Below are positions 1 to 64,000 of a stretch of DNA of 64,000 bases, piece after piece (the first letter of the stretch is position 1; each line of letters opens with the position of its first letter). The notes under the pieces are model-generated. The model worked only from the letters and a program-made list of their open reading frames with translations, was not told the origin of the DNA and ran no database searches. Origin of the DNA: Streptomyces sp. NBC_01549. Its GTDB lineage: Bacteria; Actinomycetota; Actinomycetes; Streptomycetales; Streptomycetaceae. Both the position numbers and the translations under genes were made by a program. Where the stretch lies: contig NZ_JAPEPW010000001.1 of assembly GCF_026339955.1 (NCBI RefSeq), positions 3,622,501-3,686,500 on the forward strand, in the 5' to 3' direction.

Positions 1-353
1 TTCTCGATTGCCTCGAAGATGTCGGCGTCGGTCTCCTGCTGCCACTTCGGAAGGTCGGGCCAGTCGGCGACGTAGCCGGGCTTCGGGTCCTCGAAGTGCT
101 TGAACATCTGAGCGGTCCAGCAGGTGGCGACGAACCGGCCCTTCTGCTCTCGGGACAACCGGGCAGCGTGGCCACTGCTGATCTCGATGAACTGGCGGAC
201 CTGCTCGTAGACAGAGCCTGCGGCCTCGCGCTCCCACTGGGGGGTGTCGTCCCACGGGGTCACGTAGCCGGGCTTCGGCTCGCCTGGGAAGTGCTGGTGC
301 ACTCCTTCGATCCAGGCTTCCCGGAACACTCGTGCGCCTTCGATCTGCGACAT
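1..353 (-). CDS. Hypothetical protein, C-terminus cut by window edge
   Basis: The gene reads leftwards from an ATG at 353 (MSQIEGARVF...) and is open through position 1, giving about 117 residues. The protein contains an internal duplication: two segments share an HF..PKPGYV core followed by a Trp/Asp/Pro-rich stretch. No catalytic motif or membrane segment is visible. Only 14 bases separate it from the stop of the upstream regulator at 368, so the two are probably co-transcribed. It lies within the integrative element. I do not recognise the family; the sensible composition and tight spacing support a real gene. Confidence 0.6.
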   Translation of the reverse strand, partial: MSQIEGARVFREAWIEGVHQHFPGEPKPGYVTPWDDTPQWEREAAGSVYEQVRQFIEISSGHAARLSREQKGRFVATCWTAQMFKHFEDPKPGYVADWPDLPKWQQETDADIFEAIE

Positions 354-367
354 GCCAACCCCTCTCG

Positions 368-1624
368 TCACGGCGTGCTCAGCGTGGCGATCTCCGCCCC
401 CAGCTCCGCTACGCGGTGGTCCTTGCTCAGGGGGCCCAACTCATCGCACAGGGCTTGGAGTCTACGGGCGATGTACCCGGATGATGATGCTTGGGCCAAC
501 TGGACGGCCTCCCGTGCGTACGTCATGACTTGTTCCGGATCACGCCGCTTCGCACCGACGACAGCAAGATCGGTCAGTACAGCACCCCTGCGCCGGTACG
601 ACTGCCCGGAGGCAAGGGCGGTCTGGGCCAGGGCCTTCTGCAAGGCCTCCTCCGCCAGGTCGAGGCGGCCAAGCTGTACGTAGCGCGCTCCCCGTTCTTC
701 GGCCAGCCGCGTGCCATCGAAGCGCAACCAGCCACCGTTGGTGCTGCCCGTGGTCAGGTCCCTTACTTCCTCGGCCTTGCCCAATGCGCGCTCACATTCG
801 GTCAGGTCGCCCAGGCCGGCGTACGCCTCGGCTTGGACCGCAGCGACCCACTGACGGGTGGCGAGGATGCTGTCCCCTCGCTGCGCCAGTCTTTCCGCCG
901 CTACAAGGACCTGCGCCGCCTGACGGTAGCGCTGCTCGGACATGTCCACGTAGGCGTGCCGTACGAGGGCGCACGCCCAGAGGTCGTAGGCTCCGGCGTC
1001 CTTACTCACGGACGCCGCCAGGGAGTACGAGGCTGCCGCGTCGGTGTAGCGGTTGGCATCGAAGGCAACTTCTCCAGCCAACTGGAAGAGGTCGGCTGCC
1101 GCGTTCAGGAGTGGCCTGGAGTTGCCTCGGGTGTCCGCTGCCAGGGCTTCGTTCAGCGTGGCGAGCTGGTCGCGGACGACGGGGTAGACAGAGCCCTTGG
1201 AGCGGGCCAGTTGGTAGACCTGCCACAGGTGGCCGTTCATCCGCAGGAAGTCGGATGGTGCGCCTCTGCGCACCCCGTCTGTGAGGGCTTCGGCCTCATC
1301 CAGCGGCAGGGCTGCGAGGGCTCCACTGACAGTGAGGATGCGGAGGAATTCGCGGCGGATCATTTCGTCGGGGTCTCCCGCGCCTGGGTGGTCACTGGAC
1401 TGCTGCCCTGTGGCCTCCTGGCTGGCGGCTCGTGGCTGCGGCAGGAGGGCGTCAAGCTCGATGAGAGTGACTTCGAGGGCACTGGCCAAGCCCCGTCGTT
1501 GGGGTGGCTGGGGTTCGATCCTGCCGCTCTCCCAGCGTCCGACCGTTGTGCGGTCCACGCCAAGTAACTCGGCCAATTTCTCCTGACTGTAACCCAGGGT
1601 CTTGCGCCGTCCCGCCAGCCCCAT
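368..1624 (-). CDS. XRE-type HTH regulator with TPR-like C-terminal region
   Basis: About 418 aa. Residues 1-55 form a helix-turn-helix of the XRE/Cro type (YSQEKLAELLGVDRTTVGRWESG). A linker follows, then a long Ala/Leu-rich helical region with repeated A..Y..LG/A..L spacing typical of TPR arrays. I chose the ATG at 1624 because AGGGG lies just upstream; an in-frame start at 1669 would only add a basic leader. It diverges from the small-gene operon starting at 1780, so it probably controls that operon and itself. XRE-TPR proteins of Streptomyces often respond to small peptides or developmental state; no ligand can be inferred here. Confidence 0.8.
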   Translation of the reverse strand: MGLAGRRKTLGYSQEKLAELLGVDRTTVGRWESGRIEPQPPQRRGLASALEVTLIELDALLPQPRAASQEATGQQSSDHPGAGDPDEMIRREFLRILTVSGALAALPLDEAEALTDGVRRGAPSDFLRMNGHLWQVYQLARSKGSVYPVVRDQLATLNEALAADTRGNSRPLLNAAADLFQLAGEVAFDANRYTDAAASYSLAASVSKDAGAYDLWACALVRHAYVDMSEQRYRQAAQVLVAAERLAQRGDSILATRQWVAAVQAEAYAGLGDLTECERALGKAEEVRDLTTGSTNGGWLRFDGTRLAEERGARYVQLGRLDLAEEALQKALAQTALASGQSYRRRGAVLTDLAVVGAKRRDPEQVMTYAREAVQLAQASSSGYIARRLQALCDELGPLSKDHRVAELGAEIATLSTP

Positions 1625-1779
1625 GACGCCCCTCTTCCCGTGACCTGAACCCACGGCGTTCCCGTGCACGGATGTGCATCAAGAGTGCCGCATTGATGCC
1701 GTGGAGGGCTCAGACTCCGCGCGCTTTCCTTGGTGTTGTCGCAAGCGGACACGGAAGAAACCTGCGGAAGGGTGCGGAC
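1625..1779. promoter_or_regulatory. Divergent promoter region between XRE-TPR regulator and small-peptide operon
   Basis: This 155-bp gap separates the leftward regulator from the rightward operon. It contains an imperfect pair GTGCACggatGTGCAT near 1663-1678 and a TTGTCGCAA palindrome near 1736-1744. Either could be an operator for the adjacent XRE protein. I cannot assign -35/-10 boxes with confidence. Confidence 0.35.
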
Positions 1780-2052
1780 ATGGCAGCGCAGAACGGCATG
1801 GCGCGTGATGGTCTCGGTTCCTCTCAGGCCCGGGGCCTCGGAGCTGACCCTCGCGTTCTCATGACGCTTCGCGTGTCCCGTGATTCCGGTCGTACCTGGC
1901 AGCAGAGCACGAGCGTCCGAGAGGGCGACCCGTTCGTCATCCTGTCCGATCCGGGCCGATACCCGCCCTGCGGGTGTGCCCGATGCACGGGCCACAACGC
2001 ACTGTCCGCCACTTCGCTCCGCCCGGCTGACATCGAGCCGAGGACGGCGTGA
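1780..2052 (+). CDS. Small hypothetical protein, first gene of the peptide operon
   Basis: 90 aa, starting at an ATG preceded by GGAAGGG. The protein has a hydrophilic N-terminal half and a Cys-containing segment (PPCGCARCTGHN) near residues 63-74 that could bind a metal. There is no signal peptide or membrane helix. Its stop TGA overlaps the GTG start of the next gene (GTGA), so translation is coupled. It lies directly opposite the XRE-TPR regulator. I do not recognise the family; it may be regulatory or part of peptide maturation. Confidence 0.6.
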   Translation: MAAQNGMARDGLGSSQARGLGADPRVLMTLRVSRDSGRTWQQSTSVREGDPFVILSDPGRYPPCGCARCTGHNALSATSLRPADIEPRTA

Positions 2053-2171
2053 GGTCTGGCTTACAGAACTGGGTGCTGCGCCGCTTCGGCCGGTACGCAG
2101 GTCCGCTCTACCTGGCCATGGTCCTCGGCGGCTCGGCCGTGTTCCTCGCCGGAGCCCTTGCGACGCGGTAG
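2049..2171 (+). CDS. 40-aa single-pass membrane miniprotein
   Basis: A 40-codon frame starts at the GTG overlapping the previous stop. It has a short basic N-terminus (VLRRFGRYAG) and one hydrophobic helix (PLYLAMVLGGSAVFLAGAL), ending ATR. Codon 5 is TTA, the rare leucine codon read by the bldA tRNA, so translation may be developmentally gated. The coupled start, plausible membrane topology and position between a small gene and the candidate precursor argue for a real gene. It could act in export, immunity or membrane docking. No homologue is recognised. Confidence 0.5.
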   Translation: MRSGLQNWVLRRFGRYAGPLYLAMVLGGSAVFLAGALATR

Positions 2172-2201
2172 CTGCCTCGAAGGCTGCTGCCTCCCGTTCC
2201 T

Positions 2202-2221
2202 CCCGCCGGATTCCCGGCGGG
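2202..2221 (+). terminator. Hairpin upstream of the candidate precursor peptide gene
   Basis: Perfect 8-bp stem CCCGCCGG / CCGGCGGG with an ATTC loop, followed by TGTTT. It sits between the 40-aa gene and the 45-aa peptide gene, 26 bases before the latter's start. It could act as a partial terminator or attenuator, or as an mRNA-processing or stabilising structure that sets the level of the peptide transcript. Confidence 0.55.
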
Positions 2222-2247
2222 TGTTTCCGAGTAGAGAGGTAAGTCCG

Positions 2248-2385
2248 ATGGTGGAAGAGAACACCGGTTCGGTGGCCCCCGAGGGGGGTGGCCTGCTCGT
2301 CGCGAAGCGCAAGATCGTGGCCGCGCGGACGCGTGCCGAGCAGGAGTCGGACGTCAGTAGCGGGCGTTCTGACGGCAACGACTGA
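2248..2385 (+). CDS. 45-aa candidate RiPP precursor peptide
   Basis: A 45-codon frame with a good ribosome-binding site (GAGAGG) before ATG at 2248. The N-terminal half is acidic/Gly-rich (MVEENTGSVAPEGGG); the middle is basic (LLVAKRKIVAARTRAEQ); the tail is Ser/Asp/Gly/Asn-rich. It has no membrane segment and no Cys. It precedes an oxygenase, a reductase-like protein and a kinase-like protein in one tight operon, the usual arrangement of a precursor followed by its tailoring enzymes. The core/leader division is unknown. Alternative: a small regulatory protein unrelated to a natural product. Confidence 0.55.
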   Translation: MVEENTGSVAPEGGGLLVAKRKIVAARTRAEQESDVSSGRSDGND

Positions 2386-2399
2386 CGGGGCTGCCCACG

Positions 2400-3587
2400 A
2401 TGCTTGATGCCGCCTCGTGGGCGGGGCGTCTGGGCGGGGACACGTTCCTCGCCCAGACGTACCACCGCTCCTACGCGCACTTCCCCGGCACCGCCGACAC
2501 GGCGGGCCTGTTCTCCTGGGACGACCTGAACCGGATTATCGCCACGCAACGACTGGAGCCACCCCGGCTGCGCCTGTCGATGGATGGCGAGATGGTTCCC
2601 CTTCACCGCTACGCGATCCCAACCACGAACCGCCGCGCGGTCACCTGGTCTCGCATCCAGCCGGCCGACTTCCACGCCCAGCTCAAGGACGGGGCGTCGC
2701 TGGTCCTCGATGCGGTCGAGAAGATCCACCCGGTGGTGGGTGCGGCTGCCGAAGGTCTTGAACGGTTCCTCGGCACGTCCGTGCAGGCCAACGCGTACGC
2801 CTCCTGGACTGATCGCGAAGGCTTCGGCCTGCACTGGGACGACCACGATGTCGTGGTGGTGCAGGTGCACGGCTCGAAGCGGTGGCGCTTGTACGGCTCC
2901 ACACGCGAGGCTCCGACCTTCCGGGACGTGGAGTCGCCAGACAGGCCCGAGGGCGACCCCGTGGCGGACATCGTTCTCGCCCCCGGTGACGTGCTCTACC
3001 TGCCACGCGGTTGGTGGCACGCGGTCACGGCTGACCAGGGGACGGAGTCGCTTCACCTGACGTTCGGCATGGTCCCGCACACGGGTGCGGACCTCATGCT
3101 CTGGGTCGTGGATCAGCTCCGGTCGTCCCTCGCTCTGCGCAGGGACATCCCCCGGTTTGCCTCACTGAGTGAGCACTCCGACTTCATCGCCGCGCTACGC
3201 GGTGAGGTGCTGAACGAACTGGCCGATCCCCGGTTGGTGGAGCGGTGGGCGGAGTCCATCGACACGACCGACCTGGGGCATGCGATTCCCTCTCTGCCCT
3301 ACGTGGACGGGCTGCCCGCACGTCCGGAGATCACGGTCAAGCTGACCGCCCCTCGGGGCCGCCTGACGGCGAACCCCGCCCACAGCACGGTCACGTTCTC
3401 GGCGGCCGGTACCGCCTGGGACTTCGCCGAGTCGGCCACGCCCGTCCTCGGTACGCTGCTGACCGGTCAGCCGACCACGCTCGGCGAGATGGCCGACTCC
3501 GCCGGACTGGAGATCAAGGACGTGGCCGAGCTGGTCTCCGCCCTCATCGAGGGCCATGCCGTCGCGGTCGTGGGGACCGCGCTGTGA
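2400..3587 (+). CDS. JmjC/cupin Fe(II)/2-oxoglutarate oxygenase
   Basis: 395 aa. The iron-binding triad of JmjC oxygenases is visible: H145 and D147 in GLHWDDHD and H207 in LPRGWWHAV, embedded in the double-stranded beta-helix. The C-terminal 50 residues (LGEMADSAGLEIKDVAELVSAL region) look like a small winged helix. This resembles bacterial ribosomal-protein hydroxylases (RoxA/YcfD type) and also the small recognition domains of RiPP enzymes. Expected chemistry is hydroxylation of a peptide or protein side chain using O2 and 2-oxoglutarate. It starts 15 bases after the 45-aa peptide gene and overlaps the next gene by GTGA, so the peptide is the obvious candidate substrate. Confidence 0.85.
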   Translation: MLDAASWAGRLGGDTFLAQTYHRSYAHFPGTADTAGLFSWDDLNRIIATQRLEPPRLRLSMDGEMVPLHRYAIPTTNRRAVTWSRIQPADFHAQLKDGASLVLDAVEKIHPVVGAAAEGLERFLGTSVQANAYASWTDREGFGLHWDDHDVVVVQVHGSKRWRLYGSTREAPTFRDVESPDRPEGDPVADIVLAPGDVLYLPRGWWHAVTADQGTESLHLTFGMVPHTGADLMLWVVDQLRSSLALRRDIPRFASLSEHSDFIAALRGEVLNELADPRLVERWAESIDTTDLGHAIPSLPYVDGLPARPEITVKLTAPRGRLTANPAHSTVTFSAAGTAWDFAESATPVLGTLLTGQPTTLGEMADSAGLEIKDVAELVSALIEGHAVAVVGTAL

Positions 3588-4489
3588 CCGCCGCCCTCTC
3601 CCTGGGGACATACCGCGTGCGTGCCGTCAGTCAGGCGGCACGCACCGCCCTGGCTGCCGGTAGCCCCTGGGTGGACACAGCACCCAACTACGCCCACGGT
3701 GGAGCACACGAGGCGCTGCGCCCGGTTCTCGGCGAGTACCCCACCGTTCGGGTGGCCACGAAGACAGGGTTCTTCACGGAGGAGCAGGGGCGCACGGCGC
3801 TGGCTGAGGGCGCGCTTACTCGGGAGGAGGCGGCCGGTAGGCACAGCCTTGAACCGGGCTTCGTTCGCTGGCAGACGGAGCGTTCGTTGGGCGCACTCGG
3901 CCGCGCCGACCTGGTGTTCGTGCACAACCCTGAGCACCACGGGCACGGCCTTGACCGTGCCGCTCTGCACTGGCGTGTGCGGGAAGCCTTCACGGCGTTG
4001 GAGGAGTTCGTCCATGCGGGCAGGATCGGCGGGTACGGCGTCGCCACCTGGACGGGCCTGACCTCCGAAGCGTTCACGGTTCCCGAGTTGCTTGGGCTCG
4101 CCCGACAGGCGGCGGGTTCCGCCGAGCACCACTTCACAGGGTTGCAGATGCCCGTCAGTCTGATCATGGATGACCTGATCAGGCAGGCACTCGACGGCGG
4201 CGGACCGCTGGTGCAGGCGAAGGACGCGGGGCTGATCACGTTCGGCTCCGCCCCTCTGCACGGCGGCGAACTGCTGGATGCCATGACACCTGAACTGGTG
4301 AACTTCATCCGTCCCGGCCTGTCGGCCGCAGCCGCTGCCCTGCTGGCTGCCGGATCGTGCCCCGGCCTCGATGTCGTCCTGACTTCCGCGAGCACCCGCG
4401 AACACTGGGACGATGCGGCGAAGGCTCTGGCTGCGCCCCTGACGGCCGAGGAACTGAGGAGGGTGACCGATGAACTCGCCGCCGAGTGA
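3584..4489 (+). CDS. Aldo/keto reductase family protein
   Basis: About 301 aa from the GTG that overlaps the preceding stop. The AKR catalytic tetrad can be placed: D31 and Y36 in VDTAPNYAHGG, K60 in VATKTGF and H114 in LVFVHNPEH. The length matches the family's usual 280-330 residues. Such enzymes reduce carbonyls with NADPH, or run in reverse. In this operon it could reduce or oxidise a group made by the JmjC enzyme on the peptide. It overlaps the next gene by 20 bases, indicating tight co-translation. Confidence 0.8.
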   Translation: MTAALSLGTYRVRAVSQAARTALAAGSPWVDTAPNYAHGGAHEALRPVLGEYPTVRVATKTGFFTEEQGRTALAEGALTREEAAGRHSLEPGFVRWQTERSLGALGRADLVFVHNPEHHGHGLDRAALHWRVREAFTALEEFVHAGRIGGYGVATWTGLTSEAFTVPELLGLARQAAGSAEHHFTGLQMPVSLIMDDLIRQALDGGGPLVQAKDAGLITFGSAPLHGGELLDAMTPELVNFIRPGLSAAAAALLAAGSCPGLDVVLTSASTREHWDDAAKALAAPLTAEELRRVTDELAAE

Positions 4490-5324
4490 GGACGTACAGA
4501 CGCTGATGGAGGCTGCCCACGACAGGGCGGCGAAGGCTCTGGGTCTCACGTGTACGGGTCCGCTGGCCTGGGGGTTCCAAGGGGTGACCCTCGGTCGGCA
4601 GGCGGGGGAGCGGTGGCTACGGGTGGGCCGGACGGCCAGGAGGAACGAAGGCAGGAAGCAGGGGGAGGGCATCGTGGGTGCCTCCCTGCTGGTGCCTGAC
4701 GCGGTCCCGCGCCCGAGCCTGTACGAGGTGCACGACTGGACTGACGGGGAGTGGGCCTTCGAGGCCGAAGTCCTCGACTACGTGACGCACCCCGTCGTGT
4801 CCCCGGAGCGGGCCGACCTGGACCGCGACCCCGGCTTGCCTGACGAGTGGTGGGCCGACCTGCGCCGAGCCCTGGCCCTGCTCGCTGAGGCGGAGGGAGT
4901 AAAGGTCACCGTCCGGGACGGGTGGATCGAACGCGCCTTCCCCCAGTTCCTCGGCATCCCTGCCCCGGCCAAGGTGGAGCGGGTGACCGGTCATGGTGAC
5001 CTGCACTGGGGCAACCTCACGACCATGCCCCTGACCCTGCTGGACTGGGAGCGGTGGGGCCTGGTGCCCTACGGCTACGACGTGGGTCTTCTTCACGCGA
5101 ACAGCCTGCTCGTTCCCGATGTGGCGGACCGCATCCGGCTGGAGTTCGCTTCGGTCCTGGACACCCCAGCCGGCCGAGTTGGGGAGCTTGCGGCCCTGGC
5201 GGAGATGCTGCAAGCGGTAGCCCGTGGCTGGTACCCGGACCTAGCCCCGCACCTTCTCGCTCGGGCGGAGTCACTCACGGGCGTTCGGCCGCCGGTTCCC
5301 CTTCACTCAGAGGTCAGCGCCTGA
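4470..5324 (+). CDS. Phosphotransferase (APH/choline-kinase fold) protein
   Basis: 284 aa. The kinase-like catalytic loop H175-G-D177-L-H179-WGN and the metal-binding LLDWE (D192) of the aminoglycoside phosphotransferase superfamily are clear. The N-terminal lobe is short and lacks an obvious Gly-rich loop, as is common in this superfamily. It is the last gene of the operon and ends shortly before a strong terminator hairpin. It may phosphorylate the modified peptide or a small molecule, or give self-protection. An antibiotic-resistance role is possible but nothing in the context specifically supports it. Confidence 0.78.
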   Translation: MNSPPSEDVQTLMEAAHDRAAKALGLTCTGPLAWGFQGVTLGRQAGERWLRVGRTARRNEGRKQGEGIVGASLLVPDAVPRPSLYEVHDWTDGEWAFEAEVLDYVTHPVVSPERADLDRDPGLPDEWWADLRRALALLAEAEGVKVTVRDGWIERAFPQFLGIPAPAKVERVTGHGDLHWGNLTTMPLTLLDWERWGLVPYGYDVGLLHANSLLVPDVADRIRLEFASVLDTPAGRVGELAALAEMLQAVARGWYPDLAPHLLARAESLTGVRPPVPLHSEVSA

Positions 5325-5343
5325 CAGGCCCGCGCATGACAGC

Positions 5344-5368
5344 GGCCCCCGACGTGATGCCGGGGGCC
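5344..5368 (+). terminator. Rho-independent-type terminator between convergent genes
   Basis: Stem GGCCCCCG / CGGGGGCC (8 bp) with a 9-nt loop, lying between the phosphotransferase stop (5324) and the convergent resolvase stop (5393). It probably ends transcription from both sides; no long T-run follows, which is common in Streptomyces. Confidence 0.7.
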
Positions 5369-5392
5369 TGCCTGTGTCCCTGTGCGCCTGCC

Positions 5393-6226
5393 TCAGGCGC
5401 TCTCTCCCAGGTGGCGGTACAACGTGGCGCGGCCGATTCCCAGAGCCTTGGCGATGGCTGTGACGCTGTCTCCCTTGGCGTGCCGGGCACGGGCTACGGC
5501 GAGCTTGTCGTCATCCAAGACGGACGGCCGCCCACCGACGTTGCCCTTGCGGGCCGCAGCCTCCAACCCTTCCAACGTCTTCTCCCGGATGCCCTCCCGC
5601 TCCACCTCTGCACTCACGGCGAGCACGGCGAACACGATGGCACCCGCCCCGTTCGGGTCGTACACACCCTGAAGGGGACCGGACAGGAGTTCCAGTTGGA
5701 TGCCGTCCGCCTGAAGGGTGGAAGACAGAGTCATCAGCTCTGCCGCACTGCGGGCAAGCCGCTTCATTTCGACCACGGTCAGGATGACCGGCTGATTCGG
5801 CGCGGCTGCCTTGATCTCCCGTGCCAGAGTGAGCGCCTTCTCCAGTTCCGGCCGCTCCTTCACACGGGTGCTGATCTTCTCCGAGAAGACTCGGGTGCAG
5901 TCGGCACGGGCAAGCATGTCCAACTGGGACTGGAGTTCCTGTCCAACGGTTGAGCAACGGGCGTAGCCCAGTCGGATCGCTGCGCCCGGTATCGCGTCGG
6001 GTACCTGCGGAACGGGAACGCCTGCCGTCCATGCCTTGCCGGGGTTGCGGTCGGCCGGAGTCTTCACGGTCAGTTCTGCCTTGAGCGCGGGCACCAGGGC
6101 GAAGCGGCCCGTGTGGTAGTTCGCTGCCACCTTGCCCGTGGTCGTGCGGCAGGGGCTACCGGCGGGGGCTTCGCACTTCGGGCAGGCGTGGCGTTCGACC
6201 TGTGCGGCCGGGGTGTTCGTGGTCAT
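5393..6226 (-). CDS. Small serine recombinase (resolvase/invertase) with N-terminal zinc-ribbon-like domain
   Basis: 277 aa. Residues 15-38 carry C15, C18, C26 and H38, a plausible zinc site. The resolvase catalytic domain begins at about residue 84 (IRLGYARCSTVGQ) with nucleophile S92, followed by the conserved long helix. A Hin-type HTH closes the protein (VTAIAKALGIGRATLYRHLG). Such enzymes resolve dimers, invert DNA or regulate by binding. The start lies next to a GAGAC-C-GTCTC palindrome and a repeat-rich segment, so those repeats are candidate recombination or operator sites. It is distinct from the large integrase at 8201-9610. Confidence 0.88.
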   Translation of the reverse strand: MTTNTPAAQVERHACPKCEAPAGSPCRTTTGKVAANYHTGRFALVPALKAELTVKTPADRNPGKAWTAGVPVPQVPDAIPGAAIRLGYARCSTVGQELQSQLDMLARADCTRVFSEKISTRVKERPELEKALTLAREIKAAAPNQPVILTVVEMKRLARSAAELMTLSSTLQADGIQLELLSGPLQGVYDPNGAGAIVFAVLAVSAEVEREGIREKTLEGLEAAARKGNVGGRPSVLDDDKLAVARARHAKGDSVTAIAKALGIGRATLYRHLGESA

Positions 6227-6229
6227 GAC

Positions 6230-6676
6230 GAGACCGTCTCACAAACGTGTCCCGAAAGTCAGCGATGAGGGCGGTTTTTCGGGACGGGTTACGAGACAGC
6301 CGAGCGTGGGCGAAACGGACACGCCCCGAGCCTGGTCCGTCTGTCCCGAAAACGAAGGTTTACGAGACGGCCCCGGTGAGTGAGACAGACACGAGCATCG
6401 GACCGACCTGTCCCGTCTCCGTCGATCTGGTCCGCGTCTCAAGGGATCTGGTCCGATTCGTTCGTGGCGGACCAGATCGCCTGAGACGAGCAGGTCAGAT
6501 GCGGCGGACACCTGTTCGCCGTGTCCGTGAAGTCCGTTCGCGGACCTGATCGTCTGAGATTTGCCTCAGCCGGGCGTCTCAATTGATCTGGTCGTCGCAG
6601 GTCAGCACCATGGCTCCGGACCAGATCCTTCGAGACGGGACACGACCGCCTTGCTCCATGCCTCGCCGCGCGAGAC
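6230..6676. repeat. Cluster of GATCTGGTCCG and GAGAC/GTCTC repeats
   Basis: Six copies of GATCTGGTCCG, in both orientations and with up to a few mismatches, lie at 6424-6434, 6445-6455, 6468-6478 (reverse), 6541-6551 (reverse), 6585-6594 and 6617-6627 (reverse). The pentamer GAGAC/GTCTC occurs about a dozen times between 6230 and 6676, far above chance. TGTCCCG/CGGGACA is also repeated. The cluster lies upstream of the leftward resolvase and overlaps the 3' end of the gene at 6602-6889. Possible roles are plasmid-like origin iterons, partition sites, resolvase sites or multiple operators. Confidence 0.7.
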
Positions 6677-6889
6677 GGCCGCCTGTCCCTCGGTGCGTAC
6701 AGCCTCGACCACGGGGGCGAGGAACGTGGTGTGCCAGTACTGCGCCGTCTCGGCTGTCATGCCGCTGGTCCCGACTGCTGTCCTGACCCGGGCTTCCAGT
6801 ACCGCCGCACCCTCTTGGGTGTCCGCCCCGGTCCACTCGTCTGCGTGCTCGCCTATCAGCGCCCAAGACATCTTGATCATGGCCCGCAT
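6602..6889 (-). CDS. Hypothetical protein (95 aa) of the integrative element
   Basis: A helical, soluble-looking protein with balanced composition (MSWALIGEHADEWTGADTQ near the start; PVVEAVRTEGQAAVSRGEAW near the middle). No motif identifies a function. M4 at 6880 is an alternative start. Its 3' end runs into the GATCTGGTCC repeat cluster. Moderate confidence that it is a gene: codon usage is normal and the flanking 600 bp to the right is non-coding. Confidence 0.5.
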   Translation of the reverse strand: MRAMIKMSWALIGEHADEWTGADTQEGAAVLEARVRTAVGTSGMTAETAQYWHTTFLAPVVEAVRTEGQAAVSRGEAWSKAVVSRLEGSGPEPWC

Positions 6890-6928
6890 CGCAGGGCGAC
6901 GGCGGTGGGATGCGAAGGCCCAAGGGGT

Positions 6929-7414
6929 GGGGGTATGACCCCCGAAGGGGGCCTTGCCCGACCGCCACGTCTTGGCAGCTCAAATCCTGCCACGGTTCCA
7001 GACCCCGTCAGGGCAGCGGCGGAGCGAGGCTACGGCAAAGAAGATGCAGGTAGGAGGGCTGCGCCCGGCTTGGCCGGCGCTCAGGGACTGCACAAGAGTG
7101 AAGCCTTTTCGGGGCTTGCCGTCTGCTGCCTCCCGTTGTGGCCGCGTAGCGGCCCCTTGCCCGAGCGCCTTGCCTTGGGCCTTGGGAGTGGGGCGCGGCA
7201 GCGCCCCCACTTGACCAACTCCCTGGTCTTCCTGATGTCGGCCCCTCCGGGCCGCTCGTGCGAAGTGTCATCCGGTTGTGCGGCCGGAGGCCGCGCCTGC
7301 TGCTTGGTTCTCTTCGCCGCTGCCCTTGCGACTGGGGGCGCTGCGCGCCCCACTTCTCCTTGCCGGTGACGTAAGTACGTACGTGGCTTCTTTCTGACGG
7401 CTCCTTCGGGGCCG
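6929..7414. repeat. Train of short GC-rich hairpins with 3-6 nt loops in a non-coding stretch
   Basis: The 6890-7517 interval shows no convincing gene. It holds a series of tight palindromes: GGGGG/CCCCC at 6929-6943 (alternative partner 6947-6951), AAGCC/GGCTT 7101-7117, GGCCGC-gta-GCGGCC 7140-7154, GGGGCGC-ggca-GCGCCCC 7190-7207, CGGCCC/GGGCCG 7239-7254, GCGGCC-gga-GGCCGC 7280-7294, GGGGCGC-tgc-GCGCCCC 7335-7351 and a G-U-containing stem 7398-7414. Such trains occur near replication origins and in structured regions of actinobacterial plasmids and phages. The element's origin, oriT or a structured RNA are possible readings. Confidence 0.6.
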
Positions 7415-7517
7415 CGCTGTGAGGCCAAAAAGACAAGAGAAGACGCGAACGTTTCCGCAGGTGAGATGCCGTCTCGGTACACGCGCGGCGTGCGCTGGCT
7501 ACACGCGAGAGATGTAG

Positions 7518-7874
7518 TCACCGATCGAGGTGCAAGCGGCACGGCACGGGTGCGCCCTTCCTCTTCTGGAAGACGTGAGAGGGGAGGACAAGGCAAGCGG
7601 CCCCCGATCGGGGCGAGACAAGCTCCAGTTCCTTGGCGCGGGCCAGGGCGTTGTTCGTGCTCTGGTCGGACAGGGGCTTGCCCTCCTTGCCGAGCAGCGC
7701 GGCGAGCTTGCCGGGGCCGAAGCTTGCGTGTCCGTGGCGGTCGGCCCAACCGAGGGCCGCGAAGTGGATGCGGTAGGCAAGCTGGTGTCGGAGGTCTTGG
7801 GCCATGCGCTGGTACTCGCGCTGAGATACACCGCCCCACGGGCGGCCAGGGCCGAAGCTGATAGTGCTGGTCAA
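7518..7874 (-). CDS. Small protein of the mobile element, possibly winged-helix
   Basis: 118 aa. It opens with MTSTISFGPGRPWGG, has a central helical segment (REYQRMAQDLRHQLAYRIHF) and a segment that reads like a DNA-binding helix pair (GPGKLAALLGKEGKPLSDQS, then NNALARAKELELV). It resembles small wHTH/replication-associated proteins of actinobacterial plasmids, but I cannot name a family. Upstream (7875-8157) no gene is seen; that gap contains an 8-bp hairpin at 8059-8077 and presumably the promoter. Confidence 0.6.
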   Translation of the reverse strand: MTSTISFGPGRPWGGVSQREYQRMAQDLRHQLAYRIHFAALGWADRHGHASFGPGKLAALLGKEGKPLSDQSTNNALARAKELELVSPRSGAACLVLPSHVFQKRKGAPVPCRLHLDR

Positions 7875-8058
7875 GGGGACGACCTCCCGGCGGCGGCCGA
7901 GGGCAGCGCGTGGCTGTACCTCGGCAGGTGAGTGGAAGTCGCGCAGTACCGTCCTGCGCTTCGGGGTGCCCTCGGCTTCCCCTGCCAGCCCCTTGGGATG
8001 GCGGCCCCTTCACGGAGTGGCCAGCTCTACCGGCGTCACACGACGGGAGCTACGGTGT

Positions 8059-8077
8059 CCGCTCCTCGAAGGAGCGG
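8059..8077. promoter_or_regulatory. Hairpin in the 7875-8157 non-coding gap
   Basis: Perfect palindrome CCGCTCCT-CGA-AGGAGCGG. It lies in the gap between the small wHTH-like gene and the integrase terminator. Nothing else is recognisable in that gap; the hairpin could be a terminator or an operator. Confidence 0.4.
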
Positions 8078-8157
8078 GAGGATCTTCTTACATGGCCGCT
8101 TGCTCGGTCGTCAACTGTGCCGGCCGAGCCCCCGCCTCGCTGGCCAGACATGACGAA

Positions 8158-8183
8158 GCCCCGCTCTCGCGTGAGAGCGGGGC
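8158..8183 (-). terminator. Terminator downstream of the integrase gene
   Basis: Perfect 11-bp stem GCCCCGCTCTC / GAGAGCGGGGC with a 4-nt loop, 17 bases past the leftward integrase stop codon (8201). Confidence 0.8.
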
Positions 8184-8200
8184 CAGTCGAGCGAGGCAGG

Positions 8201-9610
8201 CTACGCGTCGGGGTCGTCGTCGGCGGTGTGGTTCCAGTCCACGGACATGTAGTCGTCCACGGTCATCTTCGCCGCCTTCTTGAAGCCGTTCGAGTGCATC
8301 GTGATCGTGGTGACGAACTTGACCCACGCTCGACGTACGGGGAGTGGAGCGTTCGGCCAGTCCTGAATCAGGCCAGCGATGCCAGACACGGGATCGATCG
8401 GGGGGAGGCCGGTAACACCGGACAGCTTTTCGTCGATCGTGTTCAGCCTGGCCCGGATCGCCTCGGTACCGGCCGTCATCTGCGACAGGGTGATCGATCC
8501 CGAAGCGTAGGCCAGAGCCAACCCGTCGAGCCGCTCCCGCAGGGTCTGCGCTTCCTGGTGAAGGTGAGCCGAGTCGTCTCCCTGCTCCTGTCGAGCGCCG
8601 AGGACCCAAGGCAGGAAGTCGGGGAAGACGATCCGCGCCAGGACAGCGTTACCAGCTCGCGTGTCGGCCAGCTCTCGGGGCACGCGCACGTGCTTCTGTC
8701 CGCAGCGGTAGACCGGTGTCCCTCGGTACATGCCGCCTCGCACGGTCTCCCCGCAACGCCCGCACGTGGCCAGTCCGGCGAGCAGGGTCTGAGGGGCCGA
8801 GCCGGTACGTGCGCCACCCGTGAACCGCTTGGGATTCGTCAGTGCCGACACGACGGCGTAGTGCGTCGCCTCGTCCAGGATCGCGGGCCACCGGCCCTCG
8901 CCCATCACCTCGCCCCGGTAGGTGGACTGAGCGATGTACCGAGGGGAGATGAGGACCTTCTTCACCCCGCCTACGCCCCACCCCTTCGCTTCGCCCTTCG
9001 CAGTGCCGGACGACGAGCGAGGAGCGAGCAGGCCGAGGCCGGTCCAGTAGCGGGCGACAGCCGCCAGGGTCTCGCCCTGAAGAACCATCTCGGCGCCCTT
9101 GCGGATCGCTTCCGCCTCGTCCTCGACCACGGTCACGTAGTCGTCGGCGTATCCGAAGGTTCGCAAGCCCGCCTTGTGCGGCTTGCCGTTCTTCGCCGCC
9201 TGAAGATTCGACGCCTTCTGCCGTAGCGCCTTCTGCTCGCCTTCGTACTCCGCCCACGCCGTAACCGTCTTGGCCGTGGCTCGACCGGCCGGAGTCGCGA
9301 GGTCAAGGTGTCCGGCGTGGATGGCATGGACGTTGATCCCGAGTGCGATCACTCGCAGCAGGTCTTCCGTCTTGCGTACGAGCCGGTCAGTGTGCCAACA
9401 GAGGATCGCGTCCGGCTTGGACGCCAACAGCCGCTCGAACCCCGGTCGCACCTTGCCCGAGGTGGCGCTGACGTCGTTGTCCGCGATTACCTCTCGTACG
9501 GTCCAGCCACGGGCTGCGGCGAACGCCCGACACTCGTCCTCCTGCCGCTGAACGCCCAACTCGTCGCCGTGCTGATCGAGGCTGAGTCGTACGTAGATGG
9601 TGACGTCCAC
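8201..9610 (-). CDS. Large serine recombinase, integrase of the element
   Basis: 469 aa from a GTG preceded by GGGGGGCAGGAC. The resolvase catalytic domain is N-terminal with nucleophile S10 (YVRLSLDQHG) and the CWHTDRLVR motif. It is followed by the recombinase DNA-binding domain, a zinc ribbon (CGRCGE ... YRCGQKH) and a helical C-terminal region. This domain order defines large serine integrases, which recombine short attP/attB sites without a need for tRNA targets. The start codon is within about 50 bp of the truncated MFS gene, as expected when int sits beside attR. It is the element's insertion and, with an excision factor, excision enzyme. Confidence 0.93.
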   Translation of the reverse strand: MDVTIYVRLSLDQHGDELGVQRQEDECRAFAAARGWTVREVIADNDVSATSGKVRPGFERLLASKPDAILCWHTDRLVRKTEDLLRVIALGINVHAIHAGHLDLATPAGRATAKTVTAWAEYEGEQKALRQKASNLQAAKNGKPHKAGLRTFGYADDYVTVVEDEAEAIRKGAEMVLQGETLAAVARYWTGLGLLAPRSSSGTAKGEAKGWGVGGVKKVLISPRYIAQSTYRGEVMGEGRWPAILDEATHYAVVSALTNPKRFTGGARTGSAPQTLLAGLATCGRCGETVRGGMYRGTPVYRCGQKHVRVPRELADTRAGNAVLARIVFPDFLPWVLGARQEQGDDSAHLHQEAQTLRERLDGLALAYASGSITLSQMTAGTEAIRARLNTIDEKLSGVTGLPPIDPVSGIAGLIQDWPNAPLPVRRAWVKFVTTITMHSNGFKKAAKMTVDDYMSVDWNHTADDDPDA

Positions 9611-9665
9611 CTGTCCTGCCCCCCTTGTTCCTGCTCACCGTGCTGTGTGCCCCAAAGTTTTACCA
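9611..9665. other. Predicted attachment site (attR) of the integrative element
   Basis: Left of here lies the integrase start; right of here the sequence becomes the body of an MFS transporter. The MFS frame has a TGA at 9601-9603 and no normal start or first membrane helix. The junction of element and chromosome must lie between the integrase start and about the codons for FYHEFHWSRG. The exact crossover dinucleotide cannot be fixed without the left end or an empty site. Confidence 0.6.
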
Positions 9666-10821
9666 CGAGTTCCACTGGTCGCGCGGCACGATCGGCGCGG
9701 CGGTGTCCCTCAACCTCGCGCTGTACGGGCTGACGGCGCCGTTCGCGGCGGCGCTGATGGACCGCTTCGGTATCCGGCGCGTGGTGGCGGTCGCCCTGAT
9801 GGTGATCGCGCTCGGTTCCGGCCTGACCGTGTGGATGACGGCGGCCTGGCAGCTGCTGCTCTGCTGGGGCCTGCTGGTCGGCCTGGGATCCGGTTCGATG
9901 GCGCTGGCCTTCGCGGCGACGGTCACCAATCGCTGGTTCACGGCACGCAAGGGCCTGGTCACGGGCATCCTGACGGCGGCCTCGGCGTCGGGTCAGCTGA
10001 TCTTCCTGCCGCTCCTGTCCTGGATCGTCACGGAGCACGGCTGGCGCCCGGCCGCGGTGACGGTGGCCCTAGCGGCGCTCGCGGTCGTCCCCTTCGTATG
10101 GCTGCTGCTGCGGGACCACCCGGCGGACGTGGGCGTGAAGCCGTACGGGTCGGCGGAGTTCGTACCGAAGCCCGCGCCCGTACAGGGCGCCGCCCGGCGC
10201 GCGGTGACGGTCCTGCTCTCCGCCGTCCGCACCGGCCCGTTCTGGCTGCTGGCCGGCACCTTCGCGATCTGCGGCGCCTCGACGAACGGCCTGGTCCAGA
10301 CGCACTTCGTGCCCGCGGCCCACGACCACGGGATGCCCATCACGGCGGCGGCCTCGCTGCTCGCGGTGATCGGGGTCTTCGACGTGGTCGGAACGGTCGC
10401 CTCCGGCTGGTTCACCGACCGCTTCGAACCGCGTCGGCTGCTCGCCGTCTACTACGCCCTGCGCGGCGTCTCGCTCCTGTTCCTCCCCATGCTCCTCGCC
10501 CCGTCCGTCCACCCTCCGATGATCTTCTTCATCGTCTTCTACGGCCTCGACTGGGTCGCCACGGTCCCGCCCACCCTCGCCCTGTGCCGCGAGCAGTACG
10601 GGGAGGACAGCGCCATCGTCTTCGGCTGGGTCCTCGCTTCCCACCAGATCGGCGCCGCCCTCGTCGCCTTCCTCGGTGGTGTGGCGCGGGACGTGTTCGG
10701 CTCGTACGACATGGTCTGGTACGCGTCGGGCGCGCTGTGCGCGGCGGCGGCCCTGATGTCGCTGGTGATCCGACGGCGCCCCGTGGCGGGCACACCCGCG
10801 CTTCCCGCGGCGGCCCACTGA
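9625..10821 (+). CDS. MFS transporter, 5'-truncated by element insertion
   Basis: 398 codons from a TTG that is probably only a substitute start. The protein has about 11 hydrophobic helices, the MFS cytoplasmic loop motif (DRFGIRRVV) and a matching one in the second half (DRFEPRRLL). Homologues start about 35-45 residues earlier with a first helix ending just before ..F.WSRGTIGAA; that part is missing, replaced by element-derived sequence. It is likely non-functional unless an upstream start in the element rescues it. It may once have been next to the convergent flavin reductase gene. Confidence 0.8.
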   Translation: MFLLTVLCAPKFYHEFHWSRGTIGAAVSLNLALYGLTAPFAAALMDRFGIRRVVAVALMVIALGSGLTVWMTAAWQLLLCWGLLVGLGSGSMALAFAATVTNRWFTARKGLVTGILTAASASGQLIFLPLLSWIVTEHGWRPAAVTVALAALAVVPFVWLLLRDHPADVGVKPYGSAEFVPKPAPVQGAARRAVTVLLSAVRTGPFWLLAGTFAICGASTNGLVQTHFVPAAHDHGMPITAAASLLAVIGVFDVVGTVASGWFTDRFEPRRLLAVYYALRGVSLLFLPMLLAPSVHPPMIFFIVFYGLDWVATVPPTLALCREQYGEDSAIVFGWVLASHQIGAALVAFLGGVARDVFGSYDMVWYASGALCAAAALMSLVIRRRPVAGTPALPAAAH

Positions 10822-10842
10822 GCCAGCGGCGGCCCACTGAGC
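10807..10842. repeat. 17-bp tandem duplication across the MFS stop codon
   Basis: GCGGCGGCCCACTGAGC occurs at 10807-10823 and again at 10826-10842, so the last codons and stop of the MFS gene are duplicated just downstream. Confidence 0.85.
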
Positions 10843-10912
10843 TAAAGGAACCGCCCCTTGTGGAACAGCGGCGGCGCGACGTCGTCACCGTCGTTCGCGC
10901 CGAGCGCGTCCA
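10841..10912 (-). pseudogene. 3' fragment of a flavin reductase gene (second copy)
   Basis: On the minus strand this encodes the end of a protein, VDALGANDGDDVAPPLFHKG then RFL and stop. It is nearly the same as the C-terminus of the intact flavin reductase at 15033-15665 (VNALGANDGDDGIAPLLFHKG). Similarity stops abruptly at 10912. The rest of the gap to 11238 holds no gene; one short stretch near 10921-10970 reads as DHAYPIEDFDKATQDA and may be another remnant. This scrap marks an old insertion or recombination event between the MFS and flavin reductase genes. Confidence 0.75.
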
Positions 10913-11238
10913 CTGGTCGCGGACCATGCCTACCCGATCGAGGACTTCGACAAGGCGACGCAGGATGCGGGGGAGGGGGGTGGCCAGGGCGGTGCTGACG
11001 TTCAAGGGAGCTCGGGGTCTTCGTCTCTCCACGGAGGCACTTCAAGTTTTCCTCCCCGACGAGATCCGCATGCCGTTGCCGTCCGCCGATGGCGCGGAGC
11101 AGCGACCAGGCATTCACCAACGGAAGATGAATTTTTCCTGTGGGCCAGGTGTACAACTCTTCACCTTCTTTCGGAGTCGAACTGGCGTACACCAGGTCGC
11201 CCCTCCGGGCGAACTTCTCGGAAGAGGAAGTCCTGCCC

Positions 11239-13287
11239 ATGATGATCCGTCGGTTGTGTGGAGTCCTACGCGTGCGCGGGGTGATCGACCTGCTCCTTGT
11301 GCTCCTGCTCGGCGTCGGTTTCGTCGCGCTGCCGGTTTTCGCCCTGCTGCCGTCCCCGTGGGGTTTCGCGGCGGCGGCGGCCGTGACGTATGTGGTGGAC
11401 GAGGTACTGCATGTACGCGCTCCGAGTTTCGTGCGCCGGCTGGCGGCGCTGCATCTCGATCGCACCATGCGGTTCGCGGTTCGTACGGTGATGCTGCTCG
11501 CGCTGGCCAGCCAGATGGACGCGCCGGGCGTGGTGCTGGTCACGGCCCTCGCCGTCTTCAGCGGTCACTTCGCGATGATGATGCTGTACACGGCGGTGCA
11601 CCACGCCATCCGCCGGCGCCGGGTGCTGCCGCTGGTGGTGCGCAACCTCGACCTGAGCGAGCTGCCGATACCGCAGCAGCCGCCCGCCGTACTGTACAGA
11701 CGCCACTTGCGCAAGCTCCTCCACCTGGACCTGCCGGCCCACGCCGGGCTCCTCGCCGCGCTCATCGCCGGCACCTGGGAGCCGGCCTACGCGGGCTTCG
11801 CGCTCACCGTCGGTGTGACCGTGGCGGCTGTCCTCGCGCTGCTGGGTCAGTACCGCAGGGTGCGCCGGATGCCCGCACGGGACGAGGTGTTCGCCGAGGT
11901 CAACCGCCAACTGGAGGGATATCGACCGGAGGTGGCGCTCTATTTCAGCTTCGCGGCCGTCTCCCGTGACTTCATGTACCAGGTCAACATGTGGATCGAG
12001 ACGCTCGAGCAGCTCGACCTGCGCCCGGTGATCATCCTTCGGGAGCGCGCCTCGTTCCGCTACCTGAGCCGTACCTGGATCCCGGTGGTCTGCGTGCCGA
12101 AGGCCGACGACCTGGCCGAGCTCGAACTGTCCGGCGTCCGGGTCGTGTTGTATCCCGGCAACGCGGGCAAGAACGTTCACATGCTCCGCGTGGCCGAGGC
12201 CAAGCACGTCTTCATCGGGCACGGCGACAGCGACAAGCTCGCCAGCAGCAACCGGGTCAGCAAGGTGTACGACGAGATCTGGGTGGCCGGCCGCGCGGGC
12301 AGGGACCGCTACCAGCGGGTGCGGCACGCGATCAGTGACAGCGCGATCGTGGAGGTGGGCCGCCCGCAGCTGTCCCCGATCCGCCTGCACGCCGAGCACG
12401 TCCCCGGCCCTCTGCCCGTCGTCCTCTACGCGCCCACCTGGGAGGGCTGGAGCGACGACGACTGCCACACCTCTCTGATCCCGATGGGCGTGCCCCTCAT
12501 CGAGAAGCTCCTGACGGAGAACGTACGGATCGTCTACAAGCCGCACCCGCTCACCGGCAAGCGCTCGGCCGAGGCGGCGGCCGCCGACAAGGCGATCCGC
12601 GAGCTGCTGCGTGCCGACAACGAGCGGCGCGACCCCGCGGAGGTGGAGGCCGCGGTCGCCGCCGTACGGCCCCGGCTGCGGGAGATCCAGGCCCGCCTCG
12701 ACGAACTGGCCGGCCGACACGGCGGCGACGACGCCGAGCAGATGCGCGAGGCCCGGGTTCCCGACCGCGCCGGGGCGGCCGAGTGGCAGGAACTGCGCGC
12801 CGAGTGGCACCGGATCTTCTGGGAGAGCCAGGGCGCTGTCTGCCACAACGTGATCCTCAATCAACTGCCGAACCTCTACGAGTGCTTCAACCAGGCGGAC
12901 ATCCTCATCAGCGACGTCTCATCGGTGGTCGCCGACTTCGTGGCCAGCCTCAAGCCGTACGTCCTCACCAACGCGCGCGACCTGCCCGACCACGAGTTCC
13001 GGGCTGCCTACACCACTGCGGGCGGCGCCTACCTCCTCGACCGCGAGTGCACCCGCCTCCCGGAGATCCTCGACTCGGTCCGCGCTCCGCACACCGACCC
13101 GATGGTCCTCGACCGCCGTACCCTGAAGGAGTACGTCCTGGGCCCCGACCATCCCACCTCCATGGAGCGCTTCAACTCCGCCACCAACGCCCTGGCCGCG
13201 ATGGGAGAGGCGGAGCGGGCCGAAGCGGCGATGGAGGCGCACCAGGCAATCTCCGCGACGGCGCTGCGGCGGACCGGGCTCGGGTGA
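11239..13287 (+). CDS. Membrane-anchored CDP-glycerol glycerophosphotransferase-like protein
   Basis: About 682 aa, starting at ATG 11239 after GAGGAAG. Residues 1-210 hold roughly five hydrophobic helices; the rest is a cytoplasmic catalytic region of the TagB/TagF type, with HGDSDKLASSNRVSK (the nucleotide-sugar/alcohol binding loop position), LPVVLYAPTWEGW, IVYKPHPLTGKR and ILISDVSSVVADF motifs. Such enzymes add glycerol-phosphate or related units to wall teichoic acids and surface polymers. The helical insertion around residues 440-520 is unusual. It stands alone within the block bounded by the two flavin reductase ends, which suggests acquired cargo. Confidence 0.8.
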   Translation: MMIRRLCGVLRVRGVIDLLLVLLLGVGFVALPVFALLPSPWGFAAAAAVTYVVDEVLHVRAPSFVRRLAALHLDRTMRFAVRTVMLLALASQMDAPGVVLVTALAVFSGHFAMMMLYTAVHHAIRRRRVLPLVVRNLDLSELPIPQQPPAVLYRRHLRKLLHLDLPAHAGLLAALIAGTWEPAYAGFALTVGVTVAAVLALLGQYRRVRRMPARDEVFAEVNRQLEGYRPEVALYFSFAAVSRDFMYQVNMWIETLEQLDLRPVIILRERASFRYLSRTWIPVVCVPKADDLAELELSGVRVVLYPGNAGKNVHMLRVAEAKHVFIGHGDSDKLASSNRVSKVYDEIWVAGRAGRDRYQRVRHAISDSAIVEVGRPQLSPIRLHAEHVPGPLPVVLYAPTWEGWSDDDCHTSLIPMGVPLIEKLLTENVRIVYKPHPLTGKRSAEAAAADKAIRELLRADNERRDPAEVEAAVAAVRPRLREIQARLDELAGRHGGDDAEQMREARVPDRAGAAEWQELRAEWHRIFWESQGAVCHNVILNQLPNLYECFNQADILISDVSSVVADFVASLKPYVLTNARDLPDHEFRAAYTTAGGAYLLDRECTRLPEILDSVRAPHTDPMVLDRRTLKEYVLGPDHPTSMERFNSATNALAAMGEAERAEAAMEAHQAISATALRRTGLG

Positions 13288-13300
13288 CACGAGCGCGACG

Positions 13301-13330
13301 GCACACGGCCCCTTCGGCCGGGCTGTGTGC
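13301..13330 (+). terminator. Terminator after the glycerophosphotransferase-like gene
   Basis: Stem GCACACGGCCC / GGGCTGTGTGC (11 pairs with one G-U) around a CTTCGGCC loop, 13 bases past the stop codon. Confidence 0.65.
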
Positions 13331-13430
13331 TCTGCCAGCTGCTGGTCGGCCGCCCGCCGTTCGAGGCCGACAGGGCAACTGCGCTCCTCTACCAGCGCGT
13401 CGAAGCCGCGCCCGCACCGTCCGCACACGC
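13330..13430 (+). pseudogene. Ser/Thr protein kinase remnant
   Basis: One reading frame gives LCQLLVGRPPFEADRATALL then YQRVEAAP, which matches the helix F-G region of bacterial Ser/Thr kinases (LY.LL.G..PF..D....L...). No catalytic loop or other kinase part is nearby. The rest of the gap to the insertion sequence (13431-13583) has no recognisable gene. A decayed fragment left by rearrangement. Confidence 0.55.
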
Positions 13431-13587
13431 CGGCTGCCTACTGCCCCGGCTTTTTTGGAGCCCATCTGCTCGACATGCCCGCGAAGCCACATCAAGCCCG
13501 CACAGAAACCCGGCAGCGACAGGTAGAGCGCCCAGACGCTTCTCCACCACAGAGGTGACCACGCATTGTTGCCTGCCGCGGCACTAG

Positions 13588-15032
13588 TAGGGCTTTGTTA
13601 CGTACCCTGGTTGATCGTTCCGAGGTAGTCTCGTGATGTCCTGTCAGGTGTGACACCTGAGGAGATGGACGAGATCCGCCCCCGCTTGGAGGCGTTCGCA
13701 GCCGAGATGCTCGGCACGGTGAAACGCCGGGACCAGCGGGCCAAGGGCGAGCTGTACGTGCGTGGGCTGATGCTGGACGGCAAGCGCAAGTCGATGCAGC
13801 CGATGGCCGAGCGTCTGGGCGTGGACCACCAGCAGCTGCAGCAGTTCATCTCCTCCTCCACCTGGGACTACGTCGAGGTGCGGCGCCGGGTCTCGCGGTG
13901 GGCAGCGGCGCACATCACCCCGGAGGCGTATGCGATCGACGACACGGGCTTCCCAAAGGACGGGTACGACTCCCCTGGGGTGGCCCGGATGTACTGCGGC
14001 GCCTTGGGCAAGCGCGGAAACTGCCAGATAGCGGTCAGTGTCAACTTGGTCAGCGACCACGCCTCAGCGGCCGTCAACTGGCGGCTGTTCATCCCCGACA
14101 GCTGGGACGACGCCGCATCCGGGGACGACCCGCTGCTGGCCGAGGCGATCCGCCGACGCCGCCAGCGGGCGGGCATCCCCGACCAGGTCCGCCACAAGGA
14201 GAAGTGGCGCCAGGCGCTGGAGATGCTCGACGAGGTCCGCGGCCAGTGGGAACTGCCCGGTCTGCCGGTGGTCGCCGATGCCGGTTACGGCGATGCCACC
14301 GGCTTCCGCCTGGGCCTGACCGAACGCGGTCTCGCCTACGCGGTCGCCGTCAAAGGAACCACCACCGCCTACCCCGGTGAGGCGTTGCCCGAGCGTCCGC
14401 CCTACAGCGGCCGCGGCCGCCCGCCCCGGCCCGCCTACCCGATGCCGCACAGCACCCTGCGTGACCTCGTCCTGGCCGCCGGGCGGGGCGCCGCCCGCAC
14501 CGTCACCTGGCGCCAGGGCACCAAGAGCGGTCCGCGCAACCCACGGGCCGACATGCGCTCGCGCTTCGTGGCCATGCGCGTGCGCCCGGCCAACCGCGAC
14601 ATCCCCCGTGACCTGGACGGCAGTCTGCCCGAGTGCTGGCTGCTGGCCGAATGGCCACCCGGCGCCGCCGAGCCCACCGACTACTGGCTCTCCACCCTGC
14701 CCGCCGGCACCCCGCTACGCGAACTCGTCCGTATCGCCAAGATCCGCTGGCGGGTCGAGCACGACTACCGTGAGCTCAAGGACGGCCTCGGCCTGGACCA
14801 CTTCGAAGGCCGCAGCTACCTCGGCTGGCACCGGCACGTGACCCTGGCCGCCCTCGCCCAGGCCTTCTGCACCATGCTCCGCCTCGACCCAAAAGTCCCT
14901 GCGCCGGCCTGACCCTCTACGCGGTTCTGCGCGCGTTACAGAAGATCCTGGCCACCTGGACCGGCGCCTGCTCGATATGCGGCCACCCCGCCCCCACACC
15001 CGAACCCCACCACAGGACCTAACAAAGCCCTA
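13588..15032. mobile_element. IS701-family insertion sequence with intact ends
   Basis: 1445 bp bounded by inverted repeats: the left end starts TAGGGCTTTGTTACG and the right end, reverse-complemented, starts TAGGGCTTTGTTAGG. Both ends are flanked by CTAG (13584-13587 and 15033-15036), fitting the 4-bp YTAR target duplication typical of the IS701 family. It contains one transposase gene reading rightwards. The right CTAG includes the stop codon (TAG on the minus strand) of the flavin reductase, so the insertion left that protein intact but separated it from its downstream DNA. Confidence 0.9.
13650..14912 (+). CDS. IS701-family DDE transposase, frameshifted near the 3' end
   Basis: 420 aa to the first stop. 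The DDE triad is readable: D in AIDDTGFPKDGYDS, D in VVADAGYGDATGF and E in WRVEHDYRELKDGLGLDHFE. After ...LRLDPKVPAPA the frame ends, but a shifted frame continues as GLTLYAVLRALQKILATWTG and on to a stop at 15019-15021, the expected C-terminal tail with its CSICGHP cysteine motif. So the gene has a one-base frameshift near 14890-14906, by mutation or, less likely, programmed slippage at CCCAAAAG. Activity of the short form is uncertain because the catalytic core is complete. Confidence 0.88.
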   Translation: MTPEEMDEIRPRLEAFAAEMLGTVKRRDQRAKGELYVRGLMLDGKRKSMQPMAERLGVDHQQLQQFISSSTWDYVEVRRRVSRWAAAHITPEAYAIDDTGFPKDGYDSPGVARMYCGALGKRGNCQIAVSVNLVSDHASAAVNWRLFIPDSWDDAASGDDPLLAEAIRRRRQRAGIPDQVRHKEKWRQALEMLDEVRGQWELPGLPVVADAGYGDATGFRLGLTERGLAYAVAVKGTTTAYPGEALPERPPYSGRGRPPRPAYPMPHSTLRDLVLAAGRGAARTVTWRQGTKSGPRNPRADMRSRFVAMRVRPANRDIPRDLDGSLPECWLLAEWPPGAAEPTDYWLSTLPAGTPLRELVRIAKIRWRVEHDYRELKDGLGLDHFEGRSYLGWHRHVTLAALAQAFCTMLRLDPKVPAPA

Positions 15033-15665
15033 CTAGAGGAACCGCCCTTTGTGGAACAACAGCGGTGCGATGCCGTCGTCACCGTCGTTTGCGCCGAGCG
15101 CGTTCACCCGGCCCACCACGATCAGATGGTCCCCGCCGGTGTGCACCGCGTGGATCGTGCAGTCGACCCAGGCCGCGGCGCCCGCGAGACGCGGCGAACC
15201 GGAAACGGGCGCCGCGTCGTACACGACCCCGGCGAACTTGTCCGCCCCGCTCACGGCGAACCCGCGGCACAACTCGCCCTGGTGCGCCCCCAGTACGTTC
15301 ACACAGAACACGCCCGCGCGGGCGATCCGCGGCCAGGTCGTCGACGTACGCCCCACCATGAAGCAGATCAGGGGAGGGTCGAGCGAGAGCGACGCGAACG
15401 ACTGGCAGGCGAAGCCGGCCGGTCCCGCGACCCCCGCCTCGCCGTCGACGCCCGGTGCGGTGATGACGGTGACACCCGTCGCGAAGTTCCCCAGCACCCG
15501 CCGGAACACGGTCTGATCGACCGGCGCCCGCTCATCGTCCCCCACCGCGCGCAACTCCGGCCGCGGCAGCGCCTCGACGGGCCCCGCGACGGTGGAGGCC
15601 CCGGCCGACCTGAGGTAACGGACGGCGGCTGCCGCCATCCCTGCGTGTCCCATCACATCACCCAT
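15033..15665 (-). CDS. Flavin reductase family protein (FMN-dependent, HsaB-like)
   Basis: About 210 aa. Conserved blocks of the flavin reductase domain are clear: FRRVLGNFATGVTVIT, GFACQSFASLSLDPPLICFM, GVFCVNVLGAHQ, DKFAGV and CTIHAVHTGGDHLIVVGRV. It would supply reduced FMN/FAD to a two-component monooxygenase. ATG 15665 and ATG 15653 are both possible starts. A CTGACG...GTCAG palindrome lies immediately upstream (15671-15685), linking it to the CoA-ester regulon described here. The IS701 element ends at its stop codon. Confidence 0.85.
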   Translation of the reverse strand: MGDVMGHAGMAAAAVRYLRSAGASTVAGPVEALPRPELRAVGDDERAPVDQTVFRRVLGNFATGVTVITAPGVDGEAGVAGPAGFACQSFASLSLDPPLICFMVGRTSTTWPRIARAGVFCVNVLGAHQGELCRGFAVSGADKFAGVVYDAAPVSGSPRLAGAAAWVDCTIHAVHTGGDHLIVVGRVNALGANDGDDGIAPLLFHKGRFL

Positions 15666-15670
15666 TGAAG

Positions 15671-15685
15671 CTGACGGGGTGTCAG
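15671..15685. promoter_or_regulatory. Regulon palindrome, site 1 (flavin reductase)
   Basis: CTGACGGGGTGTCAG: perfect 5-bp arms in the 15-bp format shared by ten other sites in this window. It lies directly upstream of the flavin reductase start and about 70 bases before the rightward membrane protein gene. Confidence 0.75.
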
Positions 15686-15756
15686 ATGGGAAGGGGCGGG
15701 GGCCGGCACGAGCCCGGTGGGGACTACCGGTCCGGCCTGCGCGTATCTTCGCGCCC

Positions 15757-16716
15757 ATGGGGTGGGCGGACGCGGCGCGCAAGCCGGGGCGCGCGGGGCT
15801 GAAGTGGGCGGACGCCGATCTGAACGCCGCCGTGGCGGTCTGTGCGGCGCAGCTCCCGGTGGTCGCTGCGTTGTCCTGGCTCGGGACGCTGAACGACGAC
15901 GATCCGTACGGCGCGGGGTACGACAGTGCCTTCGGCCTGGCCTGCCTGCTCCTCTTCGCGCCGCTGCTCCTCTGGGTCCTGGGCCGGCTGCACGCGGCCG
16001 TGCACACGATGCCGGCCGCGACGCTCGCCCGCCTGACGATGCGGCGCGCGGGCGGCCCGGAGTGGGTCTGGCACCTGGTGTTCGTCGGTGTGCTCGCAGT
16101 GGTCTGGTCGGCGGTCGGTGCCGCGCTCGGCGGCTGGCTGTTCCTCGTCGGGGCCCTGTGGATCGTGGGGTTCGGGGTGCTGCCCGCGCTCGGCGTCGCA
16201 TACGTGCGAGGGCGTACGCGCAGGACGGGGCGCGCACCGCGCGGCCGACGGATCTGGCTGGGCTCGGCGCTCGGCTCGATCGGCGTGAGCGTGGTGGTTG
16301 TCGTCGCGGGCACGGTGGCGCAGTCCACCGGCCTCATCAAGGAGTACGAGCCCCCGAAGCTCTCCTCCGGTCAACTCGCCGGAGTCTGGCGGGGCGGCCA
16401 CGGGGCCGTACTGCGGCTCGGCACCGGCGGGCGGGCCGGTCTCACCAAGGTGGCGGCCGAACCCGGTGACCACGATCCGGTCACCACGGAATTCGCGGTG
16501 TGCGGCGGGACCGGCACCTGGTTCCTCGACACGGACGGCGTCCACGACCACTACTCCGAGAACGGCCCGGGGGCGCGGGACGGCGTGGTCGTCACCGTCC
16601 CCGGGTGCGGGGACGCCACCTTCTGGACCATCGGGGGGAGCGAAGACGAGCCCGAGCTGTACGTCCTGTTCGGTGACCCCGACTCGGGGGATCTGCGCAG
16701 ACTGACGCGGGACTGA
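15757..16716 (+). CDS. Membrane protein with extracytoplasmic C-terminal domain
   Basis: 319 aa from ATG 15757 (MGWADAARKPG). Four to five hydrophobic helices occupy residues 25-190, including LLLFAPLLLWVLGRLHAAVH and a final helix (SIGVSVVVVVAGTVAQ). A soluble domain of about 120 residues follows, with a Gly/Asp-rich beta-type pattern (LSSGQLAGVWRGGHGAVLRL) and two cysteines (VCGG, VPGCG). The topology suggests a surface-exposed domain. It ends one base before the convergent enoyl-CoA hydratase stop. No family recognised. Confidence 0.75.
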   Translation: MGWADAARKPGRAGLKWADADLNAAVAVCAAQLPVVAALSWLGTLNDDDPYGAGYDSAFGLACLLLFAPLLLWVLGRLHAAVHTMPAATLARLTMRRAGGPEWVWHLVFVGVLAVVWSAVGAALGGWLFLVGALWIVGFGVLPALGVAYVRGRTRRTGRAPRGRRIWLGSALGSIGVSVVVVVAGTVAQSTGLIKEYEPPKLSSGQLAGVWRGGHGAVLRLGTGGRAGLTKVAAEPGDHDPVTTEFAVCGGTGTWFLDTDGVHDHYSENGPGARDGVVVTVPGCGDATFWTIGGSEDEPELYVLFGDPDSGDLRRLTRD

Positions 16717-16717
16717 C

Positions 16718-17632
16718 TCAGCGGCCCCGGTAGCGCGGGGTGCGGCGTTCGACGAAGCTCGCGACACCCTCCTGTGCGTCGGCCGTGGTCATGTTGATCT
16801 CCTGGGCGGCGGCTTCGGCGGCGAAGGCGGTGCTGCGGTCGGTGTCGAGGGAGGCGTTGACCAGCTGTTTGGTGAGGGCGAGGGCGCGGGTCGGGCCGGT
16901 GGCCAGCCGCTCGGCCCAGTCGCGGGCGGTCTTCTCCAGATCGTCGGCCGGTACGACCCTGTTGACCAGCCCGAGCCGTGCCGCCTCCGCGGCCGTCAGC
17001 GCGTCGCCGAAGAACATCAGCTCCTTGGCGCGCTGGGGGCCGATGAGACGGGGCAGCAGATACGCGCCGCCGCCGTCGGGGACCAGGCCGCGGCGCACGA
17101 ACACCTCGATGAACTTGGCGGAATCGGCGGCGAGTACGAGGTCGCAGGCGAGGGCGAGGTGGGCGCCGAGGCCGGCCGCGGTGCCGTTGACCGCCGCGAT
17201 CACGGGTTTCTCGCAGTCGAGGACCGCGCCGATCAGGCGCTGGGCGCCGAGCCGGATCGTGCGGGCCACGTCACCGGCCACTCGCTCCCCGGCCGGTGGC
17301 TCCCCGGCCGACGGCTCCCCGGCCGACGGCCCTCCGCGCAGGTCCGCGCCCGTGCAGAAACCACGTCCGGTCGCCGTGATCACGACGGCCCGTACGTCCG
17401 GGTCAAAGGAGGCGTGGGAGAAGTGCCGAATGAGGCGTTCTCGCTGGTCAGGGGTGATGGCGTTGAGGGTTTCGGGGCGGTTGAGGGTGATCCACGAGAC
17501 GTGATTGTCAGTGGCGTGCAGTACCAATGAGTCAACGGGATCGGCGGGTTCGATCGGACCTGTGGGTTCGAGCGGACCGGCGGGTTCGACCGGTTCGGCG
17601 GGATTGGCGGAGTCTTCGGGGGAGGACGTCAT
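16718..17632 (-). CDS. Enoyl-CoA hydratase/isomerase family protein
   Basis: 304 aa. The crotonase core starts at about residue 35: SWITLNRPETLNAI, GRGFCTGADL (oxyanion hole), VIAAVNGTAAGLGAHLALACD and the LPRLIG block. Two parts are unusual: an N-terminal run of about 30 residues of Pro/Glu repeats (PAEPVEPAGPLEPTGPIEP) and an internal GEPSAGEPPAGE repeat after the oxyanion motif. It would hydrate 2-enoyl-CoA esters or shift the double bond. It lies 73 bases downstream of the CoA ligase gene, so both probably share the palindrome-controlled promoter at 19965-20003. Confidence 0.88.
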   Translation of the reverse strand: MTSSPEDSANPAEPVEPAGPLEPTGPIEPADPVDSLVLHATDNHVSWITLNRPETLNAITPDQRERLIRHFSHASFDPDVRAVVITATGRGFCTGADLRGGPSAGEPSAGEPPAGERVAGDVARTIRLGAQRLIGAVLDCEKPVIAAVNGTAAGLGAHLALACDLVLAADSAKFIEVFVRRGLVPDGGGAYLLPRLIGPQRAKELMFFGDALTAAEAARLGLVNRVVPADDLEKTARDWAERLATGPTRALALTKQLVNASLDTDRSTAFAAEAAAQEINMTTADAQEGVASFVERRTPRYRGR

Positions 17633-17705
17633 GGGGATGCTCCGGTTTTTACGGGGGATGGTGCGGCGGGGCCGGGCGACGGCACGGGCGCTGGTGCGCC
17701 GGGAC

Positions 17706-19931
17706 TCAGCGGCAGACGACCAGCGCGTCCAGCGCCACCGCTCCCTGCCCCCTGGGCAGCACCATCAGCGGGTTGATGTCGAGCTCGGCGATGTCGTCCC
17801 CGAGTTCCAGCGCCATCCGCTGTACGCGCAGGACGACCTCGACCAGCGCGTCCACATCCACCGGCGGTCCCCCGCGCACACCCTCCAGAAGGGCCCGCCC
17901 GCGCAGCTCGCCGAGCATGCCCCGCGCCTGGTCCTCGCCGAACGGCGGCACGCGGACGGCCGCGTCCCGCAGCACCTCGACGAGCACGCCGCCCAGCCCG
18001 ACGGTCACGGTCGGCCCGAAGAGCTGGTCGTGCGTGACGCCCACGACCATTTCCACGCCCCGCTCCACCATCTGGCACACCAGCACCCCGTCGAGCGAGA
18101 TCCCCTCGTAGCGCGCGATGTCGGTGAGCTCGCGGTAGGCGTCCCTGACCTGGCTGGCGGAGGTCAGTCCGATCTTCACCAGGCCCAGTTCGGTCTTGTG
18201 GGCGATCTGGGCTCCGGACGCCTTCATGACCACGGGGTAGCCGACGAGGCTCGCCGCGCGCACGGCCGCCGCCGCGCTGGTCACCAGCTGCTCGCGCGGC
18301 ACCCGGATCCCATAGGCGCGCAGCAGCTGCTTCGCCGCGTGCTCGCTCAGCTGCTGCCCCGGCCGCATCAGGGCCTGCGTCTTGCGGAAGGACGGGGAGG
18401 GGGTGCGGGGCGCCTCGTCGAAGGGGGAGCGGTAGGCGGCGACGAACCGGTGGTGGTCCAGGTAGGCGCGCACGGCCGTGATGCAGTTGGAGAAGGTCCG
18501 GAAGGTGGCGACCTTCGACGAGCCGAGCAGTGTCTCGCGGTACGCGGCCTCGGTGCCGACCGGCGAGCCCCACACCACGCACACCAGCTTGTCCGTCTGT
18601 TCCGCCGCGTCCACCAGGTCCTGCGCGAGCTTGTCGCTCATGGGAGGAAAGGGCCCGGTGATCGGACAGATCAGTACCCCGACCTCCGGGTCGGCGAGGA
18701 TCGCGTCGATGATCTTCCGCCCGCGCCAGTCGCCGACCGGGTGCCCGCCGTTGTCGACGGGATTGGTCACGCTCAGGTACTCGGGTATCCACTGGTGCAG
18801 CTCGGCCTGCTTGGCGGCGGAGAGACCGGGCAGGGGCAGCCCCGCCGCCGTCGCCAGGTCGGCGAAGTGCGCGCCCGTGCCGCCCGAGATCGAATAGACG
18901 ACGACCCCTTCGGCCCGTGGGGCGCCGGCGCGGGCCAGCAGGGCGGCGGTGTCCTGGAGTTCGTCGAGCCCGTCGACGCGGATCACGCCGTACTGCCGCA
19001 TCGCCGCGTCCACCACCGTGTCGGCGCCGGTCAGCTTGCCGGTGTGTGAGGCGGCGGTGCGGGCGCCGGTCTCGGTGCGGCCGACCTTGACGGCGACGAC
19101 GGGCACTCCGCGGCGGGCGGCGCGGTCGGCGGCGAGCAGAAAGGAGCGGCCGTCCTTCAGCCCCTCGACGTAGCAGGCGATCGCGCCGATCTGCGGCTGC
19201 TCGGAGAAGTAGGAGATGAAGTCGGCGGTCTCGAGGTCGGCCTCGTTGCCAGTGGGCGCCCAGTGGGAGAGCCGTACGCCCAGCTCCTGCATCGCGAACA
19301 CCGGGCGGCCCTGGTGGCCGGACTGGGTGATGAGGGCGATCGCGGGACCGTCGAGATCGTCGCGGAACTTCTCGAAGGCGTTGAGGTTGGTGTTGGGCCC
19401 GAGGAGGCGGAGGCCGGAGCGGCGGACGGCGGCGGCGAGCCGGGCCTGCGCGGCGGCGCCCTCGGCTCCGGTCTCGGCGAACCCGGAGGCGAAGGCGACG
19501 GCGAACTTCACCTTGGCCTCGCCCAGTTCCCCGATCACGGGGAGCGGGTCGCCGACGAGGAGCACGGCCAGATCGACCTGTTCGGGCAGGTCGGCGAGGG
19601 AGGGGGAGCAGGGGATGCCGAAGACGGACCGACGGGTGGGGTGCACGGGGTGCAGTCGGGCCCCGACCCGCTCGGCCCAGGCGATCAGCTGCCGGGTGAT
19701 GCCGGTGTTCGGCCGGCCCTCGGCGTCCGAGGCGCCGACGACGGCCACGGACTCGGGACGGAAGAAGCGGTCCAGATCAGGTACGTCGGCGTACAGCGGA
19801 CGGCCGCTGACGTCCAGGTCGTCGACGTCGGCCGGGCGGCCGTGCACGACGGGTGAGGGCTGCTCGCCGCAGGCGATGACGCGGGCCCGGCGGGAGTCGG
19901 TGGTGAGGGTGCCGTGGGTTGATCCAAGCAT
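17706..19931 (-). CDS. Acyl-CoA synthetase, NDP-forming (acetate-CoA ligase family)
   Basis: About 741 aa from ATG 19931, which follows AGGAG. Domains in order: CoA-binding Rossmann domain (RPESVAVVGASDAEGRPNTG), succinyl-CoA ligase-type domains (VVVYSISGGTGAHFADLATA), and a C-terminal ATP-grasp domain ending with ELDINPLMVLPRG. Fused alpha-beta enzymes of this type make an acyl-CoA from a carboxylic acid with ATP or GTP, forming NDP. Two copies of the regulon palindrome lie just upstream. It probably activates an intermediate or the starting acid of the pathway. Confidence 0.88.
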   Translation of the reverse strand: MLGSTHGTLTTDSRRARVIACGEQPSPVVHGRPADVDDLDVSGRPLYADVPDLDRFFRPESVAVVGASDAEGRPNTGITRQLIAWAERVGARLHPVHPTRRSVFGIPCSPSLADLPEQVDLAVLLVGDPLPVIGELGEAKVKFAVAFASGFAETGAEGAAAQARLAAAVRRSGLRLLGPNTNLNAFEKFRDDLDGPAIALITQSGHQGRPVFAMQELGVRLSHWAPTGNEADLETADFISYFSEQPQIGAIACYVEGLKDGRSFLLAADRAARRGVPVVAVKVGRTETGARTAASHTGKLTGADTVVDAAMRQYGVIRVDGLDELQDTAALLARAGAPRAEGVVVYSISGGTGAHFADLATAAGLPLPGLSAAKQAELHQWIPEYLSVTNPVDNGGHPVGDWRGRKIIDAILADPEVGVLICPITGPFPPMSDKLAQDLVDAAEQTDKLVCVVWGSPVGTEAAYRETLLGSSKVATFRTFSNCITAVRAYLDHHRFVAAYRSPFDEAPRTPSPSFRKTQALMRPGQQLSEHAAKQLLRAYGIRVPREQLVTSAAAAVRAASLVGYPVVMKASGAQIAHKTELGLVKIGLTSASQVRDAYRELTDIARYEGISLDGVLVCQMVERGVEMVVGVTHDQLFGPTVTVGLGGVLVEVLRDAAVRVPPFGEDQARGMLGELRGRALLEGVRGGPPVDVDALVEVVLRVQRMALELGDDIAELDINPLMVLPRGQGAVALDALVVCR

Positions 19932-19964
19932 CGGTCCGCCCGCTCCTGTGTGACAGCCAATTAA

Positions 19965-20003
19965 CTGACGCAGTGTCAGATTACTTAACTGACGCCGCGT
20001 CAG
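19965..20003. promoter_or_regulatory. Regulon palindromes, sites 2 and 3 (CoA ligase promoter)
   Basis: Two sites 24 bases apart: CTGACGCAGTGTCAG (19965-19979) and CTGACGCCGCGTCAG (19989-20003), 34 bases upstream of the leftward CoA ligase start. TTAACTGACG precedes the first and TTAACTGACG also precedes the second, so the whole unit is duplicated. Confidence 0.8.
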
Positions 20004-20199
20004 GAACCGTCGTGCAAGCAAAAGGCTGGGCGGCGGGGATCCGGATCGTACCCGCCGCACGCGGGGCCGGAACCCGTGGGAGTGCCGCACAACCATCAAC
20101 TCCCTTTGATCGTCTATGACATGGCCCTGTCGGCTTACGCCGGCCAAGCCACCGCTTCTCTCCTTCTCCTCACTTTTCTTCTCACTCCTGGGGATGTCA

Positions 20200-21541
20200 T
20201 GAGACCTGTCTCCTTCGGCCGCGCGCTGCGGCTCGGAGCCTGTACGACGCTCGCGGCCGGACTCGTCACCGTGGGGCTCACCGCCGCCCCCGCGCTGGCC
20301 GACACCGAGTCCGATCAGCTGTGGGTCGACGCACCCTCCGAGCAGACCCTGCCGCTCGGCACGGACGGCGGCGCGCCGCAGAGCCGGACGGTCGACGTGG
20401 GGATCTACCACGACAACGACCACTTCACGGTGACCGACGGCATGTGACCGTCGACGCCTCCGGGCTGGCCGGGGTCGGCGAGGTGACCTGGCCGGACAAC
20501 TGCGCACCAAGCGGTGCGACCGCGGTGTGCAGCGTGCCGGACGTGCCCGTGATCGGGTCCGGCTACAGCCGGCAGATCCACCTCGGGATCCGCGCGGCCG
20601 ACGGTGCGCAGACCGGGGCGCAGGGCAGGATCACCTACGCGGCGACGGCGACCGGCGGCCCCGACGGCACGCTCACCGCGCCCGAGGACAGCTTCGAGAC
20701 CGACTTCATGGTCGCCTCGGGTCCCGACCTCTCCCTGACCCCCATGGCCGACGTCGAGCACGCGCAGCCGGGCGGCACCGAAACGATCCCCTTCGAGCTG
20801 ATCAACAAGGGCAACGAGAGCGCGCACGGCGTCAAGGTGAAGATGACGGCCTCGTACGGGCTGGACTTCTTGAACAAGTACGACGCCTGCACCTACACGC
20901 GGTCGGGCGGTGACGATTACGCGCCGATGACGGACGCGACCTGCACGTTCGACCAGGTGCTCGCCCCCGGGGACTCCTTCGAGCTGCCCGCGCCGCTGGA
21001 GCTGGCGATCGCGCGGCACGCGCTGAACGACCGGCTGGACATCAGTGTCGACCCGGCCGACGGCGCGACCGACCTGGCGAGCCGCGACAACTACGCGGCG
21101 CTGCAGATCGGCACGGACAACACTGCGGACTTCTCGGTGACCGGCGCCGCGGTCGCCGGTACGGCGGGCCAGACGGTGACCGCCCCGCTCACCTTCAAGA
21201 ACAACGGTCCGGCCTGGTTCGCGAACCTCGGCTCCGGCGACCCGGCCGCCAAGGTCAGGCTGATCGTCCCGACCGGTACGACGGTCACCGGCGTCCCCGC
21301 GGACTGCGTCCCGCACACCCTCACAGGCGGGTACTACGGGCAGCGGACGGGCGCCCCGCGCTACGACTGCGCTCTGCCCTACTGGGTGTCCGAGAGCACC
21401 GAGCGCACCTACGCCTTCCAGCTGCGGATCGACGCGGCGGTGCCCGGCACGACCGGTGAGGTCAGCATCCATCCCGAGTTCGGCGACTTCGCCTTCGACC
21501 CGGACACCACGAACAACACGGCAGTGCTCGCCGTCAACTGA
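20200..21541 (+). pseudogene. Secreted repeat-domain protein gene, split by a frameshift
   Basis: An ATG at 20200 begins a signal peptide (MRPVSFGRALRLGACTTLAA then ...APALADTE). The frame stops at 20447 after HFTVTDGM. A different frame continues the same protein (HVTVDASGLAGVGEVTWPDN onward) to a stop at 21541. A single missing base near 20440 explains the break. The mature part would have immunoglobulin-like/CARDB-type beta repeats (VEHAQPGGTETIPFELINKG; AGTAGQTVTAPLTFKNNGPA). It resembles in style the lipoprotein at 28802-30142. Real mutation or sequencing error cannot be told apart here. Confidence 0.7.
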
Positions 21542-21546
21542 CGGTG

Positions 21547-21576
21547 GCCCAGTAACGCCCAGTAACGCCCAGTGAT
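21547..21576. repeat. Three 10-bp tandem repeats after a stop codon
   Basis: GCCCAGTAAC, GCCCAGTAAC and GCCCAGTGAT follow one another directly, six bases after the secreted-protein stop codon. Confidence 0.8.
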
Positions 21577-21582
21577 GGTGAC

Positions 21583-22887
21583 TCAGCGCGCGGCGCGGGT
21601 GGCTCCCGTGTCGCGCGCTTCCGTCTTCGCCCCGCTTTTCGGCCCCTTCTTAGACCCCGATTTCGAGGCGGCCTTCTGCGCCGCCTTCTCCGCCGCCCTC
21701 TCCGCCTTGGCCGCGGTCCTCGCTACCGCCTTCGCGATCTTCTCCGCGTCGAGGGCGAGTTCGCGGAACATGCCGCTGATGGGGTTGGTGAAGCCGGTGA
21801 AGTAGAGGTCGGGTGCCTTCTTCGGGGTGCGGGCACCGTGCACGATCGGGCGGCCCCGCCCGTCGAGGACGGCGAGGTGGCCGACGATGCCCTCCAGGGC
21901 GCGTACGTATCCCGTCGCGGCGATCACGACGTCCGGGTCGATCCGCTTCCCGTCGGCGAGGACGACCTTGTCCTCCTCGAAACCCTCCACCGCGGCCACG
22001 ATCTCGACCCGTCCCTTGCGGACGGCGTTGATGAGGCCGACGTCCTGGACGGGGATGGAACCTTCGTTGACGCGGGAGTAGAGGCCGGTCTCGGGGCGGG
22101 GCAGCCCCTGCGCCGACAGGTCCGGCACGCTGATCTTGGCCATCGGCCCGGCGAGGGCGTCGACGAGGCGCACCGGCAGCCGTCGTACGAGGATCCCGGT
22201 GAACTGGGCGGCCCAGCCGGCCGTGGAGCGGCGCACGATGTGCGGCGCGGTGCGCACGGCGAGCCGTACCCGGGAGGCGCCGCCCTCGACCAGGTCCACG
22301 GCGATCTCGGCGCCCGTGTTGCCGATGCCGACGACGAGGACGTCGCGGCCGGCGTAGGGGGCGGGGTTGCGGTAGTCCCCGGCGTGCAGGAGCTCACCGG
22401 TGTACGCGTCGCGGCCGGGCCAGTCGGGCAGGCGCGGGGTGTGGTTGTGGCCGGTGGCGACGACCACGGCGCTGCCGGTCAGCTCGCGGCCGCCGGTGGC
22501 GTGCAGCAGCCAGCCCTCGCCGCCCGGGGCGGGCTCGACGCGGGAGACCTCGACGCCCGTGACGATCTCCAGCTGGTGGTGCTCGGCGTACTTCTCCAGG
22601 TAGCGCACCACGTTGTCGCGCGAGACCCACCGCCCAAAGGAGCGCGGCATCGCGAGGCCGGGCAGTCCGGACAGCCGGCGGGTCGTGTGCAGGTGCAGCC
22701 GGTCGTAGTGGCCCCGCCAGGACGCTCCGACCTGGTCGGACTTCTCCAGAACGACGGCCCGTACGCCCTGGGCGCGCAGCGCGTACGCCGCGGCGAGCCC
22801 TCCGGGACCGCCGCCGATCACGTACACGGGGCGGTCTGTGTGGGACGGCACCGGGCGGGGTGTCGGGGAAGCAGTCGAGTCGGCCAT
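21583..22887 (-). CDS. Flavin-containing monooxygenase-like NAD(P)/FAD oxidoreductase
   Basis: 434 aa from ATG 22887. Two dinucleotide-binding motifs are present: GGGPGG at residues 25-30 (FAD) and GIGNTG in the middle (NADPH). ATGHNHTPRLP and AATGY are typical of class B flavin monooxygenases. The C-terminus is a Lys/Ala-rich tail of about 45 residues (AAKAERAAEKAAQKAASKSG) resembling histone H1-like tails, perhaps for nucleic-acid or envelope association. No clear ribosome-binding site precedes the start; it may be leaderless. It diverges from the DoxX gene over a 275-bp gap carrying a regulon palindrome, so it may belong to the regulon. Confidence 0.82.
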   Translation of the reverse strand: MADSTASPTPRPVPSHTDRPVYVIGGGPGGLAAAYALRAQGVRAVVLEKSDQVGASWRGHYDRLHLHTTRRLSGLPGLAMPRSFGRWVSRDNVVRYLEKYAEHHQLEIVTGVEVSRVEPAPGGEGWLLHATGGRELTGSAVVVATGHNHTPRLPDWPGRDAYTGELLHAGDYRNPAPYAGRDVLVVGIGNTGAEIAVDLVEGGASRVRLAVRTAPHIVRRSTAGWAAQFTGILVRRLPVRLVDALAGPMAKISVPDLSAQGLPRPETGLYSRVNEGSIPVQDVGLINAVRKGRVEIVAAVEGFEEDKVVLADGKRIDPDVVIAATGYVRALEGIVGHLAVLDGRGRPIVHGARTPKKAPDLYFTGFTNPISGMFRELALDAEKIAKAVARTAAKAERAAEKAAQKAASKSGSKKGPKSGAKTEARDTGATRAAR

Positions 22888-23123
22888 GAGCGCGAGCGTA
22901 ATCACGTCGTCACTTGATAGGTCTCGGTCAAGCCCGGAATCGGTTGCGAACTGATCACGACTGTAGGAGGAGTGGGTGGGGCCGGTGGCGTAGGTCACTT
23001 GGTTGTGTTCGAAGGGTGGTGATGAGCGGTCAGGGGCGATGAGGGGTGAGGACGGGTGAAGAGGGGCGAACGGGAGGGGAGGGTGGCGTACGCCTCTTGC
23101 GCGGGCGCTCTTCGTGCGCTGAA

Positions 23124-23138
23124 CTGACGTACCGTCAG
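23124..23138. promoter_or_regulatory. Regulon palindrome, site 4 (DoxX-DUF35 operon)
   Basis: CTGACGTACCGTCAG, followed by AT as at most other sites; it lies 25 bases before the DoxX start. The rest of the 22888-23162 gap shows no gene. Confidence 0.8.
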
Positions 23139-23162
23139 ATATCGAAGGGGGCGTGGACTGCC

Positions 23163-23615
23163 ATGGACACGATCTGGCTCGGCGGGGCGGAGTGGCTGGC
23201 CGTGCTGCGGATCGGGCTCGGGCTGTGGTGGCTGGAGAGTTGGCGGCACAAGGACAAGAAGGGCTGGTTCGAGCGGGGGACCGGGATCGCGTGGGCGGCG
23301 GACGTCGCGGGCAAGCACCGGTGGACCGCGGTGCGTTCCGGCTTCGACGTCGTGGTCGCGCCCCGGCCGCGGACGATGGCGTACGTCGTGGTGTACGCGG
23401 AACTGGCCCTCGGGCTGGGACTGGTGGCCGGGTTCCTGACGCCGATCGCGCTGGTCGGCGGGCTGCTCCTCAACATCCTGTACTTCACGCTCATGATCCA
23501 CGACTGGGCCGAGCAGGGGCAGAACGCGATGATGGCGCTGATCTCGGTCGTCGCCTTCTTCGGGATGGGTTGGCAGACATGGTCGCTGGACAGCGCGATC
23601 GGGCTGTTCTCGTGA
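23163..23615 (+). CDS. DoxX-family membrane protein
   Basis: 150 aa from ATG 23163, preceded by GAAGGGGG. Four hydrophobic helices with the DoxX-like N-terminal pattern (EWLAVLRIGLGLWWLESWRH) and a second pair (YVVVYAELALGLGLVAGFLT; LVGGLLLNILYFTLMIHDWA). Family members are small quinol- or thiol-oxidase-linked membrane proteins. It is translationally coupled (GTGA overlap) to a DUF35 gene and preceded by a regulon palindrome, so it may link electrons from the pathway to the membrane. Confidence 0.8.
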   Translation: MDTIWLGGAEWLAVLRIGLGLWWLESWRHKDKKGWFERGTGIAWAADVAGKHRWTAVRSGFDVVVAPRPRTMAYVVVYAELALGLGLVAGFLTPIALVGGLLLNILYFTLMIHDWAEQGQNAMMALISVVAFFGMGWQTWSLDSAIGLFS

Positions 23616-24022
23616 GCGGGGAGCGTGCGTCGGGCGCGGCGCGTTTCGATGTGCCCGAAGTCGACGCCTTCACCCGGCCGTACTGGGACGCGGCGGCGGA
23701 GGGGCGGCTGCTGATCCGCCACTGCGCCGGCTGCGACCGGGCCCACCACTACCCCCGCGAGTTCTGTCCGTACTGCTGGAGCGAGGACGTGCGCTGGCGG
23801 CCCGCGAGCGGGCACGCCACGCTCTACACCTGGTCCGTCGTGCACCGCAACGACCTCCCGCCGTTCGGCGAGCGGGTGCCGTACGTCGCCGCGGTCGTCG
23901 ACCTCGCGGAAGGGCCGCGGATGATGACCGAGGTGGTGGAGTGCGAGGGCGACGCGCTGCGGATCGGGATGGGGCTTGAGGTTGCTTTCCGGGCTGGGGT
24001 GCCCGTGTTCCGGCCCCTGTGA
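23612..24022 (+). CDS. DUF35 OB-fold protein with zinc ribbon (first copy)
   Basis: 136 aa from a GTG overlapping the DoxX stop. A rubredoxin-like zinc ribbon (HCAGCDRAHHYPREFCPYCW; CXXC twice) at about residues 37-56 is followed by an OB-fold (GHATLYTWSVVHRNDLPPFG ...). DUF35 proteins pair with Ltp-like thiolase-fold proteins, for example ChsH2 domain with Ltp2 in mycobacterial steroid side-chain cleavage, where the complex is a retro-aldolase. The natural partner is one of the thiolase-fold proteins at 30169-31335 or 38691-39839. Confidence 0.85.
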   Translation: MSGERASGAARFDVPEVDAFTRPYWDAAAEGRLLIRHCAGCDRAHHYPREFCPYCWSEDVRWRPASGHATLYTWSVVHRNDLPPFGERVPYVAAVVDLAEGPRMMTEVVECEGDALRIGMGLEVAFRAGVPVFRPL

Positions 24023-24033
24023 ATAATGGCCGG

Positions 24034-24648
24034 ATGTCCGACGTTCACGAGAAGTCTCCCGCCCACCCTTTCCCCGTGATCGAGGGCCACGGTCTGCGGC
24101 TGCGCCCCTGGGACCCGGAATCCGAGGCCGATGTCGCGACCTGGCTGCGCGGGCTGACCGACCCGGAGTTCCAGCGCTGGAACACCCCCGTCAAGGTCGT
24201 CCGGGATCTGGACAGCGCCCGCGACTCGCTCCGCTCGCGCGCCGAGGCCGTCGCCGACGGCACCGCCGTCGCCTTCTGCGTCACGGACGCCGCCACCGGC
24301 ACGATCCTCGGTCACATAGGCGTCAACGACATCAACCACGTCATACGCGTCGGCATCGTCGGCTACTGGGTCCTTCCGGAGGCCCGCGGCCACCAGGTCG
24401 CCACCCGCGCCCTCGCCCTGGCGGCCCGCTACGCCTTCGGCGCCGTCCGTCTGCACCGCATCGAACTCGGCCACGCCCTCGGCCACGACGCTTCCTGCCG
24501 GATCGCCGAGCGGTGCGGGTTCCCGTACGAGGGGACGCTGCGCGAGGCGATGTTCGAGTCGGGGCGGCACGACGCGTTCCGGGACGTCCACCTGCACGCA
24601 CGGATCGCGACGGACCCGGAGCCGACGCTGCCGGGCGTAAGACTGTAG
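24034..24648 (+). CDS. GNAT N-acetyltransferase (RimJ/RimL type)
   Basis: 204 aa if started at ATG 24034 (MSDVHEKSP); a GTG at 24019 overlaps the previous stop and is an alternative. Typical GNAT blocks: LRLRPWDPESEADVATWLRG, ILGHIGVNDI, GYWVLPEARGHQVATRALAL (acetyl-CoA loop) and a C-terminal SCRIAERCGFPYEGTLREAM. It acetylates a protein N-terminus or small amine. It shares a strand with the DoxX-DUF35 operon but its role there is unclear. Confidence 0.85.
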   Translation: MSDVHEKSPAHPFPVIEGHGLRLRPWDPESEADVATWLRGLTDPEFQRWNTPVKVVRDLDSARDSLRSRAEAVADGTAVAFCVTDAATGTILGHIGVNDINHVIRVGIVGYWVLPEARGHQVATRALALAARYAFGAVRLHRIELGHALGHDASCRIAERCGFPYEGTLREAMFESGRHDAFRDVHLHARIATDPEPTLPGVRL

Positions 24649-24710
24649 GCCTCGCCGGACGCCCGGAAAATCGGAGCGCCGGGCATGCCGTGAGCGGGAT
24701 CATGCCCTGC

Positions 24711-25598
24711 ATGACTCGTGACGCGCACGGCTGGGTGTTCACCCACGATCTGGACGAATTCCTCACGAGCGCGGGGGATTTCCTGCGCTCGCGGCCCGCG
24801 GCGCACACCGTGGCGCTGTCCGTGACCGACGCGCTGCGCAGACGAGGGCCGGACGTGTACGGGCAGGAGGCGCCGTTCTTCGGGCGGCTGGCGGACGTGG
24901 ACGGCCATGTCGACGGGGTCGGTGGTGTGTCGGCCGTGCTGTTCCACACTCCGCCGTACCAGCTCAACCTCACCGACCTCCCGGCGGAGGACATCGACGC
25001 GCTGGCCGGGCGGCTCGCGGGCGAGGGGTACTCGTTCCCGGGCGTCGGCGGTCCGGTGGACACGGCCGCGGAGTTCGCCGCCGCCTGGGAACGCCACGCC
25101 GGCTCGCGGGCCCAGCTCAGGAGAAGCGAACGGCTGTACCGGCTCGGTACGCTCACGCCGCCGACGCCCGTCCCGCCCGGCCGCGCCCGCGTGGCCGGTG
25201 AGGGCGACCACGCGCTCGTCGCGCGCTGGTACACCGAGTTCGCCGGGATCTTCGGGCAGAACGAGAGGCAGGACCAGGACCGCTGGGCCGAGAGCCGCAT
25301 CGCGTACGGCGGTGTCACGCTCTGGGAGACGCCGGACGGTACGCCGGTGGCCATGGCCGGAGCGACCCCCCTGATCGCCGGGCAGATCCGGGTCGCCCCC
25401 GTCTACACCCCGGCGCCCCTGCGCGGACGCGGCTACGCGGGGGCAGCCACAGCCGAGGTCAGCAGGGCCGCGCTGGCCGCCGGAGCGGACGAGGTGCTCC
25501 TCTTCACCGACCTCGCCAACCCGACCAGCAACGGCCTCTACCAGCGCATCGGATACCGCCCCGTCGCCGACTTCGCCGTCTACGATTTCGTGAAGTAG
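24711..25598 (+). CDS. GNAT-family acetyltransferase, two-part
   Basis: 295 aa from ATG 24711. The C-terminal half holds a GNAT domain (RVAPVYTPAPLRGRGYAGAA for the acetyl-CoA loop; ANPTSNGLYQRIGYRPV for the end). The N-terminal 130 residues are a degenerate GNAT-like half seen in other actinobacterial members (EAPFFGRLADVDGHVDGVGG). ATG 24702 or GTG 24690 are alternative starts. Substrate unknown. A short gap of 62 bases separates it from the previous gene. Confidence 0.8.
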   Translation: MTRDAHGWVFTHDLDEFLTSAGDFLRSRPAAHTVALSVTDALRRRGPDVYGQEAPFFGRLADVDGHVDGVGGVSAVLFHTPPYQLNLTDLPAEDIDALAGRLAGEGYSFPGVGGPVDTAAEFAAAWERHAGSRAQLRRSERLYRLGTLTPPTPVPPGRARVAGEGDHALVARWYTEFAGIFGQNERQDQDRWAESRIAYGGVTLWETPDGTPVAMAGATPLIAGQIRVAPVYTPAPLRGRGYAGAATAEVSRAALAAGADEVLLFTDLANPTSNGLYQRIGYRPVADFAVYDFVK

Positions 25599-25649
25599 CG
25601 GCCCTCTTCGAAGTCCTCGACGAGGGCCGGGCCGACCGGGGCGCGACCT

Positions 25650-25673
25650 GTTTCGAAACGGTGCATACGTTTC
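25650..25673. promoter_or_regulatory. Nested palindromes upstream of the LysR gene
   Basis: GTTTCGAAAC (25650-25659) overlaps GAAACG-gtgcata-CGTTTC (25655-25673). They lie about 70 bases before the LysR start and fit an autoregulatory operator. GATAGCAT near 25729 could be the -10 box. Confidence 0.5.
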
Positions 25674-25741
25674 AGGTATCACGGCAGGTCAAGGCCGGAA
25701 GTGTGCTGTCAGTCCATGAGTGCGGGCGATAGCATGAAGGC

Positions 25742-26704
25742 ATGACGTCCGACTCGTCGCCGCCTCCGGTGGACCTCGATCTGCGCCTCGTGCGGTACTT
25801 CACGGTCGTCGCCGAGCACCGGCACTTCGGCCGTGCCGCCACCGTCCTGCGCATCGCCCAGCCGTCCCTGAGCCGGCAGATCCGCCGCCTCGAACAGCAG
25901 CTCGGCGCGCGTCTGCTGGACCGCACCCCGCAGGGCAGTCGGCTCACCGAGGCCGGCGAGGTCTTCCTGCCCCAGGCCAAGGCGCTGCTGCGCTCGGCCA
26001 CTCAGGCGGCGGCGCGCACCCGGGCCGCCGCCCAGCCCAGCCGTGTCACCATCGGCTACACCTCCGGCCTCATCGTCACCCCGGCGGTGCGCGAGATGCG
26101 CCGGCTGCACCCGGACGCCGAGGTGGTCGCCCAGCACCTCGTCTGGAACGACGCCCACGCGGCCCTGGTCGAGCACCGGGTGGACGTGGCGGTGACCCGC
26201 CTCCCGATGCGGACCGACCAGCTCCACGTCACGATCCTCTACGACGAGCCCCGCGTGCTCCTCGTCCCCTTCGACCACCGCCTGGCCGGCAAGGAATCCG
26301 TCACCCTCGACGACATCGCCGACGAACCCCTGCCCCGGGTGTCCGACTCGTCCTGGAACGCGTTCTGGCGCATCGACCCCCGCCCCGACGGCAGCCGGGC
26401 GCCCGACGGTCCGCTCATCGAGGCCCTGGAGGACAAGTTCGAATTCATCGCCTCCGGGCAGGCCGTGGCCATCGTCCCGGCCGACCCGCGCGTCGACAGA
26501 GTCCGCCCCGACCTCACCACGGTCCCCCTGCACGGCGTCGAACCGAGCCACGTCGTGCTCGCGACCCGCGCCGACGACCGAAGCCGCCTCGTGACGGCCT
26601 TCCGCAAATGCGCCCAGGCCCACCTGACCGGTCCCGAGTCTCAGGGCCAGAGCAGCTCCTTGCGCCAGCCACCGCCCTCCGGAGAAGGTTCCGTGCGGCG
26701 GTAG
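25742..26704 (+). CDS. LysR-family transcriptional regulator
   Basis: 320 aa. The N-terminal winged HTH is clear (VVAEHRHFGRAATVLRIAQP, then SLSRQIRRLEQQLGARLLDR), followed by the two-part effector-binding domain (TIGYTSGLIVTPAVREMRRL; VAVTRLPMRT). Its last 64 bases overlap the 3' end of the convergent PNPOx gene, so its C-terminal tail is shared sequence. No divergent target gene is adjacent on the left; the target may be itself or a distant gene. Confidence 0.9.
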   Translation: MTSDSSPPPVDLDLRLVRYFTVVAEHRHFGRAATVLRIAQPSLSRQIRRLEQQLGARLLDRTPQGSRLTEAGEVFLPQAKALLRSATQAAARTRAAAQPSRVTIGYTSGLIVTPAVREMRRLHPDAEVVAQHLVWNDAHAALVEHRVDVAVTRLPMRTDQLHVTILYDEPRVLLVPFDHRLAGKESVTLDDIADEPLPRVSDSSWNAFWRIDPRPDGSRAPDGPLIEALEDKFEFIASGQAVAIVPADPRVDRVRPDLTTVPLHGVEPSHVVLATRADDRSRLVTAFRKCAQAHLTGPESQGQSSSLRQPPPSGEGSVRR

Positions 26705-27312
26705 ACGAGCCGTACGTGCCGACGCCTCGCGTCACCCTGGAAGAACTCCACCTCTTCCGGCCGGAGGCGGTAGAGGGTCCACGTCGGGGCCGGGGCGTCG
26801 GGCTCGCGCTGAGCGCGGTCCCAGGCCTCGTCCGAGACCCGCCCCAACTCCGCTACGGAACCCAGCACTTCACTCTGTCCGCCCACGAGCGCGGCGGCCA
26901 GCGCCTCCGTCGAACGGGCGTGCAGATCCGCCTGCCCCTCCTCGGCCAGGGCGACCTCGACCGGCCCCCGCAGCCGGATCTGACGGCCCTGGGCGGGCCA
27001 GTAGAACCCCAGAGCCGCGTACGGGCGCGCGGCCAGCTGGCGGCCCTTGCGGCTGGTGACATGGCTCGCGAAGGCCCAGCCGTCCGCGTCCGCGCCGTGC
27101 AGCATCACGATCCGGACGTCGGGCAGCCCGTCCTCGTCCGCCGTCGCCAGCGACATCGTGTGCGGTTCGCTCTGCCCCGCCGCGACCGCGTCCGCGAACC
27201 ACTCCGTGAACAAGGGGAGTGGTTCGGCGGGTGTGGATGCCGGGTCGAAGGAGGGCAGCTCTACGTCCCACACCCGCAGTGACCTGAGCAGCTCGTGAAG
27301 ATCCGTTCCCAT
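26641..27312 (-). CDS. Pyridoxamine 5'-phosphate oxidase family protein
   Basis: 223 aa from ATG 27312. The order of motifs follows PdxH: MSLATADEDGLPDVRIVMLH, FASHVTSRKGRQL (FMN-phosphate contacts), AALGFYWPAQGRQIRLRG, and a C-terminal RLRPEEVEFFQGD...RLVYRR. The end is WRKELLWP instead of the usual W...RLAP. It would oxidise pyridoxamine/pyridoxine phosphate to PLP or act on a related FMN/F420 substrate. It is convergent with, and overlaps, the LysR gene. Confidence 0.82.
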   Translation of the reverse strand: MGTDLHELLRSLRVWDVELPSFDPASTPAEPLPLFTEWFADAVAAGQSEPHTMSLATADEDGLPDVRIVMLHGADADGWAFASHVTSRKGRQLAARPYAALGFYWPAQGRQIRLRGPVEVALAEEGQADLHARSTEALAAALVGGQSEVLGSVAELGRVSDEAWDRAQREPDAPAPTWTLYRLRPEEVEFFQGDARRRHVRLVYRRTEPSPEGGGWRKELLWP

Positions 27313-27322
27313 GCCCCAAGTA

Positions 27323-27730
27323 TCACTCGGAGGTCCGACAAAGCTGCGCCATGAGCACCCCGTGCAGCAGCTCCGCGTCCACGAACTCACCCACCTCCGG
27401 TGCGCCGTGCCCCCAGCTCAGGGGGTACGTGTTCCCCTCCGGCGCGGGTACGCCCACGTACTCGTCGTGCGCCGAGCGGGTGAACCGGCGGGCGCCGGGC
27501 GGCCAGTCGTGCTCCGCGCCCTCCCCGGGCGCGAGCAGGAAGTACGTCCACCGGCAGCCGCTGGTTTCCCTGACGACCGGTCCGGGGTGACCGTCGGTGA
27601 GCTCGACGAGGTGGTGCAGCACGGCTTCCCCGTGTACGCCGCACACGCGGACGGCGTCGAAGTGGACCCCGGCGAGGCGTAGTTGAAGCCCTGACCTTGG
27701 GACCCAATTCGGGGTGAGTTTGTTCGTCAT
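27323..27730 (-). CDS. Hypothetical protein of XRE/DUF397 neighbourhoods
   Basis: 135 aa from ATG 27730 (MTNKLTPNWVPRSG). A soluble mixed alpha/beta protein with blocks LQLRLAGVHFDAVRV, GCRWTYFLLAPGEGAEHDWP and YPLSWGHGAPEVGEFVDAEL. Streptomyces genomes often have such a short protein beside XRE-DUF397 pairs, as here. The layout loosely resembles the start of bifunctional primase/polymerase proteins. Function unknown. It diverges from the XRE regulator at 27802 with about 70 bp between starts. Confidence 0.65.
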   Translation of the reverse strand: MTNKLTPNWVPRSGLQLRLAGVHFDAVRVCGVHGEAVLHHLVELTDGHPGPVVRETSGCRWTYFLLAPGEGAEHDWPPGARRFTRSAHDEYVGVPAPEGNTYPLSWGHGAPEVGEFVDAELLHGVLMAQLCRTSE

Positions 27731-27801
27731 GACTATGAGCTTGGCGGCGGTTGCGTAGCGTGACCAGATGAACACGGTCCACATTGGCGGTTGTGGGGAG
27801 G

Positions 27802-28629
27802 ATGGTGGTTGTTGTGGGGGCCAATGGTGGGGCGTCCGTGGGGCGCAGGTTGGTGGGGGAGCTGTTGCGCATTCAGCGGGGGGTGCGGGGGCTTACGCAG
27901 AAGGAGGCCGGTGAGCTGCTGCTCGTCTCCGAGTCGATCTTCGGTGCGTACGAGAGGGCCGAACGGATCCCGCCGATCGAGTTCCTCAAGGACGCGGACA
28001 AGGGTCTGGATGCGCGGGGTGCGCTCGTCGCGTGCATCGAGATGATCGAGGAGGAGAAGTACCCGCCGAAGTATGTGGACTGGGTGCGGCTTCAGCGGCT
28101 GGCTCAGATCATCAGCGGGTACGAGGTGATGGTCGTCCCCGGGTTGTTCCAGACAGAGGCGTACACGCGAGCCTTGTACGTGTCCCGCGTACCTGCCTAC
28201 GCGGAGGAGGAGATCGAGCGCCATGTCCAGGCTCGACTCGAACGGCAGGTGGTGCTGAGTCGTACTCCGCCACCCCGACTCGGCTTCGTCGTCGAGGAGG
28301 CGGCTCTGGAGCGAGAGTTCGGTGGTCCGACGGTACTGAAGGAGCAGTTACTTCATCTGCTGGAGTGCATGAGGACGCTGAACCATCTGACGGTGCAGGT
28401 CATGCCGAACAAGCGGCACACGCACGCCGGGTTGCAGGGGCCGATGCAGTTGATGAGCACGGAGGACGGCCGCAATCTGGTCTTCATCGAGTCCCAGGCA
28501 GGCAGTACGTTGATCTCCAAGCCCGAGCAAGTCAACGGACTGTTCGATCTGTTCGGCATGCTGCGGGCCCAGGCCCTGACGCCGTGGGAGTCCGCAGAAC
28601 TCATCGCAAAGAAAGCGGGGCAACTGTGA
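27802..28629 (+). CDS. XRE-family regulator with DUF5753 (Scr1 type)
   Basis: About 275 aa; ATG 27802 preferred, an upstream TTG at 27784 is possible. The HTH is at residues 15-60 (RGLTQKEAGELLLVSESIFG). The C-terminal DUF5753 domain contains the usual VVPGLFQTEAYTRALY and QVMPNKRHTHAGLQGPMQLM blocks. Codon 183 is TTA, so translation may need the bldA tRNA. It is coupled by GTGA to a DUF397 gene. These pairs act as regulator plus small partner in Streptomyces development and antibiotic control. Confidence 0.88.
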   Translation: MVVVVGANGGASVGRRLVGELLRIQRGVRGLTQKEAGELLLVSESIFGAYERAERIPPIEFLKDADKGLDARGALVACIEMIEEEKYPPKYVDWVRLQRLAQIISGYEVMVVPGLFQTEAYTRALYVSRVPAYAEEEIERHVQARLERQVVLSRTPPPRLGFVVEEAALEREFGGPTVLKEQLLHLLECMRTLNHLTVQVMPNKRHTHAGLQGPMQLMSTEDGRNLVFIESQAGSTLISKPEQVNGLFDLFGMLRAQALTPWESAELIAKKAGQL

Positions 28630-28805
28630 ACACGACCGAACTCGCCTGGTTCAAGTCGAGCTACAGCACGAACGAGGGTGGCGAGTGCCTCGAAATAGCC
28701 ACCGCCCCCACCACCGTCCACATCCGCGACTCGAAGAACCTCACCGGCCCCACCCTCGCCGTCACCCCCACGACCTGGACGGCCTTCCTCCGTACCGTCC
28801 GTTGA
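28626..28805 (+). CDS. DUF397 small protein
   Basis: 59 aa from a GTG that overlaps the XRE stop. The DUF397 signature is complete: AWFKSSYSTNEGGECLEIA, VHIRDSKN and TWTAFLRTVR. It is the expected partner of the XRE-DUF5753 regulator. Its stop overlaps the TTG start of the following lipoprotein gene. Confidence 0.9.
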   Translation: MNTTELAWFKSSYSTNEGGECLEIATAPTTVHIRDSKNLTGPTLAVTPTTWTAFLRTVR

Positions 28806-30142
28806 GGCGCTTGGCGGGCGTCGCTCTCAGCGGCGCCCTCCTGCTCCCCCTCGCCGCCTGCGGCCCCCTCGCGGAGGACCCCGAGTCCTGGATCTCCGCC
28901 CCCGAGGTCTTCTATCTGCGCCCCGTCGGTGACAAATCCGGGCCCAAGGCCAAGATGCCGTTCCATCTGCAGGCCGAGGACGTCAAGGCGACCAGTCGCT
29001 ACGGCACGCAGGATCACCGGCTGACCGTCGACGTGCGCGGGTCCGAGGGCGTCGTACGGCTGAAGGCGGTCGGCCTGCGCAAGGGCGGGACCCGGTGCCT
29101 CAACGACACCGCGCGTGCCGTCTGTGACGTCAGCGGTGCCTACGACAGCTGGTCGGACCTGGACCGTGTGTACCCGGTCGCCGCCGAGGGCAGCAGGCCC
29201 GGCGACACCGGCATCGTGCGCTTCACGTTCACCACGAAGGACGGGAAGACGCTCACCACCCGTACCCGGGTCGTGGTCGGCGAGCCCGTGGTGAAGGTGC
29301 GCACTCTCAAGGTCATCAAGGACGTGCGCCCGGGCGCCGACGTGACCGTACCGGTCGTCGTCCGCAATGACGGCGAGGTGTCGGTGAAGGGGCTCGCCCT
29401 CGAACTCGGCTCCGGGGACCTGGACTTCCGGCAGCGGTACGCCAACTGCCGTTACCCGCCTCAGCATCACGGGCGCACGGCCGTCTGCCGGTTTCCCGAC
29501 CTGCGTGTCCCGCCGGGCGGTTCCGTCGTCCTGCACCCGGCCCTGCGCCTGCGCGCGTCGAAGACGCGGATGTACGGCTCCTTCAGTCAGGAGGCCTGGC
29601 CGCTGGACTCGGGGCCCGGACAGTACATCGTGGTGCCGCCGGGCGGTGACCCCGGTGACGGCCCGCCCCTGACCGCCGAGGCCGTGCACGGCGGCGAAGG
29701 CACCGGCGGCACGTTCGCCGAGGGAGACGTGTACACCGACGTGCGTCTGGACACCCACGCCGACTACGAGGTCTTCGGCGTCGAACTGCGGGGCAGCCCC
29801 GGCACGAAGCGCTCGCTACGGCTCAGGGTCCGCAACAACGGGCCCGGCATCCCCGGCGGCGGTACGAAGCTGCTGTTCACGCCGCCGCCCGGCACCGTGC
29901 TGGAAGAACCCATGGAGGCCATCGACGAGGACGCGTACGAGCCGTACTGCGACTCCGACGGCCCCGCGTACAGCTGCCTCGTGGGCCAACTCGACCCCGG
30001 CGAGACCCGTGACTTCGAGTTCACCCTGAGCCTCGACGGGCCGGGGCAGGGCACCGTGGCCCTCCAGGACACCCAGCCGTCCACCGGCCGCCGCGACCCG
30101 ATCCCGGCCAACGACACGGCTCCTGTCACCGTTCTGCCCTGA
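28802..30142 (+). CDS. Secreted lipoprotein with beta-sandwich repeats
   Basis: 446 aa from a TTG overlapping the DUF397 stop (TTGA). A lipoprotein signal is clear: basic start RRLAG, hydrophobic core ALSGALLLPL and lipobox LAAC. The mature protein contains CARDB/DUF11-like beta domains with VRNDGEVSVKGLALELGSGD, VRNNGPGIPGGGTKLLFTPP and paired cysteines. Probably a surface-anchored binding or structural protein. It is placed directly behind the XRE/DUF397 pair, an odd coupling for a lipoprotein. Confidence 0.75.
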   Translation: MRRLAGVALSGALLLPLAACGPLAEDPESWISAPEVFYLRPVGDKSGPKAKMPFHLQAEDVKATSRYGTQDHRLTVDVRGSEGVVRLKAVGLRKGGTRCLNDTARAVCDVSGAYDSWSDLDRVYPVAAEGSRPGDTGIVRFTFTTKDGKTLTTRTRVVVGEPVVKVRTLKVIKDVRPGADVTVPVVVRNDGEVSVKGLALELGSGDLDFRQRYANCRYPPQHHGRTAVCRFPDLRVPPGGSVVLHPALRLRASKTRMYGSFSQEAWPLDSGPGQYIVVPPGGDPGDGPPLTAEAVHGGEGTGGTFAEGDVYTDVRLDTHADYEVFGVELRGSPGTKRSLRLRVRNNGPGIPGGGTKLLFTPPPGTVLEEPMEAIDEDAYEPYCDSDGPAYSCLVGQLDPGETRDFEFTLSLDGPGQGTVALQDTQPSTGRRDPIPANDTAPVTVLP

Positions 30143-30168
30143 CCTTCCGTATCCCTGGCGCCCGTCCC

Positions 30169-31335
30169 CTACCGCCCCAGCACCACCGTCCCCGACGAGC
30201 AGAACCACCCGCCCGTGCCGGAGGCCACCGCCAGCTCCGGGAGGCGTCCGCCCGCCTTCCTCACCTGCCGCTGCCCGGCCTCCCCGCGCAGCTGCCGTAC
30301 GGCCTCCACCAGGAGGAACAGTCCGCGCATCCCCGGGTGCTGGGCCGAGAGCCCGCCCCCGTCCGTGTTCACCGGCAGTTCCCCGCCCACCGTCAAGCGC
30401 CCCTTCTGCACGAACTCCCCGCCCTCACCCTTCGCACAGAAGCCCAGGTCCTCCAGGGTCACGAGGGTCATGTAGGTGAAGGCGTCGTAGATCTCGGCCA
30501 CGTCGATCTCGTCGGGCCGCACCCCCGCCCGCTCGAAGGCGAGGCGTCCGCTGACCGCCGCGGGGGAGACGGTGAAGTCCGGCCACTCGGACATCGTCGT
30601 GTGCGAGACGTGCTCGCCGGTGCCGAGGATCCACACCGGGGCCGTACGGCAGTCGCGTACGTACTCCTCGGCCGCCAGCAGCACCGCCGCGCCGCCGTCG
30701 GAGCGCAGGCAGCAGTGCAGCTTCGTGAAGGGGTCGGCGATCATCGGGCCGGACAGGACGTCGTCGGTGGTGATCGGGGTGCGGAACATCGCGTCCGGGT
30801 TCAGTGCCGCGTTCGCCCGCGCCTGGACGGCCACCGACGCGAGCTGTTCGAGCGTCGTGCCGTACGCGTGCATGTGGCGGCGCGCGGCCATCGCGTACTT
30901 GGCGATGAGTGTGTGGCCGTACGGGACCTCGAACTGGAGAGGGCCCAGGGCGCCGAAGGAGAGGTCGCCGGTGCGGCGGCCCGCCTTGATGTCGGCGCGG
31001 GCGGTCGAGCCGTAGACCAGGAGGACGGCTTCGGCGTGGCCCGCCGCGATCGCGTCCGTCGCGTGCGCCGCCATGACCTCCCAGGTGGAGCCGCCGACGG
31101 CGGTGGAGTCGACCCAGGTGGGGCGCAGGCCGAGGTACTCGGCCACCTCGGCCGGCGGCAGGGTGCCGAGGCCCGCCGACGCGAACCCGTCGACCAGTGA
31201 GCGGTCCATCCCCGCGTCCGCCAGCGCGCGGCGGGCGGCCTGGGCGTGCAGGGCGTAGGGCGTCGCGTCGTCCACGCGACCGCAGTCCGAGAGGGAGACA
31301 CCCACGACGGCGACCTTGCGCTTCCCCGGAGTCAT
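30169..31335 (-). CDS. Lipid-transfer/thiolase-fold protein (Ltp-like), first copy
   Basis: 388 aa. Thiolase-fold features: VAVVGVSLSDCGR start, AVGGSTWEVMAAHATDAIAA where a thiolase would have its nucleophile, EIYDAFTYMTLVTLEDLGFC and VNTDGGGLSAQHPGMRG near the end. By eye there is no normal catalytic Cys in the first active-site loop, as in Ltp2-type retro-aldolases. Such proteins work with DUF35 partners to cleave beta-hydroxyacyl-CoA. A palindrome (31340-31354) sits five bases upstream of the start. It diverges from the acyl-CoA dehydrogenase. Confidence 0.85.
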   Translation of the reverse strand: MTPGKRKVAVVGVSLSDCGRVDDATPYALHAQAARRALADAGMDRSLVDGFASAGLGTLPPAEVAEYLGLRPTWVDSTAVGGSTWEVMAAHATDAIAAGHAEAVLLVYGSTARADIKAGRRTGDLSFGALGPLQFEVPYGHTLIAKYAMAARRHMHAYGTTLEQLASVAVQARANAALNPDAMFRTPITTDDVLSGPMIADPFTKLHCCLRSDGGAAVLLAAEEYVRDCRTAPVWILGTGEHVSHTTMSEWPDFTVSPAAVSGRLAFERAGVRPDEIDVAEIYDAFTYMTLVTLEDLGFCAKGEGGEFVQKGRLTVGGELPVNTDGGGLSAQHPGMRGLFLLVEAVRQLRGEAGQRQVRKAGGRLPELAVASGTGGWFCSSGTVVLGR

Positions 31336-31339
31336 GGAT

Positions 31340-31354
31340 CTGACGGTACATCAG
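31340..31354. promoter_or_regulatory. Regulon palindrome, site 5 (Ltp-like gene)
   Basis: CTGACGGTACATCAG; one mismatch in the right arm. It abuts the start codon of the leftward Ltp-like gene, so binding would block transcription or translation initiation. Confidence 0.7.
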
Positions 31355-31413
31355 ATACGGCGCCTCGCGGGAGGTCGTCGCGGCTCTGGGCATCCGCACT
31401 CCCCGGCGCTAAT

Positions 31414-31428
31414 GTGACGGACCGTCAG
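31414..31428. promoter_or_regulatory. Regulon palindrome, site 6 (acyl-CoA dehydrogenase)
   Basis: GTGACGGACCGTCAG followed by AT; only the first base departs from the consensus. It lies 22 bases before the acyl-CoA dehydrogenase start. Confidence 0.75.
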
Positions 31429-31449
31429 ATCGGGAGAAGGGGCCTGACC

Positions 31450-32640
31450 ATGGACGCCCGTTTCACCGCCGAACAGGACGAGATCCGCCGCACCCTGCGG
31501 GAACTCCTGCTCAAGCGCTGCGGCCCGGAGGAGGTGCGCTCGGCCGTGCGCACCGGGGCCGGATACGACACCGGGCTCTGGGAGGCGCTCGCGCAGCAGC
31601 TCGGGCTGCCGGGGCTCGCCCTCCCCACGGCGTACGGCGGGGTCGGCTGTTCGTTCGCCGACCTCGCCCTCGCCTGCGAGGAGTCGGGGCGGGCCCTCGC
31701 GCCCTCGCCGCTGCTCGCCACGGCCGCCCTCGCGGCCCCGCTGATCCTCGCCCTCGGCACCCACGCCCAGCGCGCGGAGCTGCTGCCCAGAATCGCGGCG
31801 GGCGAGCTGACCGCCGCCCTCGCGGTGCCGGGCGCCGGGCTGCCCACCGCGCTCGGTCTGGTCGGCGACAACGGCGGGGACTGGGCGGGCGGCGGCCGGG
31901 CCGGGGGCGTACAGGCCCGGCGGGGCGGGGAAGGCGGCTGGCGCCTCTACGGGGAGGTGGAACAGGTCCTCGACGGGCACAGCGCGGAGCTCCTGCTGGT
32001 CGCCGCGCACACCGGAGGGTTCGCCCGGCCCCGGACGCGGATCTTCCTCGTGACGGGGGACGCCCGCGGGCTCGTACGGATGCGGCAGACGTCGCTGGAT
32101 GAGACACGGGCGCAGGGACGGGTGCAACTGCGTCAGGTGCGGGCCGAGTTGCTGGGCGAGGAGGACGGCGACGTGCTCGGCGCGCTCGCCTCCGTCGGGG
32201 ACGGCGCCGCCGCCGTGCTCGCCGTCGAAGCCGTCGGCGCCGCCGTCCGGGCGCTGGAGCGGACCGTCGCCTATGTGCGGCAGCGGGAGCAGTTCGGGCG
32301 GGCGATCGGGTCCTTCCAGGCGGTGAAGCATCGGCTCGCGGACGTGTACGTACGGGTGCAGGCGGCGCGGTCCGCCGCGTACTACGCCGCCTGGGCGGCG
32401 GGGGCCGGGGGCGAGCGGGTCGGCGGGCTCGCGCTCGCCCAGGGCCTGGAGGCGTTGCGGACCGCCGCCGCCGAGGCGATCCAGCTGCACGGCGGCATCG
32501 GCTTCACCTGGGAGCACGAGGCCCAGCTGTACTTCAAGCGCGCGGCCGGCGACGAACTGCTCTTCGGGCCCGTGCACCGGCTGCGGGCGTACGCCGCCGA
32601 CGCCGCGCGGCTCTTCGACGGAGTGGAGGTGGCGGTCTGA
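31450..32640 (+). CDS. Acyl-CoA dehydrogenase family protein
   Basis: 396 aa from ATG 31450 with AGAAGGGG upstream. The N-terminal helical domain (FTAEQDEIRRTLRELLLKRC), the central beta domain and the C-terminal FAD domain (VAYVRQREQFGRAIGSFQAV; IQLHGGIGFTWEHEAQLYFK) are present. The central domain lacks the usual TEPxAGSD motif, as in the non-catalytic-type subunits of heteromeric steroid ACADs, yet the FAD part is good. It would desaturate acyl-CoA, possibly with a partner encoded elsewhere. It is coupled to a Ddn-like gene by a TGATG overlap. Confidence 0.87.
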   Translation: MDARFTAEQDEIRRTLRELLLKRCGPEEVRSAVRTGAGYDTGLWEALAQQLGLPGLALPTAYGGVGCSFADLALACEESGRALAPSPLLATAALAAPLILALGTHAQRAELLPRIAAGELTAALAVPGAGLPTALGLVGDNGGDWAGGGRAGGVQARRGGEGGWRLYGEVEQVLDGHSAELLLVAAHTGGFARPRTRIFLVTGDARGLVRMRQTSLDETRAQGRVQLRQVRAELLGEEDGDVLGALASVGDGAAAVLAVEAVGAAVRALERTVAYVRQREQFGRAIGSFQAVKHRLADVYVRVQAARSAAYYAAWAAGAGGERVGGLALAQGLEALRTAAAEAIQLHGGIGFTWEHEAQLYFKRAAGDELLFGPVHRLRAYAADAARLFDGVEVAV

Positions 32641-33155
32641 TGGCGCCGGGAATCCGGTCACGAGCCGTCGTGCGCAGTGTGCAGAGGGTGTCCTCGACGC
32701 GGGCCTTCGCCCGGGTCGCCCCGCACCTCATCCCGGCCCTGGACCGCGCGGTGCACCGGCTGACGCGGGGCAAGGTGCTGCTCAGCGCGCAGCTGCTGCC
32801 CGGGATCGTGCTGACCGTGCGGGGCGCACGCAGCGGGCTGGAGCGGCGTACGCCACTGGCCTGTATGCCCGAAGGGCCGGAGAAGGGGGCAGCGGGGACG
32901 GGCAGCTGGATCCTTGTCGGGTCCAACTTCGGGCGTGCCGATCACCCGGCCTGGACCGCCAACCTCCTGGCCCATCCGGACGCCGTCATCAGCTGGCAGG
33001 GCGAGGACATCCCCGTGACGGCCCGGCTGCTGGAGGGGGAGGAGCGGGACGCGGCCTGGAAGGCGGTGCTGGCGTTCTGGCCGCCGTACGCCACGTACCA
33101 GGCGCGGATCGACCGTGAGATCCGGCTGCTGAGGATCGTGCGGCGCTCCGCATAG
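32640..33155 (+). CDS. Nitroreductase-family deazaflavin (F420)-dependent protein, Ddn-like
   Basis: 171 aa; ATG overlaps the previous stop. The pattern LLTVRGARSGLERRTPLACM... and WILVGSNFGRADHPAWTANL then LAHPDAVISWQGE is the split-barrel F420H2-binding signature of the Ddn/FGR family. These enzymes reduce quinones or enones with F420H2. With two LLM-type proteins in the same regulon, this points to F420 as the pathway's main redox cofactor. Confidence 0.87.
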   Translation: MAPGIRSRAVVRSVQRVSSTRAFARVAPHLIPALDRAVHRLTRGKVLLSAQLLPGIVLTVRGARSGLERRTPLACMPEGPEKGAAGTGSWILVGSNFGRADHPAWTANLLAHPDAVISWQGEDIPVTARLLEGEERDAAWKAVLAFWPPYATYQARIDREIRLLRIVRRSA

Positions 33156-33159
33156 CGCA

Positions 33160-33207
33160 GCGGGCGGCAGTCCACCGGAGGGATGTCCGGAGTGAACTGC
33201 CGCCCGC
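33160..33207. terminator. Bidirectional terminator hairpin
   Basis: Stem GCGGGCGGCAGT / ACTGCCGCCCGC (12 bp, perfect) with an inner CCGGA/TCCGG stem, placed between the convergent Ddn-like and TetR genes. Confidence 0.8.
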
Positions 33208-33253
33208 ATGACAGGACGTGGGCCGAACGGGGACCCCAGCAGGTACGGTCGCG

Positions 33254-33901
33254 CTACTTGGTCGGCTTCTTCCCGGTGACCCCGAGGTGCACCAACAGCG
33301 CCAGGTTCGGCTTGAGTTCGGCCTGCTTGACGCCCCAGGTCTGGAAGCCCTTCTGGTGCGAGGCCACCGCGGCGAGCATCGCGACGAGCGAACCGGCGAT
33401 CGCCGCGGGGTTCACGTCCTTGTCGACCTTGCCCTTGGACTGGAGCTCGGAGACCGAGTCCGCGAGCGAGTTGTTCACCGAGTTGAGAATCTTCATACGG
33501 AGCTTGTAGAAGCGCTTGTCGCCCTCGGCGGCGCCCAGATCGACCACGCGCAGAATCGCTTCGTTCTTCCGCCAGAACTCCAGGAAACCGTCCACGAGTT
33601 CCTGGGCGGTCGCCCAGCCGGCCTTGCCGACCCAGGAGCGCCCCTCGAGGAGCTCGGTCAACCCGGCGCCCTCCGCGGCCATTTGCTCGGCGATCTCCAG
33701 AACGGCGCCTTCGACGTCCGGAAAGTACTGGTAGAAAGTCGCCGGAGACGTGCCCGCTTTCCGGGCGACATCAATGACTTTGACGTCCCGGTACGGCGAC
33801 GAGCTGAGCATTTCACTGAGGCAGTCGAGCAGTTTCTGCCTGGTCGCCTGCCCTCGCCGTCCGGCCACGCGGCCGTCGACGGTACGCACTTGTCCTGTCA
33901 T
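33254..33901 (-). CDS. TetR-family regulator, candidate master of the palindrome regulon
   Basis: 215 aa. The N-terminal HTH is at residues 38-62 (YRDVKVIDVARKAGTSPATF then YQYFP); the rest is a helical ligand domain. It sits in the middle of the set of genes that share the CTGACGNNNCGTCAG palindrome, a symmetric 15-bp site of the right size for a TetR dimer. Only a half-site (CGTCAG at 33904-33909) precedes its own start. In actinobacteria, TetR proteins such as KstR and KstR2 control steroid and lipid catabolism with acyl-CoA ligands; the analogy is inference. In S. coelicolor a TetR gene also lies near kbpA-afsK, to my recollection. Confidence 0.85.
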   Translation of the reverse strand: MTGQVRTVDGRVAGRRGQATRQKLLDCLSEMLSSSPYRDVKVIDVARKAGTSPATFYQYFPDVEGAVLEIAEQMAAEGAGLTELLEGRSWVGKAGWATAQELVDGFLEFWRKNEAILRVVDLGAAEGDKRFYKLRMKILNSVNNSLADSVSELQSKGKVDKDVNPAAIAGSLVAMLAAVASHQKGFQTWGVKQAELKPNLALLVHLGVTGKKPTK

Positions 33902-34055
33902 GCCGTCAGCTTACCGAGGGGTGATCGGAGCGCGATTCGGCCGACTGCAAATGGGGTGCGTGGGGGAGCGCGGGCGGCGAGTGGGGGGTGCGGGAGGTGT
34001 CTGAGGGTGTGCGGGCCGTCGCGCGAAGTGGAGGAAAGGCCGATAACTTGGTCGC

Positions 34056-34808
34056 ATGGCCGTATCCGGGGCACCCGACGCGACGCAGGCCTGCCCAGAG
34101 GGCGTCCCCTGCTGGGTCGACGCGCAGCTTCCCGATGTGGAGGCGGGCAGACGTTTCTACGGTGAGCTGTTCGGCTGGACCTTCGGGGAGGGGTTCGGAC
34201 CGTACGCGGAGGGCGTGTGGGCGCGCCATCACGGGGAGCCCGTCGCCGCCCTCGCCCCCAAGCGTGACGGCCGTATGCCCACCGTCTGGACGGTGTCCTT
34301 CGCGACCCCGGACGCCGCCGCGCTCGCGGCCCGGATCCAGGCGGCGGGCGGGCAGGTGATCACCGCGCCCACCCAGGTCGGCCCCTACGGTACGACCGCC
34401 CTCGTGACGGACCCCGAGGGCGCGGTCTTCGGTCTGTGGCAGGCGGGCACCCACCCCGGTTTCGGCGAACGGCACGAGCCGGGTTCCTTCTGCTGGGCCG
34501 AGTTGTACGCGCGGGACCCGGGGACCGTCGACCGTTTCTACGGCGCCCTGTTCCACGAGGCCCTGTTCGGCCCCGACGCCTCGCCCGACTTCGGCCGGGC
34601 ACCGGTCTCCGGTGTCTTCCCGGCCGTGATGCCGCCGCACTTCCTCGTCCACTTCGGGGTGGAGGACGTCGACGCGGTCCTCGGTACGGTGAACGGGCTG
34701 GGCGGACGCGTCCAGGCGCCCCCTTTTGACACTTCGTACGGAAGGGCGGCCGTCGTCGCGGACAATCAAGGGGCGTCGTTCGCCGTACTCCAGGTACGGG
34801 GCCGGTGA
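34056..34808 (+). CDS. kbpA: Two-domain VOC (glyoxalase-fold) protein, candidate KbpA
   Basis: 250 aa with two VOC halves: residues 15-130 (GVPCWVDAQLPDVEAGRRFY ... TDPEGAVFGLWQAG) and 140-250 (GSFCWAELYARDPGTVDRFY ... DNQGASFAVLQVRG). The AfsK-binding protein KbpA of S. coelicolor, which inhibits AfsK autophosphorylation, is of about this length and is encoded directly upstream of afsK, as this gene is. The symbol rests on position and size, recalled rather than searched; otherwise it is a generic VOC protein. Confidence 0.65.
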   Translation: MAVSGAPDATQACPEGVPCWVDAQLPDVEAGRRFYGELFGWTFGEGFGPYAEGVWARHHGEPVAALAPKRDGRMPTVWTVSFATPDAAALAARIQAAGGQVITAPTQVGPYGTTALVTDPEGAVFGLWQAGTHPGFGERHEPGSFCWAELYARDPGTVDRFYGALFHEALFGPDASPDFGRAPVSGVFPAVMPPHFLVHFGVEDVDAVLGTVNGLGGRVQAPPFDTSYGRAAVVADNQGASFAVLQVRGR

Positions 34809-34968
34809 TTATGTCCTGAGACACCCCGTTCCGCCCCCGGGTTCGCAACCTGTGGCCCGGACAGGAAGAATCGGGGTGCGTGCCGCCATGGCGGTGCGGT
34901 GGTGAGACGCTGCACGGGGCCGCGTTCATACGTGGATGACGTGGCTCGTACGGGGAGGTGGCAGGCAA

Positions 34969-37293
34969 GTGGTGGATCAGCTGACACAGCACGATCCGCG
35001 GCGGATCGGGCCGTTCGAGGTGCTGGGACGGCTGGGTGCCGGCGGCATGGGGCTGGTCTATCTCGCGCGCTCGGCTTCGGGCCGGCGCGTGGCGATCAAG
35101 ACGGTCAGGACCGAGCTCGCCGAGGACCAGCTGTTCCGGGTCCGCTTCACTCGTGAGGTGGAGGCCGCGCGAGCGGTCTCCGGCTTCTACACGGCGGCCG
35201 TGGTCGACGCCGACCCGCGCGCCGCGGTGCCGTGGCTGGCCACCGCGTACGTTCCGGCGCCCTCCCTCGAGGAAATAGTGAATGAGTGCGGGCCGATGCC
35301 GGCCCAGGCGGTGCGCTGGCTGGCGGCGGGCGTCGCGGAGGCGCTGCAGTCGATCCACGGCGCCGGGCTCGTCCACCGGGACCTGAAGCCCTCGAACGTG
35401 CTGGTGGTGGAGGACGGGCCGCGGGTCATCGACTTCGGTATCGCCTCCGGCGTCTCGAACACCCGTTTGACGATGACGAATGTCGCCGTCGGCACCCCGG
35501 CCTACATGTCCCCCGAACAGGCGAAGGACTCGCGCAGCGTCACCGGCGCGAGCGACGTCTTCTCGCTCGGCTCGATGCTCGTCTTCGCCGCCACCGGACA
35601 CGCGCCCTTCCACGGCGCCAACCCGGTCGAGACGGTCTTCATGCTGCTGCGGGAGGGCCCCGACCTGGAGGGCCTCCCGGACGAGCTGCGCCCCCTCATC
35701 GAGTCCTGCATGCAGATGGAGGCGACCGGCCGCCCGGGCCCCGCCGACCTCCAGGCCCAGCTGGCACCCCACCTCTTCGGCTCCGGCTCCGACGACAGCG
35801 GTACGGCGTCGGCGTGGCTGCCCGAGCGGGCGGTGGGCCTGATCGAGACGCGCCGTGGGGGCCGGCCGGCGCTGAAGCCCCCGTCCTCCGGCGGTCGCAG
35901 CGGTGGCGGACGCCCCGCCCTTCCTCCGCCGCCCTCGCACGCTCCCGTGCCCGTCGGGGCGCCCGACGCCGGCCCCGTACGGCTCGCGGGCGGCCAGGTG
36001 CCCATCGGCCCCGGACCCCGCGTCGCCGACGCCCGTGCCGCCGCCGTGAAGGCACCTCCTCCGGAGGCGGGCCTCGCCGCCTCCTGGTCCCGCCCGCGCG
36101 TCGGCGTCAACGGCGCCGACCCCGCGCCGGCGGTCGCTCCGCCGCCCGCCCCGGACTCCCCGTCCGGCTGGCGGCCCTGGCGCTTCCGCATGTCCAACGA
36201 CGTCTGGGGTACGCCCTCGGTCGCGGGCGACCTCGTCTACGTCACCTCCTTCGAAGTCCACGCCCTGGACGTCGCGACCGGCCGCCGCCGTTTCAAGACG
36301 CGGGACGTGGCCTGGTCCATGGCGGTCGCGGACGGCCGTATCCACGCCTCCGACGGCCCCACCCTGTTCGCCCTGAACGCGCGGGAGGGCGCGGACCTGT
36401 GGCGTCTGTCCACGGACGCCTGGGTGTACTCCCTGAAGGCCGACCGCGGGACCGTCATCACCGGTACGCGCGGTGGCGGCGTCCAGGCCTGGGAGGCCTC
36501 CAACGGCCAGAAACTGTGGGAGATCACCGGCGCCCAGACCGACTTCGAGTCCCCGGAGGCCGGGCCCGCCGTCCACGAGGGCACGGTGTACGTCTGGAAG
36601 GACGCCCGGCTGTGTGCCCTGGAGGCCCGTACGGGTGAGGAACGCTGGTCGTACCCGATCGGTGACGCGGCGTCCTGCGGGGGCGTACCCGTACGGATCA
36701 CGTCCGCCCCCGACGGCTACGTCTACATCTCCGCGGGCACCCGCGTCCTCGCCGTCGACGTCGCCGACGGGCACGTCCGCTGGCACTTCGAGGCCCCCGC
36801 GGTCTTCCTCTCCCCGCCGACCTTCGTACCCGGGCCCGCGGTCACGGGGGGCGGTGTCTACCTCGCCGACTACCTCGGCACGGTGTACGCCCTCGACGCG
36901 ACGGACGGCCGCGACCGCTGGCGCATCGCGACCGAGGCCCGCTCCTCGATCGAACCCGTCCTGGTCGCCGCCGGCCACGTCCACGTCGGCAGCGGCAAGG
37001 GGCTGTACACCCTCGACGCGGTCACCGGCACCCCGAAGTGGCGCTTCCAGGCCGGGGGCGACCTCGTGGGCGCGCCCGCGGTCGCCGAGGGCCGTATCCA
37101 CTTCGGCTCGACGGACCATCTCCTCTACACCCTGAAGGCGGACGACGGCCGGCTCCGCTGGAAGCTGGCGACGGGTGGGGAGATCACCGGTGCGCCGGTG
37201 GTCAAGGACGGGGTGGTGTACGCGTGCAGCAAGGACCGGTGCGTGTACGCGCTGGACGCGGAGAAGGGAACGGGGACGGCGCGCACGGCGTAG
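34969..37293 (+). CDS. afsK: AfsK-type Ser/Thr protein kinase with C-terminal PQQ-like propeller
   Basis: About 774 aa from GTG 34969, chosen because GGGGAGG precedes it and the protein then starts VVDQLTQHDPRRIGPFEVLG as AfsK does. Kinase motifs: GAGGMG at 23-28, catalytic K44, HRDLKPSN at 136-143, DFG at 155-157. A Pro/Gly-rich linker follows (about 280-400), then seven or so PQQ/WD-like repeats (Y.LDA..G...W.F). There is no clear membrane helix. In S. coelicolor AfsK phosphorylates AfsR and so raises afsS transcription and antibiotic production; afsR and afsS lie 8-13 kb to the right here. Confidence 0.87.
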   Translation: MVDQLTQHDPRRIGPFEVLGRLGAGGMGLVYLARSASGRRVAIKTVRTELAEDQLFRVRFTREVEAARAVSGFYTAAVVDADPRAAVPWLATAYVPAPSLEEIVNECGPMPAQAVRWLAAGVAEALQSIHGAGLVHRDLKPSNVLVVEDGPRVIDFGIASGVSNTRLTMTNVAVGTPAYMSPEQAKDSRSVTGASDVFSLGSMLVFAATGHAPFHGANPVETVFMLLREGPDLEGLPDELRPLIESCMQMEATGRPGPADLQAQLAPHLFGSGSDDSGTASAWLPERAVGLIETRRGGRPALKPPSSGGRSGGGRPALPPPPSHAPVPVGAPDAGPVRLAGGQVPIGPGPRVADARAAAVKAPPPEAGLAASWSRPRVGVNGADPAPAVAPPPAPDSPSGWRPWRFRMSNDVWGTPSVAGDLVYVTSFEVHALDVATGRRRFKTRDVAWSMAVADGRIHASDGPTLFALNAREGADLWRLSTDAWVYSLKADRGTVITGTRGGGVQAWEASNGQKLWEITGAQTDFESPEAGPAVHEGTVYVWKDARLCALEARTGEERWSYPIGDAASCGGVPVRITSAPDGYVYISAGTRVLAVDVADGHVRWHFEAPAVFLSPPTFVPGPAVTGGGVYLADYLGTVYALDATDGRDRWRIATEARSSIEPVLVAAGHVHVGSGKGLYTLDAVTGTPKWRFQAGGDLVGAPAVAEGRIHFGSTDHLLYTLKADDGRLRWKLATGGEITGAPVVKDGVVYACSKDRCVYALDAEKGTGTARTA

Positions 37294-37345
37294 GGTGACC
37301 GGCCTTTCCTCGCCCCCGCCGCCCCTACCCGTCCCATCCTCAGCC

Positions 37346-37450
37346 TGGGGGCTCCGCCCCCAGACCCCCGGGTGGGTTCTTTGGCCGCGGGCCGTCTGTG
37401 GCTGGTCGCGCAGTTCCCCGCGCCCCTGGGGGCGGGGCTGCGCCCCGGCC
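37346..37450. repeat. Streptomyces-type intergenic repeat between convergent genes
   Basis: A hairpin TGGGGGC-tcc-GCCCCCA (37346-37362) is followed by the block GGTCGCGCAGTTCCCCGCGC and a GGGGGCGGGGC/GCGCCCC palindrome. From memory this combination is very common between genes of many Streptomyces chromosomes. Here it separates afsK from the convergent enoyl-CoA hydratase gene and may end both transcripts. Confidence 0.7.
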
Positions 37451-37470
37451 CCCACTCGGCCGCAGACGCA

Positions 37471-38253
37471 TCACCGCACCCGGAACCCGTTCGGTTGGCG
37501 TGCGGAGAACAACTCCTCCTGTCGGGCCGGGGGCAGGTTGCCCAGGGAGATGAGGTGGGGCGCCTGCGCGAAGGCGTGGGCGCGGGCCGCCTCGTGCGCC
37601 GCCCACAGGGCGCGTACGGTGCCCTGCACCCCCTCGGAGGGGTAGGAGGCGATCACCGTCGCACAGCGGACGGCGGCCTCCAACGCACCACCAGGCGGCG
37701 TGAGTTCGGACACCAGCCCGATGTCGTACGCCCGCCGCGCGGACATCCGTTCGGCGCTCCCCATGAGTGCCGTACGCGCCGCCTCCCCGTACGGCATCCG
37801 GTGCGCCGCGTACACGGACTCGTACGCGCTGACCATGCCGTACGTCGTGTGCGGGTCGAAGAAGGTCGCGGTCTCGTCGGCGACGACGAACTCCGCCTCC
37901 CCGAGGAGGTAGAAGGCGCCTCCGCACGCCATCCCCCGCACGGCCGCGACGACCGGCTTCCACAGGTCGTTGGCCTTGGGGCCGATGCGCAGGAGGGGGT
38001 CGTCCACCATGTAGGGGGAGGCGGGCTGCGGAGTCTCCGTGGAGCGGTCGAGGCCGGTGGAGAAGGCCCGTTCGCCAGCCCCGGTGAGGACGACGGCCCG
38101 TACGGAGTCGTCGAAGCGGAACGCCCGCCAGGCGGCGGACAGTTCGGATGCCAGGGCCTCGTCGATGGCGTTCAGTTTTTCCGGGCGGTCCAGGGTGAGG
38201 ACCGCGACGCCCGTGTCCTTGTCGGTCGAGATCCGCAGCCCGCCGCCGCTCAC
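37471..38253 (-). CDS. Enoyl-CoA hydratase/isomerase family protein, second copy
   Basis: 260 aa from the GTG overlapping the DUF35 stop. Crotonase blocks: GVAVLTLDRPEKLNAIDEAL, GERAFSTGLD (first oxyanion-hole strand), VVAAVRGMACGGAFYLLGEA (second) and a helical C-terminus. The usual GGT.RLPR block is replaced by FFDPHTTYGMVSAYESVYAA, as in some mycobacterial EchA proteins. Last gene of a three-gene operon (Ltp-like, DUF35, hydratase) driven from the palindrome pair at 39869-39910. Confidence 0.88.
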   Translation of the reverse strand: MSGGGLRISTDKDTGVAVLTLDRPEKLNAIDEALASELSAAWRAFRFDDSVRAVVLTGAGERAFSTGLDRSTETPQPASPYMVDDPLLRIGPKANDLWKPVVAAVRGMACGGAFYLLGEAEFVVADETATFFDPHTTYGMVSAYESVYAAHRMPYGEAARTALMGSAERMSARRAYDIGLVSELTPPGGALEAAVRCATVIASYPSEGVQGTVRALWAAHEAARAHAFAQAPHLISLGNLPPARQEELFSARQPNGFRVR

Positions 38254-38681
38254 GACCGGCCCTCCAGAACCCACTGCGGCAGCCTCTCCCCGCTGAACAC
38301 GACCCGTACCCGCGCTCCGATCCGGATCCGCTCCGGGGAGAAGGAGTCGAGCGGGGCGCCGGGGGCCGTGACCAGGTTGCCGACCAGGCGGATGCGGGGG
38401 GCCTCGGCGAGTTCGACGACGATCGCGTTGTACGGGGCCAGGGCCGCGTACGCCGGGAGCAGCGGCGGGTGCGGGACGACGTACGACCAGACGCGGCCGT
38501 GGCCGCTCATCCGACGCCATTCGCTGCCGAAGGACTGGCAGTGGGGACAGCAGGGGCGGGGCGGGAAGCGCAACTCGCCGCAGTCGGCGCAGGCCTGGAT
38601 CCGTAGCTCGCCCTGGGCGGCGTACCCCCAGAAGGGCGCGCCGTCGTCGTCGGGGACAGGGGAGAGAAGGGGCTCGGTCAT
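38250..38681 (-). CDS. DUF35 OB-fold protein with zinc ribbon (second copy)
   Basis: 143 aa. Zinc ribbon QACADCGELRFPPRPCCPHC at about residues 29-48 with paired CXXC motifs, then an OB-fold (GHGRVWSYVVPHPPLLPAYA ... RIGARVRVVF). It lies nine bases after the Ltp-like gene, the standard order for the retro-aldolase pair. It probably covers the acyl-CoA tunnel of the partner. Confidence 0.88.
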   Translation of the reverse strand: MTEPLLSPVPDDDGAPFWGYAAQGELRIQACADCGELRFPPRPCCPHCQSFGSEWRRMSGHGRVWSYVVPHPPLLPAYAALAPYNAIVVELAEAPRIRLVGNLVTAPGAPLDSFSPERIRIGARVRVVFSGERLPQWVLEGRS

Positions 38682-38690
38682 GTCGGCTCC

Positions 38691-39839
38691 TCAGTTCCTC
38701 AGCAGGATCGCGGAGGTGGGGACGCCCTCCCCCGCCGTGACCAGGCAGGTGGCGGCCCCGGGGACCTGGGCGGTACTCGTGCCCCGCAACTGCTTCACGC
38801 CCTCGTTGATGAGGTTGAAGCCGTGGACGTACGCCTCGCTGAGTCCGCCCCCGCCGGTGTTGAGGGGCAGCCGGCCCCCGATCTCCAGGGCGCCGCCCTC
38901 CGTGTAGGCCGCGCCCTCGCCACGTCCGCAGAAGCCGTAGCCCTCCAGGGAGAGTGGGATGAGGGGGGTGAAGGCGTCGTAGATCTGGGCCACGTCGACG
39001 TCGTCCGGGGTGAAGTCGGCGTGTTTCCACAGGTGCCGGGCGGCGGTCCAGGCGGGGCCTGTGAGCGGGTCGTCGTTCCAGTAGTTGACCATGCCGTGGT
39101 GCTGGGCGGGCAGGCCCTGGGCGGCGGAGTGGACGTACACGGGCCGTTGCCGGCAGTCCCGGGCCCGCTCGGCGGACACGATCACGCAGGCCAACGCGCC
39201 ATCCGTCTCCAGGCAGTTGTCGAAGAGGCAGAGGGGTTCGCTGATCCAGCGGGAGGTCATGTACATCTCGCGGGTCAGCGGGCGCTCGTACATCATCGCG
39301 GCGGGGTTCTGGTTGGCGCGGTTGCGGCAGGCGAGGGCGACGTTGAAGAGGTGGTCGCGGGTGGCGCCGTACTCGTACATGTAGCGACGGGCCAGCATGC
39401 CTATCTCGTCGGCCGGTCTGAGCAGCCCGAAGGGGCGGGTCCACTGGGCGGGGGTGGGGAGCTGGACGGCGGTGTTCTTCCACGGCCTCGGCCCGCTGCC
39501 GCGCTTGCGTGATCGCCAGGCCACGCCCACCGTCGCCTGGCCGGTGGCGACGGCGGCGGCGAGATGCGCGACGGTGGCGCAGGAGCCGCCGCCCCCGTAG
39601 CCCACCTTGCTGAAGAAGGTGAGGTCGCCGAGGCCGACCGCCTTCGCGACCTCCACCTCGTCGGTCTCCTCCATGGTGTAGGAGGCGAGTCCGTCGACTT
39701 CGGAGGGCGCTATTCCGGCGTCGTCGAGTGCGGCGAGGATCGCGCGGCAGGCCAAGGTCTTCTCGGACTCCGGGAGTTGCCGGGCGAAGGGTGTCTGTCC
39801 GATGCCGACGACGGCGGTGGCGTCCTTGATCCCCGGCAT
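38691..39839 (-). CDS. Lipid-transfer/thiolase-fold protein (Ltp-like), second copy
   Basis: 382 aa. Begins IKDATAVVGIGQTPFARQLP, with KVGYGGGGSCATVAHLAAAV in the first active-site region, QIYDAFTPLIPLSLEGYGFC, and NTGGGGLSEAYVHGFNLINE near the end, all typical of Ltp proteins from steroid-type side-chain degradation. The HP/GHP histidine of true thiolases is replaced by YVHG. It probably cleaves beta-hydroxy- or beta-keto-acyl-CoA with the adjacent DUF35 protein. Two palindromes lie upstream. Confidence 0.87.
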   Translation of the reverse strand: MPGIKDATAVVGIGQTPFARQLPESEKTLACRAILAALDDAGIAPSEVDGLASYTMEETDEVEVAKAVGLGDLTFFSKVGYGGGGSCATVAHLAAAVATGQATVGVAWRSRKRGSGPRPWKNTAVQLPTPAQWTRPFGLLRPADEIGMLARRYMYEYGATRDHLFNVALACRNRANQNPAAMMYERPLTREMYMTSRWISEPLCLFDNCLETDGALACVIVSAERARDCRQRPVYVHSAAQGLPAQHHGMVNYWNDDPLTGPAWTAARHLWKHADFTPDDVDVAQIYDAFTPLIPLSLEGYGFCGRGEGAAYTEGGALEIGGRLPLNTGGGGLSEAYVHGFNLINEGVKQLRGTSTAQVPGAATCLVTAGEGVPTSAILLRN

Positions 39840-39868
39840 GGGTGCACCTCCACGGAAGGGCCCGACTG

Positions 39869-39910
39869 CTGACAGGTTGTCAGGCTACAGCTAATCTGAC
39901 GGGTAGTCAG
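39869..39910. promoter_or_regulatory. Regulon palindromes, sites 7 and 8 (Ltp operon / CoA ligase)
   Basis: CTGACAGGTTGTCAG (39869-39883) and CTGACGGGTAGTCAG (39896-39910), spaced 27 bases, in the gap between divergent genes: the Ltp-DUF35-hydratase operon to the left and the AMP-forming CoA ligase to the right. One site probably serves each promoter. Confidence 0.8.
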
Positions 39911-39940
39911 CTAGTGGGTTCGTGCCTACGGAGGCGTGAG

Positions 39941-41539
39941 ATGCGCGGAGACCTGGAGTGGGGCAGCGTCCCGGGGCTGATGCGCTCGGCGGCGACGCGC
40001 TTCGCGGACCGCGAGGCCGTCGTCGAGGGCCGTACGCGGATCTCCTACGCCGAACTGGGAGCCCGCGTCGAACGTGCGGCGGCCGCCTGCCTCGCGAACG
40101 GCGTACGGCTCGGCGACCGGGTCGCCATCTGGGCGCCGAACACCCTGGACTGGATCGTCTCCGCCCTCGGCGCGGTGTCGGCGGGCGCGGTGCTCGTCCC
40201 GCTCAACACCCGCTTCAAGGGCACCGAGGCGGCGTACGTACTGTCCCGGAGCCGCGCGCGGCTGCTGTTCGTGACGGGGACGTTCCTGGGGACGTCGTAC
40301 GTGGCGTCACTACGACGGGCGGCGGGGGAAGGGTCGCAGGAGGGGGAAGGCGCCGGAAACGGCCCCCTCCCCGGACTGCCGCACCTCGAACAGGTGGTGG
40401 TGCTGGCGGACGACGCCCCCGCCGACTTCCGCACCTGGAAGGACTTCCTGGCGGACGGGGAGGGCGTCGGGGCGGCTCAGGTGCGGGAACGGGCGGCGGC
40501 CGTGCCGGGATCGGCGCCTTCGGACATCGTCTTCACCTCGGGCACGACGGGCCGGCCCAAAGGCGCGGTGATCACGCACGCGCAGAGCCTGCGGGCGTAC
40601 GAGGTGTGGTGCGAGCTGGCCGGTCTGCGCCGGGAGGACCGCTACCTGATCGTGAACCCCTTCTTCCACACCTTCGGCTACAAGGCCGGGGTGCTCGCCT
40701 GTCTCATGCGGGGCGCGACGATGATCCCGCAGCCGGTGTTCGACGTGGACACGGTGCTGGCGAACATCGCGTCCGAGCGCGTCACGGTCCTGCCGGGCCC
40801 GCCGACCCTCCACCAGTCCCTCCTCGACCACCCGGCGCGGGCGTCGTACGACCTGTCGACGCTGCGGCTGGTGGTCACGGGAGCGGCCGTGGTCCCCCTC
40901 CGCCTGGTGGAACGCCTGCGCACCGAACTGGGCGTGGAGACGGTCCTGACGGCGTACGGCCTCTCGGAGGCCAGCGGATTCGTGACGATGTGCCGCCGGG
41001 GCGACCCGCCGTCCGTGATCGCGTCGACCTCGGGCCGCGCCATCCCGGGCGTGGAAGTACGCGTCGAGGCACCCACAGGCACCCCGGGCGAGGTGCTGGT
41101 CCGCGGCTTCAACGTGATGCGGGGCTACTTCGAGGACACTGAGGAAACCGCCCGCGTCCTGACCCCGGACGGCTGGCTGCGCACCGGCGACGTGGGCGTC
41201 CTGGACCCGGCGGGCAACCTCCGCATCACCGACCGGATCAAGGACATGTTCATCGTCGGCGGCTTCAACGCCTACCCCGCCGAGATAGAGCAGCTCCTCG
41301 GCCTCCACCCGGACATCGCGGACGTGGCGGTCATAGGCGTACCGGACGGCCGGCTGGGCGAGGTCGGCAAGGCGTATGTCGTACGGCGGGAGGGTTCCGT
41401 CCTTACCTCCGACGACCTCATCGCCTGGTCGCGGCGCGAGATGGCGAACTACAAGGTCCCGAGGGCGGTGGAGTTCGTCGCGGAGCTGCCGCGGAACGCG
41501 AGCGGGAAGGTGGTGAAGGGGGAGCTGCGGGAGGGGTGA
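39941..41539 (+). CDS. AMP-forming acyl-CoA ligase (FadD-like)
   Basis: 532 aa from ATG 39941 after GGAGGCG. The ANL superfamily motifs are in order: P-loop FTSGTTGRPKGAVITH, YGLSEASGF, GWLRTGDVG, the hinge RIKDMFIVGGFNAYPAEIEQ and the C-terminal catalytic lysine in NASGKVVKGELR. A 30-residue Gly/Glu-rich insert follows residue 125. It adenylates a carboxylic acid and transfers it to CoA, a likely entry step. Regulated by the palindrome pair upstream. Confidence 0.92.
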   Translation: MRGDLEWGSVPGLMRSAATRFADREAVVEGRTRISYAELGARVERAAAACLANGVRLGDRVAIWAPNTLDWIVSALGAVSAGAVLVPLNTRFKGTEAAYVLSRSRARLLFVTGTFLGTSYVASLRRAAGEGSQEGEGAGNGPLPGLPHLEQVVVLADDAPADFRTWKDFLADGEGVGAAQVRERAAAVPGSAPSDIVFTSGTTGRPKGAVITHAQSLRAYEVWCELAGLRREDRYLIVNPFFHTFGYKAGVLACLMRGATMIPQPVFDVDTVLANIASERVTVLPGPPTLHQSLLDHPARASYDLSTLRLVVTGAAVVPLRLVERLRTELGVETVLTAYGLSEASGFVTMCRRGDPPSVIASTSGRAIPGVEVRVEAPTGTPGEVLVRGFNVMRGYFEDTEETARVLTPDGWLRTGDVGVLDPAGNLRITDRIKDMFIVGGFNAYPAEIEQLLGLHPDIADVAVIGVPDGRLGEVGKAYVVRREGSVLTSDDLIAWSRREMANYKVPRAVEFVAELPRNASGKVVKGELREG

Positions 41540-41543
41540 GTGT

Positions 41544-41813
41544 TCACGCCGGCCATGCGGTGACCTGGAGAACGTAGACGCACTCGTGTCGGGCAATGGT
41601 CAGGTAGAGGAACATCCCGCCGGGCACATATGCGGTTTGCACGCCTTCGCCTGTGCCTTGGTATGTGCTGCCGTCGAGGTGCAGGGACTCCGCCGCACGC
41701 GCAATCTCGTCGGCTTGCTTCTCCACCTCGGCGACAAAGGCGGGTGGCGCGGGGGTGTCGCCGCCGATGACATGGGTTTCGTTCGGTTCGTACTCCCAGC
41801 GCCAACTACTCAC
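41544..41813 (-). CDS. Small protein, possible toxin partner of the upstream DUF6247-like protein
   Basis: 89 aa from a GTG that overlaps the stop of the upstream gene by eight bases. It starts SSWRWEYEPNETHVIGGDTP and has a helical segment (VAEVEKQADEIARAAESLHL) followed by strands (GGMFLYLTIARHECVYVLQV), a RelE/ParE-like arrangement. It ends five bases from the convergent CoA ligase. The pair with overlapping genes looks like a type II toxin-antitoxin unit; no activity is shown. Confidence 0.6.
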   Translation of the reverse strand: MSSWRWEYEPNETHVIGGDTPAPPAFVAEVEKQADEIARAAESLHLDGSTYQGTGEGVQTAYVPGGMFLYLTIARHECVYVLQVTAWPA

Positions 41814-42165
41814 GGGTGAGTGACTCCCCGGCGGAGGAGTGGAGAGTACGGATTTCGTCCATTGCGCCCCGCCATGCGGGGTCGCCTTGGTCGACGGTCT
41901 GTGCTGTGTACTCGGCCGTCCGCAGCCGCGCGGCCGAGGACGGGATCCTTGCGATCTCGACCGCGACGGCCCACGTTTCGAGGAACTGCATGATCGGGCC
42001 CAGGCTGCCGGTGCGGGCCGCCAGGGAGATGGCCTCGTCCTTCTGCCGCTCCATCTCGGCCAGCCGATGGGGAGCGACCTGGGCCAACGCCACACGCAGC
42101 GCGCCGGGTGTTCGCTCGGGCCGCGGGATGAGGGGGCCGCCGGGCTCGATGTGCTGTGCGGTCAT
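41806..42165 (-). CDS. DUF6247-like small protein, possible antitoxin
   Basis: 119 aa from ATG 42165 with GAAGGA upstream. Pattern: RTPGALRVALAQVAPHRLAE, MERQKDEAISLAARTGSLGP, FLETWAVAVEIARIP and RTAEYTAQTVDQGDPAWRGA. I recall this as the DUF6247 family of Streptomyces, usually beside a second small protein, as here. First gene of a two-gene unit. The assignment as antitoxin is inference from gene size, order and overlap. Confidence 0.65.
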   Translation of the reverse strand: MTAQHIEPGGPLIPRPERTPGALRVALAQVAPHRLAEMERQKDEAISLAARTGSLGPIMQFLETWAVAVEIARIPSSAARLRTAEYTAQTVDQGDPAWRGAMDEIRTLHSSAGESLTRE

Positions 42166-42609
42166 CCTGGTCCTTCCGTGAGACCGTGCCATGTCCACGG
42201 TACGGCAGAGCACGCTGGTGACGCAGAGTATTTTCCTTGATGCTGTGGGTGATGCCGTGAGGGTCGATCGGCGTCCCGCCCCGCCCTGGCTCGGGCCCCG
42301 GCCTGAACCCGGGTCCACCCGTCCCTCCCGGGCACCCGGAGAAGCGACCGATGCGCCCACCCGGCTTCCCGGCGCGCGAGGTCAGCAACACACCCCCCTT
42401 CGGCCAGTCCCCTCAGCTCCACACCTCAGGGGATCCCGGAGCGACGCCCCTCCCGCTCCTCCTGTGGACAACCGAGGCGGGCGTGGTCGCTGAGGTGGGG
42501 TGGATTGGGGGAATTGGGCCAACGTGGGGCTGCTGCGGTGAGGTGGTCTGGCGGTGATCGGGCGGGGTGGGTGGCCCAAATCTGCCCAACGCTCAGTGGG
42601 GGGGCGGGG
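42166..42609. other. Non-coding interval
   Basis: 444 bp between the DUF6247-like start and the DUF397 stop. No supported gene, tRNA or strong hairpin is seen. AT-richer patches near 42226-42242 (AGTATTTTCCTTGATG) could belong to the promoter of the leftward gene pair. Confidence 0.5.
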
Positions 42610-42888
42610 TTAGGGCTTCAGATTTGCGATGAAGGTGGACCAGGACGTGGCTTGGACCAGTAGGACGGGGCTGTCGTGGAGCTTTGAGTCCCGGATGGGG
42701 ACGACTCCAGGGAGGCCGGTGGCGATCTCGACACAGTCCACGCCGCTGCCGTTGCTGTGCGAGCTCTTGCGCCAGACGGCGGCGCCGGGAAACGCTTCGG
42801 CGATCTCGACGCACTCGCCGCCGGTGCCGTTGCTGTAGCTGCTCTTGCGCCACTTCGCGGCGCTCAAGTCAATGCCGTAGCTTGCCAT
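42610..42888 (-). CDS. DUF397 protein with duplicated domain
   Basis: 92 aa with two DUF397 copies in tandem: AAKWRKSSYSNGTGGECVEI and AAVWRKSSHSNGSGVDCVEI, the second followed by the VPIRDSK and SWSTFIANL end. The first copy lacks its C-terminal half, so the gene arose by partial internal duplication. It overlaps the upstream XRE gene by 20 bases. Confidence 0.88.
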   Translation of the reverse strand: MASYGIDLSAAKWRKSSYSNGTGGECVEIAEAFPGAAVWRKSSHSNGSGVDCVEIATGLPGVVPIRDSKLHDSPVLLVQATSWSTFIANLKP

Positions 42889-43720
42889 TTCGATAGTCCT
42901 CTGCCGCTGTCTCGACCGTGGCCAGGGACGCCTCAGGCGATAGTGCGACGGCCCTGAGCAGATCGTACGACTCCCGGTACTGCTTCACGAGCGCCGGATA
43001 GTCGATGAGTTGGCCGCTGTGCAGACTCTCGGCGTACACCACCGGAGGAGCGTCGGCGAAGGTCATGATCCTGGTCATGCCCATCATGAACGGATGGGTG
43101 GCGGCGGTTTCCGGAATGATCTGCAAAATGGAGCGCGTGGTCGTGACCACCTCCGCGATGTGCTCCAACAGTTCCGCCATCTGCTGATCCGGGAGGGATG
43201 GGCGATGGATCAGCGACACGTCCAGGATCGCCCAGAACTTCGGGGGACCCTCCGAGTCGAAGAGTTCCGCCCGTGCCATCCGGGCGCTCACCTTCTCCTC
43301 GACATCTTGGTCCGAGGCCCGGGGCATGGCTGCCCGTACGATCGCGCGCGCATACGCCGCTGTTTGCAGCAGCCCAGGCACGATCATCGGGGCCCAGTCC
43401 TCGATCGTCTCCGCATGCCGCTCCATCTCCGCGACGTCCGCGAAGTACTCCGCGTGCCCCGACTGCCGTGCCCTGCGCGCATCTTCACAGCGGCGTTCGA
43501 AAAAGCCGTCCGTGCCGAGCGCCTCGTCGACGTGCCGGGCCAGATCCAGCGGCATACGGCGCTCACCCCGCTCGATCTGACTCAGGAACGGGATCCCACG
43601 GAAGCTCCCCTCCGCCAACTGTTCGAGCGTGAGGCCCGCCAGCTCCCTCTTGAAGCGCAGCTCGGCGCCGTAGAAGGACGGGACGTTCGCCGACGCGTCG
43701 GGATCCTTACGGGAGGGCAT
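42869..43720 (-). CDS. XRE-family regulator with DUF5753, second system
   Basis: 283 aa from ATG 43720. HTH at residues 15-60 (RELAGLTLEQLAEGSFRGIP then FLSQIERGERRMP); DUF5753 with MIVPGLLQTAAYARAIVRAA and LLEHIAEVVTTTRSILQIIP. It forms a pair with the double DUF397 gene. It diverges from the small gene/ATPase operon at 43848, a common arrangement of Streptomyces XRE, DUF397 and HATPase genes. Confidence 0.9.
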   Translation of the reverse strand: MPSRKDPDASANVPSFYGAELRFKRELAGLTLEQLAEGSFRGIPFLSQIERGERRMPLDLARHVDEALGTDGFFERRCEDARRARQSGHAEYFADVAEMERHAETIEDWAPMIVPGLLQTAAYARAIVRAAMPRASDQDVEEKVSARMARAELFDSEGPPKFWAILDVSLIHRPSLPDQQMAELLEHIAEVVTTTRSILQIIPETAATHPFMMGMTRIMTFADAPPVVYAESLHSGQLIDYPALVKQYRESYDLLRAVALSPEASLATVETAAEDYRNGKLRH

Positions 43721-43847
43721 AACTCACCACCGCCATTTGCCAATTGCCCTGCGCAACCCAAAGCCCTTTCACGGTACGCCCTTTCACGTCAGCGTGTGAC
43801 TGATCCGTCACGGAACGTGTGGACGCATGCACAGGAAGGCGTACCCC

Positions 43848-44072
43848 ATGCAAGACCCTCAACCCCCCACCGCCCAAGACATAAACCGCTGCGTGGACGA
43901 CCTCCGCGCCGCCCTCGCCGCCCATGGCATCGCGCTGCCCTCCCTGCACGCGGACCTGCCGAGTTTCGCGGGTACGTATCCGCCCCCGGCGGGGCTGGTC
44001 GCACTCGGCAACTGCAACACCGCCACCGCGCGCAAGCTCACCGTCGCGCTTCGGAAGGCGGCCGAACAGTGA
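43848..44072 (+). CDS. Small hypothetical protein upstream of an HATPase gene
   Basis: 74 aa from ATG 43848 (MQDPQPPTAQDINRCVDDLR), with AGGAAGG upstream; an ATG at 43827 is possible. A helical protein with LRAALAAHGIALPSLHADLP and a C-terminal LVALGNCNTATARKLTVALR. Coupled by GTGA to the ATPase gene. Seen in many Streptomyces beside such ATPases; function unknown. Confidence 0.75.
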   Translation: MQDPQPPTAQDINRCVDDLRAALAAHGIALPSLHADLPSFAGTYPPPAGLVALGNCNTATARKLTVALRKAAEQ

Positions 44073-44446
44073 ACGCGTCGCCGCAGCTTGAGCTCTACCT
44101 GCCGGCTCTCCCCAAGTCCGTCCCTGCCCTGCGTCGCACCGTGCGCCAGTACCTGGACGCGCCTTGTGCCGATGTCCAACTGTGCGTCACCGAGCTGGTC
44201 GGCAACGTCATCCGGCATCTGGGGGAGGGCACGCCCGTCCGGGTGCGGGTGGTACGTGCGGACGGCGGCCGGACGCGGGTCGAGGTCGCCGACCCCGACC
44301 CGCGCGCCCTGCCGGTCCTCCTGCGCGCCACGGGCGACGACGAGTCCGGGCGCGGCCTGGCGTTGCTCGACGCGGTGGCGCTGCGCTGGGGCGTGGAGCA
44401 GGGGGCGGCGGGCAAGACGGTGTGGTGTGAATTGGGGGAGGCGTAG
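44069..44446 (+). CDS. HATPase_c ATP-binding protein (RsbW/SpoIIAB-like)
   Basis: 125 aa from a GTG overlapping the previous stop. GHKL fold: N-box CVTELVGNVIRHLGEGTPVR, then VEVADPDPRALPVL, GRGLALLDAVALRWGV (G2 box) and KTVWCEL. Proteins of this type are kinase-like anti-sigma or regulatory factors in Streptomyces. It probably works with the XRE/DUF397 system opposite. Overlaps the next start by TAGTG. Confidence 0.88.
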   Translation: MNASPQLELYLPALPKSVPALRRTVRQYLDAPCADVQLCVTELVGNVIRHLGEGTPVRVRVVRADGGRTRVEVADPDPRALPVLLRATGDDESGRGLALLDAVALRWGVEQGAAGKTVWCELGEA

Positions 44447-44820
44447 TGCTGTCGTTCCGGTCTCTGCTGCTCCCGCTGTGGCACCTCGTCGCTCCCTTTT
44501 TCCTCGGGACGGGTAGCCGGAGGCGGTCCGGCGGACGGCTGTTCCTGCCGGTGGAGGAGCCAGCGCTCCGGGAGACCTCGCGGTGGCAGCCGGGCAAGGT
44601 GTTACCGCCCCCTCGCCCTCCTCTGCCACGCAGTCCCTACGCCCGCGAAGCCGCCGCGGACCATCGTGTCGACGTCACCGGCGTTCCGCTCACCCGTCCC
44701 TACTACCTCGCGGCGGAGAAGCACCGGCTCCAGGGCGAGCGTCGCCTGGCCCTCGTACTGGCGCTGGAGGGCGTGGACTGCGCTTCCTCGGTCATCCATG
44801 GATCTATGTGGGCCGTATGA
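44446..44820 (+). CDS. Hypothetical protein at the end of the ATPase operon
   Basis: 124 aa from a GTG overlapping the ATPase stop. A hydrophobic N-terminus (LSFRSLLLPLWHLVAPFFLG) could be a membrane anchor; then a Pro/Arg-rich segment and a C-terminal YYLAAEKHRLQGERRLALVL block. Unrecognised. The tight coupling to the ATPase supports a real gene. Confidence 0.6.
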   Translation: MLSFRSLLLPLWHLVAPFFLGTGSRRRSGGRLFLPVEEPALRETSRWQPGKVLPPPRPPLPRSPYAREAAADHRVDVTGVPLTRPYYLAAEKHRLQGERRLALVLALEGVDCASSVIHGSMWAV

Positions 44821-44918
44821 GGTGGCTGGAGCGCTCCAGTGCCCGTCGCCTGGGAGTTGTTCGAGAGGGTCGATCGGTTCCCGCCACGGATTGACCTGAA
44901 CCATGCACCGGACACACG

Positions 44919-44957
44919 TCGGCCGCGGCGGCTCCCCCTCCGCGCCGCCGCGGCCGA
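44919..44957. terminator. Strong bidirectional terminator before afsS
   Basis: Perfect 14-bp stem TCGGCCGCGGCGGC / GCCGCCGCGGCCGA with an 11-nt loop, between the rightward hypothetical gene (stop 44820) and the leftward afsS (stop 45003). Confidence 0.85.
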
Positions 44958-45002
44958 TCCCCGTGTGGTGTAAGTCGTGTGTCCCCCCCCCCGGGGTGGG
45001 GC

Positions 45003-45173
45003 TTAGACCGGCTCGCCCGTGGCGTGGACGTTGTCCGTGGTGGCGTCGCCGGTCTCGGCCGGGGCGATCGGGTTCTTGCCGGTGAGAGGCTCGGTGGTCG
45101 CGTGGACGTTGTCCGTGGTGGCCGTGGGCTCGTCGGTGGCGTGGACGTTGTCGGTGCTGTTGGTGTCGGTCAT
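45003..45173 (-). CDS. afsS: AfsS, small activator of antibiotic production
   Basis: 56 aa from ATG 45173 with GGGGAG upstream. The protein is almost entirely repeats: TDNVHAT occurs three times (about residues 7-13, 20-26 and 47-53), each followed by (D/T/G)EP. This is the hallmark of AfsS, a roughly 60-aa sigma-factor-like regulator whose transcription is switched on by AfsR. It lies just downstream of afsR on the same strand, as in S. coelicolor. The gene is short enough to be missed by automatic calling. Confidence 0.9.
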   Translation of the reverse strand: MTDTNSTDNVHATDEPTATTDNVHATTEPLTGKNPIAPAETGDATTDNVHATGEPV

Positions 45174-45224
45174 GACTGGCTCCCCTGCAGTTCTTCGATG
45201 CGGTAGGGCGGTATGGCGTAAAGC

Positions 45225-45262
45225 GCCCGCCCGGCAACTCCCCCGAGGGCCGCCGGGCGGGC
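45225..45262 (-). terminator. Hairpin between afsR and afsS
   Basis: Perfect 11-bp stem GCCCGCCCGGC / GCCGGGCGGGC with a 16-nt loop, 52 bases before the afsS start. It may terminate afsR transcripts or form part of the afsS leader and modulate its expression. Confidence 0.6.
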
Positions 45263-45351
45263 ACTTCTGGGCCGGTTCACCTTAGAGGTGCGGCCGACTG
45301 TCATCCCGTCTGCCCCCCGACGCGACGGATCGACTCGTTGAGAGTGCCGGG

Positions 45352-45375
45352 CGGCGATAAACGAATGATGAACGC
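45352..45375 (-). promoter_or_regulatory. Candidate AfsR/PhoP operator of the afsS promoter
   Basis: On the minus strand: CGTTCATCATT followed directly by CGTTTATCGCC, two 11-nt direct repeats of the G(T)TCAYC type bound by AfsR and PhoP at afsS promoters. It lies about 180 bases upstream of afsS and just past the afsR stop. A CACTCTCAA stretch 15 bases downstream could include the -10 box. Confidence 0.6.
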
Positions 45376-45389
45376 GCAGGCGCACGCTC

Positions 45390-48350
45390 TCAGGCGACGG
45401 CGAGAGGGTTCAGGAGAAGGCGTACGGCATCGGCTTCCGGGGAGCCCAGCGCCTCGAAGATGTCCAGGGATTCACGCCAGCAGACCTGGGCGCGGCCGTT
45501 CTGGCCGATGCCGCTCAGGGCGCGCCCCAGCACGGTGAGGACGTTTCCGCGACGCCACTCGCCGCCGATGCCGCGCAGCACGGTCAGCGCCATCTCGGCG
45601 TTCGGGGCCGCCTGCGCAGGCCGTCGGGCGGCGAGGTCGACCTCGGCGAGACGGAAGAGCGTCATGCCTTCCCACAGGCGCTGGCGGCTGTCTCTGAACA
45701 CCTCCAAGGCTTCCTGGAGGCGCTCGGTGGCCTGGAGGTGCTGCCCGCTCTGGGTGAGCGCGAGCCCGAGGGCGTAGCGGCCGTTGGCGCCCTTCAGGGC
45801 GTGTCCCATGTCGTCGTACATGTCCGTGCCCTGCTGGGCCAGGGCGACCGCGCTCGCGGTGCGCTCGGTGGCCAGGTGGATACGCGAGAGGTTGCACAGC
45901 GCGCTCGCCTCGCCGGGGCGGTCGTCGCAGGAGCGGAAGCCTTCGATGGCGCGGGTCAGTTGCTCCTCGCCGTCCTCGTGGCGATTCTGGTAGAGCGCGA
46001 CGACGCCGCCGATGTTGGAGGACCAGTAGCCGGTCACGGGGTCGGAGGCGGAGGAGGCCAGTTCCACCGCGCGGGCCGATTCCTGGGCGGCCAGGTCGAA
46101 GCGGCCGGCGATGTGGTGCACGTAGGCCAGCGTGGTCAGGGCCCGCGCCTCGGTGCGCGGATCACCGGCTTTCTGCGAGGCGACACGGGCGGACCCTGCG
46201 ATCGCCTCGTACTCCTTGGAGTTGGCACCGGACTCGGCGAGATCGACCGACGCCCACAGAAGGTCGACGGCGCGCCGCAGCATGTCCGTGCCGCTGGACT
46301 GACGCACGCAGGCCAGCAGCGAGATCGCCTCGGAGTACAGCCAGTCCTGGGCCGGGTGGCGGTCGCCGAACGTCAGACCGGTGTACTCGGTGGCCTCCAG
46401 ATGGTCCACCAGCCGGTCCCCGGGACGTTCGATCGCGTACACCCCCGCCGCCGTGGCCAGGTAGAAGTCCAGGAGGCGCGACATCGCCGCGTCCCGCTCG
46501 CTCGGGGGCTGTTCGTCGCGTTCGGCGCAGGCGCGGGCGTAGAGGCGTACGAGGTCGTGGTAGCGGTAGCGGCCGGGGGCGGCGGATTCCAGGAGGGAGG
46601 TGTCGACGAGGGATTCGAGGAGGTCCTCGGTGTCGTCGATCGGGAGGTCGAGGACGGCGGCCGCGGCGGCGAGGGAGATGTCGGGGCCGTCGGCCAGGCC
46701 CAGCAGGCGGAAGGCGCGGGCCTGGGCCGGCTCCAGCTGGCCGTAGCCGAGTTCGAAGGTGGCCTTGACCGCGAGGTCGCCAGCCTGGAGCTCGTCGAGG
46801 CGGCGGCGCTCGTCGCCGAGCTTCGCCGCCAGGACCGAGACGGTCCAGGTGCGGCGGGCGGCCAGCCGGGAGGCCGCGATGCGGATGGCGAGGGGGAGGA
46901 AGCCGCAGGCCGCGACGACGTCGAGGGCCGCCTCGCGCTCCGACGCCACCCGCTCCTCACCGACGATCTTCGTGAAGAGCTGGAGGGCCTCCTCCGGGGA
47001 CATCACGTCGAGGTCGACCAGGTGGGCGCCCGCCAGATCCACCATCCGCACCCGGGACGTGACGAGGGCGGCGCAGCCCTCCGTGCCGGGCAGCAGGGGG
47101 CGGACCTGGGCCGCGTCGCGGGCGTTGTCCAGGAGGACCAGGACGCGGCGGCCGTCCAGGACCGAGCGGTAGAGCGCCGAGCGCTCTTCCAGGGAGTCGG
47201 GGATGGAGGAGTCCGCCGTGCCCAGGGCGCGCAGGAACGCGCCGAGGACCGTCTCCGGCTCCGCCGCCCGCTGACCCGCACCTTGCAGGTCGACGTACAG
47301 CTGCCCGTCGGGGAACGCCGAGCGCGCCTGGTGGGCCACGTGCACGGCGAGGGTCGTCTTGCCGACGCCGCCGATGCCCGCGAGCGCCGAGACGGCCATG
47401 ACCTGGCCCTCGCCCTCGGCGGAGGAGGCGGAGGCCAGGACGTCGCTCAGCTCCTGGACGAAGGACGCGCGGCCCGTGAAGTCCGTTACCGTGGCGGGGA
47501 GTTGGGCGGGGCGGACCGGTGCCGCGGCGGGCTCGGCCGCCGGGGCCGAGGGTTCCGCGAGGCCCGGGTCGGCCTGGAGGATGCGCTGCTGGAGCTCCTT
47601 CAGGCCCGGGCGCGGGTCCACGCCGAGCTCGTCGGCGAGGAGGCGGCGCGTGTCGGCGTACACGGCGAGCGCCTCGGCCTGCCGCCCGCTGCGGTACAGG
47701 GCGAGCATCAGCAGTTCGCGCAGCCGCTCGCGCAGGGGGTGCGCCGCGGTCAGGGCGGTGAGTTCGGAGACCGCCTCCGCGTGGCAGCCCTGCTCCAGGT
47801 CCATGTCGAGGCGGGATTCGAGGAGTTGGAGGCGCCACTCCTCCAGGCGGGTGCGCTGTGTCTCCGCGTACGGCCCGGGCACGCTCGCCAGCGGCTCCCC
47901 GTCCCACAGGCCCAGCGCCCGGTTCAGCAGGTCGCGGGCGGAGCACAGGTCTCCGGAGTGCTTGGCCTTCTCGGCGTCGGCGGCGAGTTCCTGGGCCTCG
48001 GCGAGGTCGAGGGTGCTGTCGCCGCCGGCCAGCCGGATCGCGTAACCGCCGGACTCACTGATCAGGACGCCGGGGTTCAGGGCCTTGCGGAGCCGGGAGG
48101 CGTACGTCCGTACGGCGGCCAGGGCCTGGGGCGGCGACTCCTCGCCCCACAGGGCGTCGATCAGCTCGCCGGAGGTGGCGGTCCGGCCCTCCCGCAGCAG
48201 CAGCGCGGCCAGCAGGGCGCGTTGCTGCGGGGACCCCGTGGGCAAGGAATCCTCGCCGCGCCAGGCGCGCACCGGGCCGAGCACGCTGAAGCGCAACGCC
48301 GCCGATTCCCCGGCACGTCGCTGCTCCGGCACTCGCGGTACACCGTCCAT
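45390..48350 (-). CDS. afsR: AfsR, SARP-type global regulator with NB-ARC and TPR domains
   Basis: 986 aa, close to the 993 aa of S. coelicolor AfsR. Domains: OmpR-type winged helix (residues 18-108), bacterial activator domain (110-255), NB-ARC ATPase with P-loop GIGGVGKTT at 325-333 and Walker B VLVLLDN at about 406, and a C-terminal TPR array (about 640-986). AfsR is phosphorylated by AfsK and other kinases and activates afsS. The start VPRVPEQRRAGESAALRFSV fits AfsR orthologues as I remember them. Followed on the same strand by afsS. Confidence 0.9.
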   Translation of the reverse strand: MDGVPRVPEQRRAGESAALRFSVLGPVRAWRGEDSLPTGSPQQRALLAALLLREGRTATSGELIDALWGEESPPQALAAVRTYASRLRKALNPGVLISESGGYAIRLAGGDSTLDLAEAQELAADAEKAKHSGDLCSARDLLNRALGLWDGEPLASVPGPYAETQRTRLEEWRLQLLESRLDMDLEQGCHAEAVSELTALTAAHPLRERLRELLMLALYRSGRQAEALAVYADTRRLLADELGVDPRPGLKELQQRILQADPGLAEPSAPAAEPAAAPVRPAQLPATVTDFTGRASFVQELSDVLASASSAEGEGQVMAVSALAGIGGVGKTTLAVHVAHQARSAFPDGQLYVDLQGAGQRAAEPETVLGAFLRALGTADSSIPDSLEERSALYRSVLDGRRVLVLLDNARDAAQVRPLLPGTEGCAALVTSRVRMVDLAGAHLVDLDVMSPEEALQLFTKIVGEERVASEREAALDVVAACGFLPLAIRIAASRLAARRTWTVSVLAAKLGDERRRLDELQAGDLAVKATFELGYGQLEPAQARAFRLLGLADGPDISLAAAAAVLDLPIDDTEDLLESLVDTSLLESAAPGRYRYHDLVRLYARACAERDEQPPSERDAAMSRLLDFYLATAAGVYAIERPGDRLVDHLEATEYTGLTFGDRHPAQDWLYSEAISLLACVRQSSGTDMLRRAVDLLWASVDLAESGANSKEYEAIAGSARVASQKAGDPRTEARALTTLAYVHHIAGRFDLAAQESARAVELASSASDPVTGYWSSNIGGVVALYQNRHEDGEEQLTRAIEGFRSCDDRPGEASALCNLSRIHLATERTASAVALAQQGTDMYDDMGHALKGANGRYALGLALTQSGQHLQATERLQEALEVFRDSRQRLWEGMTLFRLAEVDLAARRPAQAAPNAEMALTVLRGIGGEWRRGNVLTVLGRALSGIGQNGRAQVCWRESLDIFEALGSPEADAVRLLLNPLAVA

Positions 48351-48561
48351 CGCCGTCCCCCTGCCGAACCGTCAGTACTACGAGGCCAGTTTGCCTTGTT
48401 CATGGCGGATGCGTCAGCCGTGCGAGACAGCGATCACAGGCGTGCACACGGTACAGGCACGGGAGATCACAGGGCTCTCACAACCTCTGCGTACATCTCC
48501 GCACGGAGTCGCCCGTCCCGGAGGCGTGCGGCGGCCCTGCGGAGCCGCACCGGACAGGTAG

Positions 48562-48576
48562 CTGACGGGTCGTCAG
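48562..48576. promoter_or_regulatory. Regulon palindrome, site 9 (amidohydrolase operon)
   Basis: CTGACGGGTCGTCAG followed by AT; 21 bases before the amidohydrolase ATG. The divergent afsR start is over 200 bases away. Confidence 0.8.
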
Positions 48577-48597
48577 ATCAGCGCTACCGTGAGCCGT

Positions 48598-49869
48598 ATG
48601 GAGACCACGAGGACCACTGAGGCCGCCCAGGCGTCCACGACCCCGTTCCCGAAGATCATCTCCGTGGACGACCACACCGTGGAGCCACCCGGCGTCTGGC
48701 GCGACCGCCTCCCCGCGAAGTACCAGGACACCGGACCCCGCATAGTCCGCGCGCCGCTGAAGGAGATGACCTTCCTCGGCGGCAGGTTCGCCCCGGTGAT
48801 GGGCAGGCCCGGCGACGACGGGCCGATCGGCGACTGGTGGGTCTACGAGGACCTGCACCGGCCCCTGACCCGCCTCGACACCGCCGTCGGCTACGACAGG
48901 GACGAGATACGGCTGGAGATCATCACGTACGAGCAGATGCGACCCGGCTCGTACGACGTCCCCCAGCGCCTCGCCGACATGGACGTCAACCACGTCCAGT
49001 CCGCCCTCTGCTTCCCCACCTTCCCGCGCTTCTGCGGCCAGACCTTCACCGAGGCCAAGGACCGTGAGCTGGGCCTGCTCGGGGTGAAGGCCTACAACGA
49101 CTGGATGGTGGAGGAGTGGTGCGGCCCGGCGGCCCACGGCCGGCTCATTCCGCTCACCCTCGTACCCCTCTGGGACCCGGAACTCGCGGCCGCGGAGGTA
49201 CGCCGCAACGCCGCCCGTGGCGTCCGCGCGGTCGCCTTCTCCGAGATCCCGCCCCACCTCGGACTCCCCTCCGTCCACACCGACGACTGGGACCCCTTCC
49301 TCGCCGCCTGCGACGAGACCGGCACGGTCGTCGCCATGCACATCGGCTCCAGCAGCAGGATGCCGTCGACCTCGGCCGACGCACCGCCCGCCGTCGGCTC
49401 CACCATCACCTTCGCCAACTGCTGCTTCTCGATGGTCGACTGGCTGATGAGCGGCAAGTTCGAACGCTTCCCGAACCTCAAGGTCATGTACGCGGAGGGC
49501 CAGATCGGCTGGATCCCCTACATCCTGGAGCGCGCCGACGTGGTCTGGGAGGAGAACCGCGGCTGGGGCGGCGTCGCCGACAAGGTCCACCGTCCGCCGT
49601 CCGAACTCTTCGCCGACCACGTCTACGGCTGCTTCTTCGACGACGCGTTCGGCCTGAGGAACCTCGACGCCATCGGGGTCCCGAACGTCCTGTACGAGAC
49701 CGACTACCCGCACTCCGACTCCACCTGGCCCAAGTCCCGCGAGGTCGGCGAGGCCCAGATGGGGCACCTGGACGCGGACGTGGTGGAGCGGATCGTCCGG
49801 GGCAACGCGATCGACCTGCTGGGGCTGACGGAGGACGGGTTGTGGGCCGGGCCGGGTGGTCCCCGTTGA
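48598..49869 (+). CDS. Amidohydrolase (metal-dependent TIM-barrel, COG2159 type)
   Basis: 423 aa from ATG 48598; GTG 48589 is an alternative. Motifs: IISVDDHTVEPPGVWRDRLP (altered HxH strand, DxH), VVAMHIGSSS, and the late LYETDYPHSDSTWP with the metal-binding Asp. Members hydrolyse or decarboxylate ring or chain carboxylates (amidohydrolase_2, ACMSD-like). In mycobacteria close relatives accompany LLM and Ltp proteins of lipid catabolism. First gene of a three-gene operon; its stop overlaps the next start. Confidence 0.85.
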   Translation: METTRTTEAAQASTTPFPKIISVDDHTVEPPGVWRDRLPAKYQDTGPRIVRAPLKEMTFLGGRFAPVMGRPGDDGPIGDWWVYEDLHRPLTRLDTAVGYDRDEIRLEIITYEQMRPGSYDVPQRLADMDVNHVQSALCFPTFPRFCGQTFTEAKDRELGLLGVKAYNDWMVEEWCGPAAHGRLIPLTLVPLWDPELAAAEVRRNAARGVRAVAFSEIPPHLGLPSVHTDDWDPFLAACDETGTVVAMHIGSSSRMPSTSADAPPAVGSTITFANCCFSMVDWLMSGKFERFPNLKVMYAEGQIGWIPYILERADVVWEENRGWGGVADKVHRPPSELFADHVYGCFFDDAFGLRNLDAIGVPNVLYETDYPHSDSTWPKSREVGEAQMGHLDADVVERIVRGNAIDLLGLTEDGLWAGPGGPR

Positions 49870-50858
49870 ACCAGTCCCCGCCGAATCAGTCGGCGCCGAA
49901 GCAGTCTCCGTCGAATCCGGCGCCGCCGGACCCCGCACCCCTGCTCTACGGGATGCAGCTCCCGATCCAGTCCCAGAGCACGCTCTACGCCGAAGCCTGG
50001 GAGGCGGACGCCGGTCCCGTCGAGCTCGTCGCGATCGCCCGCGCCGCCGACCGTGCCGGCTTCGCGTACGTGGCGAGCTGCGACCATGTCGCCGTCCCGC
50101 GCCGCCTCGCGGGCGCCATGAGCACGATCTGGTACGACCCCGTCGCGACCCTCGCCTACCTCGCGGGCGTGACCGAGCGCGTACGGCTGCTCAGTCATGT
50201 CGCGGTCGTCGGGCTGCGGCATCCGCTGGTCACGGCCAAGCAGTACGCGACCCTCGACCACCTCTCCGGCGGGCGGCTGATCCTCGGAGTCGGTGCCGGG
50301 CATGTGGAGGAGGAGTTCGACGCGGTGGGCGCCGACTTCGCGCGGCGGGGGGCGGTGCTCGACGAGTCGATCGACGCGCTGCGGGCCGCCCTCGGGGTGG
50401 ACGAGTTCCCCGTGCACCACGGGAAGCTGTACGACTTCGAGGGGCTCGGGCAGCGGCCCCGGCCCGCGCAGGAACGTGTGCCCGTGTGGGTGGGCGGCTC
50501 CTCGCCCGCCGCCGTGCGCCGGGCCGCGCTGCGGGGCGACGGCTGGCTGCCGCAGGGGGATCCGCGCGAGCGGCTGCCGGAGCAGATCGCGCGGCTGCGC
50601 CGGATCAGGGAGGAGGCGGGGATCTCCGCGCCTCTGGTCGTCGGGGCCATCACCGAGCCCCTGTACGTCGGTACGCCCGGCTGGCACGTCGGGCGGCGCA
50701 CCGTGAGCGGGGCCCCGGAGGCGGTCGCCGAGTCGCTGCGGGCGTACCGGGCGATGGGGGTGCACCAGATTCAGGTGCGGTTCCGGGCACGGGGGCTGAG
50801 TGAACTCGTGGACCAGATCACGGCGTTCGGCGCCGATGTCGCGCCCCACCTCGACTAG
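49866..50858 (+). CDS. LLM-class F420-dependent oxidoreductase, first copy
   Basis: 330 codons from a TTG overlapping the amidohydrolase stop (TTGA). The luciferase-like domain starts at about residue 27 (LLYGMQLPIQSQSTLYAEAW) and has the usual ATLDHLSGGRLILGVGAGHV and ERVPVWVGGSSPAAVRRAAL blocks. Before it is a low-complexity leader of NQS/PNQS-like repeats, probably an expansion. The gene end is tandemly duplicated (50838-50900). It uses F420 for hydride transfer on an unknown substrate. Confidence 0.85.
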   Translation: MNQSPPNQSAPKQSPSNPAPPDPAPLLYGMQLPIQSQSTLYAEAWEADAGPVELVAIARAADRAGFAYVASCDHVAVPRRLAGAMSTIWYDPVATLAYLAGVTERVRLLSHVAVVGLRHPLVTAKQYATLDHLSGGRLILGVGAGHVEEEFDAVGADFARRGAVLDESIDALRAALGVDEFPVHHGKLYDFEGLGQRPRPAQERVPVWVGGSSPAAVRRAALRGDGWLPQGDPRERLPEQIARLRRIREEAGISAPLVVGAITEPLYVGTPGWHVGRRTVSGAPEAVAESLRAYRAMGVHQIQVRFRARGLSELVDQITAFGADVAPHLD

Positions 50859-50900
50859 ATCGCACCCCACCTCAACCGGATCGCGCCTCACCTCAACTAG
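50838..50900. repeat. Three 21-bp tandem repeats over the LLM gene end
   Basis: GTCGCGCCCCACCTCGACTA(G) at 50838-50858, then two related 21-mers at 50859-50879 and 50880-50900 (ATCGCACCCCACCTCAACCG and ATCGCGCCTCACCTCAACTA plus G). The first contains the stop codon; the repeats fill the gap to the SDR gene. Confidence 0.88.
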
Positions 50901-50911
50901 GGAGTCAGGGT

Positions 50912-51688
50912 ATGGGCAAGCTGGACGGACGCGTCGTCATCGTCACCGGGGCGGCGCGTGGACAGGGCGAGCAGGAGGCGCGGCTGTTCGCGGCGGAGGG
51001 CGCCAGGGTCGTCGTCGCGGACGTGCTCGACGACCGGGGCGAGGACGTGGCCAAGGAGCTGGACGCGCTCTACGTCCACCTCGACGTGGGGCGGGAGGAC
51101 GACTGGGCGGCCGCCGTCGCCGCCGTGAAGGGCGCTTACGGGCGGATCGACGGGCTGGTCAACAACGCGGGCATCCTGCGCTTCAACGCCCTCGTCGACA
51201 CCCCGCTGGACGAGTTTCTGCAGGTCGTGCAGGTCAACCAGGTCGGCTGCTTCCTGGGGATCAAGACGGTCGCGGGGGAGATCGCCGCGGCCGGCGGGGG
51301 CACGATCGTCAACACCGCCTCGTACACCGCGATGACCGGGATGGCGGCCGTGGGCACGTACACGGCGACCAAGCACGCCATCCTCGGCCTCACCCGCGTC
51401 GCCGCCCTGGAGCTGGCGCATCAGCGGATACGGGTCAACGCCATCTGCCCGGGCGCCGTCGACACCCCCATGTCGAACCCGGCCCAGCTCGACCCGACGG
51501 CCGACCCCGAGGAGATGTCCAGGGCGCTGGACGAGCTGTACAGCAAGCTCGTGCCGCTCGGGCGGGTGGGCAGGCCCGAGGAGGTCGCGCGGCTCGCCCT
51601 CTTCCTGACCTCCGAGGACTCCTCGTACATCACCGGGCAGCCGTTCGTGATCGACGGGGGGTGGCTGGCGGGGGTCAGCGTTCTGTAG
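50912..51688 (+). CDS. Short-chain dehydrogenase/reductase
   Basis: 258 aa. Cofactor motif TGAARGQG at 12-19, NNAG at 84-87, catalytic S137, Y150 and K154 (YTATK). The GRVGRPEEVARLALFLTSED and GQPFVIDGGW end is typical of classical SDRs. Oxidises or reduces a hydroxyl/keto group with NAD(P), probably on a 3-hydroxy intermediate. Last gene of the amidohydrolase operon. Close in type to the mycobacterial mycofactocin- or steroid-linked SDRs. Confidence 0.9.
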   Translation: MGKLDGRVVIVTGAARGQGEQEARLFAAEGARVVVADVLDDRGEDVAKELDALYVHLDVGREDDWAAAVAAVKGAYGRIDGLVNNAGILRFNALVDTPLDEFLQVVQVNQVGCFLGIKTVAGEIAAAGGGTIVNTASYTAMTGMAAVGTYTATKHAILGLTRVAALELAHQRIRVNAICPGAVDTPMSNPAQLDPTADPEEMSRALDELYSKLVPLGRVGRPEEVARLALFLTSEDSSYITGQPFVIDGGWLAGVSVL

Positions 51689-51700
51689 GACCAGCTACAG

Positions 51701-51777
51701 CTGACGGTTCGTCAAGTATTGACGCTTCACGGGCTCGGTGCAACAGTCGGCGGCAAGTAGATCTGACGGAACGTCAG
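51701..51777. promoter_or_regulatory. Regulon palindromes, sites 10 and 11 (second LLM operon)
   Basis: CTGACGGTTCGTCAA (51701-51715, last base off consensus) and CTGACGGAACGTCAG followed by AT (51763-51777). The second is 27 bases before the TTG start of the LLM gene. Confidence 0.78.
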
Positions 51778-51804
51778 ATACGAATGTGGGGACGGTGAAC
51801 CTCC

Positions 51805-52923
51805 TTGGAATTCGGGCTCTTTGTACAGGGATACGTGGGCAAGCGCGCCGAGACCGACCCGCTCGCAGAGCACAAGGCGCTGATGGAGGAGACCGAGTAC
51901 GTCATCCAGGCGGACAAGTCCGGCTTCAAGTACGCCTGGGCGTCCGAGCACCACTTCCTGGAGGAGTACTCGCACCTCTCGGCGAACGACGTCTACCTCG
52001 GCTATCTCGCCCACGCCACGGACCGCATCCACCTCGGCTCGGGCATCTTCAACCCGCTCGCCCAGGTCAACCACCCGGTGAAGGTCGCCGAGAAGGTCGC
52101 CATGCTCGACCACCTCAGCCAGAACCGCTTCGAGTTCGGCAGCGGGCGCGGCGCGGGCAGCCACGAGATCCTCGGCTTCCTCCCCGGTATCACCGACATG
52201 AACTACACCAAGGAGATCTGGGAAGAGACCATCGCCGAGTTCCCGAAGATGTGGCTCCAGGAGGAGTACGCCGGGTTCCAGGGCAAGCACTGGCAGCTCC
52301 CGCCCCGCAAGGTGCTCCCCAAGCCGTACGGGAAGGCGCACCCCGCGATGTGGTACGCCGCCGGGTCGCCCCCCTCGTACGCCATGGCCGCCCGCAAGGG
52401 CCTGGGCGTGCTCGGCTTCAGCGTGCAGAAGGTCTCCGACATGGAGTGGGTGCTCCAGCAGTACAAGACCGCCATCGTGGACGCCGAACCCGTCGGGGCC
52501 TTCGTCAACGACAACGTGATGGTGACGACCACCGCCATCTGCGCGCCGACGCACGACGAGGCGATACGGATCGCGGTCGCCGGCGAGCTGCACTATCTGC
52601 CCTCCCTGGTCTTCCGCTACCACGACACCTTCCCGCGCCCCGAGGGCTTCCCCGTCTGGCCCGAGACGCTCCCCGAGTACAACGCGGAGTTCGTCGAACT
52701 CCTCATCGAGGAGGAGCTGCTGATCTGCGGCGACCCGGACGAGGTGCTCACCCAGTGCAAGAGGTGGGAGCAGGCGGGCGCCGATCAGCTCTCCTTCGGG
52801 CTGCCGGTCGGGGTCCCGAAGGAGGAGACCCTCCAGACGATCCGGCTGATCGGCGAGCACGTGATCCCGAAGATCGACACGGACCCGGTGCACCGGACGA
52901 CCCGTTTCCGCCAGGCTTCCTGA
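51805..52923 (+). CDS. LLM-class oxidoreductase, second copy
   Basis: 372 aa from TTG 51805. It starts EFGLFVQGYVGKRAETDPLA and contains YAWASEHHFLEEYSHLSAND, LAHATDRIHLGSGIFNPLAQ and KVAMLDHLSQNRFEFGSGRG, a longer luciferase-like type near flavin- or F420-dependent monooxygenases. It is only distantly like the first LLM protein. It heads a three-gene operon under palindromes 10 and 11 and probably oxidises or reduces the pathway substrate. Confidence 0.87.
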   Translation: MEFGLFVQGYVGKRAETDPLAEHKALMEETEYVIQADKSGFKYAWASEHHFLEEYSHLSANDVYLGYLAHATDRIHLGSGIFNPLAQVNHPVKVAEKVAMLDHLSQNRFEFGSGRGAGSHEILGFLPGITDMNYTKEIWEETIAEFPKMWLQEEYAGFQGKHWQLPPRKVLPKPYGKAHPAMWYAAGSPPSYAMAARKGLGVLGFSVQKVSDMEWVLQQYKTAIVDAEPVGAFVNDNVMVTTTAICAPTHDEAIRIAVAGELHYLPSLVFRYHDTFPRPEGFPVWPETLPEYNAEFVELLIEEELLICGDPDEVLTQCKRWEQAGADQLSFGLPVGVPKEETLQTIRLIGEHVIPKIDTDPVHRTTRFRQAS

Positions 52924-52936
52924 GGAGGGTGCGGCC

Positions 52937-54667
52937 ATGCTCGACCACGTCATCAAGGGCGCGACCGTCGTGGACGGCACGGGCGCGCCCGGCTACACCG
53001 CGGACGTCGGCGTCCGCGACGGCCGTATCGTCGCGATCGGCACGGTCACGGAGGCGTCCCGCACCAGCGAGGACGCCTCCGGTCTGGTCCTCGCCCCCGG
53101 GTTCGTCGACCCGCACACGCACTACGACGCCCAGCTCTTCTGGGACCCCTACGCCACCCCGTCCCTGAACCACGGGGTGACGACGGTCGCGGGCGGCAAC
53201 TGCGGCTTCACCCTCGCCCCGCTGAACCCGGCACGGCCCGAGGACGCCGACTACACCCGCCGCATGATGTCCAAGGTCGAAGGGATGTCGCTGGTCGCCC
53301 TGGAGGAGGGGGCGCCCTGGAACTGGCACAGCTTCGGCGACTACCTCGACGCCCTGGAGGGACGGATCGCCGTCAACGCGGGCTTCATGGTGGGGCACTG
53401 CGCGCTGCGGCGGTATGTGATGGGCGCGGACGCGGTGGGCGGGCAGCCGACCGGAGAGCAGCTGGAGCAGATGCTCACCCTCTTCCACGAGGCGATGGAG
53501 GCGGGAGCCTGGGGCCTGTCCACCACCCAGTCCTCCACCCATTCCGACGGCGACGGGAAACCGGTCGCGTCCCGGCACGCGAAGCCTGCGGAGTTGCTGG
53601 CCCTGAGCAGGGCCGTCGGCGAGCACGAGGGCACCCAGATCGAGGCGATCGTCGCCGGCTGCCTCGACCAGTTCAGCGACGACGAGATCGACCTGTTCGT
53701 CGAGATGAGCGCGGTGGCGGGCCGCCCGCTCAACTGGAACGTGCTGACCATCGACGCCGCCGTGCCCGAGCGCGTACCGAGGCAACTGGTGGCGAGTGAA
53801 CGGGCGCGGAAGGCGGGTGGCCGGGTGGTGGCCCTCACCATGCCGATCCTCACCCCCATGAACATGTCCCTGGGCACGTTCTGCGCGCTGAACCTGATCC
53901 CCGGGTGGGGCCCGATCCTCGCCCTGCCCGTCCCGGAGCGCATCGCACGGCTGCGGGACCCCTCCGTACGGGCCGAGATGCTGGCCCGGGCGAACAGCAA
54001 GGAGGCGGGCGTCTTCCGCCGCCTCGCCAACTTCGGCCGGTACGTCATCGGGGACACCTACAGCCCGGCGAACGACGGCCTCACCGGGCAGGTCGTGAAG
54101 GACATCGCGGCCCGGCGCCGCCAGGAGCCCTTCGAGTGCCTGGTCGAGATCTGCGCGCACGACGACCTGCGGACGGTGCTGTGGCCCATGCCCACCGACA
54201 ACGACACCGACTCGTGGTCGCTGCGCGCCGAGACCTGGCAGCACCCGGACGTCATGCTCGGCGGCTCGGACGCGGGCGCCCATCTGGACCGCATGTGCGG
54301 GGCCCCGTACACGACCCGGTTCCTCGGGGACTGTCTGCGCGGGCGGAAGCTGACGACGCTGGAGGCGGCCGTGAAGATGCTCACGGACGACCCGGCGCGG
54401 CTCTTCGGACTGAGGGAACGAGGGCGCATCGCGGAGGGCTTCCATGCGGACCTCGTGCTGTTCGACCCGGAGCGGATCGACGCCGGCAAGGCCAGCCTGG
54501 TGCACGACCTGCCGGGAGAAAGCCCCCGGCTCGACTCCAAGGCGATCGGCGTCACGGCGGTGTGGGTCAACGGGGTCGAGTCGATCCGCGGGGACGTGGT
54601 GACGGGCGCCGTTCCCGGGAAGGTGCTCCGCTCCGGGCGGGACACGCAGACGGTGAGCACGCGGTGA
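52937..54667 (+). CDS. Amidohydrolase family 3 (D-aminoacylase-like)
   Basis: 576 aa. Metal-site HxH at H60/H62 (GFVDPHTHYDAQLF), C89 in GGNCGFTLAP, GHCALRRYVMG, and a late LGGSDAGAHLDRM with the catalytic Asp. Family members hydrolyse N-acyl-D-amino acids, but many actinobacterial homologues sit in lipid or ring-cleavage operons with unknown substrates. It overlaps the next gene by GTGA. Confidence 0.87.
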   Translation: MLDHVIKGATVVDGTGAPGYTADVGVRDGRIVAIGTVTEASRTSEDASGLVLAPGFVDPHTHYDAQLFWDPYATPSLNHGVTTVAGGNCGFTLAPLNPARPEDADYTRRMMSKVEGMSLVALEEGAPWNWHSFGDYLDALEGRIAVNAGFMVGHCALRRYVMGADAVGGQPTGEQLEQMLTLFHEAMEAGAWGLSTTQSSTHSDGDGKPVASRHAKPAELLALSRAVGEHEGTQIEAIVAGCLDQFSDDEIDLFVEMSAVAGRPLNWNVLTIDAAVPERVPRQLVASERARKAGGRVVALTMPILTPMNMSLGTFCALNLIPGWGPILALPVPERIARLRDPSVRAEMLARANSKEAGVFRRLANFGRYVIGDTYSPANDGLTGQVVKDIAARRRQEPFECLVEICAHDDLRTVLWPMPTDNDTDSWSLRAETWQHPDVMLGGSDAGAHLDRMCGAPYTTRFLGDCLRGRKLTTLEAAVKMLTDDPARLFGLRERGRIAEGFHADLVLFDPERIDAGKASLVHDLPGESPRLDSKAIGVTAVWVNGVESIRGDVVTGAVPGKVLRSGRDTQTVSTR

Positions 54668-56139
54668 CCGATGCGCGGGGGGCGGGCGACGAACAGCGGC
54701 TGTTCATCGGCGGCTCGTGGGTGGAGCCGGACGACGGGCACTACGAGGTGACCGACCCGGCGACGGAGGGCGTCGTCGGGCTGGCGCCGGAGGCCTCGCG
54801 GAAGCAGGTGCACGCGGCCGCCGCCGCGGCCCGGGAGGCCTTCGGCCCGTGGTCGCGGACGCCGCCCGAGGAGCGCGCGGCGCTCCTCGGCCGGGCGGCG
54901 GACATCATCCGGCGCAACTTCCTCCCTTACGCCGAACTCGCCCAGGCCGAGAGCGGTGCCACCACCGGGACCGCGCGCGGGATGCAGGTGGGGGTGGGCG
55001 CGGCCCGTTTCCGGCGCTACGCGCGCGTGGAGCCCGTCGAGCAGCCGCTGCCGCCGCAGATCAACGAGGCCGGGCCGTTCGGGGCCGCCGCCGTGATGGG
55101 TGCCCTGGCCGTACGCCAGCCGGTCGGCGTCGTCACCTGTATCACTTCCTACAACAATCCCTGGGCCAACCCGGCCGGCAAGATCGCCCCCGCCCTGGCC
55201 ATGGGCAACACGGTGGTCGTGAAGCCCGCCCCGCAGGACCCGCTCTCCGTGTACCGGATGGCTCAGGCCCTGGAGGCGGCGGGCGTACCGCCGGGCGTCG
55301 TGAACGTGGTGAGCGGCTCGCGCGCGGAGGCCGGCGAGGCGGCCGTGGACTGCGAGGACGTGGACATGGTCAGCTTCACCGGCTCGACGGCGGTGGGGCG
55401 GCGGATCGCCGAGGTGTGCGGGCGAGGGATGAAACGCCAGCTGATGGAGCTGGGCGGGAAGGGCGCGGCGGTCGTCTTCGACGACGCGGACATCGGGTCG
55501 GCGGTGTCCGGCATCGGCACGACGTTCTCCTTCTACAGCGGGCAGATCTGTACGGCGCCGACGAGGGTGATCGCGCAGAAGGGGATCTACGGCCGACTGG
55601 TCGAGCAACTGGCCGCGTACGCTGGGCGGTTGACGGTCGGGGACCCGCGGGAGCCGGGGACGGTCGTCGGGCCGGTCATCTCGGCGGCGCACCGGGACCA
55701 GGTGGAGGCGTACGTCGAACTCGGCCGGAAGGAGGGCGCGCGGATCGTCACGGGCGGCACGCGTCCCCCGTCCGACCGTGGTTTCTACGTCGCCCCGACC
55801 CTCCTGGCGGACTGCTCCCCCGACATGCGGGTGGTCCGCGAGGAGATCTTCGGGCCCGTCGTGGTGGTCGTCCCCTTCGACGACGAGGAGGAAGGCATCG
55901 CCCTCGCCAACGACAGCGACTACGGGCTGATCGACTACGTCTGGTCGGGCGACGTCGCCCGCGCCTTCCGCGTCGCCCGCGCGCTGCGTGCGGGCGGGGT
56001 CGGCGTCAACACCGTCGGCCGCAACATGGAGGCGCCGTTCGGCGGTTTCAAGAAGAGCGGGGTGGGGCGGGACGTGGGGTCGTACGCGCTGCACGCGTAC
56101 AGCGAGGTGCAGGCGATCGTGTGGCCGTCGGGGAACTAG
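54664..56139 (+). CDS. Aldehyde dehydrogenase family protein
   Basis: 491 aa from a GTG overlapping the previous stop. Key residues: N164/N165 (TSYNNPWANP), VVKPAP, FTGSTAVGRR, E262 in ELGGKG, nucleophile C296 in YSGQICTAPT and EEIFGPVVVV. Oxidises an aldehyde to the acid with NAD(P). Last gene of the operon; the aldehyde may be the product of retro-aldol cleavage by the Ltp/DUF35 pairs, which is inference. Confidence 0.92.
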   Translation: MTDARGAGDEQRLFIGGSWVEPDDGHYEVTDPATEGVVGLAPEASRKQVHAAAAAAREAFGPWSRTPPEERAALLGRAADIIRRNFLPYAELAQAESGATTGTARGMQVGVGAARFRRYARVEPVEQPLPPQINEAGPFGAAAVMGALAVRQPVGVVTCITSYNNPWANPAGKIAPALAMGNTVVVKPAPQDPLSVYRMAQALEAAGVPPGVVNVVSGSRAEAGEAAVDCEDVDMVSFTGSTAVGRRIAEVCGRGMKRQLMELGGKGAAVVFDDADIGSAVSGIGTTFSFYSGQICTAPTRVIAQKGIYGRLVEQLAAYAGRLTVGDPREPGTVVGPVISAAHRDQVEAYVELGRKEGARIVTGGTRPPSDRGFYVAPTLLADCSPDMRVVREEIFGPVVVVVPFDDEEEGIALANDSDYGLIDYVWSGDVARAFRVARALRAGGVGVNTVGRNMEAPFGGFKKSGVGRDVGSYALHAYSEVQAIVWPSGN

Positions 56140-56165
56140 GACTTGTGGGGGAACCAGGACTTGTG
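56130..56165. repeat. 18-bp tandem duplication across the ALDH stop codon
   Basis: GGGGAACTAGGACTTGTG (56130-56147) and GGGGAACCAGGACTTGTG (56148-56165). The first copy contains the stop. Confidence 0.85.
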
Positions 56166-56279
56166 CGGACCGGCAGGGTGCAACATCCGGGCGGGGGCGT
56201 CGAACCCGTCCGGCATGGCGCCGGGGCCCGCGGTGCCGCGGGGCGGATGCTGAGAACTCCGACCCGGCAGGAGAGGCCC

Positions 56280-56900
56280 GTGAACGACCCCAGCCCGCAA
56301 GGAACCCGGAAGCCGGCATCCGCCGGAGCAGGAGACGACCCCGCCGGCCAGGCCGGGGTCATCGGCATCGGACTCGCCGCCGTGCTGGCGTTCGCACTCG
56401 CGCAGGGTTCCTGGCAGTGGTTCTCCACGTTCATCGGGGTGACGCTTCTTGCCGTGATCTTCGCCTTCCAGCGGCGGCCGCCGTGGACGCCCGGCATCCG
56501 AACGGCGTACATGCGCGCTCTGGTCGCGTATTCGCTGGTCGTCGGCCTGTGCTTGGCGATCGCACTGGCCCCCATGATGCAGCGCTGGGCTTGGCTGTTT
56601 CCGATGTCGGGCACCCGAAGCGGGTGCGCGTGGATGGGCAGGTACGAGGTCATCCAGTCGACGGCCGCGCTGGCGAACGTGGCTGATCGCGACGACGCCG
56701 CCGTGGCGTACGCACAGGAGGCCCGGAGCCGTGAGGCCGTTGCCGACTGCCTGGCAACCACGACGACCCGGTGGCTGCCTCTGTACGGAACCGGGGCGGC
56801 CGTGCTGGTGGGCGCGGGCGCATGGTCCCGCGACCGGGCCCGGGCCCGGGCCCGGTCGGCTCGAACCTGCCGATCTTCACCAGGGCGCGTCCGTACCTGA
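56280..56900 (+). CDS. Small membrane protein
   Basis: 206 aa from GTG 56280 after AGGAGAGG. Four hydrophobic helices: GVIGIGLAAVLAFALAQGSW, FSTFIGVTLLAVIFAFQ, YMRALVAYSLVVGLCLAIAL and the C-terminal LYGTGAAVLVGAGAW. A Cys-containing loop (SGTRSGCAWMGRYEV ... VADCLATTT) between helices 3 and 4 is probably extracytoplasmic. The C-terminus is Arg/Ala-rich. No family recognised. Confidence 0.7.
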   Translation: MNDPSPQGTRKPASAGAGDDPAGQAGVIGIGLAAVLAFALAQGSWQWFSTFIGVTLLAVIFAFQRRPPWTPGIRTAYMRALVAYSLVVGLCLAIALAPMMQRWAWLFPMSGTRSGCAWMGRYEVIQSTAALANVADRDDAAVAYAQEARSREAVADCLATTTTRWLPLYGTGAAVLVGAGAWSRDRARARARSARTCRSSPGRVRT

Positions 56901-56959
56901 CCGCCTTGTACTCCAGCATGGCCACGAACGTTGAGGGAACCCCCGGCCTCGATGGGGGC

Positions 56960-57565
56960 TCAAGCCTCGCCCCGGAGGTGATCGCGCTGGATCTGGCGGG
57001 CGAGGGTGCGGCGTACGGAGGCCGATTCGGTGGTGCTTCCCGAGGGGGCGGGGATGTCGAGGGCGCGGCTGATCTCGTCGTAGGCGTGCCGGTGGCCGCC
57101 GGGCAGAGTGGCCCGGTGCAGCCGCAGGTCCGCCTCGACCAGGCGCCGGAGTTCGTCGACGTTCTGGGGTGTGAAGTGCTTCCTGCCCCGGGCGACGGCG
57201 TTGACGTGACGCGTGCAGTGGGCGGCGTCGTGGAGGGTCTCGGAGATCTCCTCGGCGAGGCCCCAGAGGCGTCCCTCGAGCCACGGGGTGTCGTACTGGT
57301 CGAGGGAGAGGCGCGGCGGGGGTGACGGATCGTCCCCCTTGTGCCTGGTGAGCTGTTTGGACACGGCGGGCTGACTCATGCCGGTGAGGCGGGCGATCCT
57401 GTCCTGGGTCCAGCCGAGGCCGGCGAAGAGTCTGATCATCTCGGCGCGCAGCCGGCGCATCTCCTCACCTGCGCGGATGACGTCGTTCATGTCGGCGAAC
57501 ATCCGCTCGGCCTGCTCCTCGGTCAGGGGCTCGGGGGTTCGACGCGTGTCCTCTTCGGCTGCCAT
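56960..57565 (-). CDS. HTH regulator (sigma-like/MarR-like HTH with helical tail)
   Basis: 201 aa from ATG 57565. The HTH reads AEMIRLFAGLGWTQDRIARL then TGMSQPAVSKQLTRHKG at about residues 42-75, followed by a helical domain with a possible ligand pocket (WLEGRLWGLAEEISETLHDA). It diverges from the alpha/beta hydrolase at 57629 over a 63-bp gap with two near-identical palindromic repeats, the first of which covers its own start codon. Likely represses itself and the hydrolase. Confidence 0.8.
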   Translation of the reverse strand: MAAEEDTRRTPEPLTEEQAERMFADMNDVIRAGEEMRRLRAEMIRLFAGLGWTQDRIARLTGMSQPAVSKQLTRHKGDDPSPPPRLSLDQYDTPWLEGRLWGLAEEISETLHDAAHCTRHVNAVARGRKHFTPQNVDELRRLVEADLRLHRATLPGGHRHAYDEISRALDIPAPSGSTTESASVRRTLARQIQRDHLRGEA

Positions 57566-57626
57566 AGCTCGGTTATATACCGAGGTCGAGTCCTCATCCT
57601 CGCCATAACTCGGTTGTATAACCAGG
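57561..57626. promoter_or_regulatory. Duplicated operator in the divergent promoter
   Basis: A 25-bp unit occurs twice, 41 bases apart: GCCATAGCTCGGTTATATAC... at 57561-57585 and GCCATAACTCGGTTGTATAA... at 57602-57626. The first contains the perfect palindrome CTCGGT-tatat-ACCGAG (57568-57584), the second GGTT-gtat-AACC. The spacing is about four helical turns, so two dimers could bind one face. Confidence 0.75.
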
Positions 57627-57628
57627 TT

Positions 57629-58483
57629 ATGACTGACAGAGTTCGCCCCATGCCCACCTTCACCGCACCTGACGGAACCCGGCTCGCCTACCGCCTGATC
57701 GGAGACGGAGGCGGCGATCCGGTCCTCTGTGTCCCAGGCGGCCCCACGGACTCCCGCTATCTCGGTGACCTCGGAGGTCTCTCCGCGCACCGCCGACTGG
57801 CCCTCCTGGACCTGCGCGGTACCGGCCGGTCCGCGCTCCCGCACGACACCGCCGGCTACCGCTGCGACCGCCTGGTCGACGACGTCGAGGCGCTGCGCGC
57901 GCACCTCGGGCCGGCCCGGCTGGACCTGCTGGGTCACTCCGCGGGCGCGAACGTCGCGACGCAGTACGCGGCCCGGTACCCGGAGCGCCTCGGCAGGCTC
58001 GCCCTGATCGGCCCCGGCACCCGAGCCGTCGGTATCGAGGTCACGGGGGAGACGCGGCGCGCACTCGCGCGGCTCCGGGAGGGTGAGCCGTGGTTCCCGG
58101 CGGCGTTCGCCGCGCTGGAGGCGATCGGTGCGGGGACGGGGAGCGACTGGGAGGCCATCGTCCCCTTCTTCTGGGGCCGTTGGGACGCCGCGGCACGCCG
58201 GCACCATGCGGCGGCCCGGCCGCGCAACGCGGAAGCCGTGGCCCTCTTCGCGGCCGAGGGCGCCTTCGATCCGCCGGCCACCCGCGCCGCACTCGCCGCC
58301 TGCGGGCCCCCCGCGCTGCTGCTCACCGGGGAGTTCGACCTGAACAGCCCTCCCGGGGCGACGGCCGAGCTGGCGGGGTTGTTCCCCGATGCGCGGCTCG
58401 TCGTGCAGTCCGGGGCGGGTCACTATCCGTGGCTCGACGACGCCGACCGGTTCGCGTCGACTGTCGCGGCGTTTCTGGGCTGA
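57629..58483 (+). CDS. Alpha/beta hydrolase
   Basis: 284 aa from ATG 57629. Oxyanion-loop CVPGGPTDSRYLGD, DLRGTGRS, nucleophile elbow GHSAG with S104, late Asp in LLTGEFDLNSPPG and His in SGAGHYPWLDD. The pattern is that of the proline iminopeptidase/haloperoxidase-like hydrolases. Controlled from the duplicated operator shared with the divergent HTH regulator. Substrate unknown. Confidence 0.88.
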   Translation: MTDRVRPMPTFTAPDGTRLAYRLIGDGGGDPVLCVPGGPTDSRYLGDLGGLSAHRRLALLDLRGTGRSALPHDTAGYRCDRLVDDVEALRAHLGPARLDLLGHSAGANVATQYAARYPERLGRLALIGPGTRAVGIEVTGETRRALARLREGEPWFPAAFAALEAIGAGTGSDWEAIVPFFWGRWDAAARRHHAAARPRNAEAVALFAAEGAFDPPATRAALAACGPPALLLTGEFDLNSPPGATAELAGLFPDARLVVQSGAGHYPWLDDADRFASTVAAFLG

Positions 58484-58484
58484 C

Positions 58485-58610
58485 ACCCACACCGAGTTCG
58501 CCCTCCGCACCCCCAACCTCTACCGCCTCATGAACTCAGCGGCGCCTCCAGCGCGCGGCCGAACAGGGCATACCGCGCCTGGCCCCCGAACTCGCCGCGG
58601 CGCCGGTCAG
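58485..58610 (+). pseudogene. Remnant of a TetR-type regulator C-terminus
   Basis: One frame gives DTHTEFALRTPNLYRLMNS, the typical start of the C-terminal ligand domain of a TetR subgroup (Y..FA..HP.LYRLMF). After a frame change it continues RRLQRAAEQGIPRLAPELAA, also typical of that domain. No HTH part remains. A decayed fragment between two hydrolase genes. Confidence 0.5.
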
Positions 58611-58645
58611 TTGCTCCGCGCTTTCATGAAGTCATGAAGTCGACG

Positions 58646-59617
58646 CTAGGAGTGGAGTGCTCGGTGCAGCGCTTCGACGGCCAGCGTGCGTGCGACCACT
58701 GACGCCTTGGAGTCGCGGAGGGCGTCGAGCATCAGGAAGTCATGGACCATCCCCAGTACGCGCACCGCGGTGACGTCCACTCCCGCCTCGCGCAGCTTGG
58801 CCGCGTACGCCTCGCCTTCGTCACGCAGTACGTCGGCCTCATCGGTGATGACCAGGGTGGTGGGAAGACCACGCAACTGCTCGATGTCGGCTCGCAGGGG
58901 CGAGGCGTAGATTTCGGCGCGCTGCTCGGGATCGGTGGTGTAGGCGTCCCAGAACCACTTCATCCCGTCGCGAGTGAGGTAGTAGCCGTCGGCGAACTGC
59001 TGGTACGAGGGGGTGTCGAAGTTGGCATCGGTGACGGGGTAGAGCAGCACCTGGGCCGCGAGGTCGACATCGCCGCGTTCCTTGGCCATCAGCGCGAAGA
59101 CGGCCGACATGTTGCCGCCGACCGAATCGCCGCAGACCGCGATCCGGGAGACGTCGAGGTTCTGCTCCTCGCCGTTCTGGGTGATCCACTTTCCGACCGC
59201 GTAGTTCTGCTCGATCTGGGTGGGGTACTTCGCCTCGGGAGCCAGGTCATAGACCGGGAAGACCACCGCGGCGTCCGATCCGACCGCCAGTTCACGGACC
59301 AGTCGGTCGTGGGTTTTCTCGTCGCCGAACACCCATCCGGCGCCGTGGATGTACAACACCACCGGGAGGGTCTTCGTCGCTCCCTTGGGGCGGATGATCC
59401 GGGCGCGGACCTGGCCGTAGTCTCCCGCGTCGACGCTCACCCACTGCTCGTCCACCGCGGGTTTGGCCACAGCCTCCCCGGCCTGCAGATCGTCGAGGAT
59501 CTCGCGGCCGTTCTCCGGTGGGACTTCGTAGATGCGCGGGTGCTGGGAGGTGGCGTCCGCCAGATCCTTGGCCGCGGGTTCCAGGACGGGGGTGGAGAGA
59601 GACGGGGAAGTGGACAT
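58646..59617 (-). CDS. Alpha/beta hydrolase, hormone-sensitive-lipase-type esterase
   Basis: 323 aa. HSL hallmarks: HGAGW at 91-95 (oxyanion hole, usually HGGGW), GDSVGG with S165, the DEADVLRDEG Asp and the MVHDFL His. Acts on short acyl esters. There is no signal peptide. It diverges from the cell-wall-anchored hydrolase at 59841 over a 223-bp gap in which I see no clear operator. Confidence 0.9.
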   Translation of the reverse strand: MSTSPSLSTPVLEPAAKDLADATSQHPRIYEVPPENGREILDDLQAGEAVAKPAVDEQWVSVDAGDYGQVRARIIRPKGATKTLPVVLYIHGAGWVFGDEKTHDRLVRELAVGSDAAVVFPVYDLAPEAKYPTQIEQNYAVGKWITQNGEEQNLDVSRIAVCGDSVGGNMSAVFALMAKERGDVDLAAQVLLYPVTDANFDTPSYQQFADGYYLTRDGMKWFWDAYTTDPEQRAEIYASPLRADIEQLRGLPTTLVITDEADVLRDEGEAYAAKLREAGVDVTAVRVLGMVHDFLMLDALRDSKASVVARTLAVEALHRALHS

Positions 59618-59840
59618 AGTACGTCTCCTGCCTCTGATACCTGCTGATGACAGCTAGCCCTGACCCCCTCCCATCGTCTCTCGGGCGCGTATCAGCGCAA
59701 CTTCGAAGAGGACGTGGAGCGTGCTCGCTTTCACCCCGATGCCGCGCCGGTTTCACCCGATTGCACCGGATGAGCGGGCTCGAGGGCACCGACGTGTGAA
59801 CGCTGATGTGCCGAAGCCTTCAAGAGGAAGCGAGAACGGC

Positions 59841-60854
59841 ATGACGTCAGCATCTGCGGTCCCTGGCATACGACGCCGCACACGGCGCCTCCGCGTCGAG
59901 GCGGCGGGGTGCGCCGTCGCCGCCCTGTGCGTGGTCACGGCGGCCCCGGCAGTCGCGGACGGCGGCAGGGGCGGCGCGAAGCCCACCATCGTGCTGGTGC
60001 ACGGCGCCTTCGCCGACGGCTCCAGCTGGAACGGGGTGATCGAACGGCTCGAACGCAAGGGCTACACGGTCATGGCCCCGGCCAATCCGCTGCGCGGGCT
60101 GTACAGCGACTCCGCCTACATCGCCTCCGTGCTCAAGACCGTCAAGGGCCCCGTCGTGCTGGCCGGCCACTCCTACGGCGGAGCCGTGATCAGCACAGCC
60201 GCGGCCGGCAATCCCCAGGTCAAGTCCCTGGTGTACGTCTCGGCGCTGATGCCGGACGTGGGCGAGAGCGGCATGTCGTTGTCCGCCCGGTTCCCCAGCG
60301 CCCTCGGCACCGCCACGACGTCCGTTCCGTATCAGGCGGGCGGTGTCAGCGGAACCGACCTGTACCTCAAGCGCGACAAGGTGCACCCGGTCTTCGCCGC
60401 GTGTCTGTCGGCCGGCGAGGCGAACCTGCTGGCGGTCACCCAGCGGCCCGCGGCCACCACCGCGTTCTCGGAGAAGGCCAAGGCCGCGGCGTGGAAGGAC
60501 ATCCCGTCCTGGGCCCTCGTCGGCCGGCAGGACATGACCATCAACCCGGAACAGGAACGCTTCGAGGCCAAGCGCGCCCATTCCCACACCGTGGAGATCG
60601 ACACCTGCCACGTGTCCCTCGTCGCCCGCCCCGACGCCGTCGCCGACCTGATCCTCCAGGCCGCCACGGCCACCACCACCGCCACCGCGACGAACACCGC
60701 CGCCACCGATCCCGCTCACCCGACGCTCGCGACCACCGGCACCCCGGGGCGCGGCGCGCAGGCGATCACCCTCGGCGGCATCGCGGGCGCGTCTGTGGCC
60801 GCCGGCTCCGCGGTCGTCCTCCTCGGCCGCCGGCTGCGACACCGCACGCACTGA
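59841..60854 (+). CDS. Secreted alpha/beta hydrolase with class E sortase signal
   Basis: 337 aa from ATG 59841 after AAGAGGAAG. A signal peptide with several arginines (RRRTRRLRVEAAGCAVAALC ... APAVADGG) leads to an alpha/beta hydrolase of the haloperoxidase/esterase type: VLVHGAFADGSSW, nucleophile GHSYGG with S111 and the late DTCHVSL. Residues 296-300 are LATTG, followed by a hydrophobic helix and RRLRHR, matching the LAxTG sorting signal used by Streptomyces class E sortases. It should be attached to peptidoglycan at the cell surface. Confidence 0.82.
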   Translation: MTSASAVPGIRRRTRRLRVEAAGCAVAALCVVTAAPAVADGGRGGAKPTIVLVHGAFADGSSWNGVIERLERKGYTVMAPANPLRGLYSDSAYIASVLKTVKGPVVLAGHSYGGAVISTAAAGNPQVKSLVYVSALMPDVGESGMSLSARFPSALGTATTSVPYQAGGVSGTDLYLKRDKVHPVFAACLSAGEANLLAVTQRPAATTAFSEKAKAAAWKDIPSWALVGRQDMTINPEQERFEAKRAHSHTVEIDTCHVSLVARPDAVADLILQAATATTTATATNTAATDPAHPTLATTGTPGRGAQAITLGGIAGASVAAGSAVVLLGRRLRHRTH

Positions 60855-60902
60855 CCTGCAGATCGTCAAGCGCACCTGCTTGTACCGGCACGGAAAGTGA
60901 GG

Positions 60903-61304
60903 TCAGCGGTCTGGCGCGGCCGGTCGATCCGACGCCGGTGAGTCGCTCGCCGGAAGGTGGTCCTCCGCCCACACGAGCAAGGCGGTCAGGGGGAGGACGA
61001 GGGCGTTGCCGTGCGGAGAGAGTGCGTAATGGGTTCGCGACGACGGGCCGGGCTGGACGTTTCGAGCGACGAGGTCGACCGCGGTCAGTTCCTGGAGGCG
61101 CTGGGCGAGCATGCGGTCGCTGATGCCGGGGACGCGCTCGCGAACCTGCGCGAAGGGGGCCGGGCCTTTGGCCAGGGCCGCGAGGATCAGGCCGTTCCAG
61201 CGTCTGCCCAGCAGGGCGAAGGCCCGCGTGAGGGCCGGAGAGGGCCCGGCTGGCTGCGGGGGTTCGGACCGGTGCGCCGGCTCAGCGCGTCGTGGGGTGG
61301 TCAT
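60903..61304 (-). CDS. HxlR-family winged-helix regulator
   Basis: 133 aa from ATG 61304. The HxlR domain spans about residues 25-115: AFALLGRRWNGLILAALAKG, PAPFAQVRERVPGISDRMLA, QRLQELTAVDLVARNV and YALSPHGNAL. Unlike many HxlR proteins it has no Cys in the first helix. Its target is not clear; neighbours are the sortase-signal hydrolase (convergent) and the DUF3533-like gene. Confidence 0.88.
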   Translation of the reverse strand: MTTPRRAEPAHRSEPPQPAGPSPALTRAFALLGRRWNGLILAALAKGPAPFAQVRERVPGISDRMLAQRLQELTAVDLVARNVQPGPSSRTHYALSPHGNALVLPLTALLVWAEDHLPASDSPASDRPAAPDR

Positions 61305-61506
61305 CGTGTGTGTCCGCTCCGGTCTGGCGCGAGGCGTCACGGTGCAGTGCCTCGCGCCGTACGTCGTAGTCGTGGCTGTTTCGGGAGTCGACCGGTGGGG
61401 CTGCCGGGCCGCACCCCCTCAGGTGGGGGTGCGGCCCGCGTGGAAGGGGCCGCACCCTTCGCGAGGCCGGCTCATGTGGACGGCCGCGGCCTCGGTGTGC
61501 CGCTGC

Positions 61507-62799
61507 TCAGCCGTCACCGTCGTTGCGGCGTGCGTGTGCGTGTGCGTGTGCGTGTGCGTGCGCGTGCGCGGGACGCCGGTCCGGCGAAGCGACGCCGGAC
61601 CCCGGCAGGGCCGGGAGGTACTCTCCGGAGGCCACCACGTCGGCCTTCGCGTCGGTCTTCGCGTCGCGGGCCCCCCGGGAATCCCGCATGACCCAGTGGC
61701 CGAACAGGACTGCTGTGAGCCCGATGACGCTCCACAGAATGAGGACGGCAAGGTGGCCGCCACCGCCGTTGCCGCCGAAGTACGTGGTGTCGCGAAGCAG
61801 GCTGGCTCCGGCGCCGGGTGGCAGCCACTGGCCGATGTCCTCCACTCCCTTGGGGAGCATCTCCGGAGCGGAGGTGGCGCCGGAGAAGGCGTTCCCGATG
61901 AAGACCATGAGCGCGGCGCTGAGCCCAAGGCCCGCCGGCCCGAAGAGTCGGATCACGCCGGCAGCGGTGGCGCTGATGGAGAGCAGGTCGAGCGACAGGA
62001 TCGCCCACGTGGCCACGTGATCGTGGGGCAGCGCCCCGAGGAAACCCTGGGCCACGACATAGATACCGAAAGCCGCGACGGCGCATGCGACGAGAAGTGT
62101 CAGCACTCGGTGCCGCGGGCGTGCCAGGCCGCGAGCCATCGTGACGAACGCCCCGATGATGATGCCGCAGATCGTGAGCGGGAAGACCGACGAGCTGAAC
62201 ACCACACCCCGGGGGTCCTCTGTGGCGACGGGCACCACGTCGACCGCCTTCACGAGGATCTTCACCGGGGAATCAGCAGCGGCGGCCCCCTGCTGGGCGG
62301 CTCCCCGCTGGGCGGCCGCCTGCTTGTGGGCCTTCGCCGAGGAATGAGCGGCGGCTGCCTTCTGCTGCGCGGCCGCCTTCTGCTGCGCGGCCGCCTGCTG
62401 GGCGATCTGCTGGGTGGCCTTGTCGGCCAGTTGCTGTCCGACCTCAGTCAGAAGCTGGGCCACGGAGGGACCGGCGGCGGAGGCCTTCAGTACGGTGACG
62501 CTGTCGCCGGAGATGGCGAAGGCGCCGTAGACATCCCGGTTCTCGATCGCCGAACGTGCGGCCTGCTGGTCGGCATAGAGGTGGAAGTCGAACGCGCCGG
62601 GCTTGGCACGAGTCAGTCCCTCCACCGCGTTCTGGGTGGCCGGCCCGGTGCCCACGATCCCGACCGGGACATCGCGTGGCGCGATCCGCCCCGCCGGCCA
62701 GGCGAACGCCATCACCGCCAGGGTGATCACTATGGGCAACGCCACGGCGGCGATGGCTACTTCCCGCCATGCCGAGCGTCCTGACAACGGGCTACTCAC
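61507..62799 (-). CDS. DUF3533/YhgE-like multi-pass membrane protein
   Basis: 430 aa from GTG 62799 after GGGAGGG. One N-terminal helix (VAIAAVALPIVITLAVMAF), a long extracytoplasmic domain (about 40-195) with a Gln/Lys/Ala coiled coil (AAQQKAAAQQKAAAAH), then five helices (GVVFSSSVFPLTICGIIIGA ... LILWSVIGLTAVLFGHW). This is the layout of YhgE/Pip-like and ABC-2-like export proteins. The C-terminus has six His-Ala repeats from a GTGTGC-type microsatellite. Divergent from a TetR gene that probably represses it. Confidence 0.8.
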   Translation of the reverse strand: MSSPLSGRSAWREVAIAAVALPIVITLAVMAFAWPAGRIAPRDVPVGIVGTGPATQNAVEGLTRAKPGAFDFHLYADQQAARSAIENRDVYGAFAISGDSVTVLKASAAGPSVAQLLTEVGQQLADKATQQIAQQAAAQQKAAAQQKAAAAHSSAKAHKQAAAQRGAAQQGAAAADSPVKILVKAVDVVPVATEDPRGVVFSSSVFPLTICGIIIGAFVTMARGLARPRHRVLTLLVACAVAAFGIYVVAQGFLGALPHDHVATWAILSLDLLSISATAAGVIRLFGPAGLGLSAALMVFIGNAFSGATSAPEMLPKGVEDIGQWLPPGAGASLLRDTTYFGGNGGGGHLAVLILWSVIGLTAVLFGHWVMRDSRGARDAKTDAKADVVASGEYLPALPGSGVASPDRRPAHAHAHAHAHAHARRNDGDG

Positions 62800-62877
62800 G
62801 GTCAGCCCTCCCTAAAAAAAGAAATGATCGTTCTCTTAACCTCCTGCAGTCTGGCCTGCCGCACGAGCAACGTCAAC

Positions 62878-62889
62878 ACGAATGTTCGT
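62878..62889. promoter_or_regulatory. Candidate TetR operator and promoter
   Basis: Palindrome ACGAATGTTCGT, followed by a T8 run and TAGAAT (a -10-like box) just before the TetR start. A related element, GAAATGATCGTTCTC, lies at 62821-62835 near the divergent DUF3533-like start. Confidence 0.6.
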
Positions 62890-62910
62890 TTTTTTTGATA
62901 GAATGACCTC

Positions 62911-63504
62911 ATGCCCAAGGTCACCCAGCAGTACATGGACGCCCGCCGTGATCAGATCCTGGACGCGGCACGCCGCTGTTTCCTGCGTGACGGCTTCCAC
63001 TCCACGTCCATGCAGGACCTGTTCACGGAGTCGGGACTGTCCGCGGGCGCGGTGTACCGGCACTTCACCAGCAAGGACGAGATGATCCTCGCGATCGCCG
63101 AGGAGAACATGCGCGAGGTCCTCGACATCACGGTCGCCGTCGCCGCGAACCGGCAGGACCGGTCCATGGGGGCGGTCATGGCGGAACTTCTCGACGTGGT
63201 CCGGGCCAAGTCCGCCGGGGGAGACCTGGCCGGGCTCGCGGTTCTGGTCTGGGGAGAGGCCATGCGCAACCCCTCGCTGGCTCACAAGCTCGATCAGCTC
63301 ATGGGCCGCATGCGCGCCGACCTGGTCATCATGGTCTGTGACCAGCAGGACCACGGCGACTTGCCCACGAGTGTGACGGCCGAGGCGATCGCTTCGACGA
63401 TGCTCTCCGTCCTCCCGGGCTACATCCTCCAACTCGCCCTGTTCGACCCGGCTGTGGTGTCCGGGGTGCCTGACGCGGTACGGGCGTTGTGGCCGCAGTC
63501 GTGA
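62911..63504 (+). CDS. TetR-family regulator
   Basis: 197 aa. HTH at residues 30-52 (HSTSMQDLFTESGLSAGAVY then RHFTSKDEMI). The C-terminal domain is helical (LLDVVRAKSAGGDLAGLAVL; MRNPSLAHKLDQLMGRMRAD). Divergent from the DUF3533-like membrane gene with AT-rich palindromes between them, the usual layout of an efflux or export gene and its repressor. Confidence 0.9.
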   Translation: MPKVTQQYMDARRDQILDAARRCFLRDGFHSTSMQDLFTESGLSAGAVYRHFTSKDEMILAIAEENMREVLDITVAVAANRQDRSMGAVMAELLDVVRAKSAGGDLAGLAVLVWGEAMRNPSLAHKLDQLMGRMRADLVIMVCDQQDHGDLPTSVTAEAIASTMLSVLPGYILQLALFDPAVVSGVPDAVRALWPQS

Positions 63505-63559
63505 CGGCAGTCCCGGAAGCCGTCCTCGCCGCGGAGGCGGCCAACGCCTCGACCGGTTC

Positions 63560-64000
63560 TCACGCCCCCAGGAAAATCGGGTTCGTGAACGCCGCCAGCG
63601 CCCCCGGTACCGGCCCCGCCGCCGTCTCGTGGCGCAACTCCGCCCGTACGTAGGCAGCGTACTGGGCCGTCGTGTTCCACTCCACCGTCCCGGAACCCGA
63701 GACCGGCAAGGGGTCGCTCGTGAAGAGGACGCCCTGGTCGGTGACGAAGCGGACCGTGCAGCGGGGGGCGCCGGTGGCCTCCAGGCGGACGGTGACCGGG
63801 GTGTCGGGGGCCACGTGCAGGCGGCCGCCGATGCCCGCGTGCTCGCCCTTCGGGCCGGTCGCCGAGAACATCAGCGACACCGACTTCGACTCCGCCACGT
63901 AGGAGCGGCCCGCGCGCAGGCCCTCCTGGATGGCCTCGCGGGTCAGTTCGTCGGCGAGGACGACCGTCTGCGGGCTGCCGACCGGGTCGGGGTCACGGTG
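63560..64000 (-). CDS. C-terminal part of a probable CehA/McbA-type metallohydrolase
   Basis: Open from the right window edge to the stop at 63560, about 146 residues. It starts at the edge with HRDPDPVGSPQTVVLADELT, then REAIQEGLRAGRSYVAESKS and beta strands ending ALAAFTNPIFLG. This matches, from memory, the tail of PHP-domain metallohydrolases of the CehA/McbA family, in which the metal site lies upstream, outside the window. An internal ATG at 63898 is in frame but is unlikely to be the start. Confidence 0.65.
   Translation of the reverse strand, partial: HRDPDPVGSPQTVVLADELTREAIQEGLRAGRSYVAESKSVSLMFSATGPKGEHAGIGGRLHVAPDTPVTVRLEATGAPRCTVRFVTDQGVLFTSDPLPVSGSGTVEWNTTAQYAAYVRAELRHETAAGPVPGALAAFTNPIFLGA

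Follow-up and report, generated by a model that had tools for sequence, protein, structure and literature searches.

A conserved small peptide gene accompanying a JmjC oxygenase, an aldo/keto reductase and a predicted APH-fold kinase-like protein in Streptomyces and its relatives: a putative undescribed peptide modification pathway

Compact operons that combine a very short open reading frame with a few enzymes raise the question of whether the short frame encodes a genuine peptide and, if so, whether that peptide is the substrate of the neighbouring enzymes. Such an operon is present in a 64,000-nucleotide stretch of Streptomyces sp. NBC_01549 (contig NZ_JAPEPW010000001.1, positions 3,622,501 to 3,686,500; hereafter referred to as the window, with coordinates given within it). 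A preliminary description, based on the sequence alone, proposed that it is a compact RiPP-like operon belonging to no named class, which would be contradicted if related operons regularly lacked the peptide or if the peptide frame showed no conservation. Both possibilities were examined in the present analysis and neither was found, and the proposal is thus supported, although the modification of the peptide is inferred and has not been observed.

The genes and segments considered are as follows.
2248..2385, plus strand: 45-aa precursor-like peptide, MVEENTGSVAPEGGGLLVAKRKIVAARTRAEQESDVSSGRSDGND, preceded by AGAGAGG
2290..2328, plus strand: conserved leader segment, peptide residues 15-27 (family pattern G-L-L-x-A-x-R-x-I-x-A-A-R), a proposed recognition motif
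2347..2382, plus strand: candidate core, peptide residues 34-45, SDVSSGRSDGND (family pattern S-D-x(3,4)-G-[RKV]-[STG]-D-x-N-D)
2400..3587, plus strand: JmjC (PF08007) Fe(II)/2-oxoglutarate oxygenase, 395 aa, metal site H145/D147/H207, starting 14 nt after the peptide stop
3315..3584, plus strand: predicted C-terminal winged-helix domain of the JmjC protein, a candidate peptide-recognition domain
3584..4489, plus strand: aldo/keto reductase (AKR), 301 aa, tetrad D31/Y36/K60/H114 intact, with a GTG start and a 4-nt overlap
4470..5324, plus strand: predicted APH-fold kinase-like protein, 284 aa, HGDLHWGN and DWE motifs (D177, N182, D192), with a 20-nt overlap
368..1624, minus strand: divergent HTH/TPR regulator of the NsdA family (NF053720, 2.6e-42, 145.8 bits against a cut-off of 75), a likely but not constant partner

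The interval proposed earlier starts at 1780 and takes in two further small open reading frames (1780-2052 and 2049-2171), which were found with only a subset of relatives and are not counted in the core, as many operons show no relative of them.

Pfam searches identified JmjC_2 (1.3e-30) and Aldo_ket_red (3.6e-15), whereas the APH match (1.3e-4, 22.2 bits) falls just under the Pfam cut-off of 23.2. However, the AlphaFold2 model of the latter protein (pLDDT 93.8) matches APH-family kinases, with the best VIA Z of 15.6 to a putative APH, although its sequence profile gave no match to a PDB chain at a useful E-value (best 0.73). The AKR profile matches the IolS and AFAR structures. The residues named in the preliminary description are conserved; the JmjC metal site is present in 104 of 104 loci, each residue of the AKR tetrad in 91 of 92 (1 gap), and APH D177 and D192 in 81 of 84 (3 gaps) and 80 of 84 (3 gaps, 1 Lys), respectively.

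The linkage of the peptide and the oxygenase was examined in both directions. Of 104 distinct related operons, 103 have the peptide upstream of JmjC and the remaining one keeps only its tail, GKGDGND, before the JmjC start. For this count a cut of 39% identity was used and near-identical JmjC proteins were collapsed, an initial tally having included duplicates; two loci with a JmjC gene split by an insertion (L023 and L079; loci are numbered here with the prefix L) were left out by hand, and loci whose JmjC runs off the stretch, for example L110, were not counted. Loci L116-L121, with JmjC proteins of 36-39% identity and no AKR or APH, were also left out; L117-L121 lack a clear peptide and L116 has only a weak peptide hit (0.028). 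The loci drawn from genome contigs are the best 80 of 178 matches, and the sample therefore favours close relatives. All four genes are present in 92 of the 104 operons; 9 were cut before the APH position, and in the 7 of these examined on a longer stretch the gene is present (7 of 7). In the reverse direction, 13 of 13 strong peptide hits in 394 genomes of the class lie beside JmjC, and in 392 genomes of the genus, of which 52 carry the peptide, 54 of 56 peptide genes sit directly before JmjC and the other two beside JmjC remnants. The latter comparison was made against 65 manually selected JmjC matches of 40% identity or more, one such match having been left out. The peptide is encoded right before the three enzymes in Streptomyces, Kitasatospora, Streptacidiphilus, Wenjunlia and another (unnamed) family of the class.

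The peptide frame is under purifying selection, with a pN/pS of 0.279 against 1.37 and 1.99 in the other frames, and with values of 0.617, 0.170 and 0.121 from the N- to the C-terminus, the last for codons 32-45, in a set of close relatives only (33 distinct DNA sequences of 38 loci). Together with the linkage in both directions, the observation is far more than chance. Among 28 aligned peptides, L16, A26 and R27 are invariant and G15 and A25 nearly so in the leader segment, while S34, D35, G39, D42, N44 and D45 are invariant in the candidate core; outside this set, S34 is replaced by Pro in L107 and by Gly in L111. No NCBIfam model was found for the 28 peptides apart from one chance-level match (0.037).

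One alternative is that the oxygenase is a ribosomal-protein hydroxylase and its peptide neighbour incidental. The JmjC protein shares with the ribosomal oxygenases NO66, MINA53 and YcfD a whole-length architecture of JmjC domain, helical linker and C-terminal winged helix (VIA Z 23.5, 22.6 and 22.0, respectively), at 16-21% identity, and a ROXA-like_wH match was obtained in 7 of 15 members. However, those enzymes act on ribosomal proteins and do not appear to be known from peptide operons, and the alternative does not fit the nearly constant peptide neighbour in both directions, the co-inherited AKR and APH genes, the patchy distribution in the genus or the plasmid copies. It was rejected on context, not on fold, and is considered very unlikely.

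In the model of the L071 homologue, the C-terminal domain shows strands followed by three helices, an order which fits that used to define RREs (PMC12710340), with one more strand. Sequence matches are to ROXA-like_wH and general HTH models, PF05402 not being among them, and a PDB profile search of the domain gave only chance-level hits. When peptide and enzyme were modelled as a fusion, peptide residues 16-21 formed a beta strand (block pLDDT 79), while the other blocks of the peptide were under 60; the strand could be an artefact of tethering, as the two were joined by reading one stop codon as Gly, and its partner could not be seen.

Further evidence comes from related operons. A sister branch of 25 loci has the same three enzymes with a diverged peptide, which keeps a similar leader (for example LLVAVEELTAVHDR) but has a changed core. 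Of the 20 distant JmjC stretches first retrieved, 5 had AKR and APH beside them and 15 did not, and a further 20 were selected by match range and identity, not by their neighbours. Like L117-L121, 9 JmjC relatives of still lower identity have no adjacent AKR and APH, which counts against the proposed pathway. Some operons lack the AKR; the two of these with a readable peptide, and the tail in L109, have Gly at position 41, where 98 of 100 AKR-bearing loci have Ser/Thr. This link rests on two or three loci, possibly related, and is broken by two AKR-bearing loci (L144 and L148).

These observations bear on a second alternative, namely that the peptide is a small obligate partner (activator, scaffold or assembly factor) of the oxygenase and that the three enzymes act on a small molecule or another protein. 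The C-terminal segment is more constrained than any of the three enzymes (pN/pS 0.12 against 0.22-0.37), the AARxR stretch looks helix-prone, and no exporter or protease is annotated directly beside the operon in five plasmid loci. On the other hand, the Asp/Asn-rich C-terminus is modelled with low confidence and no secondary structure instead of docking, the sister operons keep a similar leader but change the core, which resembles the division of labour of a leader and a core, though no cleavage site is known, and core position 41 changes in the AKR-less loci. This alternative is considered unlikely.

The explanation we favour is a self-contained pathway for a ribosomally made, post-translationally modified peptide (RiPP), of an undescribed class. 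That the peptide is the substrate is considered likely, though no modification has been observed. The particular chemistry is proposed only tentatively: the JmjC oxygenase would act first, hydroxylating an Asp or Asn of the D-x-N-D stretch; the APH-fold protein would phosphorylate the new or a neighbouring hydroxyl group; and the AKR would carry out a carbonyl/alcohol redox step at or near residue 41, a step that some operons lack. The leader is inferred to dock on the enzyme, probably as an added beta strand on the winged helix of the JmjC protein, and leader removal and release to depend on proteins outside the operon, unless the product stays in the cell. The lack of an annotated exporter or peptidase directly beside the operon in the five plasmid loci is unusual for a secreted RiPP, although many neighbours are hypothetical, the gene table is incomplete, and one locus (L114) has MFS genes within 8 kb on either side in what looks like another cluster. 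Moreover, the core is less variable than the leader, which seems to be opposite to the usual RiPP pattern.

A third possibility, which concerns function and is compatible with the above, is that the modified peptide or its fragment is the ligand of the divergent regulator and controls plasmid or developmental functions. The divergent regulator in the window, an annotated divergent TPR protein in L111, relatives of the window's regulator in several other loci, and an invariant core as expected of a ligand with one receptor are in agreement with this. However, the regulator is not a constant part, since no relative of it was found in many loci, and in some another upstream gene was seen or none passed the filter applied; no import or export genes were seen directly beside the operon in the five plasmid loci. 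This role is considered doubtful. The description of the operon as element-borne is likewise only partly general, as five operons examined are on plasmids while others lie in large chromosomal contigs.

JmjC enzymes in RiPP settings are known, and 2-oxoglutarate dioxygenase macrocyclisation in RiPPs is the subject of a JACS 2025 paper. In the biphenomycin pathway, the JmjC-domain Fe(II)/2-oxoglutarate enzyme BipG acts as a hydroxylase on a RiPP precursor peptide (PMC12707348); BipG is described as an ornithine hydroxylase in a cluster with MNIO, B12-radical SAM, arginase, protease and MFS transporter, whereas the present JmjC comes with AKR and APH and the core has no conserved Phe, Tyr or Cys. 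JmjC (PF08007)-RRE fusion proteins, with a winged-helix peptide-binding domain, have been noted, their closest bacterial homologues being said to appear in RiPP-like genomic contexts (PMC12710340); in the parts consulted no precursor, enzyme partners or class is named for them, and the main text has 0 occurrences of words beginning 'aldo' and 'aminoglycoside'. Kinases of class V lanthipeptide and thioamitide pathways (LxmK, TvaC type) also appear to be APH-fold enzymes of RiPP maturation, and the lexapeptide kinase LxmK is among many near-tied structural matches of the present protein (Z 13.5). However, the 45-aa peptide has no Cys, none of the 28 aligned peptides has a Cys in the core segment (one has a Cys in a C-terminal tail), and no HopA1-like lyase, nor any lyase, cyclase or YcaO partner, is annotated in the five plasmid loci, although the many hypothetical genes there leave this last point open. 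The JmjC-AKR-APH peptide combination was found in no paper among the open-licence literature searched, of which the longer result lists were inspected only in part. Searches against PADLOC models gave no match for the peptide, JmjC or AKR at E 0.1 and only 0.0097 for APH to a pAgo model, and no tblastn match of JmjC was found in 50,697 phage records, though a PHROG of unknown function is similar (3.3e-21).

The invariant core suggests one fixed product. It is possible, though less likely than not, that the operon makes a single, possibly intracellular molecule cut from a ribosomal peptide, more like PQQ or mycofactocin, whose precursors seem likewise to have an invariant core yielding one fixed product, than like a bacteriocin, although no radical SAM enzyme is present in this four-gene set. 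In this case an oxidise-reduce-phosphorylate enzyme set would turn an Asp/Asn side chain into a small-molecule-like group, and the product would be a new peptide-derived cofactor, signal or inhibitor carried by chromosomes and plasmids of Streptomyces and relatives. The peptide, which is annotated as a hypothetical protein in the five plasmids examined, is common in the genus, and the system has a natural AKR-minus variant and a sister system with another core. It provides a defined substrate candidate, of about 45 aa, for a branch of JmjC oxygenases whose targets are unknown, and pairs it with an AKR and an APH-fold kinase-like protein.

The open reading frames (ORFs) of the operon are as in the preliminary description, which had placed a small peptide gene directly before the JmjC, AKR (aldo/keto reductase) and APH genes with a divergent regulator opposite, and the four genes of the operon are separated by a 14-nt gap or joined by overlaps of 4 and 20 nt. 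The features of the locus are as follows:

368-1624, divergent: NsdA-family TPR/HTH regulator
1780-2052: small ORF of 90 aa with a PPCGCARCTG motif
2049-2171: small hydrophobic ORF of 40 aa
2248-2385, + strand: peptide
2400-3587, + strand: JmjC protein
3584-4489, + strand: AKR
4470-5324, + strand: APH-fold protein
5393-6226, minus strand: resolvase-type gene (with a phage zinc-finger domain)
8201-9610, minus strand: large serine recombinase gene

Searches against Pfam identified JmjC_2 (1.3e-30), Aldo_ket_red (3.6e-15) and APH (1.3e-4, slightly under its cut-off) in the three enzymes, while the peptide matches no Pfam or NCBIfam model. The two small ORFs between the regulator and the peptide are kept in a subset of relatives. 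The two recombinase genes downstream of the operon carry resolvase domains, which fits a mobile setting.

Selection on the peptide was examined in a set of close relatives (33 distinct DNA sequences and 25 distinct peptides, from 38 loci). The pN/pS value is 0.279 in the peptide frame, as against 1.368 and 1.989 in the other two frames, and 0.617, 0.170 and 0.121 for codons 1-15, 16-31 and 32-45, respectively, while the enzymes give values of 0.22 (JmjC, 31 sequences), 0.37 (AKR, 27) and 0.28 (APH, 28). Thus, the frame is translated and the C-terminus is its most constrained part.

The linkage of the four genes was assessed in both directions. A total of 104 distinct operons, drawn from 79 loci of named genomes, loci from genomes of the genus, five plasmid loci and loci obtained by the peptide search, were compared after exclusions. 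These include 92 with peptide, JmjC, AKR and APH; 9 with peptide, JmjC and AKR in which the locus is cut before APH; 2 (loci L090 and L107) with peptide, JmjC and APH but without AKR; and 1 (locus L109) with JmjC and APH and only the tail of the peptide left. For 7 of the 9 cut loci, all in another family of the class, longer stretches show all three enzymes in order (7 of 7). In L109, just upstream of position 5968, the peptide gene is reduced to its last codons (GKGDGND followed by a stop) in front of an intact JmjC, and an ORF on the other strand covers the region.

Conversely, a profile of 28 peptides was searched against 394 genomes of the class and gave 13 strong matches (about 2e-12 or better), all beside JmjC, and 15 weak ones (E above 1e-4) without JmjC in the 2-3 kb examined. 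Of the latter, 14 look like chance, while one (L150) has AKR and APH and a small peptide frame with a leader like that of the sister operons discussed below, but no JmjC in the 3.1 kb examined. In 392 genomes of the genus, the profile finds 56 places in 52 genomes, the weakest at 6e-11 with nothing between that and the 1e-4 limit. Of these, 54 lie within 200 nt of a JmjC start on the same strand, and the other two (L241 and L245) lie beside a truncated and an interrupted JmjC gene. JmjC genes that are truncated or split by about 2-2.5 kb of inserted DNA, with the peptide still intact directly before the first part, are represented by L079 (and L023, and genome G241), L245 and L241. Of the 65 JmjC matches compared, 11 had no peptide hit within reach; these are second halves of split genes, fragments (one, L242, with AKR and APH intact), the AKR-less genome of L109, and one of another branch (genome G357). 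One genome (G064, contig C1) carries two equally scoring copies of the JmjC gene, at 22144 and 8477925, near the two ends of an 8.5-Mb contig, as if in terminal inverted repeats, and genomes G012 and G296 also carry it within 50 kb of a contig end.

In the alignment of the 28 peptides, numbered as in the peptide of the window, M1, L16, A26, R27, S34, D35, G39, D42, N44 and D45 are invariant, and G15, A25 and R29 are nearly so. The core was further compared in 102 operons with a matching core; L109 has no peptide match, and L111, with Gly in place of S34, did not fit the pattern. Position 34 is S in 101 and P in 1; position 40 is R in 77, K in 19 and V in 6; position 41 is S in 78, T in 20 and G in 4; and the residue between D42 and N44 is G in 59, T in 17, M in 13, S in 6, Q in 4 and L in 3. 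As 27 peptides carry 1-4 further residues, D45 need not be the C-terminus. Both AKR-less loci with a readable peptide have G41, as does the tail in L109, while 98 of 100 AKR-bearing loci have Ser/Thr at this position, L144 and L148 being the exceptions (Fisher p 0.001, not corrected for relatedness).

Analysis of the key catalytic residues shows that JmjC H145, D147 and H207 are conserved in 104 of 104 sequences and AKR D31, Y36, K60 and H114 in 91 of 92, with one gap. In APH, D177 is present in 81 of 84 with three gaps, and N182 and D192 in 80 of 84 with three gaps and one other residue each. The AKR profile matches IolS and aflatoxin aldehyde reductases, though weakly (best 5e-6). The APH profile has no useful sequence match in the PDB, but its predicted structure (pLDDT 93.8, pTM 0.89) is an APH-family fold with a best Z of 15.6 (rmsd 3.6 over 243 residues), the lexapeptide kinase LxmK occurring at Z 13.5 among many near-tied kinases.

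For the JmjC protein, the homologue from locus L071 was modelled from an alignment together with its peptide in one chain, by reading the intervening stop as Gly (pLDDT 84.8, pTM 0.83). Over residues 52-448 the model matches NO66 (Z 23.5, rmsd 6.9, 374 aligned), with MINA53 at 22.6 and YcfD at 22.0. The predicted C-terminal part reads four strands, three helices and one strand, which fits the three-strand, three-helix order by which RREs are defined (PMC12710340), although by sequence it is ROXA-like_wH (7 of 15 members) or general HTH (10 of 15 for HTH_15). Peptide residues 16-21 (LVAARR, inside the conserved leader motif) form a strand in the model, the block of residues 11-20 having a pLDDT of 79 and the other blocks of the peptide being under 60. 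Since no other peptide residue is in a strand, the partner should be in the enzyme.

JmjC relatives of about 30% identity in the same genus also stand in operons with AKR and APH. In 25 such loci (L122, L123, L125, L127, L133 and 20 of 20 of L192-L211), in which all parts are present, there is a peptide upstream with a similar leader (for example LLVAVEELTAVHDR) and another core, mostly of the kind SDNQGSSGDAPWPGGDGNLTDIE and in others SDPTGTSAGDDGENRDGLN; the cores are mostly GDAPWPGGDGNLTD-like or GDDGENRDGLN-like. APH is convergent in 24 of these loci and co-directional in L200. The shared elements, as judged by eye, are an SD, glycine spacers and an Asp-Gly-Asn-like stretch. The other 15 of the 20 distant JmjC loci first retrieved (L116-L121, L124, L126, L128-L132, L134 and L135) lack adjacent AKR and APH. 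Among these, the JmjC genes of L124 and L130 are preceded by other small ORFs (4592-4765 and 4610-4807, on the flipped strand; frames of 57 and 65 aa), which are possible further peptide-oxygenase pairs. In L116 / L244, a JmjC of 39-40% identity lies near an ORF that appears formyltransferase-like from its start and a 752-aa ORF, with no AKR or APH, and looks like another pathway.

The simplest scheme that uses all the parts is leader recognition by the winged helix and Asp/Asn hydroxylation by JmjC, followed by redox and phosphoryl steps, although the activity classes are inferred from the families and not from measurement. JmjC and APH are retained in the three loci without AKR, which argues that AKR is late or optional.

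Previous work on BipG shows that a JmjC enzyme can hydroxylate a RiPP precursor (PMC12707348), and JmjC-RRE fusions have been reported in fish and algae, their closest bacterial homologues being said to occur in RiPP-like contexts, without this system being named in the parts consulted (PMC12710340). No mention of aldo, cupin, JmjC or dioxygenase was found in the main text of PMC7794033, nor of JmjC, cupin or 2-oxoglutarate in PMC11002830, and no description of the combination was found in the literature searched. The operon is real, widespread, co-inherited and under selection, and represents a candidate RiPP class not named in any of the sources searched. Peptide-modifying JmjC enzymes and RRE fusions are already known, while the combination of enzymes, the peptide and its nearly invariant core are new.
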